Positions 1 through 33,593 of a DNA stretch of 33,593 nucleotides are shown in pieces (positions within the stretch are counted from its first letter, which is position 1; the number at the start of each line of letters is the position of its first letter). Below the pieces are notes generated by a model. That model searched no databases, had not been told where the DNA came from, and was given only the letters and a program-made list of their open reading frames with translations. The translations under genes and the position numbers were made by a program. The stretch comes from Synechococcales cyanobacterium RM1_1_8 (GTDB lineage Bacteria; Cyanobacteriota; Cyanobacteriia; PCC-9006; JAAUQQ01): the NCBI GenBank assembly GCA_012032745.1, contig JAAUQQ010000007.1:1-33593 (forward strand). Reading direction: 5' to 3'.

Positions 1-321
1 GGACTGGCCTGGGGATTGCGGGACTGGGCTGGGGGGGGTGGGCGATCGCTCCCCCGCCGCAACGAGCTGGCCCCTGGCCTGGGCCTCCCCCAGCAGGGCT
101 GGCAGATCGCCCGCCAGGGGATGATTTTGAATGCGTGCCCGCCGTAAGTTGTTTTGCAGGCCCAACAGATAGGTCCGCAGGTGCGCGAGGGTGGCGCGAT
201 GGGCAGGGCGATCGCCCGCCAGCCGCCCCAACAACCCCGGAGGCCGGCTCAGGATTTCGTCAATCTCTGAGATCAGGCCTTTGAGTTGGTCGTTGGGGGT
301 TGGGTCGTTGTGGGAGGTCAC
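1..321 (-). CDS. Hypothetical protein, 3' end outside the window
   Basis: An open minus-strand frame runs off the left edge, so only the first 107 codons are visible. I start it at the GTG at 321; an in-frame ATG at 372 would add 17 residues. The visible part is mostly helical with many Leu and Arg residues. It begins VTSHNDPTPNDQLKGLISEI and later reads LRTYLLGLQNNLRRARIQ, ending in a Pro/Ser-rich stretch. I see no signal peptide, membrane segment or known motif, and I do not recognise the family. The frame stays open with codon use like the neighbours, and it contains GCGATCGC sites read as codons. That supports a real gene but does not suggest a function. Confidence 0.45.
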   Translation of the reverse strand, partial: MTSHNDPTPNDQLKGLISEIDEILSRPPGLLGRLAGDRPAHRATLAHLRTYLLGLQNNLRRARIQNHPLAGDLPALLGEAQARGQLVAAGERSPTPPSPVPQSPGQS

Positions 322-679
322 ACCAATACCTGTCGTTGAGTAATATCTGATGGCTGTGGGCGCGCAACCCATAGTCCCAGCCCAGGCATCGCCCAGGGTC
401 GAGCCCAGCTTAACCCGGAGGATTTGGATGTGGCACGCTTTTTTGCACATGCCCTAGCCCCCAGTCCCCCCAGGATGCCAAGCCCCGCAAGGGTCACTGC
501 CCCTAACGATCCGAGGCTGCCTTGCCATCCCCGCCGCCCCCAAGCCCAGCCCCAGAAAATCGTCAAATCGCCTGCACCATATCCTGCCCCAGCGATCGCA
601 GCAACTCCCCTCCCCTTAACGGTATGATGACTGGGCCAGAACCCCCTTCCTAGCACGGGCTCAGCCCTCCACTACTCCT
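322..679. other. Intergenic spacer between divergent genes
   Basis: About 360 bases separate the minus-strand gene at the left edge from the CRP-type regulator. Short frames exist on both strands, but they are rich in Pro, Gly, Ala and Trp and look like chance frames in GC-rich DNA. One HIP1 octamer lies near 595. Promoters for both flanking genes should be here. I see no convincing -10/-35 pair or CRP-type palindrome. Confidence 0.4.
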
Positions 680-1384
680 ATGACCTATCGGCAAGGTGTG
701 AACAATGCGGACTGGCAGCAGGTGCTTCTAGAGCATTGTCAGCTCTTCGCTGATCTGCCCCCCGACATCATCCGCCGTACCCTGGCTCGCCCCGTCTTGC
801 GCAGCTTTCCAGTCAACCACGTCATTTTTTTAGAAAACGACGGGGGGGCCTCGATTCATTTCATCTTGCAGGGCTGGGTCAAAATTCGCACCCACAACCT
901 AGATGGCAAGGAAATCACGCTGAATATTTTGACGCGGGGGGATCTGTTCGGGGAGATGGCCGCCTTGGAGCAAATTCCGCGATCGACGGATGTGATTACC
1001 CTGGTCGATACCCAGGTCTGTAGCATTCCAGCGGAGGACTTTTTGAATCTGGTGGCCACGGAACCCAAGGCAGGGATGCGGCTAGCCCAGCTCCTGGCCC
1101 TGCGGCTGCGCCAGGTGAACCGGCGGCTGCGCCTGCGGGAGGCGGACAGCACGGCCCGGCTGACCGATGTCTTGCTGTTTTTGGCCGATGGCCAGGGCAA
1201 GCACCAGGGCCAGGGCTGCACGATTCCCTCTTTGCCCCATCGGGAGCTGAGCAGCCTGAGTGGCTTGGCCCGAGAGACGGTGACGCGGGTGTTGAGCAAG
1301 CTGGAGAAGCGGGGGTTGATTGAGCGCGATCGCAGTCTCATGCACATCCCCGACCTAGAAGCCCTAGAGCGAATTGTCGGCTGA
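680..1384 (+). CDS. CRP/FNR-family transcriptional regulator
   Basis: This 234-residue protein has the two domains of the CRP/FNR superfamily. Residues about 20-140 form an effector-binding jelly roll, with the turn motifs GWVKIRTHNLDGKEI and RGDLFGEMAALEQIPRSTDV. Residues about 175-225 form a winged helix, with LPHRELSSLSGLARETVTRV as the recognition helix-turn-helix. A long dimerisation helix (LAQLLALRLRQVNRRLRLRE) joins them. Length is normal. It is not NtcA or cyanobacterial CRP as far as I can judge, because the N-terminus and recognition helix differ from what I remember of those proteins. The cluster has no Cys pattern for an FNR iron-sulfur centre, and I cannot assign the effector or targets. 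The downstream gene starts 140 bp away on the same strand and may be transcribed separately. Confidence 0.88.
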   Translation: MTYRQGVNNADWQQVLLEHCQLFADLPPDIIRRTLARPVLRSFPVNHVIFLENDGGASIHFILQGWVKIRTHNLDGKEITLNILTRGDLFGEMAALEQIPRSTDVITLVDTQVCSIPAEDFLNLVATEPKAGMRLAQLLALRLRQVNRRLRLREADSTARLTDVLLFLADGQGKHQGQGCTIPSLPHRELSSLSGLARETVTRVLSKLEKRGLIERDRSLMHIPDLEALERIVG

Positions 1385-1523
1385 GCTCCGAGCCATGAAG
1401 ATCAGCCCATGGATATCTCAGCCCATAGAATATAAATGCCAGGTTTCCCAGGGCTCAACAGGGCAAAGGCTCAGATGTTAGTCTAGCCATACCTCCGCTT
1501 TGCCACGGTGATCTTTCCCCGCG

Positions 1524-2393
1524 ATGCCCCCGCCTATGAGCCCCGCCAACGATGCAAATTCCACTCCTCTGCCTGCATCTGGGGCCGATGCCAGCCCTGC
1601 AGCGGATCCGGTGGCAGCTCCAGGGGTCGATGACTGGCAGGAATGGGTGGATGGTGGCGCTCCTGGGGCAGCCCGCAAGGGGGCTGTTCAAAATGAACCG
1701 GGCCAGAATCAATTGGCCCAGAATGAAGCGGGCCGAGCCTTGCCCTTGGTCATGGGGCCTCCGGCGATCGCCCCTCCGCCCCTGGCCCTAGTCGAAACCG
1801 CGTTTCTTGCCAGCACAACCAGCCTGCTCTGGCTGATCAATGCCTATTTCCCCATCGGGCCGATCTGGCGCATCTGTATGCCCATCCCCATTGCCCTGGT
1901 CTATTTGCGCTGGGAGCGGCGGGAGGCCTGGATGACGGCGACGGTGGCAAGCCTGCTGCTGATGGTGTTCATGGGGCCGGTGCGCAGCCTGTTCTTTTTG
2001 ATGCCCTACGGTCTGCTGGGGGTGCTGCTGGGCTATTGCTGGCGGCGGCGCACGGGCTGGGCGCTGTCCATTGGCCTGGGCACGCTGCTCAATGCCCTGG
2101 GGTTTTTCTTTAAGGTGGCCCTGACCTCAGTGCTGCTGGGGGAGGATCTTTGGATCTATGTCACGACCCAGGTCACCAAGCTGCTCAATTGGGTCTCGCT
2201 CACCCTCGGGCTGCTGATTCAAGCGGATTTGGCCCTGGTGCAACTGTTGGCGATCGCCCTAGTCCTAGTCAATGGCTTGATTTATCTATTCGTGGTGCAT
2301 TTAGTCGCTTGGTACATCCTCGATCGCCTGGGGGCCAAGGTGCCACCGCCGCCCAAGTGGGTGCAGATCATGTTGGAGCTGGAGGTGGAATGA
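1524..2393 (+). CDS. DUF2232-like polytopic membrane protein
   Basis: The protein has 289 residues. The first 80 or so are low-complexity, rich in Pro, Ala, Gly and Gln, and probably cytoplasmic or a late start. From about residue 88 there are six to seven hydrophobic segments, for example around LVETAFLASTTSLLWLINAY, ATVASLLLMVFMGPVRSLFF and LVQLLAIALVLVNGLIYLFV, ending in a short basic and acidic tail. This matches my memory of the cyanobacterial DUF2232 membrane family, whose substrate is unknown. Its stop lies 21 bp before the cobT start, so the two are probably co-transcribed. A role in cobalamin-precursor transport would be a guess from position only. The start is uncertain because no clear Shine-Dalgarno sequence precedes 1524, and a second Met follows four codons later. 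Confidence 0.72.
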   Translation: MPPPMSPANDANSTPLPASGADASPAADPVAAPGVDDWQEWVDGGAPGAARKGAVQNEPGQNQLAQNEAGRALPLVMGPPAIAPPPLALVETAFLASTTSLLWLINAYFPIGPIWRICMPIPIALVYLRWERREAWMTATVASLLLMVFMGPVRSLFFLMPYGLLGVLLGYCWRRRTGWALSIGLGTLLNALGFFFKVALTSVLLGEDLWIYVTTQVTKLLNWVSLTLGLLIQADLALVQLLAIALVLVNGLIYLFVVHLVAWYILDRLGAKVPPPPKWVQIMLELEVE

Positions 2394-2414
2394 ACCACCG
2401 GGGGCGAGCAATCC

Positions 2415-3829
2415 ATGGATAGGCCTGGGGCTAGAGCCCTGGATGGAATCCAGATTTACCAGGGGGGGGCAGCGGCCCAAGCCTGGCTCGAACGCCATCG
2501 GGGACAGGCCTGGGAGCTGGCGATCGCCCTGGGCTTCACAGACACAGCGCTGATCCCCAATATTTCTGCTGCGGGAAAAACGCCGGGCGATCGCCGATCC
2601 ACGGCCCTGGCCGATGCTGAATTCCTGGACCAAGGCATGGCCAAGCGGCCCACTCGGCCCCTGCCTCCCCTCACCGCTGGGCTATCGCCCGTGTTGCTCA
2701 GCCGAGCGCTGCTGGAAGCCACGGGCGCATCGAGTCAGTTGATCAATGCGGGGCTGGCCGAGCCCCTGACGGCCCCGGCCCTGAACCTGAACCAGGCCCC
2801 GGCTCGCTGCCTTTCCACCGGAGCAGCCATGGCCCGCACCCAGGTGGAAACCCTGTTTGAGCTGGGCTTGGGCTGGGGGGAGCGCTGGCCCCACCCTGGG
2901 GGGCACCGAGGCCGGTCTGGCAATTTCAGATCGTCCGAGACCGGCCCTGGGGGGAGCTTGCGCCCGGCTATCTTGTCCTGGGCGAATGTGTGGTGGGCGG
3001 AACCACGACGGCCCTGGCCCTGCTGGTGGCCCTGGGCATTCCCGCCCTGGGGCGAGTCAACAGCAGCCATAGCCCTTGCAACCATGGCCAGAAAGCCCAG
3101 CTCGTCGCCCTGGGCCTAGCCCGCTCGGGCCTGGGGGGACAGGAGCTGACGCCGGGGATCCGGCGCTGGATGTCCGCACAACTCCCGGCGGCATCGATTC
3201 CATCCCCATCTACCTGGCCGGGGTCAATCCCAGACTGGCCTGAAAGCGACCTCGCGGACTGGCTGGCACCGGAGCGGTGGCGATCGCTTCAGCTCGATCC
3301 CCTGGATATTTTGGCGGCGATCGGCGATCCGATGCAGCCCTTCCTGGCGGGCTGTCTCCTCAGCCTCAGCCGCCACCACGGCGTTCTCCTGGCGGGGGGC
3401 ACCCAAATGCTAGCGGTCTATGCCGCCGCTGCTGCCCTGGCCCAGCGACGATCGATCCCCTGGTCTCCCGCTGGGGTGGCGGTGGGCACAACGCGCTGGG
3501 TGGCGGAGGATCCCACGGGAGATACTCCCGGACTGGCCGCTGCCATTGCGGATTTTGTGGCAGCTTTGGCAAGGACCAACCAGCCTGACCCTGAAACGGC
3601 AGCCTCAATGGCCGAAGCGCCCATTCTGCTGGGCAGCCAGCTCAGCTTCGCCGCCTCGGCCCACCCCGGCCTGCGCGCCTACGAAGCGGGCTTTGTCAAG
3701 GAGGGGGTGGCTGCGGGGGGCTGTGCCATTGCCACCAGCCTGGCCTTGGGCTGGAATGCAGATCGAATTGCGGCGGCAATCGAGGCGTTTGTCACCTCCT
3801 ATCGGGCCTGGCATCGGGGACTGGCCTAG
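2415..3829 (+). pseudogene. cobT: Nicotinate-nucleotide phosphoribosyltransferase CobT, TIGR00303 type (frameshifted)
   Basis: Two adjoining frames together encode one protein of about 471 residues of the archaeal/cyanobacterial CobT-like family, which activates the lower-ligand base in cobalamin nucleotide-loop assembly. The N-terminal frame ends in junk after ETLFELGLGWGE. The second frame, read from about 2881, gives the family signature YLVLGECVVGGTTTALALL, then GRVNSSHSPCNHGQKAQLV, and a complete C-terminus ending RAWHRGLA. Restoring one G in the six-G run at 2875-2880 gives one continuous frame. A run-length error or a real one-base deletion would look identical here. Everything else in the gene is intact, which favours an error. 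It lies directly downstream of the DUF2232-like gene. Confidence 0.85.
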
Positions 3830-3866
3830 GCCCCGATGCCAGGCGCTGGCCCATGGGCTAAACGCC

Positions 3867-4238
3867 TCACCCGCCAGTGCGAACCCGGCGAGAGAGAAGC
3901 TGTTCTTCCAGGGCGGCGATGCGGCTGTAGGCGGCGGTGAGCTGAGCCGTCAACCGTTGTACCTGCATCTCAGGTGAGAAGATGACTTGACCATCGCCGT
4001 TGGCCTTGATCCCACAATCATTGACATCCTCCAACACATCTTTGTGGCTGAGGGGGTGCTGGGCGTAGGCAGCGACGGGCGAGGGCCGACCCGAGGGCGC
4101 ATTGGCACTGGTTTGGGCACGGATTGAATCGAGATTGCCGAGCATCTGTCCCACAGAGGTATTGAGCTGGCTAATGGAATTTTCGATGCGGCCAAGTTTG
4201 GTCTCGACAGCTTCAATTCGTTGGTCAGTGGAACTCAT
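3867..4238 (-). CDS. Small coiled-coil protein, unknown function
   Basis: The predicted product is 123 residues. I start at the ATG at 4238 (MSSTDQRIEAVETKLGRIEN), preceded by a weak AGG. The frame is open 33 codons further upstream, but that stretch translates to an Arg/Lys repeat (KRRQKRR) from a tandem DNA repeat and is unlikely to be protein. Residues 5-45 have heptad-like spacing (IEAVETKLGRIENSISQLNTSVGQML), as do residues about 95-115 (LTAQLTAAYSRIAALEEQLL). The middle contains a polar segment, DVLEDVNDCGIKANGDGQVIF. It looks like a cytoplasmic, helical, oligomerising protein of a cyanobacterial hypothetical family. It converges on cobT with a 37-bp gap. Confidence 0.65.
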   Translation of the reverse strand: MSSTDQRIEAVETKLGRIENSISQLNTSVGQMLGNLDSIRAQTSANAPSGRPSPVAAYAQHPLSHKDVLEDVNDCGIKANGDGQVIFSPEMQVQRLTAQLTAAYSRIAALEEQLLSRRVRTGG

Positions 4239-4268
4239 TTGTGTCGTACCTAGAGATAAAGATGAAGA

Positions 4269-4304
4269 GCGTCGTTTCTGGCGTCGTTTCTGGCGTCGTT
4301 TGTG
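4269..4304. repeat. 12-bp tandem repeat, three copies
   Basis: The unit GCGTCGTTTCTG occurs at 4269-4280 and 4281-4292, with a one-base variant at 4293-4304. It lies in the leader region of the small coiled-coil gene. The unit length is a multiple of three, so it does not close the upstream frame. Confidence 0.9.
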
Positions 4305-4919
4305 CTGGATCACAAAAACAAAGGGAAACCAACCCAACTGGCGCGATCGCCCAAAGCAAGTAGCTGGGTCAAGATGCAGCCGCGATCGCTAAAAATTGGG
4401 GCCGCAGAGCAACGCTCGTCCAACGAACGCTGTAGAGCGAGCAGACAGGCTTTAGCGTCCCTGCAATGCAATGTCAAACTCTAAAATGAGACCCACCGAG
4501 AACCACCACGACTTGCCAAAGATTGCAATGGGTAACGCCTTAAGGTCGTGATGCCGCAACAACCAGACTGGATCTGGTGAGCCGCAGGTTAAGATCGGCG
4601 AAGGGTTGAGAAGGGCCACAACCCTTCAGGGGGAAATTTAGAGTTGGAGAGCTTGGGGAATGGATGGCTGATTTGCAGAATCCTCTGTGAACGAACCGAA
4701 GCGATGGAAAACTAGAATTTATAGCTTGGGTACATAGTATGGATTGAGAATCGAAATAGTTGAATTACGGCGAATTATTTAACGTTTGTCCCGCTTTTGT
4801 TCAAGAAATTCCGAGTTTTGTAACGTCAGCTTTGGAAAACCAGCCTGCTCCGATGGGAAAATTTGGGGATCGCTCCCGGCGACGACCATTCAGCGACGGC
4901 TCAATGACGGCTCAATAAC
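4305..4919. other. Long intergenic region without a recognisable gene; small hairpins
   Basis: About 600 bases lack a credible protein frame. Two HIP1 octamers occur near 4344 and 4384. Two small hairpins are visible: ACCAGA/TCTGGT at 4563-4579 and AAGGGTTG/CAACCCTT at 4601-4626. The part from about 4650 to 4800 is AT-rich compared with the surroundings. The conserved cores I know for RNase P RNA and tmRNA are absent. A small RNA is possible, but nothing identifies one. A short direct repeat, GACGGCTCAAT, appears twice near 4895-4916. Confidence 0.4.
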
Positions 4920-4958
4920 GGCAATGGCGCTCGATCTTGAAGATCGAGCGCCATTGCC
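4920..4958 (-). terminator. Perfect 19-bp inverted repeat, candidate hairpin terminator behind ilvB
   Basis: The two 19-base arms (outer sequence GGCAATGGCGCTCGATCTT) are perfect reverse complements around a single central base. The element lies about 84 bp past the ilvB stop. The minus strand has no uridine tract behind it, so a classic intrinsic terminator is not proven. The arms contain no GCGATCGC octamer. It could also protect the transcript 3' end or block read-through from the left. Confidence 0.6.
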
Positions 4959-4971
4959 ATTTCAGTCGGGC

Positions 4972-5012
4972 CGTTCCAGCCGGGTCATTCCAGCCGGGTC
5001 ATTCCAGCCGGG
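4972..5012. repeat. 14-bp tandem repeat, three copies
   Basis: The unit CATTCCAGCCGGGT, with the first copy starting CG, repeats with period 14 at 4972-4985, 4986-4999 and 5000-5012. It sits between the inverted repeat and the ilvB stop codon. Confidence 0.9.
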
Positions 5013-5041
5013 AAGATCGCTGCGGCTTGGCTTCGTTGGGA

Positions 5042-6807
5042 CTAGACTTCGCCACCGGGCAGGCCCAGCATTTGATCATTGGAGCAGCCCGGCTTGACCA
5101 TGGGGTAGCAGTTCTCATCCTGCTTGACCCGCACATCCATGAACACTGGGCCGTCGTGGGCCAGCATTTCGGCGATCGCCCCCTCCAGCTCGGAGCGCTC
5201 GGTCACGATCATGCCCTTGACCCCAAAAGCCTCCGCCAGCTTCACAAAGTCAGGCATTCCCGTTTCCATGTTGGAGGATGAATAGCGCTGGCCGTAGAAG
5301 TTTTGCTGCCACTGGCGCACCATGCCCTGCCAGCCATTGTTGAGGATGACGGTTTTGGCGGGGATGTTGTATTGGCCCAGGGTGCCCAGCTCCTGAATAT
5401 TCATCAAAATGCTGGCATCTCCAGCGATGCAGATGACGGTTTCCCCGGCCAGGGCCACCTGGGCTCCGATCGCCGCTGGCATCCCAAAGCCCATGGTCCC
5501 CAGGCCCGCACTGGAGATCCAGCGCCGGGGGCCATTTTTGAGGAACTGGGCGGCCCACATTTGATGCTGACCCACATCGGTGGTGAAGTAGGCATCGGGG
5601 GCGGCGGTGTTGAGGGCGACGATGACTTCCTGGGGAGAAATGCAGTCGGGGTAGCTGGGGGCGACCAGGGGATATTTGGCCTTCCAGGTGTCGATGCGAT
5701 CGCGCCAGGCCTGGGTCAGGCTGCCATCCCTGGCTTCTAGGCCTTCCTTCTGGTTTTCCGTCTGGCGTAGCAGCTCATTCAAGACATGGCGCACATCCCC
5801 AACAATCGGCACCTCCGGCTTGCGGTTTTTGCCCACCTCCGCTGGGTCGATGTCGATGTGGATGACGCGGGCGCGGCGGGCGAATTCATCGAGTTTGCCG
5901 GTGACGCGATCGTCGAAGCGAGCCCCCACGGCGATCAGCAGGTCACATTCGCTGATCGCATAATTGCGTAGGCTGTGCCATGCATCCCCAACATGCCCAG
6001 GGCCAGGGGATGGTGTTCATCGAATGCGCCCTTGCCCATCAAGGTCGTCGTCACCGGAATTTGCCAGGCTTCGGCCAAGGCTTTGAGCTCTTCATGGGCC
6101 CCGGCGGAAATGGCCCCGCCCCCCACGTAGAGCAAGGGCTGGCGGGCGGTTTTGAGCAGTTGCAAAGCCGCATGGACCTGGCGGACGCTGCCCTTGACCG
6201 TCGGCTTGTAGCCCTCCAGGTGAACTTCCCCCGGCTCCACCGGCAGATAGTCAAATTCTTCTAGGCCGACATCTTTGGGAATATCAATCAAGACCGGGCC
6301 GGGCCGTCCCGTGCGGGCGATATAGAATGCTTCGGCCACAATGCGAGCCATGTCGCGGGGATCGCGCACCACGTAGGAATGTTTGACCACGGGCAAGGTA
6401 ATGCCAAAAATATCCGTTTCCTGGAAGGCATCGGTGCCGATCGCCGCCCGAGGCACCTGTCCCGTCACCACCACCATGGGAATCGAATCGAGGTGGGCGG
6501 TGGCAATGCCCGTGACCAAGTTGGTTGCGCCCGGCCCGGAGGTGCCAAAGCAAACCCCCACCTGTCCCGTGGCGCGGGAGTAGGCATCGGCGGCATGGGA
6601 TGCGCCCTGTTCATGGCGGACCAGGAAATGTTGGACATCGCCCCGTTCTTCTGCCAGATAGAGTTCATCGTAAATGGGCAGAATGGCACCGCCAGGGTAG
6701 CCAAAAATATGTTTGACGCCGTGGCGGCGCAGGCTGTCCATCAGGGCATAGGCCCCGCTAACACGTTGAGTCTCGATGGCGGTGGGCTGGGTTACGGTAG
6801 ACCTCAT
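5042..6807 (-). pseudogene. ilvB: Acetolactate synthase large subunit (frameshifted)
   Basis: This is the ThDP-dependent enzyme that condenses pyruvate to acetolactate, or pyruvate and 2-oxobutyrate to acetohydroxybutyrate, in branched-chain amino acid synthesis. From the Met at 6807 the order is [16 protein letters not shown], the catalytic-Glu region [20 protein letters not shown], the middle domain, and the ThDP/Mg region [20 protein letters not shown] followed by [14 protein letters not shown]. The reading frame breaks after GMHGTAYA; adding one base between 5965 and 5966 restores [20 protein letters not shown]. The joined product is about 588 residues, normal for the family. A one-base deletion in an otherwise perfect essential gene suggests a consensus error. 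The small subunit ilvH is not adjacent in this window. Confidence 0.93.
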
Positions 6808-6974
6808 GGCAGATCGCTCTCGTGCGGGAAGGAAAAATTCAAAAAGCTCAAGTGAATCGCGCGATACGAAATGGCGCGATGCTTTCAGTATTCTGCCACC
6901 AAAAATCTGGCCATAGCCGGTTTGTGGTCAATTTGCAAACAGAAGGGAGCAGCCTAGGTCAATTCTTGAGTCAA

Positions 6975-7629
6975 TCATTGGCAGCCGGGCTGTTGTAGGA
7001 GCTGTTGGGCTAGTACAGCCACAAGCTGGGCGGCAGAAAGGGGCTGGGTTGGGGTTGACGTGACTGGGGTTGACGTGACTGGGGTTGGCCTGGATCCAGT
7101 CAGATGCCAATGGCCCAGGGCCAACTGGGGCGATCGCCACAGCGCCAAATGCTCCACCCCCGGCTCGGCATAAAAATAACCATCGCTGGCCCCCAGCCAT
7201 TCGCAGCTCTGGGCGGTGAAGCGATCGTGGCTGAGGCGATAGCGGGGAAATCCATCCCCCAGGGGCACGCCCCAGCCATCTAGGGCAATCATCCCCCGCA
7301 CCTCGCCTCCCTGGCGCTGCCAGCGGCGGGCCGTGGCGATCGCCCCCACCACTCCCGCGCTAAAGCCAATCCACAGCGTCGGCGCGGCTGGGGATAATCC
7401 CTGGCTGCGCCATTGCTCCTGGACGAAGTTGTAGATCAGCTCCGGGGCGTAGGGGGGGATGGTTGGGGGCAGCACCCACCAGTGGCGGGGCGTGGGGGGT
7501 TGGCTGCGGGTCCGGCTGGGAGGCTGGCCCAAAAGTGGATTGGCGATCGCTGGCCCCCTGCACCGCTGCGATGAATGAGGCGCTCAGCTCCGCCCGATGG
7601 ATACCTGGGCAAACGATCACCGCTGCCAT
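6975..7629 (-). pseudogene. Alpha/beta-hydrolase-like protein (frameshifted)
   Basis: Two overlapping frames give one protein of about 217 residues. The N-terminus MAAVIVCPGIHRAELSASFI lies in one frame. The rest, from about PAIANPLLGQPPSRTR onward, lies in another, joined by removing one base from the five-C run at 7554-7558. The second part has WVLPPTIPPYAPELIYNFVQ, then the nucleophile-elbow-like LWIGFSAGVVGAIATARRWQ with a central Ser, then MIALDGWGVPLGDGFPRYRL. That suggests a serine alpha/beta-hydrolase fold of a cyanobacterial family with no assigned substrate. A late His (VEHLALW or GHWHL) could be catalytic. The C-terminus contains a 15-bp DNA repeat read as TPVTSTPVTSTP. It shares the minus strand with the M23 peptidase 37 bp upstream and may be co-transcribed with it. 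Confidence 0.65.
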
Positions 7630-7666
7630 GTTCCGGTCTCCCGATAGATTTGGATCGAGGCCAAAT

Positions 7667-8320
7667 CTAGGATAGAGGTCTGGCCGATTGCATCGCCCGC
7701 AACACCAACCCCGGATCCACCCAACTGCCCTGGTGCTTCAATCCCCAATGCAGATGCGGCCCGGTGGTCCGTCCGGTCATGCCCACCCGCCCAATGCGAG
7801 CCCCGGTTTGGAGGGTCTGGCCCTGGCGAATCTGGATTTTGCCATCGCGATCGACCAGATAGCGCTGGCCCTTGATCGTTTCGACACGACCCATCATGTG
7901 GCAATAGATATGCTCCCAATTGCCCGACTGAATCACAATCGAGGTGCCACAGCGCGTATTATCGGTCACCTCCACCACTTCGCCACTCCACCAACTGCGG
8001 ATATAGCTGCCCTGGGGTGCAGCCAGGTCCAGGCCATAGTGGAATTCGCTGCTGCTGCCCCCGGTGGCGGAACGGCGATAGCCAAAGAGGGAAGTGTAGG
8101 CCTGGAAGTTTTCGACGGGAAATGAGGCACTGTTCCAGACCCGCGCCACGGCTTGGTCGGGGTTTTGGGCCCTGGTTTGAGCCTGGGCCTGGCTGGCCAA
8201 GGTCAGCGATCCTAGCCCGGCGAGACAGAGGCAGAGAACCAGGCTGAGCGCCCAGCGCCCCAGGAAAAATCTGGGCTTGGGCCGCAAGCGTTGTCTCCAG
8301 AACAGCTTGAACTTAACCAT
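7667..8320 (-). CDS. Secreted M23-family metallopeptidase
   Basis: The product is 217 residues from the ATG at 8320, which has a TAAGG sequence upstream; an in-frame start at 8377 would add 19 residues. The basic N-terminus RQRLRPKPRFFLGRW is followed by a hydrophobic core and an Ala-rich cleavage region (ASQAQAQ), so export is likely. The C-terminal half is a LytM/M23 domain. It has the zinc ligands of the HxxxD type in FHYGLDLAAPQG and the HxH pair in TGPHLHWGLKHQG, with the conserved GRVGMTG just before. Such enzymes cleave peptide cross-links in peptidoglycan, or scaffold amidases when ligands are lost. Here the ligands look complete. No LysM or SH3 repeat is present. It is divergent from the permease gene starting at 8525. 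Confidence 0.88.
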   Translation of the reverse strand: MVKFKLFWRQRLRPKPRFFLGRWALSLVLCLCLAGLGSLTLASQAQAQTRAQNPDQAVARVWNSASFPVENFQAYTSLFGYRRSATGGSSSEFHYGLDLAAPQGSYIRSWWSGEVVEVTDNTRCGTSIVIQSGNWEHIYCHMMGRVETIKGQRYLVDRDGKIQIRQGQTLQTGARIGRVGMTGRTTGPHLHWGLKHQGSWVDPGLVLRAMQSARPLS

Positions 8321-8524
8321 TTTTGATTGCCTTACCCACATCTCTACAAGGCCAGGCCTAGACTGAGGAATCGCCAAACCGGCTGTATCATACCCCAGTG
8401 GCTCCCAGGGATTAAAGCCTGGCTGGGGGCTGGGGCTGCCAGACAGCCTCGGCCCTGGCTTCCAGACCTGGTTCCCAGAACTGACTCTAAAACACCATCG
8501 TTAGTTTCCCTTAGAGGCTGCTCC

Positions 8525-9635
8525 ATGGAAGGCAACTTTTTATTCAGATCAATCCGTAAGCCCGGCGCTGCGCTGCCCATTCCCAGCCTGCTGGCCTTTT
8601 TGATCAAGCGGCTGCTCCAGGCCCTGCTGACGCTGCTGATTGCCTCACTCCTTTGTTTCATCATTGTGCAGCTCGCGCCGGGCAACTATGTGGACAACCT
8701 GCGGGAGAACCTCCAAAACGATCCGGAGCTGATCAACCGCCTGGAAGAACAGTTTGGCCTGGCGGGGGAACCCCCATCGCCGCTGGAATCGACCCAGAGC
8801 CTAGCCGCATTTTTCCAGAGCCTGGGGCCTTGGCTGGCCTGGGTGATTCCCAGCTATGTCAAATGGCTCGGCCAGGCCCTCCAGGGCAACCTGAGCGAAA
8901 GTTTTGTGTTTAAGCGTCCGGTGGCGGGGCTGCTGGCGGAACGGGTGGGGGCGACGCTGGTGTTGGCGCTGTCTTCCCTGGTGTTGACCTGGGCGATCGC
9001 ATTCCCATGGGGGTGATCGCAGCGGTGCATCAAAACCGCTGGAGCGATCGCCTCCTGCGCAGCCTCAGCTACATCGGCCAAGGTTTCCCCAGCTTCATCA
9101 CCGCACTGCTGCTGCTGATCCTGGCCCAGCGCCTCTCGCCCTGGCTGCCGGTGGGAGACATGACCAGCATCGACTATGCCGACCTCTCCGGGCTGGGCAA
9201 AGTCCTGGACATTGCCTGGCACATGATTTTGCCCACCATCGCCCTCAGCATCGCCAGCTTTGCGGGGCTCCAGCGCATCACCCGAGGCCAACTGTTGGAA
9301 GTGCTGCGCCAGGACTACATTCGCACCGCCCGCGCCAAGGGCTATCCGAGAACCGCATTATTTATGGCCACGCCCTGCGCAACGCCATCAACCCCTTGAT
9401 CACCCTGCTGGGGTTTGAATTCGCCAGCCTGCTCAGCGGTGCGTTCATTGCGGAATATTTTTTCAACTGGCCGGGCCTGGGGCGCTTGATTCTCAAGGCT
9501 GTGTTTGCCCAGGATCTGTACTTGGTGATGGCCAGCCTGATGATGGGGGCCGTGATGTTGATTGTAGGGAATTTACTGGCCGATCTGCTGCTGTCCGTGG
9601 TGGATCCCCGGATTCAGTTGGATGAGCAAGCCTAG
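8525..9635 (+). pseudogene. ABC transporter permease, DppB/OppB type (two frameshifts)
   Basis: Three successive frames join into one protein of about 370 residues. The start is the ATG at 8525 (MEGNFLFRSIRKPGAALPIP), 8 bases behind AGAGG. The first membrane helix (LLQALLTLLIASLLCFIIVQ) is followed by the large periplasmic loop with LAPGNY. The frame breaks at about 9004 (AIAFP then MGVIAAVHQNRW) and again at about 9347 (AKGYP then ENRIIYGHALRNAINPLITL), each fixed by one added base. The EAA-like loop region, LEVLRQDYIRTARAKG, is present. These permeases import peptides or nickel with a DppC partner, two ATPases and a binding protein. None of those partners is adjacent, which is common for scattered cyanobacterial transporters. 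The substrate cannot be assigned. Confidence 0.85.
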
Positions 9636-9680
9636 GGGAGCGGCGTCCCAGGGAGATGGAACGCCACCGCAGTCGCCGTT

Positions 9681-9715
9681 GTAACTCAACGTTAAAAAAA
9701 TTAATCTTGAGTTAC
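9681..9715. promoter_or_regulatory. Inverted repeat GTAACTCAA/TTGAGTTAC
   Basis: Perfect 9-base arms are separated by 17 AT-rich bases containing a run of seven A. It lies 46 bp after the permease stop and 80 bp before the next gene. It could be a transcript-end hairpin or a dyad operator; there is no T tract after the second arm. Confidence 0.5.
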
Positions 9716-9795
9716 CCAAGACGAAATCCAGATTTTATGAGACGGTTTGCTAGGAAATCTTCTGCGAAGACCTCTGAGGACGCGATCGGGCTGTA

Positions 9796-10575
9796 ATGAC
9801 CAGTCAACCAGCAATGCAGCAGGTAAGGCAGGGAGACCCTCGGGCGATCGAAGCGCTCTTGAGGGAGCAGCTACGTCGTCAAGGGGTGCGGGTGCAGGTG
9901 GCGCGCGAGGCCAAGCAGCTTTCGATTCGGTTCACGGGGCAGGCTGCGCCGGAGAAGCGGGCGTTATTAATGCTCGTGTCTCGCACCTTGCGCCACGTGA
10001 GCCCCCAGAATATTCATGTGGCCAAGGTGTTGGCCTACCAGCAGGGCGATCGCGAGGCGGTCTGGACGGGCCGCATTTTGCTGAATCGCTCCCTGGGGCG
10101 GCCTAGAACGCTGGGGCGCTGGTTGGCGACGGCTCGGGGGAAGGCGATCGCCACCCTAGGCTTGTTCGTCTTTTTCGGCCTGTCCTGGGGCCTGGTCTCC
10201 CGGCTGTTTGCAGCCGACCCCGTTGCCCAAGCGCCCGCCACCATCCAGCCCCCCCCAGCCGCTTCGGCTCCTACCCCAGCGCCGCCTGCGGATGATTTGA
10301 TACGCATCGCGGGGCTGCCGCCCCACCGGCTGCGGGAGCAGGAGATCTTTGATGGTAAGCGTCTCCAAATTGACACCGATCAGGACATCAGCCGGGATGA
10401 ATGCAGCGCCCTGGCGGCACAATATTTGGATGCCGCTGGGATCGATGGCCAGGTGGTGGTGCAAAAGCCCAATCCCAAATCGCCCTGGAACGGCAAGAAT
10501 GCACCCTACTGTGCCAATAATTTGGATGCGGTGGGGACATTTTTCAACGATGAATATTTTGATGATGTGCCCTAG
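9796..10575 (+). CDS. Single-pass membrane protein, unknown function
   Basis: The product is 259 residues. Residues 1-100 form a compact alpha/beta-looking domain (QVRQGDPRAIEALLREQLRR, then VQVAREAKQLSIRF), which I have the impression recurs at the N-terminus of cyanobacterial hypothetical proteins. A single hydrophobic helix follows at about 115-137 (IATLGLFVFFGLSWGLVSRL), then a Pro/Ala linker. The C-terminal domain, about 165-259, contains two Cys residues (RDECSALAAQYLD and NAPYCANNLDAV) that could form a disulfide if periplasmic. The positive charges before the helix favour an inside N-terminus. The stop is 26 bp before the FAD oxidoreductase start, so an operon is likely. No function can be given. 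Confidence 0.75.
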   Translation: MTSQPAMQQVRQGDPRAIEALLREQLRRQGVRVQVAREAKQLSIRFTGQAAPEKRALLMLVSRTLRHVSPQNIHVAKVLAYQQGDREAVWTGRILLNRSLGRPRTLGRWLATARGKAIATLGLFVFFGLSWGLVSRLFAADPVAQAPATIQPPPAASAPTPAPPADDLIRIAGLPPHRLREQEIFDGKRLQIDTDQDISRDECSALAAQYLDAAGIDGQVVVQKPNPKSPWNGKNAPYCANNLDAVGTFFNDEYFDDVP

Positions 10576-10601
10576 GTTCGGATAGTTTTAGGGCGATCGC
10601 C

Positions 10602-11741
10602 ATGTCCCAGTCCAATCAGCCCAGCCAGCCCAGCCAGCCCAGCCAGCCCAGCTCAATTTTAGAAGTTGCCATCATCGGAGCTGGAGTCGCTGGCATCACC
10701 TGTGCCCAGCAGCTTCACCAGGCGGGTTACAGCCTGGCCCTGGTGGAAAAATCGCGGGGCCTGGGAGGACGCTTGGCCAAGCGACGTTTGCCAGCGGCCT
10801 CCGCCGGGCCGACCCATGCCGACCATGGCGTTTGCTACCTCAAGCCCGAGGATGCCAAGTTTGCCCAGCTAATCGAGCGGCTCTGTGGCTTGGGGCTGAT
10901 GCAGGTTTGGACCGATCAAATCCATGGGCTGGGGCCAGCGGGCGAGGTCATTGCGCCGAGATCGAGATCGCCCCGCTACGCTGCCCCCCAGGGCATCACG
11001 GTTTTGGCCAAGGCCCTGGCCCAGGGGCTGACGATCCACAACTCGCAGCGGGCAGTGGGGCTGGCGGTTCAGGGGACGGGCCAGGAGCAAATTTGGGAAA
11101 TTACTACGGACCAAGGATTAATGCTGCGGGCGAGGGCGCTGGTATTGGCGGTGCCGACGCCCCAGGCGATCGCCTTGATCGACAGCCTGCCCAAGTTCGA
11201 CCCGGCCACCTTGGCTCGGCTGCATCGGGTGGAATTTTCCCAGGGCATTGCGGCGATCGCGGTCTACGACCCCGAGCACCAGGCCAAAGCGGCCCAACTG
11301 CCCTGGCGGGGCATCAACTGCCAGGGCCACCCCAGCCTGGCTTGGATTGGCTTGGAGAGCAGCAAACAGTTGAATCCCCAACAGCCTGTGGTGGTGGTTC
11401 ACAGCAACCCCGCCTTTGGCCAGGCCCAGTTTGAGGCAGACGATCGAGGCGCTGTGGGCCAGACCCTGTTGGACTTCGCCGCCGAGGTCGCTGAAGCGCC
11501 CTGGCTGGCTGAACCGGAGAAGTTGCAGGTGCATCGTTGGGGCTATGCCTTCCCCCAAACGCCGCTGCCAGAGCGCTGCCTCCAGGCCCAGGGCAGCCCG
11601 CCGCTGTGGTTTGTGGGGGATTGGTGTGGGGGAGATCGAGTCGAAAGCGCTTTTCTTTCTGGCTTGGCCGCGGCGGATCAGTTGCATCAGCAGCTTGCAG
11701 GCAAGGCCCTGCCGGATCTGTTCTGGAAAGCTTTGATTTAG
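10602..11741 (+). CDS. Renalase-like NAD(P)/FAD-dependent oxidoreductase
   Basis: The protein has 379 residues. After a Ser-Gln-Pro repeat, a Rossmann dinucleotide-binding motif is clear at about residues 21-50 (EVAIIGAGVAGITCAQQLHQ), followed by the GG-doublet motif EKSRGLGGRLAKRR. The C-terminus carries the second FAD contact, PPLWFVGDWCGGDRVESAFL, and SGLAAADQL. This layout matches the renalase/amine-oxidase-like flavoproteins that are widespread in cyanobacteria. The substrate is unknown; mammalian renalase oxidises dihydro-isomers of NAD(P)H, and applying that here would be inference. No signal peptide is seen, so it is cytoplasmic. The stop codon lies in the first unit of an imperfect TTTAG repeat. 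Confidence 0.85.
   Translation: MSQSNQPSQPSQPSQPSSILEVAIIGAGVAGITCAQQLHQAGYSLALVEKSRGLGGRLAKRRLPAASAGPTHADHGVCYLKPEDAKFAQLIERLCGLGLMQVWTDQIHGLGPAGEVIAPRSRSPRYAAPQGITVLAKALAQGLTIHNSQRAVGLAVQGTGQEQIWEITTDQGLMLRARALVLAVPTPQAIALIDSLPKFDPATLARLHRVEFSQGIAAIAVYDPEHQAKAAQLPWRGINCQGHPSLAWIGLESSKQLNPQQPVVVVHSNPAFGQAQFEADDRGAVGQTLLDFAAEVAEAPWLAEPEKLQVHRWGYAFPQTPLPERCLQAQGSPPLWFVGDWCGGDRVESAFLSGLAAADQLHQQLAGKALPDLFWKALI
10614..10649 (+). repeat. 9-bp tandem repeat coding for Gln-Pro-Ser
   Basis: Four copies of a nine-base unit (AGCCAGCCC, first copy AATCAGCCC) lie just after the start codon of the FAD oxidoreductase. They encode a QPS repeat that precedes the folded domain, so copy-number change would be tolerated. 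Confidence 0.9.
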
Positions 11742-11790
11742 CGGGGCTGGTTTAGCGGGTTCTGGTTTAGTGGGGGTGGTTTAGCAGGGT
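11740..11790. repeat. Imperfect 14-15-bp repeats beginning in a stop codon
   Basis: Four units begin TTTAG and end in TGG or CTGG (TTTAGCGGGGCTGG, TTTAGCGGGTTCTGG, TTTAGTGGGGGTGG, TTTAGCAGGGTTTGG). The first TAG is the stop codon of the FAD oxidoreductase. Confidence 0.75.
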
Positions 11791-11818
11791 TTGGAGGCGA
11801 TGGGCCGGTGGCTATACT
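11791..11818 (+). promoter_or_regulatory. Candidate sigma-70-type promoter for the ArsC/Spx gene
   Basis: TTGGAG at 11791-11796 and TATACT at 11813-11818 are separated by 16 bp. Initiation would fall at about 11825, so the whole five-copy 16-bp array would lie in a 5' leader of roughly 170 bases. Confidence 0.45.
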
Positions 11819-11898
11819 ATTGGCCAGTGAACTTATTGGCCAGTGAACTTATTGGCCAGTGAACTTATTGGCCAGTGAACTTATTGGCCAGTGAACTG
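11819..11898. repeat. Five tandem copies of a 16-bp unit
   Basis: The unit ATTGGCCAGTGAACTT is repeated without spacers at 11819, 11835, 11851, 11867 and 11883; only the last base of the fifth copy differs. The unit contains the small palindrome TGGCCA. It lies between the candidate promoter and the ArsC/Spx gene. A dyad, TTTGAG/CTCAAA flanked by GAGG/CCTC, follows at about 11904-11941. Confidence 0.95.
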
Positions 11899-11997
11899 AG
11901 GGGAGGTTTGAGTGTTTGCCAAAACGATGCTCAAATCGCCTCTGGAAATAATCTAACGGTAATCTGACGATCAGACGATCAATGGAGGAGATGGATC

Positions 11998-12354
11998 ATG
12001 GTGCTGAAGATCTATGGCATTCCCAACTGCGGGACTTGTAAGAAGGCGATCGCCTGGCTCGAAGACAATGCGCTGCCCTACGAGTTCATCAACACCAAGG
12101 AGCAGCCCCCCACCCAGGCCCAGGTGAAAAGCTGGGTCGCGGCCCTGACGGCCAAGGCGATGCGCAATACGTCGGGCCAGTCCTACCGCGCCCTGGGTCC
12201 AGAGCGGGAGCACTGGAGCGATGCAGATTGGGTCAAGGCGTTTTGTGCCGATGCGATGCTGCTGAAGCGGCCTCTGTTTGAGCGCGATGGCGAGGCGGTG
12301 CTGGTGGGGTTTCGGGCCAAGCCGGAGGTGCTGGCGGCGAAGCTCCAGGGCTGA
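11998..12354 (+). CDS. ArsC/Spx-family (thioredoxin-fold) protein
   Basis: The 118-residue product has the N-terminal motif LKIYGIPNCGTCKKAIAWLE with a CxxC pair, as in Spx/MgsR and the YffB type of the arsenate-reductase-like family. It continues with INTKEQPPTQAQVKSW and ends in FERDGEAVLVGFRAKPEVLA, also typical. A strong Shine-Dalgarno sequence, GGAGGAG, precedes the ATG. The family includes glutathione- or thioredoxin-linked reductases and redox-sensing RNA polymerase binders. The sequence alone does not separate these. No arsenic-resistance gene is nearby, so arsenate reduction should not be assumed. Its leader holds the 16-bp repeat array. Confidence 0.85.
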   Translation: MVLKIYGIPNCGTCKKAIAWLEDNALPYEFINTKEQPPTQAQVKSWVAALTAKAMRNTSGQSYRALGPEREHWSDADWVKAFCADAMLLKRPLFERDGEAVLVGFRAKPEVLAAKLQG

Positions 12355-12398
12355 GGGGAGACTTGAGGGCAGCTTTTTTAAGCAAAGGTACGGGATAT

Positions 12399-12502
12399 GG
12401 GGGCACTGTCTCGCTTGGGGGTGATACCTCCTGGAAGCTAGCAAAACCGTAGGCTTCAACTACGAGATTTGGTCGATCACCCCTTTAAAGAACAGTGCCC
12501 CC
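12399..12502. mobile_element. MITE-like element, copy A
   Basis: This 104-bp non-coding element ends in perfect 11-base inverted repeats, GGGGGCACTGT and ACAGTGCCCCC. The similarity extends to about 27 bases because GGGGTGAT and ATCACCCC also pair in register. A second copy at 22580-22694 matches it at about 93 of 97 positions. It is too short to encode a transposase. It lies between the ArsC/Spx gene and the phosphohexomutase, upstream of the latter's start. Confidence 0.85.
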
Positions 12503-12555
12503 AAGACAGGTTACGATCCCGCTACACCCCCACCGCAAGAGCCTCTCCCTTGACC

Positions 12556-14091
12556 ATGCAAGACTTCAACTGGAACAAGCTTCAAAATGGCTCAGACATT
12601 CGCGGCGTGGCTGTTGCCGGGGTTGCGAATGAGCCGGTCAACCTCACCCCAGCGGTGGTCCAGCGCCTGGGCCAGGCCTTCACCGCCTGGCTGGCTGCCA
12701 AGCTGGGGAAACCAGTGGCGAGTCTGCGGCTGGCCGTGGGGCGGGACAGCCGCCTCTCCGGGCCGGAGCTGATGCAGGCGGTGATGGCGGCCATGGCGGG
12801 CCAGGGCTGCCAGGTGCTGGACTGCGGCATCGCCTCAACCCCAGCCATGTTCATGGCCACGGTGACCGCTGGGTTTGACTGCGATGGGGCGATCATGATG
12901 ACCGCTAGCCATTTGCCATTCAATCGCAATGGCCTCAAGTTTTTCACCGCCCAGGGCGGCCTAGGTAAGCCGGATATCAGCGAGATTCTGCAACGGGCGG
13001 AGCAGGGGGAATTTGCCCCCAGCACGCCCCCTGGAACCATCGAATCCAGGGATTTGATTGCCACCTATGCCGCCCAGCTCGTGGCAAAAGTTCGCCAGGG
13101 CGTTAACCATCCCAGTCAGTTTGAGCGGCCGCTGGGGGGGCTGAAAATCATTGTCGATGCGGGCAATGGCGCGGGCGGCTTCTATGCCAGTCAGGTGTTG
13201 GAGCCTTTGGGTGCAGATACAACCGGCAGCCAGTTCCTGGAGCCCGATGGCACGTTCCCCAACCATGTGCCCAACCCGGAGGATGGCGAGGCCATGGCTT
13301 CGATTTGCCAGGCGGTGCTGGCCCAGCAGGCAGATTTCGGCATTATTTTCGATACGGATGTGGATCGGGCGGCGGCGGTGGACCACCGGGGCCAGGAGCT
13401 GAATCGCAATCGCTTGATTGCCTTGATTGGCGCGATCGCCCTTCAATCCCACCCCGGCTCAACGATTGTCACGGATTCGATTACCTCCGATGGCCTGACC
13501 TGGTTCATTGAATCGGAGCTGGGGGGCAGGCATCACCGCTTTAAGCGAGGCTATAAAAATGTGATCAATGAAGCTCTGCGGTTGAATCGTGGGGGGGAGG
13601 AAGCTTGGCTAGCGATCGAGACTTCGGGCCATGGGGCGATGAAGGAGAATTATTTTTTGGATGATGGGGCCTATCTCATCAGCAAGCTGTTGATTGAATT
13701 GGCCAGGGCGAAGCTGGCCGGGCGGGTGTTGACGGATTTGATCGCCAAGCTGCCCCTGCCTGAGGAGAGCCAGGAAATTCGCATTGCGATCGCGGCGGAG
13801 GCCTTCCAGACCTATGGCGAGGAGGTGATTGAGCAGCTCAGGGCCTTTGTGGAAGCGCAGCCGGATTGGGCGATCGCCTCCCCCAATTACGAAGGGATTC
13901 GGGTGGCCTGCACTGCGCCGGGGGAGGCGGGCTGGTTTTTGCTGCGGCTGTCGCTCCATGATCCGCTGCTGGCGTTGAATGTTGAGTCGGATGTGGAGGG
14001 AGGTGTGGGTCGGATTGTGGGGCGGTTGGGGGCGTTTTTGGGGGCGTTCCCATCCTTGGACTTGTCAGGGTTTATCCAGGGAGTCTCCTAG
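12556..14091 (+). CDS. Phosphoglucomutase/phosphomannomutase
   Basis: This alpha-D-phosphohexomutase has 511 residues from the ATG at 12556 (MQDFNWNKLQNGSDIRGVAV). The frame is open upstream to 12469, but that part is the MITE-like element, so I reject the longer start. Domain 1 has the phosphoserine loop in MMTASHLPFNRNGLKFF, where the usual TASHNP reads TASHLP. Domain 2 has the metal loop DTDVDRAAAV. Domain 3 has the sugar-binding region AIETSGHGAMKENYFLDDGA, with a Gly-His pair. Domain 4 closes with the phosphate-binding NYEGIRVAC. The enzyme interconverts hexose-1- and hexose-6-phosphates for glycogen, sugar-nucleotide and exopolysaccharide supply. Specificity for glucose or mannose cannot be settled by eye. 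Confidence 0.9.
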   Translation: MQDFNWNKLQNGSDIRGVAVAGVANEPVNLTPAVVQRLGQAFTAWLAAKLGKPVASLRLAVGRDSRLSGPELMQAVMAAMAGQGCQVLDCGIASTPAMFMATVTAGFDCDGAIMMTASHLPFNRNGLKFFTAQGGLGKPDISEILQRAEQGEFAPSTPPGTIESRDLIATYAAQLVAKVRQGVNHPSQFERPLGGLKIIVDAGNGAGGFYASQVLEPLGADTTGSQFLEPDGTFPNHVPNPEDGEAMASICQAVLAQQADFGIIFDTDVDRAAAVDHRGQELNRNRLIALIGAIALQSHPGSTIVTDSITSDGLTWFIESELGGRHHRFKRGYKNVINEALRLNRGGEEAWLAIETSGHGAMKENYFLDDGAYLISKLLIELARAKLAGRVLTDLIAKLPLPEESQEIRIAIAAEAFQTYGEEVIEQLRAFVEAQPDWAIASPNYEGIRVACTAPGEAGWFLLRLSLHDPLLALNVESDVEGGVGRIVGRLGAFLGAFPSLDLSGFIQGVS

Positions 14092-14131
14092 GGGCAGGGC
14101 AGGCCATGTCCGCTCATTCCCTCGCGATCGC

Positions 14132-15121
14132 CTAATCTTTCCCAGCGGTGGCCAGGGCCTGGAGCTGTTGAGTTAGGGCTGCGCTGTGGCCCCAGCCGAC
14201 GTAGCCTGCAAATAGACAGTTGCCTGGGCGATCGCCGATGAAGACGTGCTGGACCTGGGCTGGGTTTTTCCAGGTGCGCAGGGTGATGCCTTCGCCCAGG
14301 TCGCAGCGGATGCGGGCTTTGGCAAAGTCGCTGTAGCCCGCTGCGGTCATGCCTGGCACCGATCGCAGTGCCCGTATCGCCCGCTCCGCCACCGGGTTGA
14401 GCTGCTCTGGCTGGGCCGTTCCCCTGGCCCAAAAATCGGCAATTTCTTGCCCCACCTCGGCGCTGTAGCGCATTGCGGCATGGCGAATTTGTCGCAGCAC
14501 CCGCAGCTCGCTGCCCGGCACCTTGGTCGCTTCCAGGGCCACCAAGCCATCGCTGCCGTTGCCCAAGTCCGAAGCAATCACCAGGGTGGGGATGTGCAGG
14601 GCGATCTGTTCGGCGAGGTCGCGGCGATCGCGCCCCAGGTCCGCTGCAATGCCAAGGCCCAGACCCCAGGGATCGATCAGCCGGGCCACATCGGAGCCGC
14701 CAATGGGCGAACCTACCAGCACAAATGACTCCACCCGCCCCCACCAATCGGGATGGCGATGCAACAGTTCGGTCCAGATCAGCCCGCCCATGGAATGGCC
14801 GACGATGCGCAGGGGCAGATCGGGATAGCGGTGGAGGAAGGTCTGGGCGATCGCTTCTTTTTCCTGCACCAGCCGCTCGATCCGCAGCCAGGTATTGACA
14901 AAGTTCAAGCTCGGCGCAATTACCTCGCTCTGGGGTGGCGCGATCGAACGCACCAGATCGCCCAGATATCGCCCGGTATCGGACCAGCCGTGCTGGACAA
15001 AGATCAGCCGCTGGGGCTCAGGGGAAGGCCTAGAGTGGGGATCAGAATAAGGCGAGGGCTCAGGGTTCACGGGGGTTGAGTTCAGGGGGTGGGGTGAGGG
15101 CGGCAGATTGATAACGGTCAC
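14132..15121 (-). CDS. Alpha/beta hydrolase (lipase-like)
   Basis: The product is 329 residues. The first 35 or so are Pro/Ser-rich and may be a disordered tail or too early a start. The hydrolase core begins at QRLIFVQHGWSDTGRYLGDL, with the oxyanion-type HG. The nucleophile elbow is RIVGHSMGGLIWTELL (GxSxG). Candidate acid residues follow in LVIASDLGNGSDGLVALEAT, and the catalytic His is probably in NPAQVQHVFIGDRPGN or GWGHSAAL. There is no signal peptide or membrane helix. It resembles cyanobacterial serine esterases of unknown substrate. It is divergent from thioredoxin and converges on the phosphohexomutase with a 40-bp gap. Confidence 0.82.
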   Translation of the reverse strand: MTVINLPPSPHPLNSTPVNPEPSPYSDPHSRPSPEPQRLIFVQHGWSDTGRYLGDLVRSIAPPQSEVIAPSLNFVNTWLRIERLVQEKEAIAQTFLHRYPDLPLRIVGHSMGGLIWTELLHRHPDWWGRVESFVLVGSPIGGSDVARLIDPWGLGLGIAADLGRDRRDLAEQIALHIPTLVIASDLGNGSDGLVALEATKVPGSELRVLRQIRHAAMRYSAEVGQEIADFWARGTAQPEQLNPVAERAIRALRSVPGMTAAGYSDFAKARIRCDLGEGITLRTWKNPAQVQHVFIGDRPGNCLFAGYVGWGHSAALTQQLQALATAGKD

Positions 15122-15261
15122 AAGCTAGCCGCTACGGGCCAATCTAGCGAAGCATCTGCCGCTGCGGGCGGTGGGGGTATCCCCTTCGTCAAGTGTCATT
15201 ACGCCCTCGTCCGTTTGCCCGCCGCCTCGCTAGGATCAAAGGCGATATTGCCAGCAATATT

Positions 15262-15297
15262 CGAGACCACTCCTCCAACCGAGACCACTCCCCCAAC
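15262..15297. repeat. 18-bp tandem repeat, two copies
   Basis: CGAGACCACTCCTCCAAC at 15262-15279 is followed directly by a copy with one change at 15280-15297. It lies immediately upstream of the thioredoxin start, in its leader. Confidence 0.9.
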
Positions 15298-15307
15298 CCT
15301 TTGCGCC

Positions 15308-15625
15308 ATGAGCAAGCAACAGTTTGACAGCTTCGACGCCATGCTCGCCAACTCCGACAAGCCCACGCTGGTGGACTTCTACGCCCCCTGGTGCGGTCCC
15401 TGCCAAATGATGGCGGGCATCCTCAAACAGGTCAAGGAGCAGCTCGGTGATCAAGTCAACATTGTCAAAATTAACACCGACAACTATCCCCACATCGCCT
15501 CGGAACACCGGATTGAAGCCCTGCCCACCCTGGTGTTGTTCAAGGATGGAAAAGCCAGCGATCGCATCGAAGGCGTCCTCCGCCCCGAACAGCTCGTGGC
15601 CCGGCTCCAGCCCAACCTAGGGTAA
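15308..15625 (+). CDS. Thioredoxin
   Basis: The product has 105 residues from the ATG at 15308 (MSKQQFDSFDAMLANSDKPT). The frame is open upstream, but that stretch encodes the tandem repeat and is rejected. The active site is complete: VDFYAPWCGPCQMMAGILKQ, with the WCGPC dithiol, the Asp of VDF, and the cis-Pro in IEALPTLVLFKDGK. Length is normal. It reduces disulfides of target enzymes using electrons from thioredoxin reductase. The sequence around the active site reminded me of the y-type thioredoxins of cyanobacteria, but I cannot confirm this. Its stop overlaps the convergent glycosyltransferase stop by 9 bp. Confidence 0.93.
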   Translation: MSKQQFDSFDAMLANSDKPTLVDFYAPWCGPCQMMAGILKQVKEQLGDQVNIVKINTDNYPHIASEHRIEALPTLVLFKDGKASDRIEGVLRPEQLVARLQPNLG

Positions 15626-17482
15626 CTCGCGCGGCGGGTCGCAGCGCTGGACCAGGCGCGATCGCAGCCCATCCTCAAGCGTGGGCTGGGTCAACTGCAA
15701 TGGTCCCTGCAACTGCCAGCCTTCCGCTGCGCCGAGATCTGGCCCCCCGAGATCTGGCCCGCTCCCCGGCTGGGCAAGGTTCAGGGCAGCTTGGTCCTGG
15801 GCCTGGAGCCACAAATAAAAGGGCTCGGTGGGATAAAACGCCGGGGGCAGCCCACAGAGGGGAATCACCCGCGTCTCGCTATAAAAGCTCAGCGAAGGCC
15901 GCTCAATCGGGTTCATAGTGTAAACCGGCAGCCCCGGCTGGGGTCGAGCCCGAATCACCGCCGCCATCGGCTGGACCGCCTCGGCCTCCCCCAGCTCAAA
16001 CACCCAACTGGGCGAAGCCATCAGCACCAACAGCCCCAGATACCAGCTCCAAGCCAAGACCAAAATCCACTGGGCATCGCCCCGCCCCAGCAGCCCCGCG
16101 CTGAGCGCCATTCCAGCGGCGACCAGTCCTAGGGCGATCGCGATCCACCCATCAGCACCCCCACCCGGCCCGGTCAGCCCCAAGAAAGTTCCCAAAAATC
16201 CCAAAACACCGCTGAAATAGGCACAGCCCACCACCGCCACAAGCGTCAGCAGCCCCAGCAGCCCCAGCCAAATCCGGGGCGATCGCTCCGGCGTGTAGGG
16301 CTCCATTCCCGTTCCGCCCAGGCGATCCCAGGCATTGGTCAACACGGGGGCGATCGCGATCGCCACCACTGGATAAAGCGGCATGATGTACCAAGGCAGC
16401 TTCGTCTGGGCTGAGCTAATCACTGCAAAATAGCCGCCGCCCAGGACCAACACCAGCTTGCCCCAGCTCCAGCCCCGCTCCCGCCAGGCCTGCTCCAGTC
16501 CCCAGGGCAAAAACATCACCCAGGGCCAGCCCCACTCCAACAGCTCGCTGAAGTAATAAAAAATTGAACCCCGGTGATCCTCCACCGGCTCCCACAGCCG
16601 CTTCAGGGCCTGATCCACCAGGCCCCGCTGGACAAAATCCTCCGCCCCAGCCAGGGCTTGGTTGGCATACCAGGCGATCGCCGGTCCCAGCCCCAACAGC
16701 AGCCCCGCCCACAAATAGCCCGAAGCCAGCAGCCTCGGCGTATCCCAGGCCAGGAAAACCAGGACCAATCCCCCCAGCAGCAGGCCCAGAACTCCCTTGG
16801 TGAGGCACATCAGGCCAACGCCCAGGCCAATGCCCAGACTCCAGCGGCCATCGCGGCGCGATCGCAGCCCCGCCCAAACCGTCAGCAAATAAAAACAAAC
16901 AATCGCCCCATCCAACATCGCCAGGCGGCCATGGCGGACGATGGGCAGCAGGGTGAGGTAGGCGATCGCCCCCAGCAACGCCGTTCGGCGCAGTGGCTGA
17001 AGCTGGCGCAAAATCCCATACAGCAGCGGCACGCCCAGGGCCGACAGCGAAGCACTGGGCAGCCGCGCCGTCCATTCGTGAACGCCAAACCCGCGAAACA
17101 GCAGGGCAATCAGGCCATGCATCAGCGGCGGCTTATTCACATAGGCCACGCCCCACAGCGTCGGATGGAGCAGCGCCTGCCAAAACGATGACCCGGCTCC
17201 CGATGCAAACCCTGGCCCAATCCCCGCCTGGGCTATCTCCCGCGCCACCTGGGCCACCGTGGCCTCATCCCAATCCCGCAGCGTTGGCCCGCCCAGGTTA
17301 ATCCAAAACAGCGGCAGCGCCGCCAGCCCCAGCCCCAGAGCCCAGAGCCAATCCCGCCGTCCATTCTTCAGACCGACCTGCGCCAACCACCGACCCAATT
17401 GAGTAACCATAACCCCAGCGATCGGCACAAATCCAGCCGTACCAGCATAGCCCAAGCCCCTTCTCTGCCAATCCCTATACAT
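15617..17482 (-). CDS. ArnT/GT39-like polyprenol-sugar glycosyltransferase
   Basis: This is a 621-residue integral membrane protein. After the first helix comes the luminal loop motif [18 protein letters not shown], whose Asp-Glu pair matches the catalytic loop of the ArnT/PMT (GT83/GT39) superfamily. The next loop contains [17 protein letters not shown], also typical. At least ten further hydrophobic segments follow, then a periplasmic C-terminal domain from about residue 500 ([20 protein letters not shown]). Such enzymes move a sugar from a polyprenyl-phosphate donor to lipid or protein on the outer face of the plasma membrane. Donor and acceptor are unknown. The start could be the Met at residue 25 (MVTQLGRW). 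The last codons overlap trx by 9 bp, tail to tail. Confidence 0.85.
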
Positions 17483-17642
17483 CTCGCAACAAAATAAGCG
17501 AAAATACTCGACGGGTTGGCCGAGCTGGATCGGAGCCGGTCAAAAAGAGCACAGGCTCCCCCGACAATGCGCTGCTGCACGACCGGCAATCCCAACCCTT
17601 CCAGACGACCCCGTCAAGACAACAACTAGGAGATCAACGCAA

Positions 17643-18092
17643 GTGGAACGCACATTCATCGCCATCAAGCCCGATGGCGTCCAGCGCAACCTGGTCGGCG
17701 AGATCATCCGCCGCTTCGAAGCCAAAGGCTTTACCCTCGTGGGTTTGAAAATGCTGAAGCCCAGCCAAGAACTGGCTGAGACCCACTACGGCGTCCACAA
17801 AGAGCGTCCCTTCTTCAAAGGCCTCGTGGAATTCATCACCTCCGGCCCCTTGGTGGCGATGGTTTGGGAAGGCGAGGGCGTGGTCGCAGCGGGCCGCTTG
17901 ATGATCGGAGCCACCAACCCCCTCACCTCCAATCCCGGAACGATCCGAGGCGACTTCGGCGTCAGCATTGGCCGCAACATCATCCACGGTTCCGATGCGG
18001 TCGAGACAGCCCAAAGCGAAATTGCCCTCTGGTTCAAAGATGATGAGCTGGTGAGCTGGTCCCCCGTGGGCACGCCCTGGTTGTACGAATAG
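17643..18092 (+). CDS. ndk: Nucleoside diphosphate kinase
   Basis: The enzyme has 149 residues and transfers the gamma phosphate of ATP to other nucleoside diphosphates through a phosphohistidine. The start is GTG at 17643, with AGGAG upstream, giving [20 protein letters not shown]. The nucleotide-binding KPDGVQR and the catalytic His in [20 protein letters not shown] are intact, and [16 protein letters not shown] precedes them as expected. The C-terminus [11 protein letters not shown] is normal. It stands alone before the polyamine transporter cluster. Confidence 0.97.
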
Positions 18093-18223
18093 GCCGCCTG
18101 CTTGGGCTGCTCCCATGCCCACCCGCATCGGCTGTGTCGTTGCTCCAACTCCGATCGCCCCCACCATTCTCAGCCCAGGACAAACCCCGTATCCTAAAGA
18201 CTGATGTGATTGGGACCCCCTTG

Positions 18224-19366
18224 ATGGAGCAACGCCCTGGTGCGGTTCTCACCGCCGCCCCCCCGACGGCCCCCAGCCCGGACATTGAACTGCGGGATAT
18301 TCTCAAAACCTTTGCCGGGGAGCCCGCTGTGCAAGGTTTGAACCTCCAGGTTCAGCCCGGAGAATTTTTTAGCTTGCTTGGCCCATCGGGCTGTGGCAAA
18401 ACCACGACCTTGCGGCTGATTGCAGGCTTTGAAACGCCCACGGCGGGCAGTTTGCACATTCGCGGCCAGGAAATGGCCCAGGTGCCGCCCTATCGCCGCC
18501 CGGTGAATACGGTCTTCCAGAGCTATGCCCTGTTTCGCCATCTCTCGGTGTGGGAAAATGTGGCCTTTGGGCTCAAGCTCCAGCGGCTGGGCAAAGGCGA
18601 GCTGCGATCGCGGGTCACCGCCGCCCTTACCCAGGTAAAAATGGACCCCTTCGCCCAGCGCTTCCCGGCCCAGCTCTCCGGCGGCCAGCAGCAGCGGGTG
18701 GCCCTGGCGCGGGCCTTGGTCAATCGGCCAGCGGTGCTGCTGTTGGATGAACCCCTGGGGGCGCTGGACTTGAAGCTGCGCAAGGAAATGCAGCTAGAAT
18801 TGGCCAACCTGCACCGCTCCCTCGGCCTGACGTTTGTCATGGTCACCCACGATCAAGAAGAAGCCCTCAGCCTCTCCGATCGCATCGCCGTCATGAACCA
18901 GGGCCGCATTGAACAAGTCGGCAGCCCCAGCCAGATCTACGAAAATCCCCAAACGGCCTTCGTCGCCGATTTCATTGGCGATACCAACCTGCTGCGGGGC
19001 CAAGTGGAACAGAGCGATAGCGCCACGGTCAAGCTCGTGACCGAGACGGGGCTGCCGATCTGGACGGAGCGGCGATCGGAGTGGAATGGCACATTGCCCC
19101 AGCAGCTCATGGTCAGCATTCGCCCGGAGCGGATTTTGGTTTCCGCACCGGGGCAGATGGCGGGCATTGCGCGATCGCCCAATTGCCATGCTGGGCGGCT
19201 CAAGCAGGTGATGTATCTGGGGCCGAATATCCAATGCCAGGTGCAACTGCCCACGGGGGAGGAGTTGACGGTGCTCCAGCCCAACGGGCGCGAGCAACTG
19301 CCGGTGATCGATGCGGAGGTGGAGGTGTCTTGGCAGGTCCAGGACAGCCACGCCCTGGTTGCCTAA
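18224..19366 (+). CDS. potA: Polyamine (spermidine/putrescine) ABC transporter ATPase
   Basis: This is a 380-residue ATP-binding subunit. I use the ATG at 18224; an in-frame GTG at 18134 would add 30 residues that look non-conserved. Walker A is LLGPSGCGKTTTLRLIAGFE, the Q-loop is in NTVFQSYALFRHLSVWENVA, the signature is QLSGGQQQRVALARAL, Walker B is AVLLLDEPLGALDLKLRKEM, and the switch His is in MVTHDQEEALSLSDRIAV. The C-terminal 130 residues form the TOBE-type regulatory domain seen in PotA/CysA-type ATPases. It heads a four-gene cluster, potA-D-B-C, in which all transporter parts are present. Substrate is inferred from the whole set and could also be another PotD-type ligand. Confidence 0.9.
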   Translation: MEQRPGAVLTAAPPTAPSPDIELRDILKTFAGEPAVQGLNLQVQPGEFFSLLGPSGCGKTTTLRLIAGFETPTAGSLHIRGQEMAQVPPYRRPVNTVFQSYALFRHLSVWENVAFGLKLQRLGKGELRSRVTAALTQVKMDPFAQRFPAQLSGGQQQRVALARALVNRPAVLLLDEPLGALDLKLRKEMQLELANLHRSLGLTFVMVTHDQEEALSLSDRIAVMNQGRIEQVGSPSQIYENPQTAFVADFIGDTNLLRGQVEQSDSATVKLVTETGLPIWTERRSEWNGTLPQQLMVSIRPERILVSAPGQMAGIARSPNCHAGRLKQVMYLGPNIQCQVQLPTGEELTVLQPNGREQLPVIDAEVEVSWQVQDSHALVA

Positions 19367-19518
19367 TTGGGGCAGGTTTTCTGGAAATCTCCCTTTTCGA
19401 TGGCAACGGCTTGTCTAACAGTAACAGTCTGCGCTAAGTGTCATGGGGTAGGCTAGTGGCCTCAGCCCTGTTCCACCGTTTACCCCTAACAACGCTTGGT
19501 GAAGTCGAGCATGGATCA

Positions 19519-20732
19519 ATGAGCATGGATCAATTTTCACGGCGATCGCCCCGCCCTTCCACTCCCCGAACGCCCCAATCTGGCCTGAGATCGGGCTCGC
19601 GATCGGGCCTGCAATCAGATGTCTCTACAACTCGGCGGCGCTTTCTCAGCCTCTCCGCCGCCTCAATGTCCAGCATCCTGCTGTCCAACTGTGCCCGCCA
19701 GATCGGCCAGAGCCCCGAGGGCCAGCGGCTGGCGATGCTAGCAGCAGTTCTGGCGGCGGCCAGGACTTGGCGGTCTACAGCTGGGCCAATTACAGCGACC
19801 AGGAGCTGATCGAGAGCTTTGGTCAAGCGACAGGCATCCAGGCCCAGGTGGATACCTACGATTCTAACGAAGTCATGCTGGCCAAGCTCCAAGCAGGCGG
19901 CGGCCAGAACTACAGCATCCTGTTTCCCTCGGACTACATGGTGACCCAAATGGTGGAGCTGGAGATGCTTCAACCCCTAGACCTGACCAAGTTGGAAGGT
20001 CTGGATGCCCTGATGCCCCAGTGGCAAAACCCCACCTACGATCCGGGCAATGCCCACAGCGTTCCCGCCACCTGGGGCACCACCGGGTTCATTTACGATC
20101 CCGATCGCCTGGGCTTCGAGATCACAGGCTGGGAGGATCTGTTCGCCAACCAGGACAAGCTGGCCAACAAAGTCACGCTGATCAACGATGTGCGCGAGGT
20201 GCTGGGCTCGGTGCTCAAGTCCCAGGGCGACTCGCTCAATGCCACGGATTTGGAGCAGGTCGAGGCGGCCTATGAAAAGCTGTTGGCGTTTAAACCGGCG
20301 ATCGCCAACTTCATCACCAACGGCTGGGAAGATCAACTCGCCAGCGGCGATGTGCTGGTGGCCATGGCCTATTCCTCCGATGCCCAGGTGTTGATCGCGG
20401 AACAGCCAAACTTGGTCTATGTGGTGCCGGAGTCGGGCTCCTCGGTGTGGACCGACACCATCGCCATTCCCAAAACCGCCCCCAATCCCGAAGCGGCCTA
20501 CGCCTGGATCAACTACTTCCTCAACCCCGAAAATGCCGTGGCCTTGGTGACGCGCCTGCGCTTCGCCACCCCCAACCAAGCCACCTATGACCTGCTGCCA
20601 GCAGACTTGCAGGCCAATCGCACCCTATTTCCAGCACCGGAGATCCTGGCAAAATGTGAGGGCATTGCTCCCCTGCCCGATGCCGCAACCCAAGCCTACG
20701 ACCAATATTGGACCCAGCTCACCAGTGCCTAA
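19519..20732 (+). pseudogene. potD: Polyamine-binding protein PotD with Tat-like lipoprotein signal (frameshifted)
   Basis: Two frames join into about 404 residues. The first frame (ATG at 19519, alternative at 19525) encodes a twin-arginine-like signal, STTRRRFLSLSAASMSSILL, followed by SNC, which may be a lipoprotein cysteine although Asn before Cys is unusual. One added base at about 19725-19735 continues into DASSSSGGGQDLAVYSWANY in the second frame. From there the PotD/PotF-type fold is intact: GIQAQVDTYDSNEVMLAKLQ, the hinge region SVPATWGTTGFIYDPDRLGF, VPESGSSVWTDTIAIPKTAP and the C-terminal YDQYWTQLTSA. The protein would capture polyamine outside the plasma membrane and deliver it to PotBC. 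The break is another single-base deletion and is probably not real. Confidence 0.88.
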
Positions 20733-21684
20733 TTCATCAGGCCCCAGCTCGCCACCGACCCCGCTGCCGACCGGCTCTGGGCCGGGCTTCCCTCGCTCCA
20801 GGCGCAGCTTGGGCCTGCCCGGCTGGAACACTGGGAAACGACTGATCCAGCCGCTGATCCTGCTGGGACCAGCGGGGCTGTGGCTGGTGGTGTTACTGCT
20901 GTTGCCGACGCTACTGTTGCTGGAGCTGAGCCTGATTCCCGGCTTTCGCCTCGGCCAGCCGCCGGGGGCCTATGGCCTGGGCAACTATGTGACCCTACTC
21001 GATCCGCTCTATCTCACGGTGATGGGGCGATCGCTCACCTATGCCCTGGGCACCACGGCCCTCTGTCTGGTGTTGGGCTTTCCCGTCGCCTATTGGATCG
21101 CCATCCTCGCGCCCCAGCGCTGGCGCAGCCTGCTGCTGCTAGGCTTTATCCTGCCCCTCTGGACCTCCTCGCTGCTGCGGGCCTATGCCTGGATTACGAT
21201 TTTGCGGCCCTCGGGGGTACTCAATTCCATCCTGGCGGGGCTGCACCTGCCGGGCCAGGCCTGGCTGAACAATACTCCGGCAATTTTCATTGGCATGACC
21301 TACAGTTTCTTGCCCTACATGGTGCTGATTCTCTATGCCAGCCTCGAAAAGCTCGATCGCCGCATGTTAGAAGCCGCCGCCGATCTGGGAGCCCAGCCCC
21401 ACCAAACCTTCTGGAAAGTCACCCTGCCCCAGAGCCTGCCGGGCATTGCAGCGGGGAGCCTGCTGGTGTTTATTTCGGCCCTGGGGGATTTTGTCGTGCC
21501 CGACTTGCTGGGGGGCTCATCGAGCATGACCCTCTCGCGCTTGGTGTATCAGCAATTTCTGGGTGCGACACGCAACTGGGGCTTGGGGTCGAGCCTGAGC
21601 CTGCTGCTGATTGGGGCGGTGGGGCTGGCGATCGCCCTCCTGCTCAAATGGGGCAACCGCGATTCCGATGGTTCTCTGCTGTGA
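20725..21684 (+). CDS. potB: Polyamine ABC transporter permease PotB
   Basis: The product is 319 residues if the GTG at 20725 is used, which overlaps the potD stop by 8 bases; the ATG at 20680 is an alternative. After a Ser/Pro-rich N-tail there are about six membrane helices, beginning with LILLGPAGLWLVVLLLLPTL. The cytoplasmic EAA loop that docks on PotA is clear: RRMLEAAADLGAQPHQTFWK, followed by VTLPQSLPGIAAG. It forms the heterodimeric channel with PotC. The translational overlap with potD suggests coupling. Confidence 0.88.
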   Translation: MPNSSGPSSPPTPLPTGSGPGFPRSRRSLGLPGWNTGKRLIQPLILLGPAGLWLVVLLLLPTLLLLELSLIPGFRLGQPPGAYGLGNYVTLLDPLYLTVMGRSLTYALGTTALCLVLGFPVAYWIAILAPQRWRSLLLLGFILPLWTSSLLRAYAWITILRPSGVLNSILAGLHLPGQAWLNNTPAIFIGMTYSFLPYMVLILYASLEKLDRRMLEAAADLGAQPHQTFWKVTLPQSLPGIAAGSLLVFISALGDFVVPDLLGGSSSMTLSRLVYQQFLGATRNWGLGSSLSLLLIGAVGLAIALLLKWGNRDSDGSLL

Positions 21685-21719
21685 TCTTTCGCTGCTGTGA
21701 TCTTTCTTTAACCCTACCC

Positions 21720-22547
21720 ATGCGCCTTCCCCTCCGCTGGCAGTCTTCCCTGACGCTGATCCTGTTTCTGTTCATGTACTTCCCCATCGCGGTGCTGGGG
21801 CTCTACAGCTTCAATGCCTCCCGCTATAGCTCGATTTGGGAGGGCTTTAGTCTGCGGTGGTATCAACAACTGCTGGGCGATGGGCGAATCTTTTCGGCCC
21901 TGGGCACCAGCCTGGCGGTGGCCAGCCTGGCCGTGGCGATTTCTGCCGTGCTGGGTACGCTGATGGCGGTGGGCCTGGCGAAATATCGTTTTCCGGGCAA
22001 GGGGCTGTACCAGGGGATTGCTTACCTGCCGTTGATTGTGCCGGATATCGCGATCGCCGTTGCCACCCTGGTTTTCCTCAGCGCCATCGGTCGGACCTAC
22101 TTCGGCATCCAGCTCAGCCTCTGGACGATCATCGCCGCCCACATTGTCTTCTGCTTGGCCTACATTGCCCTGGTGGTTTCTTCCCGCTTGGCCGGGCTCA
22201 ACCCCCACCTAGAAGAAGCGGCCCTGGATCTAGGGGCCACGCCGCGCCAGGCGTTTATCCAGGTGCTGCTGCCGGAGCTGCTGCCGGGGATCGTGGCAGG
22301 TTGTTTGCTGGCCTTTGTGTTGAGTATGGATGACCTGCTGATTTCTAGCTTCACCGCTGGGAATGGGGCGAATACGCTGCCGATGGAAATTTATAGTCGG
22401 GTGCGGACGGGGATGAAGCCGGATATTAATGCATTGAGTGTGTTGCTGATTTTGGGGTCGGGGATGTTGGCCTTTGTGGCGGAGTTTTGGCGGGCGGGGG
22501 GCGATTCCTCCGGAAGCTTGCGAAGCAATCGCGCCCAGAGCAAATAG
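21720..22547 (+). CDS. potC: Polyamine ABC transporter permease PotC
   Basis: The permease has 275 residues, starting at the ATG at 21720 (MRLPLRWQSSLTLILFLFMY), 35 bp after potB. The frame is open far upstream, but that is the shadow of potB. About six helices are present. The EAA loop is LEEAALDLGATPRQAFIQVL, followed by LPELLPGIVAG, and the PotC-like FVLSMDDLLISSFTAGNGAN is conserved. The C-terminal residues SSGSLRSNR are encoded by a sequence resembling the 23-bp element found twice in the right-hand island, so the tail after FWRAGG may be an element-derived extension. Confidence 0.9.
   Translation: MRLPLRWQSSLTLILFLFMYFPIAVLGLYSFNASRYSSIWEGFSLRWYQQLLGDGRIFSALGTSLAVASLAVAISAVLGTLMAVGLAKYRFPGKGLYQGIAYLPLIVPDIAIAVATLVFLSAIGRTYFGIQLSLWTIIAAHIVFCLAYIALVVSSRLAGLNPHLEEAALDLGATPRQAFIQVLLPELLPGIVAGCLLAFVLSMDDLLISSFTAGNGANTLPMEIYSRVRTGMKPDINALSVLLILGSGMLAFVAEFWRAGGDSSGSLRSNRAQSK
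22509..22531. repeat. Diverged copy of the 23-bp small dispersed element
   Basis: CGGAAGCTTGCGAAGCAATC matches the element at 29487 and 29883 when three one-base gaps are allowed. It keeps the GCTT/AAGC mini-hairpin and the flanking CGGA and CAATCG. It lies in frame at the 3' end of potC. Confidence 0.45.
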
Positions 22548-22579
22548 TTCACCTCGATTCCGGGTTGGGGAGCTTGCTC

Positions 22580-22694
22580 GGCACTGTCTCGCTTGGGCAC
22601 TGTCTCGCTTGGGGGTGGTACCTCCTGGAAGCTAGCCAAACCCTAGGCTTCAACTACGAGATTTGGTCGATCACCCCTTTAGAGAACAGTGCCC
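22580..22694. mobile_element. MITE-like element, copy B
   Basis: This second copy of the element at 12399-12502 has four mismatches over about 97 bases. Its ends are GGGCACTGT at 22595-22603 and ACAGTGCCC at 22686-22694. The left 16 bases (GGCACTGTCTCGCTTG) are duplicated in tandem at 22580-22595 and 22596-22611. It lies in the 154-bp gap between potC and the convergent CocE-type gene. No flanking target duplication is obvious. Confidence 0.85.
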
Positions 22695-22701
22695 ACTGTG
22701 C

Positions 22702-24414
22702 TCAGCTTGATGGGCGTGGAACAGGCAGGTGCTGGGGCAACAGCAGCCGAGACGGGCGATCGCTCCCACTCAAAATCCGCAGCGTGATCACCTGCTGCTC
22801 CAGTTGGCTGGCCACATTGGGGTGCTGCCCCGTACCTGGATTGACGCCATAGGCTGGAAAACAGGCGGCGCTAAGGCTCAGCCGCAAACCGTGGCCGGGG
22901 GGAATGGTGCAGCAAGTCGCCTGGAGTTCGATGCGGTAGGGCCCAGCGGACTGTTTGTCTGCCGGGGCGATGTGCAGATAGCCCTGGGAGAGGTGGAAGC
23001 TGCTGCCATCGGGCCTCAGCTCCGAAAGCACCGCACAGAGGTCAAAGCTGGGAGCTTCGGTTTCGCAGTAGACCTCCAGGGCGATCGCCCCGGCCAGGGT
23101 CAGCTCCGCCCCCAAGGGGGCCGTGCTATAGGTCAAAACATCGCTGCGGGCTTCGATCGCGCTCCGCTCCACCGGGCCATTGGGCCAGGCGGCATGGCCC
23201 CCCAGGGAAGGCACGGGACGCCAGGGGTCATGGACAAGGATGTCTTCGATCATCGCGGTTTGGGCGATCGCGGGCTGGGCGATCGCGGCTTGACGCAATT
23301 CCCCAGCGCCCTCGTCCAGGGCGGCGAAACCATTGCTGAACAGTTCATAGACCTGGGGGGCTGGGGTGGGCCAGGTGGGGTGCGATCGCCAAGCATTGCC
23401 CCCCATCTCAAACAGCGACACAGGCTGCTGCCCCAACAGACCGCGATCTTCGCCCTTCAAAAAGTGATCAAACCAACGCACCTGGAGTCGATCGATCGGA
23501 CTGACCGCCGCCGGACCAAAATCCAATGCCCCCACCCGCCGCCCCCAGGGCAGATGGCCCCAAGGCCCCACCCAGAGGTGCTGGGGCGACTGCATTTGCA
23601 GCGGGCTGTCGGGGCTGGCCACGCGCTGGTACAGATTCAGCGTGCCGCGCAGGTAGGGATCGAACCAGCCGCCAATGTGGAGCATGGGCAGGTCCACATC
23701 GGTGAGGTTGGGCACCAGGGATTGCCAGTAGGCTTGATCGCCGCTGCTCTGTTCCACCCAGTCGTGGTAAAAGGACTCCGGCGCAAACTGAGTCAGCAGG
23801 GCTGGCTGGCTGGGCCGTTCTTCTCCTGGCGGAGGCTGGCTGGGGGCCAGGGCAGCGGCTCGCAGGGCGGCATAGGCGGTGGCATCGCCCCGGATGCGGG
23901 CGGTCTCAGCGGCAATTTGGATCGCCCAGGCCAGGCTGGCTTGCAGGCAAAAGGCCCCGCCCTCATAGGCCCAATCGCAGTAGAGGTCGTAGGCCACCAT
24001 CGCGGGACAAAGGGCCTTGAGCGGCTCCGGGGAGCGGGATGCGGCGTAGAGCTGGGTCATGCCCTGGTAGGAAAAGCCATACATGCCGACGCTACCGCTG
24101 CTGTCGGGCAGGGCGGCAGCCCAGTAGATGCTGTCTTCGCCATCGTTGGTTTCCGAGGCAAATAGCTGGAAGTCGCCCTCGGAACTGCCCCGGCCCCGCA
24201 CATCTTGGATGATGACAATGTAGCCCTGGGCGGCGTACCAGCGGGGATGGGCATAGACGACGGTGGAGGCGATCGCCCGGCCATAGGGCTGTCGCATCAG
24301 CAACACCGGAAAGGGGCCGGGGCCGGGGGGGCGATAGAGATCGGCATCGAGGCGGGTGCCGTCGCGGGTGGTCATGGAGACCGTTGTTCGCGTCACTGGG
24401 GTTTGAGTGGCCAT
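22702..24414 (-). CDS. CocE/NonD-family (S15-type) hydrolase
   Basis: This 570-residue protein has the family layout of an alpha/beta-hydrolase domain, a helical cap and a C-terminal jelly roll. The N-terminus VSMTTRDGTRLDADLYRPPG and IIQDVRGRGSSEGDFQLF are typical. The catalytic triad can be placed as Ser in SVGMYGFSYQGMTQLYAA, Asp in LHIGGWFDPYLRGTLNLY, and His in WVGPWGHLPWGRR. The C-terminal domain from about residue 430 (EARSDVLTYSTAPLGAELTL) matches the X-Pro dipeptidyl-peptidase C-terminal region. Members hydrolyse acyl esters or amides, including cocaine esterase and alpha-amino-acid ester hydrolases. The natural substrate here is unknown. There is no signal peptide. Confidence 0.9.
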   Translation of the reverse strand: MATQTPVTRTTVSMTTRDGTRLDADLYRPPGPGPFPVLLMRQPYGRAIASTVVYAHPRWYAAQGYIVIIQDVRGRGSSEGDFQLFASETNDGEDSIYWAAALPDSSGSVGMYGFSYQGMTQLYAASRSPEPLKALCPAMVAYDLYCDWAYEGGAFCLQASLAWAIQIAAETARIRGDATAYAALRAAALAPSQPPPGEERPSQPALLTQFAPESFYHDWVEQSSGDQAYWQSLVPNLTDVDLPMLHIGGWFDPYLRGTLNLYQRVASPDSPLQMQSPQHLWVGPWGHLPWGRRVGALDFGPAAVSPIDRLQVRWFDHFLKGEDRGLLGQQPVSLFEMGGNAWRSHPTWPTPAPQVYELFSNGFAALDEGAGELRQAAIAQPAIAQTAMIEDILVHDPWRPVPSLGGHAAWPNGPVERSAIEARSDVLTYSTAPLGAELTLAGAIALEVYCETEAPSFDLCAVLSELRPDGSSFHLSQGYLHIAPADKQSAGPYRIELQATCCTIPPGHGLRLSLSAACFPAYGVNPGTGQHPNVASQLEQQVITLRILSGSDRPSRLLLPQHLPVPRPSS

Positions 24415-24420
24415 GGTTTA

Positions 24421-24480
24421 GGTGACGGGCAGGTTGGGTGACGGGCAGGTTGGGTGACGGGCAGGTTGGGTGATGGGCAA
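24421..24480. repeat. 16-bp tandem repeat, nearly four copies
   Basis: GGTGACGGGCAGGTTG occurs at 24421, 24437 and 24453, and a partial copy (GGTGATGGGCAA) at 24469. It begins six bases upstream of the CocE-type start codon on the other strand, so it forms that gene's leader and may alter translation. Confidence 0.95.
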
Positions 24481-24514
24481 TAGCCACATGATTGTTGGGC
24501 ATTCTACTCAGAAT

Positions 24515-24550
24515 CTAGGTTCTGCCGAGGGCCTAGGTTCTGCCGGGGGC
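24515..24550. repeat. 18-bp tandem repeat, two copies
   Basis: TAGGTTCTGCCGAGGGCC at 24515-24532 and a one-base variant at 24533-24550, just upstream of the small CxxC gene. Confidence 0.9.
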
Positions 24551-24587
24551 CTGGGTTACCATGGAGGCAACTGCAATCGGTCACACC

Positions 24588-24872
24588 ATGGATACCAATC
24601 CGTTTAGCCCTACCCCACCGGACTGGGCCATCAAAGCCACCCATGGGGTGCCTTTTTGCTGTCCGACTTGTCAGGCTTCGCCCCAGGCGGCGAAACAGGT
24701 TTGGGTCAACCGGCGATCGCCCGTGTTCATCGAGGGGTTCAACCGCCGCAAGTGGCAGGAGTTTTACCTCTGCGAATGCGATACGCCCTGGTGGGGCTGG
24801 AGTAGCGATCGCGAGCTGCCGGATTGGCTGCAAGAGCGCAATGCCCGCCAAGATGCCGCTGAGAATAATTAG
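24588..24872 (+). CDS. Small CxxC protein, unknown function
   Basis: The product is 94 residues from the ATG at 24588 (MDTNPFSPTPPDWAIKATHG); an in-frame ATG at 24561 would add nine residues. Two cysteine groups, PFCCPTCQAS and YLCECDTPWWGW, are separated by about 35 residues and could bind one zinc ion. Aromatic and charged residues dominate the rest (FIEGFNRRKWQEFYL). It looks like a cyanobacterial conserved hypothetical protein, but I do not recognise a named family. It lies between two minus-strand genes and has its own short leader containing the 18-bp repeat. Confidence 0.65.
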   Translation: MDTNPFSPTPPDWAIKATHGVPFCCPTCQASPQAAKQVWVNRRSPVFIEGFNRRKWQEFYLCECDTPWWGWSSDRELPDWLQERNARQDAAENN

Positions 24873-24911
24873 CGTTTAGAGATTAGATCCCCCAGCACCG
24901 CCCCCACACCG

Positions 24912-25427
24912 TTACTCATAAATCACCAAGGACTCCACGGGCACCGCCGGTAGCTTGGCGCGGCCCGCCAGCCCGGCTAGCTCGATCGCAAAGATAAACC
25001 CCGCCAGGGTCGCTTCCGTTTGGTCGATCAATTGGGCGGCGGCCTGGGCCGTGCCCCCCGTTGCCAGCAAATCATCCACAATCACCGCTCGACTGCCCGG
25101 AGCCAGGGCATCTTGGTGGAGTTCGAGGCGATCGCTGCCATATTCCAAGGCATAGTCCATCCCATGGATTGCAGCGGGCAGCTTGCCCGGCTTGCGCACG
25201 GGCACAAAGCCCACCCCCAGCCGATCCGCCAGGGGCATCCCAAAAATAAACCCTCGGGATTCAATGCCGATGATATAGTCCGGTGAGAGGGCCGCACAGC
25301 GATCGGTGAGCTGATCCAGGGCATATTTCAGTCCCGCCGCATCCTGCAACAGCGTCGTGATATCGCGAAATAGAATCCCCGGCTTGGGGAAATCGGGCAC
25401 ATCGCGGATGAGGGCTTTGAGATCCAA
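24912..25427 (-). CDS. apt: Adenine phosphoribosyltransferase
   Basis: The enzyme salvages adenine with PRPP to AMP in the cytoplasm. I place the start at the TTG at 25427, giving [20 protein letters not shown], because GGAG lies about eight bases upstream and this matches the usual N-terminus. An ATG at 25505 would add 26 unrelated residues and overlap the upstream gene. At 171 residues the length is normal. The PRPP-binding loop is [20 protein letters not shown], and the Apt-type [18 protein letters not shown] is intact. It follows the CrtISO-like gene on the same strand by about 54 bp. Confidence 0.93.
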
Positions 25428-25480
25428 GGGTTTCAGCTCCAATGAAGGGTGGGTGTGGGCCGCAGACAGGCCGTGAGAAA

Positions 25481-26977
25481 CTAATCCTTGAGCATATTCG
25501 CACACATCACCCCAGAGGCGACCACGGCGGGGACGCCAATGCCGGGGCGGGTGCTATCGCCCACGCAGTAAAGGTTTGCGATGGGGGTTCGGGGGCCGGG
25601 AAACTGGCCCTGGCCAGCGGCGATCGCGGTCCATAGCTCCCTGATGGCGGCGCAGGTAGCGGGCATGGGTGAGGGGACTGCCGATCAAACTGAGGGCGAG
25701 GCGACTGTCCAGGTCTGGAATGATCCGCGCCAAGGCCCGGAACAAAGGCTCGGCTCGGCGCTGTTTCTGGTCGCGCCGGTCTTGGGCAGGCTGGTTCTGG
25801 GCTTGGGCCACCCAGTTGGCATAGGGCTCCAAGGTATAGGCATGGATGACATGGTGGCCCGGTGGAGCCAGGCTGGCATCCCAAACCGAAGGGATGGAAA
25901 TCATACAGGTGTTGCCCGGCTGGGTGATGTCTTGATCCAGGTCATGGACGACGACATGGTGGCCGGTCAAGCCCCCTAGGCCCTCGGCGCGAATGCCCAG
26001 GTGCAGGTGCATAAAGCTGTCCACAGCCGGGGTCGCCAGGCGGCGCTGGCGCTCCTCCTCGGCCAGGGCCCCGGTGGGCAGCAAATGCCCGTAGGTATCC
26101 CAGACCGTGGCATTGGAAATCACCCGCTGGGCCTGGAGCACTGCGCCAGTTTTGAGCCGGACCCCCACCGCCCGGCCTGCCTCTAGGGCAATCTGCGTCA
26201 CAGGGCTGCCCAGGCGCAGCTCGCCGCCGTGGCGTTTTAGGGCGCGCACCAGGGCGGCGACGATCGCCCCGCTGCCCCCCAGGGATAGTCAATGGTTGTG
26301 CGATCGCGCTCGCCCAACATGAACGCCACCTCCGGGGCGACGGTGCCATGGGCCTTGAGCCCAGAGAGCAAAAAACATTCCAGATCGATCAGGCGACGCA
26401 CCCAGGGATCTTGCACCGTGGCATCCATGATCTGGCCGACGGAGGCTTGGAGCATCGGCAGCCGAGTGGCAAGTTGGAGCAGCTCGCGGGGATAGCGGCC
26501 CAGCAATTGGGGAAACAGCTTCCAATCCCCCCGCAGCTCTGTCAGCGGCAGGCCCTGGAGGCCCCGGTAGAGGTGGAGCATTCGCTGCTCAAACCGCTGG
26601 AATTCTGCGGCCCCCTGGGGGGTCACCTGGGCCAGAGCGGCTCGGTAGTCTGCCAGCTTGCGGTAGATCGGCAAGCTGCGATCGGGGAAGTGGTAGTGGC
26701 CTAGGGGGTCGTAGGCGATCGCCGCCAGGGATTCCCCCAGTTGGGCCAGCACCTGGGTGAGGGGATTGCCCGAGGCCGGATCGGTCAAGCCACAGTAGAA
26801 CGATGGCCCCGAATCAAAGTGAAAGCCCTGGCGCTCGAAGCTGTGGGCTGCGCCTCCGGCCAGGCTGTGGCTTTCGCACACCAGGGTGGATTGGCCCGCT
26901 TGGGCCAGGAGCGCAGCGGTGGTGAGGCCCCCAAGGCCGCTGCCGATGATGATGTTTTGGTAGGCGGTGGCGGCCAT
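25481..26977 (-). pseudogene. CrtISO/phytoene-desaturase-like FAD oxidoreductase (three frameshifts)
   Basis: Joined frames give about 499 residues. The start is the ATG at 26977 (MAATAYQNIIIGSGLGGLTT), with a Rossmann motif and then ESHSLAGGAAHSFERQGFHF. The frame breaks after TIDYPWG. One more base in the six-C run at 26275-26280 restores GSGAIVAALVRALKRHGGEL. Two further single-base deletions, at 25638/25639 and 25627/25628, restore GSYGPAIAAGQGQFPGP. The C-terminal FAD contact is [20 protein letters not shown]. The family includes prolycopene isomerase, carotene desaturases and ketolases. The C-terminus differs from what I remember of CrtH, so I leave the substrate open. Three close deletions with all motifs intact point to sequence error. 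Confidence 0.8.
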
Positions 26978-27061
26978 GGTGGTGCTTGGAGCTGGGTTGG
27001 CCCGCGAATAAGGGTGAGAATTGAACAATGAGTGGATCGGACCAGGCTCGCCCCGGTCACT

Positions 27062-27103
27062 CCATCAGTGCGGGGCCATCGGTGCGGGGCCATCAGTGCG
27101 GGG
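27062..27103. repeat. 14-bp tandem repeat, three copies, spanning a stop codon
   Basis: CCATCAGTGCGGGG at 27062-27075, a one-base variant at 27076-27089 and an exact copy at 27090-27103. The TCA inside the last copy is the stop codon, on the minus strand, of the MBL-fold gene. Confidence 0.93.
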
Positions 27104-28229
27104 ACAGGATCAGACCTTGGCCTTCCCGCGCCAGCTCGCTGGCTGGAAATCGCTGCTGCATGGCCAACTCGAACTGGGCCAGCCAGCGATCGCTCCAGAA
27201 AGGTTGATGGCGCACCACCATCAGCCGGCGCACCTGGGCCTGCTCCGCCAAGCGCAACCCCGCCTGCCAATCCCAGTCCACCTGGTCCGGATCGAAGGGC
27301 TGGCCCAGGGTGGGGGGCTGCGATCGCCAATCTTGCACATCATCAGCCTGACCGTAGATCATCAAATCTGCCCCATGGGCCATGGCGAGCAGCGTCTCCC
27401 AGGCTGGATCATCCTGGGGCCTTTCCACAGCAGTGGCATAGACCAACGTCCAGCCCTGCCAGGTGATGCGATAGCCCAAGACCACTTCCTGGGTACAGAG
27501 GTTAAAACACTCAACCATAATCTCATCCGCCAAGACCAAGCGCTGCCTCGGCTGAAGGTCAGAGAAAGCCAAATTAGCCTGCATATCCCGCAGGGACACC
27601 GCACAGTAGGGGCGGCGCATTTGGTCCATGAGCTGTTGCTTGGTCGAAGCCCCTGTGATCGCCACCGGACCGTAGATGTGGAACTGGTTTTGGGCCTGGA
27701 AGGCTGGCAAAAAGAAGGGAAATCCCTGGATCCGATCCCAGTGGGCACGGGTCAGAAAAATTTGGGCCAGAATGGGCGCTGGATTGGAAGGTCCAGGGGA
27801 GGGTTGACTCAGCAACTGACCCAGGGCACAAAGGCCGCTGCCACAGTCAAACAGAAGGCGGCGATCGCCCAGCAAAACCTCAATGGAGGTAGTGTGGCCG
27901 CCATAGTGGTACTGATTGTTTTCGAGGGAAGGAAAGTGGCTTCGCACCCCCCAACACTGAACCTTGGGGGGCCTTGCCTTAGCTTGTTGAACGGAGGAGG
28001 GGGACAGGAGGCCCTGCCTGGGCCCAGGCAGGTTTCTCCCAGGCAGGTTTTCCCCAGGCAGGTTTTCCCCAGGCAGGCTCCCCTCAGGACCGGCCCCTTG
28101 AGGCACAGCTCCTTCAGACAGAGTTCCTTTAGGCACAATTCTTTCGGGCATGGCCCGCTGGGCCGAGGTGGGGGTCACTAACGGCGAAGCTGGGCTGGAG
28201 CATTGGGCGAGGGAAGGGCGATCTGACAT
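27093..28229 (-). CDS. MBL-fold protein with altered metal-binding motif
   Basis: The product has 378 residues. The first 85 are low-complexity and largely made of a 15-bp DNA repeat read as NLPGE/ENLPG. The conserved part starts at KVQCWGVRSHFPSLENNQYH, then YGGHTTSIEVLLGDRRLLFD and CGSGLCALG, which match metallo-beta-lactamase-fold hydrolases of the type usually read as phosphodiesterases. The metal motif normally written HxHxDH here reads TRAHWDRIQGFPFF. The first and last His are Arg, by clear codons CGT and CGG, while the central His and Asp remain. The later region has AHGADLMIYGQADD and VVRHQPFWSDRWL. Loss of two ligands suggests a non-catalytic or one-metal role. The true start may be an internal Met, at residue 27. 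Confidence 0.78.
   Translation of the reverse strand: MSDRPSLAQCSSPASPLVTPTSAQRAMPERIVPKGTLSEGAVPQGAGPEGSLPGENLPGENLPGRNLPGPRQGLLSPSSVQQAKARPPKVQCWGVRSHFPSLENNQYHYGGHTTSIEVLLGDRRLLFDCGSGLCALGQLLSQPSPGPSNPAPILAQIFLTRAHWDRIQGFPFFLPAFQAQNQFHIYGPVAITGASTKQQLMDQMRRPYCAVSLRDMQANLAFSDLQPRQRLVLADEIMVECFNLCTQEVVLGYRITWQGWTLVYATAVERPQDDPAWETLLAMAHGADLMIYGQADDVQDWRSQPPTLGQPFDPDQVDWDWQAGLRLAEQAQVRRLMVVRHQPFWSDRWLAQFELAMQQRFPASELAREGQGLILSPH
28024..28083. repeat. 15-bp tandem repeat, four clear copies plus decayed ones
   Basis: CCAGGCAGGTTTTCC and variants start at 28024, 28039, 28054 and 28069. A decayed 15-bp periodicity continues to about 28147. In the MBL-fold frame each unit is five residues, so units can be gained or lost without breaking the frame. 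Confidence 0.9.
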
Positions 28230-28480
28230 TGCAGATGGCGAACAGGCCAGAGGGCCGGGCAGAGAGGAGGTGCTGGCAAGGCAAGAAAGACCTCATGGAG
28301 CGTCAAACTTGGGGATATGTAGGATGGGACGGAGCCCAGGGATGGCCGGAGCCCAGGGATGGCCGGGGGCCGGGGGTGAGCGGGGCCTCTCGTGGGCTGA
28401 CTGGGACGTCAGTTTGGCACCCTCGCCCCCTGTCTCTACTGGGGCAGACCGGCTAGGGCAGACCGGCTAGGGCAGACCGG
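28230..28480. repeat. Spacer with two tandem-repeat sets
   Basis: A 17-bp unit, GGAGCCCAGGGATGGCC, is duplicated at 28331-28364. A 14-bp unit, GGGCAGACCGGCTA, occurs three times at 28442-28483, and the last CTA is the ppa stop codon on the minus strand. Nothing else is recognisable in the spacer. Confidence 0.9.
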
Positions 28481-28993
28481 CTAGGACTTACAGGCTTTGA
28501 TACATTCATCCACGAGGGCCGCCACCTGGTCAGCATCCTTCCACCCCAGAATCTCTGTCACTTTCTTTTCCAGGTTTTTGTAGGTGCGGAAAAATTCAGC
28601 AATTTCCTCTAGGCGGTGGGGGTCGAAATCCTTGAGGGAATGGACATTGGCATAGCGAGGATCCTCAGCGGGGACACAGAGGAGCTTTTCATCGCGATCG
28701 CCCCCATCAATCATCTCCAACATACCAATCGGGCGGGCGGTGATCACACAGCCGGGAAAGGTCGGCTGATCCATGACCACAATGCCATCCAAGGGATCGC
28801 CATCATCGGCCAGGGTGTTGGGAATAAACCCATAGTCATAGGGGTAGTGAACCGAGGCAAACAGCACGCGGTCCAGGGCCATGGCATTCAGATCTTTGTC
28901 GAACTCATACTTGTTTTTGCTGCCAGCGGGAATTTCAACCAAAACGTTCACCAAGCCGGGCTTTGGCTGGGCAGGAATACGCGATAAATCCAC
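28481..28993 (-). CDS. ppa: Inorganic pyrophosphatase
   Basis: This 170-residue family I pyrophosphatase hydrolyses the pyrophosphate released by biosynthesis, using magnesium. The start [20 protein letters not shown] and the substrate-site residues in [20 protein letters not shown] are conserved. The metal-binding signature [12 protein letters not shown] is intact, and [17 protein letters not shown] precedes it. Later conserved parts include [20 protein letters not shown] and the [15 protein letters not shown] helix. Length is normal for a bacterial hexameric enzyme. Its stop codon lies in a 14-bp tandem repeat. Confidence 0.96.
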
Positions 28994-29208
28994 GGGGGTT
29001 CTCCAAGCTGTTCCAGGTCAAGGGCAGAAACGGGCTAGGTCACTGGGAAACCAGCCGGGGGTGGGCGATCCCCCAGGCAGAACACCAATCCCCCGCCCTT
29101 CTACCCAGACCGCATTTTACCAGACCGGGTTTGACCGCGATTTATTCAACTGCCCGGCATGTGCTCGGCATCTTCCCTGACGATTGAGGCCCGTGCGGGG
29201 CAGGCATC

Positions 29209-29240
29209 TTTGGCTCCCAGCAAGTTTGGCTCCCAGCAAG
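29209..29240. repeat. 16-bp tandem repeat, two copies
   Basis: TTTGGCTCCCAGCAAG at 29209-29224 is repeated exactly at 29225-29240. It lies in the spacer between ppa and the accessory island, near the left border of the region without HIP1. Confidence 0.93.
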
Positions 29241-29276
29241 AGATTCGTTTGCTAAACCTGCCCCGACAGCGATTGT

Positions 29277-29564
29277 CTATCCGGGTAATGTCTCGGGCGA
29301 CACTACCTCCCCTTTTGTTATGTTCTGCGAATCCGAATCCGTCATCGCTCGGCCTGAAATCCTCAGCCGCTGCCCCCTCAGCGCAGATGAGATCACCGGG
29401 TTGCTGGCTGCTTTCCTCAACCGCTTCATCCGATGCTCCAACCGGGCGGGCTCTGGCTCCTTGCCAGTGATCAAAAGTGAGATCCGTCGGAGCTTGGCGA
29501 AGCCAATCGCATCCCTCACCAGCTCACTATCACTCTGTCCCGTCTCCTGCCCGTAGGCCTGCAT
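29277..29564 (-). CDS. Ribbon-helix-helix-like (CopG-type) protein with an in-frame inserted element
   Basis: The frame encodes 95 residues, beginning MQAYGQETGQSDSELVRDAI. The pattern QAYGQETGQSDSELVRDAI resembles the helical part of CopG/RHH DNA-binding proteins, for example antitoxins. The preceding beta strand (MKxxxIRLxxE type) is missing because a TAA lies two codons upstream of the Met, so the gene is probably truncated or frameshifted. Eight residues, IGFAKLRR, interrupt the helix between VRDA and ISLLITGKEPEPARLEHRMK. They come from the 23-bp element at 29487-29509; without them the helix reads on naturally. The C-terminal 40 residues look unstructured. No toxin gene is recognisable beside it. 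Function as a regulator is inference. Confidence 0.5.
   Translation of the reverse strand: MQAYGQETGQSDSELVRDAIGFAKLRRISLLITGKEPEPARLEHRMKRLRKAASNPVISSALRGQRLRISGRAMTDSDSQNITKGEVVSPETLPG
29487..29509. repeat. 23-bp small dispersed element, copy 1
   Basis: The sequence runs TCGGAGCTTGG to CGAAGCCAATCG and is identical over 23 bases to 29883-29905. It contains a GCTT/AAGC mini-hairpin around GGCG. Relative to the uninterrupted reading it adds 24 bases, eight codons, inside the ribbon-helix-helix-like gene (read on the minus strand). Confidence 0.85.
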
Positions 29565-29656
29565 CGCTTAGTACAAGCTTTGGGGAATCCTCCCACCCAC
29601 TGCCACCATCGCTAACGGCGTTGACCTTCTGCTGGTCTATTGTGCTCGTGGGAGCG

Positions 29657-30007
29657 ACCATCACCTTTCGCAAGCAGAACACGAAGACCAAAACCACGCG
29701 CCAGGCGGCGATGCATCCGACGCTGGTGACGTTGGAGTCTGAGCTGCCGGAGTCGGGCGATGTGTTTCCGGGGAGGCATGGCCGGGGGCGGCTGACGCGG
29801 CAGGGCGCGGATCTGGTGCTGCGGGAGGCTTGTGAGCGGGTTGGGTTAGTGGGGGTGAGTACCCATAGCTTTCGGCGCTCCTTCGGAGCTTGGCGAAGCC
29901 AATCGTTCATGACGCAGATGAAGGAGGAGGGGAAGACGCCGGTACAGATTGGGGAGTATACGGGGCACCGGAATTTGGCCTCGTTGCTGCATTATTTTGG
30001 GGCTTAG
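29657..30007 (+). pseudogene. Tyrosine recombinase, 3' fragment
   Basis: Only the C-terminal catalytic part remains. Similarity begins at about TITFRKQNTKTKTTRQAAMH; everything upstream in the frame is unrelated, so the N-terminal half is missing. Next come VFPGRHGRGRLTRQGADLVL and VGVSTHSFRRS (the HxxR box), then FMTQMKEEGKTPVQIGEYTG and GHRNLASLLHYFGA, with the second His and the putative nucleophile Tyr in LLHYF. An eight-residue insert, FGAWRSQS, between HSFRRS and FMTQMK comes from the 23-bp element at 29883-29905. The core boxes resemble chromosomal phage-type integrases, not integron IntI. The fragment cannot make a full recombinase. Confidence 0.8.
29883..29905. repeat. 23-bp small dispersed element, copy 2
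   Basis: Exact copy of 29487-29509, in the same orientation on the plus strand but sense to the recombinase fragment. Relative to the uninterrupted reading it adds 24 bases flanked by TTC on both sides, so a 3-bp target duplication is possible. The reading frame is preserved. Confidence 0.88.
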
Positions 30008-30118
30008 GATGCTGGCTGAGTGGCTATTGCCTGCTAGGCCAGTGCCAGTCGTGCTTGAGAAGACCTGTGTGCGAAGCTGCTCTGGGAGCTGCTTTTAGGC
30101 AGGGTTGATTAGCGGTGG

Positions 30119-30253
30119 TTATGAAGAAAGTTTCTGCCTATCGTCCCGATGGGTAGGTTATGCGGAAAGTTTCGGGATATCCTCTAGGGGATATGTGGAA
30201 AATTTCCGCCTATGCAGCCTTTCAGGGGCGTTATACGGAAACTTTCCGCCTAC
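30119..30253. repeat. Four palindromic 23-24-bp repeats at 33-40-bp intervals
   Basis: Units start at 30119, 30158, 30191 and 30231. The consensus core is TATGCGGAAAGTTTCCGCC, with outer TTA and TAT, so each unit is a near-perfect dyad GCGGAAA-N-TTTCCGC. Units three and four are the most symmetric; units one and two carry changes in one arm. Spacers are 15-16, 9 and 16 bases. They lie just after the recombinase fragment and about 100 bp before the first VOC gene. Confidence 0.85.
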
Positions 30254-30354
30254 TAACAAGTTAGCCTCCCTAAATTCCTGACTACTAGTCGCTGTCGAAA
30301 TCTAAAGCAGTAATTCTCTACCTATCCGCTGTCCACAATCGATTGAAAGTCATC

Positions 30355-30747
30355 ATGAAACTCGGCTACACGATCATCTATGTCCCAAGCGTGGTAGATT
30401 CACTCCACTTCTTCAATCAAGCCTTTGGTCTGGAGCAGAGGTTTCTGCATGAGTAAGGCGACTATGGCGAACTGAACACTGGAGAAACTACGCTTGCATT
30501 TGCTGCTCATGAGCTTGGAGAGATGAACTTTCCGGAAGGTCATATTCGAGCCAGTGAATCCAAGCAACCCTTGGGCGTAGAAATTGGACTTGTCACTTCT
30601 GACGTACATGCCGCGCATAAGAGTGCACTTATGCATGGAGCTATCGAACTTTCAGCCCCAATTCAAAAACCATGGGGTCAAATCGTCTCTTATTTGCGGA
30701 CACCGGATGGAACGCTCGTTGAGCTATGCACTCCCGTATCTGCATAA
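30355..30747 (+). pseudogene. VOC-family (glyoxalase/bleomycin-resistance fold) gene with a nonsense codon
   Basis: From the ATG at 30355 the product would be MKLGYTIIYVPSVVDSLHFF followed by NQAFGLEQRFLHE, then a TAA at 30454-30456. The same frame continues GDYGELNTGETTLAFAAHEL to a proper end at CTPVSA. Homologues I remember read HESGDYGEL here, so TCA to TAA is the likely change. Excluding the stop, the 130 codons form one VOC domain with the beta-alpha-beta-beta-beta repeat and a late Glu (DGTLVELCTP) as a metal ligand. The substrate cannot be assigned; VOC proteins include lyases, dioxygenases and drug-binding proteins. The gene is AT-richer than the backbone and lies in the HIP1-free island, so it was probably acquired. 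Confidence 0.8.
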
Positions 30748-30835
30748 AAGTGTGGCTTAACCTTCGCTTAACTGTTGGTCGGGTTTTATTTTAGCTCACA
30801 CGTTCGCCCTCTTGGAACAATAATTGAGAATAGTT

Positions 30836-31225
30836 ATGGGCTTTAGCCGCATTCTTACAAACATCTGCTCCGATCAACTTATAGAAAGCCGAGATTTCTA
30901 TGTGGCTCTGCTTGGCTTTGAGGTAAGTTATGACAGTGATTGGTATGTTCAACTTCGCAGTCCGTCTAATCAAGAACTAGAGTTTGGTATTATTCTTCGC
31001 AGTCATAATCTGGTTCCACAGGAGTATCAAACTGCTCCATCAGGTATGTATGTAACGTTTGTGGTTCCCGCAGTTGATCTAGTCTACGAAAAAGCAGTAG
31101 CTATGGGGCTTCGCATCGTTCAAGAACTCAAAAACGAGTTTTATGGGCAGCGTCGATTCTTAACCGTCGATCCAAATGGTTGTTTGATAGATATTTGTTC
31201 ACCATTTACTGAAGCGGAGGAATAA
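30836..31225 (+). CDS. VOC-family protein, second gene
   Basis: The product is 129 residues from the ATG at 30836 (MGFSRILTNICSDQLIESRD); an in-frame TTG at 30824 would add four. The fold is a single VOC domain: LIESRDFYVALLGFEVSYDS, then DWYVQLRSPSNQELEFGIIL, a middle strand GMYVTFVVPAVDLVYEKAVA, and the end RRFLTVDPNGCLIDICSPFT. The usual late Glu ligand is replaced by Asp (LIDICSP). It is not a duplicate of the first VOC gene, as the two differ throughout. Base composition is AT-rich. The stop is followed 28 bp later by the attC-like inverted repeat, as in an integron cassette. Function is unknown. Confidence 0.82.
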   Translation: MGFSRILTNICSDQLIESRDFYVALLGFEVSYDSDWYVQLRSPSNQELEFGIILRSHNLVPQEYQTAPSGMYVTFVVPAVDLVYEKAVAMGLRIVQELKNEFYGQRRFLTVDPNGCLIDICSPFTEAEE

Positions 31226-31252
31226 GTATGAGCACTTGTGTTCATTGGGTGT

Positions 31253-31338
31253 GGCTAACAAACGCCTGCACGCGGAACGACGGTATACTTGGGTTGTCTT
31301 GCAAAGTGTAAATGCGTCCGGTGAGGCGTATGTTACCG
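31253..31338. other. attC-like imperfect inverted repeat
   Basis: The left arm starts GGCTAACAAACGCCTGCAC and the right arm ends CGGTGAGGCGTATGTTAC. TAACA, ACGCCT, CAC and CGGA pair between arms, with extra unpaired bases only on the left arm. Ends resemble the RYYYAAC and GTT cores of integron attC sites, although GTTACCG deviates from GTTRRRY and GGCTAAC from RYYYAAC. Total length is 86 bp, within the usual attC range. Confidence 0.5.
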
Positions 31339-31462
31339 CTGGCGCTTGATGACACAGCAGCACCCCCCACATCAGGATGATGAACCAGTCATAGGTGACC
31401 TCACGCCTGAAGGCTGGACGCAGCTCAGCCAATATTTGCTCTAGACGCTCGTAAAGTTCCAT
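31331..31462 (-). pseudogene. Transposase, N-terminal fragment
   Basis: From the ATG at 31462 the first 44 residues read MELYERLEQILAELRPAFRR, EVTYDWFIILMWGVLLCHQA and PAVT. This resembles the start of an IS4-type cyanobacterial transposase, in which the text would continue SYLNALGL or similar. Instead the frame enters the attC-like repeat (YASPDAFTLCK) and loses all resemblance. The break lies at GTTAC, the right end of that repeat. The remainder of the transposase is not present on either side in this window. The element cannot be assigned to a named IS. Confidence 0.6.
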
Positions 31463-31888
31463 AATTGAACCGGCTGATTGGTAGTACTTTCAGCCAGTCT
31501 CGAACAGCCCTGGACCTTTTGGCTAGAGGCTGTTCCTTTCTTCTTCTCTGATGGCCATACAACTCAAGAACTTCCCACTGTCCAGATCAGTGGGATGGAG
31601 ATCTTGTCTTACCCGTCGCCAAAGGATGATTTGGCAAGGTCACTGAAATTCTGGTTGAGCCGGTGCCGTTTCAGGCGCTGAAGACTGATCAAGCTAATTT
31701 GTAAGAATCTGTAGGCGGTTTTGTAGGGAGCCTGTAAGCCCTATCCAATGCCGAAAGCAGCTCCCCTTGGGCAGGATTACTCAGCCCTGGGGATCGTCAT
31801 CGCCAGCAATTCGGCTAAATATGGCTGGCGAGCGAGGGCACCCTAGGCATAGTCATCTCGGCAGCGCCCCTGCGGTGGTTCTGGCACT
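31463..31888. other. Intergenic region between the island and the exoprotein gene
   Basis: About 425 bases without a credible gene. Short frames exist on both strands but show no motif. The first 200 bases are AT-rich like the island and may include the transposase element's end, though I found no terminal inverted repeat. From about 31740 the composition returns to that of the backbone. The promoter of the exoprotein gene should lie here. Confidence 0.4.
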
Positions 31889-33593
31889 ATGGTATTTTCC
31901 CCTACGTTCACAATTGGCTTGGTGGTGCTCGGGTTGGCCCTGGGGACCGGTGAAGCAGCGGCCCAAAACGTGACCCCCGATCGCAGCCTCCCCACCCAGG
32001 TCTCACCAGATCCAGGCTTGGAGCGTTTTACGATCCAGGGCGGAGCGGCCAGGGGCAACAACCTGTTCCACAGCTTTGCGGCGTTCTCGCCGGAGACTTG
32101 GTCGGTGGTGTTTGATCTCAACCAGCCGGAGCTGACACGAATTGAACGGATTTTTGGCCGGGTGACCGGAGGCGAGCTGTCTCGCATTGACGGGTTGTTG
32201 CAGATCTCTGGGGCGATCGCCCGGATCTCTTCCTGCTCAATCCCCAGGGCATTCTCTTTGGTCCCAATGCCAGGCTGGATTTGCCGGGGTCTTTGTTTGC
32301 CACAACCGCTGAGTCCGTTGGATTTAGTGATGGCCTGGTGTTTAGCGCGGCGGGACAGAACCCAGCTCAAACCGGGGCAGCAGCCCCTGCACCGCTGCTG
32401 TCGATGTCCTTGCCCGTGGGCCTACAGCTAGGGCGAGAGGCGGGGGCGATCGCCCTCTCCGGCCCCGGCCATCAACTGTTGGCCTCCAGCTTTGCGGGCA
32501 TCATCGAAGCGCCTCTCCAGGCTTCAGCGGCAGACTATGGCCAGGGATTGACCCTGGCACCGGGGAATACCTTGGCCCTGGTGGGCGATCGTATCCAGCT
32601 CCAGGGTGGGGTATTGCAATCCCAGCCCCTTCAGATCCCCGGCCCGGCCTCGCCCTTGCCCCAGGGCGGTGTCCAGTTTAGCCTCGGCAGCGGTCGCGAG
32701 GGCTGGGTCGCCCTGGGCCAGGATCCCCAATGGGGCTGGTCCCTGGACTATGGCGGTTTGGCCAGCCGGAGCGAGATTCTCCTGGCGGAGCGCAGCCGCA
32801 TTGATGGCAGCGGCTTGGCACCCAGCACCATCCAGCTCCAGGGCAGCGACATTGCCCTGACTTCAGCTTCGGCGGTCTATAGCAACAATCTGGGAGCCCG
32901 GCCCGGTGGAGCCATTCGCATTGATGCGACGGGCGGGGTACGGATTGACGGCAGTTTTGACCCCCAGGTTATCCCCAGCCAGATTCGCAGCACGACCTTG
33001 GCTCCCGGTGCGGGGAGTGCGATCGACCTCCGCGCCGCTAGCTTGAGCCTCCAGGATGGGGGGCGGCTGGTGACCGATGCCTTTGCCTCGCCGGGCCAAG
33101 GGGCGATTCCCGGTTTAATTTCAGGCTCCTCGGGGGATATTCAACTGCGCGTTGCGGGGGATATTACCCTCCAGGGCCGAACTGAAACGACTCGCCTCAG
33201 CCCATTTCTAACCTTCCTGGGCTCCACGACAATTTTTGGCGGCGGAGACAGCGGCGGGATTTCACTCCAGGCCCACAACCTGACCCTAGAGAATGGTGCG
33301 GTGCTGTCCACTGCGGCGGCTGGCAGCGGCGGCAGTGGCGATATTGACCTGACGGTGGCTGGCTCCATTGTGGTGCAGGGGGCGCGCGCCCAGGATTCTC
33401 TGCCCTCGAATCTTTCCACCAGTTCCTTTACGGCGCAAAATGCGGGCAGCATTACGATTGAGACCGCTCGGTTGCGGCTAGGGGGGGGGCGGCGTGGTGG
33501 AGGCCAGTGTCTATGGGCGCGGGCGATGCGGGGGATGTGACGATTCGCGCGACGGATTCCGTGGCGTCAATGGCTTGGCTATTCGAGATCAGG
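31889..33593 (+). pseudogene. Filamentous-haemagglutinin-type exoprotein (TpsA), 5' part, frameshifted
   Basis: A signal peptide (MVFSPTFTIGLVVLGLALGT, then GEAAA) is followed by the two-partner-secretion domain: FTIQGGAARGNNLFHSFAAF, the motif IFGRVTGGELSRIDGLLQIS and, after restoring one G in the run at 32210-32213, FLLNPQGILFGPNARLDLPG. Beta-helix-like repeats follow, with GGAIRIDATG, SGDIQLRVAGDITLQG and SGGISLQAHNLTLENG. The frame breaks again at the nine-G run at 33481-33489 and probably twice more before the right edge, where it continues DVTIRATDSVAVNGLAIRDQ if corrected. Such proteins cross the outer membrane through a TpsB pore and act in adhesion or competition. No tpsB gene is in the window. 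Several breaks near the edge suggest low consensus quality. Confidence 0.85.

Follow-up and report, generated by a model that had tools for sequence, protein, structure and literature searches.

A 24-nucleotide insertion at HIP1 sites in a cyanobacterial genome, probably a mobile element of the SDR5 type

Two copies of one short repeat interrupt neighboring gene remnants in a 33,593-nt window of Synechococcales cyanobacterium RM1_1_8 (here G000, a draft genome of 4.78 Mb in which the window is contig C281). Our reading, to which we give a probability of about 0.7, is that both inserted recently and belong to a 24-nt non-autonomous mobile element, one of the SDR5 class of small dispersed repeats and targeted to the octamer HIP1. 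The HIP1 target was absent from a first-pass annotation of the same DNA; with it in hand, a HIP1-targeted, SDR5-like element is the better reading of what that annotation saw.

Two insertions between the third and fourth bases of HIP1

The first-pass annotation had described the same 23 bases occurring twice, in opposite orientation relative to two genes and with the reading frame kept across each. The description holds exactly: TCGGAGCTTGGCGAAGCCAATCG lies at 29487-29509 and at 29883-29905, and a search of the window at up to 3 mismatches returned these two copies and no others (shuffling expectation, 0). Alignment with two relatives showed that the true unit is a 24-bp insert, which the 23-mer only partly covers (Table 1). 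Synechococcales cyanobacterium CRU_2_2 (G296) and a second genome, G292, belong to the same family as G000, and G292 to the same genus. Both carry the two window loci without the insert, and the gaps are exactly 24 bp. The earlier proposal of a clean insertion, whose removal restores the family sequence, is thereby borne out, as is the expectation that homologues would lack the added residues at both sites. In both relatives the empty site of copy 1, TGAGATCGCATC, reads TGAG/ATCGC, and that of copy 2, CGGCGATCGTT, reads GGCG/ATCGT (slashes mark the insertion point). Since both relatives are empty and outgroup integrases lack the eight residues encoded by copy 2, the 24 bp represent a gain in G000.

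Table 1. Positions of the two element copies, their target half-sites, hairpins and host genes in the window
Feature	Positions	Strand	Basis
Element copy 1, ATCCGTCGGAGCTTGGCGAAGCCA	29482..29505	+	between GAG and ATCGC; exact 24-bp gap in G296 and G292
Copy 1 target octamer, left part GAG (HIP1: GCG)	29479..29481	+	empty site TGAGATCGC in both relatives
Copy 1 target octamer, right part ATCGC	29506..29510	+	empty site TGAGATCGC in both relatives
Copy 1 hairpin TTGGC-GAA-GCCAA	29494..29506	+	stem covariation, 122 distinct family copies
Copy 1 host, small ribbon-helix-helix-like gene remnant	29277..29630	-	open homologues in G296 and G292
Element copy 2, CTCCTTCGGAGCTTGGCGAAGCCA	29878..29901	+	between GCG and ATCGT; exact 24-bp gap in G296 and G292
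Copy 2 target octamer, left part GCG	29875..29877	+	empty site GGCGATCGT in both relatives
Copy 2 target octamer, right part ATCGT	29902..29906	+	empty site GGCGATCGT in both relatives
Copy 2 hairpin TTGGC-GAA-GCCAA	29890..29902	+	stem covariation, 122 distinct family copies
Copy 2 host, tyrosine-recombinase remnant	29652..30007	+	Pfam PF00589, E=5e-6

The same junction recurred at other loci. Between Myxacorys californica and M. almedinensis, locus L080 presents a clean 24-bp gap at GCG/ATCGC; at L054, G000 and G292 differ by a net 24 bp, and the left half-site also carries two substitutions. The 24-bp difference was thus seen at four loci (both window copies, L080 and L054) and falls within the length class of SDR5-type repeats, which reportedly span 21-27 nt. 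The remaining orthologous pairs lie outside this clean-gap set, L072, L060 and L063 being too diverged and L050/L202 ambiguous, while L086/L207 is filled in both Myxacorys species. Collected copies with their flanks gave the consensus GCG/ATCCTTCGGAGCTTGGCNNNGCCA/ATCGC, with GCG on the left in 93 of 143 copies and ATCGC on the right in 115 of 143. Some target sites depart from HIP1; the empty sites are GCG/ATCGC or one-base variants of it. Insertion therefore occurs between the third and fourth bases of HIP1 or of a one-base variant. HIP1 itself is abundant in the window, at 64 copies against 1 expected, an over-representation of about 60-fold.

The 3-bp target duplication for which the first-pass annotation suggested looking came out ambiguous. 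ATC is found at each end of copy 1 and may be either a duplicated target or the element's own terminus; copy 2 has CTC at its start and ATC at the other end. Terminal inverted repeats and a target duplication are the marks of a miniature inverted-repeat transposable element (MITE); here the flanking GCGAT and ATCGC belong to HIP1, and the ends of the two copies fit such an element equivocally.

Both host genes in the window are decayed. The gene that carries copy 1 contains a nonsense codon at 29568-29570 and an altered C-terminus, and the integrase that carries copy 2 lacks its N-terminal ~70 residues, where the homologue in G296 is open over 184 codons. The earlier assignment of the latter as a recombinase is backed by its Pfam match; the ribbon-helix-helix assignment of the former goes without such support, as a Pfam scan matched no family. 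At 29604-29655, the ~460-490 bp that separate the ribbon-helix-helix-like gene from the integrase in G296 and G292 are absent, and the integrase N-terminus is gone with them. Just 3' of the integrase remnant, 30117-30257 holds four direct repeats of 29 nt, imperfect and partly palindromic (TATGCGGAAAGTTTCCGCCTA-like), at a spacing of 33-40 nt. Farther on, a VOC/glyoxalase gene (30355-30747) is apparently broken by an in-frame stop near 30454, as read by eye; its C-terminal ORF (30523-30747), the only one scanned, matches the family weakly, and a second VOC-like ORF (30824-31225) is open.

A dispersed family with a covarying stem

The first-pass annotation had called for a genome-wide count of the 23-mer, and the result is far above chance: at up to 2 mismatches the pattern occurs at 12 places in G000 and its reverse at 0. 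When the loop was unconstrained and as many as 3 mismatches were accepted, the family numbered 13 copies in G000, 4 in G292, 1 in G293, 2 in G294, 7 in G295 and 83 in G296, as well as 124 in M. californica, 42 in M. almedinensis, 4 in FACHB-63 and 1 in one other genome; reversed-pattern controls gave 0 in every genome. The element is thus dispersed in multiple copies, from 1 to 124 per related genome. Because G296 holds 83 copies elsewhere and 0 at both window sites, insertion continued after the lineages split. Across a phylum sample of 292 genomes, the family occurred only in G000 and the two Myxacorys. Viral contigs contained no exact match and plasmids only chance-level matches, so neither set revealed a vector. 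The 13-mer core by itself was discarded as a counting probe, being too short (48 matches against 14 for its control).

Individual copies offered further observations. L057 (G000:C433:1376-1443) contains two element copies 42 bp apart, and L094 in Myxacorys has apparent head-to-tail copies; either may be a nested or tandem insertion. The copy at L072 (G000:C458:12126) falls at one margin of an N6-adenine DNA methyltransferase domain of the D12 class. Enzymes of this class can methylate GATC, the core of HIP1.

Within the element, covariation among 122 distinct copies points to the stem TTGGC-NNN-GCCAA, the last A of which is part of the target half-site in both window copies. Pair G18-C26 ranked top of 406 site pairs (p=6e-10, in a test that treats copies as independent and so ignores kinship among them), both sites having changed in 10 distinct copies, and each of the five stem positions holds a standard pair in 94-98% of copies. 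The loop, by contrast, is hypervariable: 25 copies perfect at the other 29 positions carry nine different loop triplets. No covariation supported pairing between the HIP1 halves. The full element folds no more stably than shuffled sequences (z about -1), and its minimum-energy RNA structure uses another pairing. Covariation therefore carries the structural case, since fold energies are unremarkable and the RNA minimum pairs otherwise. The GCTT and AAGC mini-hairpin seen by the first-pass annotation was rejected, as the loop bases it needs for pairing vary freely; the covarying hairpin takes its place. SDR5-type repeats are likewise said to have conserved secondary structure with compensatory changes. 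The aligned copies show a stem constrained by compensation around a hypervariable loop of three bases.

Residence in genes

Set within HIP1 and with its common loops, the element contains no stop in any of the six frames, a property shared by 9.5% of shuffled 24-mers. All six combinations of frame and orientation occur, and copies are found in genes and in intergenic DNA; among the copies with enough flank, 80 of 109 fall within open frames 150 codons or longer. Relative to intact HIP1, copies are nevertheless depleted from long open frames in M. californica (24/39 versus 483/544, p=3e-5) and, to a slighter degree, in G296 (p=0.04), in both cases on a non-random sample of copies. Such depletion suggests that insertions in coding DNA are to some extent selected against.

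The element stands in frame within genes for ferredoxin-dependent glutamate synthase (ferredoxin-GOGAT), KsgA, ChlB, CbiG, a class-V aminotransferase and others, in several of these enzymes inside the domain. The solved homologue of the glutamate synthase, 1llw, lacks exactly eight residues at the insert site, as does 6ifs for KsgA; the gap in ChlB is larger than eight residues. Judged by the intactness of their sequences, the element often adds eight amino acids to what appear to be working enzymes. Since it contributes eight residues and no stop whatever frame it lands in, these inserts are probably, for the most part, tolerated passengers.

The first-pass annotation had taken the kept frames of the window copies as a sign of selection for frame, a conclusion that these two copies do not support. 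Both host genes are broken, so frame keeping in these remnants says nothing about selection, and any insertion of an element 24 nt long and open in six frames would keep the frame.

Relation to known repeats and mode of movement

SDR5 of Nostoc punctiforme (Elhai et al. 2008, Genome Res 18:1484, cited in PMC4390886) inserts between nucleotides 3 and 4 of HIP1, according to PMC4390886. When 540 kb of Nostoc plasmids were searched de novo for repeats that split HIP1, the families recovered included GCG/TAGGCGTAGCCCGCCGCAGGC/ATCGC, a 21-nt insert in 14 copies, and an 18-nt form. We presume the 21-mer to be SDR5 itself or closely related to it; a de novo search of 76 kb of a Nostocaceae-like genome found none. 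Like SDR5, the present element is a tiny dispersed repeat with the same cut point in HIP1, and like the Nostoc 21-mer it places a GGC-NNN-GCC hairpin beside a CNCCGNAGG-type tail. It differs in sequence and in length (24 nt against the 21-nt and 18-nt Nostoc inserts), in being open in all six frames where the 21-mer has a TAG in one, and in its carriers, a Pseudanabaenaceae-like family and Myxacorys rather than Nostocales. Alignment of the two gave p 0.008-0.13, a weak similarity, and a pattern spanning both occurred in 37 of 386 genomes, mostly of one family (f7, probably Nostocaceae), with controls at 0. Common descent would be plausible on this similarity but is unproven. It is established that the element works like SDR5 in size class, target, cut point, hairpin and dispersed, mobile habit; by sequence it appears to be a new family outside the Nostoc group, in a comparison made with the presumed rather than the published SDR5 sequence. 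In Nostocaceae-like genomes the loop triplets of the Nostoc HIP1-split repeat often come in both senses, GTA and its reverse complement TAC, which would fit a hairpin able to flip.

The first-pass likening to the small dispersed repeats of Nostoc therefore stands, whereas that to Rickettsia palindromic elements is a functional analogy only. Both kinds are mobile repeats lying in frame inside conserved protein genes, but the Rickettsia elements are 105-146 bp long palindromes (PMC2229807), against 24 nt, a 5-bp stem and a single target octamer here. REP and REPIN sequences, mobilised by the Y1 transposase RAYT, are also short, hairpin-forming, dispersed and thought to move in trans. The element departs from their extragenic, inverted-pair arrangement in being mostly intragenic. 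It has a fixed HIP1 target and lacks the paired REP doublet, and its carriers cannot be told from non-carriers by their Y1 transposases.

As to how copies spread, we infer a route through a folded intermediate. A folded single strand, as RNA or as an ssDNA hairpin, would be the form recognised and copied; the copying enzyme would be supplied in trans; and new copies would enter HIP1 sites opened by nicking or breakage. No enzyme could be linked to the element: IS200/REP-type Y1 transposases (PF01797) are present in 18 of the 19 genomes tested, whether or not these carry the element, and so do not decide the matter. That no dedicated enzyme stands out is also what one would expect if spread needed no transposition enzyme, a nick or break at HIP1 being repaired by copying from an element-bearing HIP1, with the octamer halves serving as microhomology for template switching or gene conversion. 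The constant HIP1 flanks would offer the same microhomology to every empty HIP1, the octamer is greatly over-represented in the window, and directed cutting at HIP1 has been suggested as a partial explanation of SDR5 insertion (Elhai 2015, PMC4390886). The hairpin would then be a by-product or an aid to template switching. Repair alone, however, leaves unexplained both the stem compensation around a hypervariable loop and the lack of this family from other HIP1-rich genomes, and we consider it unlikely, if the most serious competitor to a mobile element.

Selection for the peptide itself, with in-frame segments benefiting host proteins in the manner of a domesticated module, would fit the many copies in open frames and those in conserved enzymes. 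Yet the use of all six frame and orientation combinations means that there is no common peptide, copies in M. californica are depleted from long open frames, and both window hosts are broken; this explanation has very little to recommend it. Less probable still is a coincidental or recombination-derived local repeat, such as one duplication, outside any dispersed family. The window copies are just 396 bp apart, but their flanks are unrelated, both sites are empty in relatives, and the spread of copies throughout the genome and into other genera rules it out. Returning to the HIP1-targeted mobile element, a fuller account might hold that it is copied via a folded intermediate, with the three loop bases rewritten or freed each time, and also that its length and stop-free frames have been shaped for life in coding genes, where it lengthens essential enzymes by octapeptides in several lineages of cyanobacteria. 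We offer this combination tentatively and think it rather doubtful as a whole.

The element is among the smallest mobile DNA described, and the way in which elements of some twenty bases move has been in question since they were first described. Mobility and tolerance can both be tested directly with this family: its empty and filled sites form clean pairs and its point of insertion is mapped, its covarying stem encloses a loop that varies freely, and it occurs as a natural octapeptide in enzymes whose homologues have solved structures. HIP1, itself unexplained, thereby gains a second associated family of insertions, one that differs in sequence and lies outside Nostoc.
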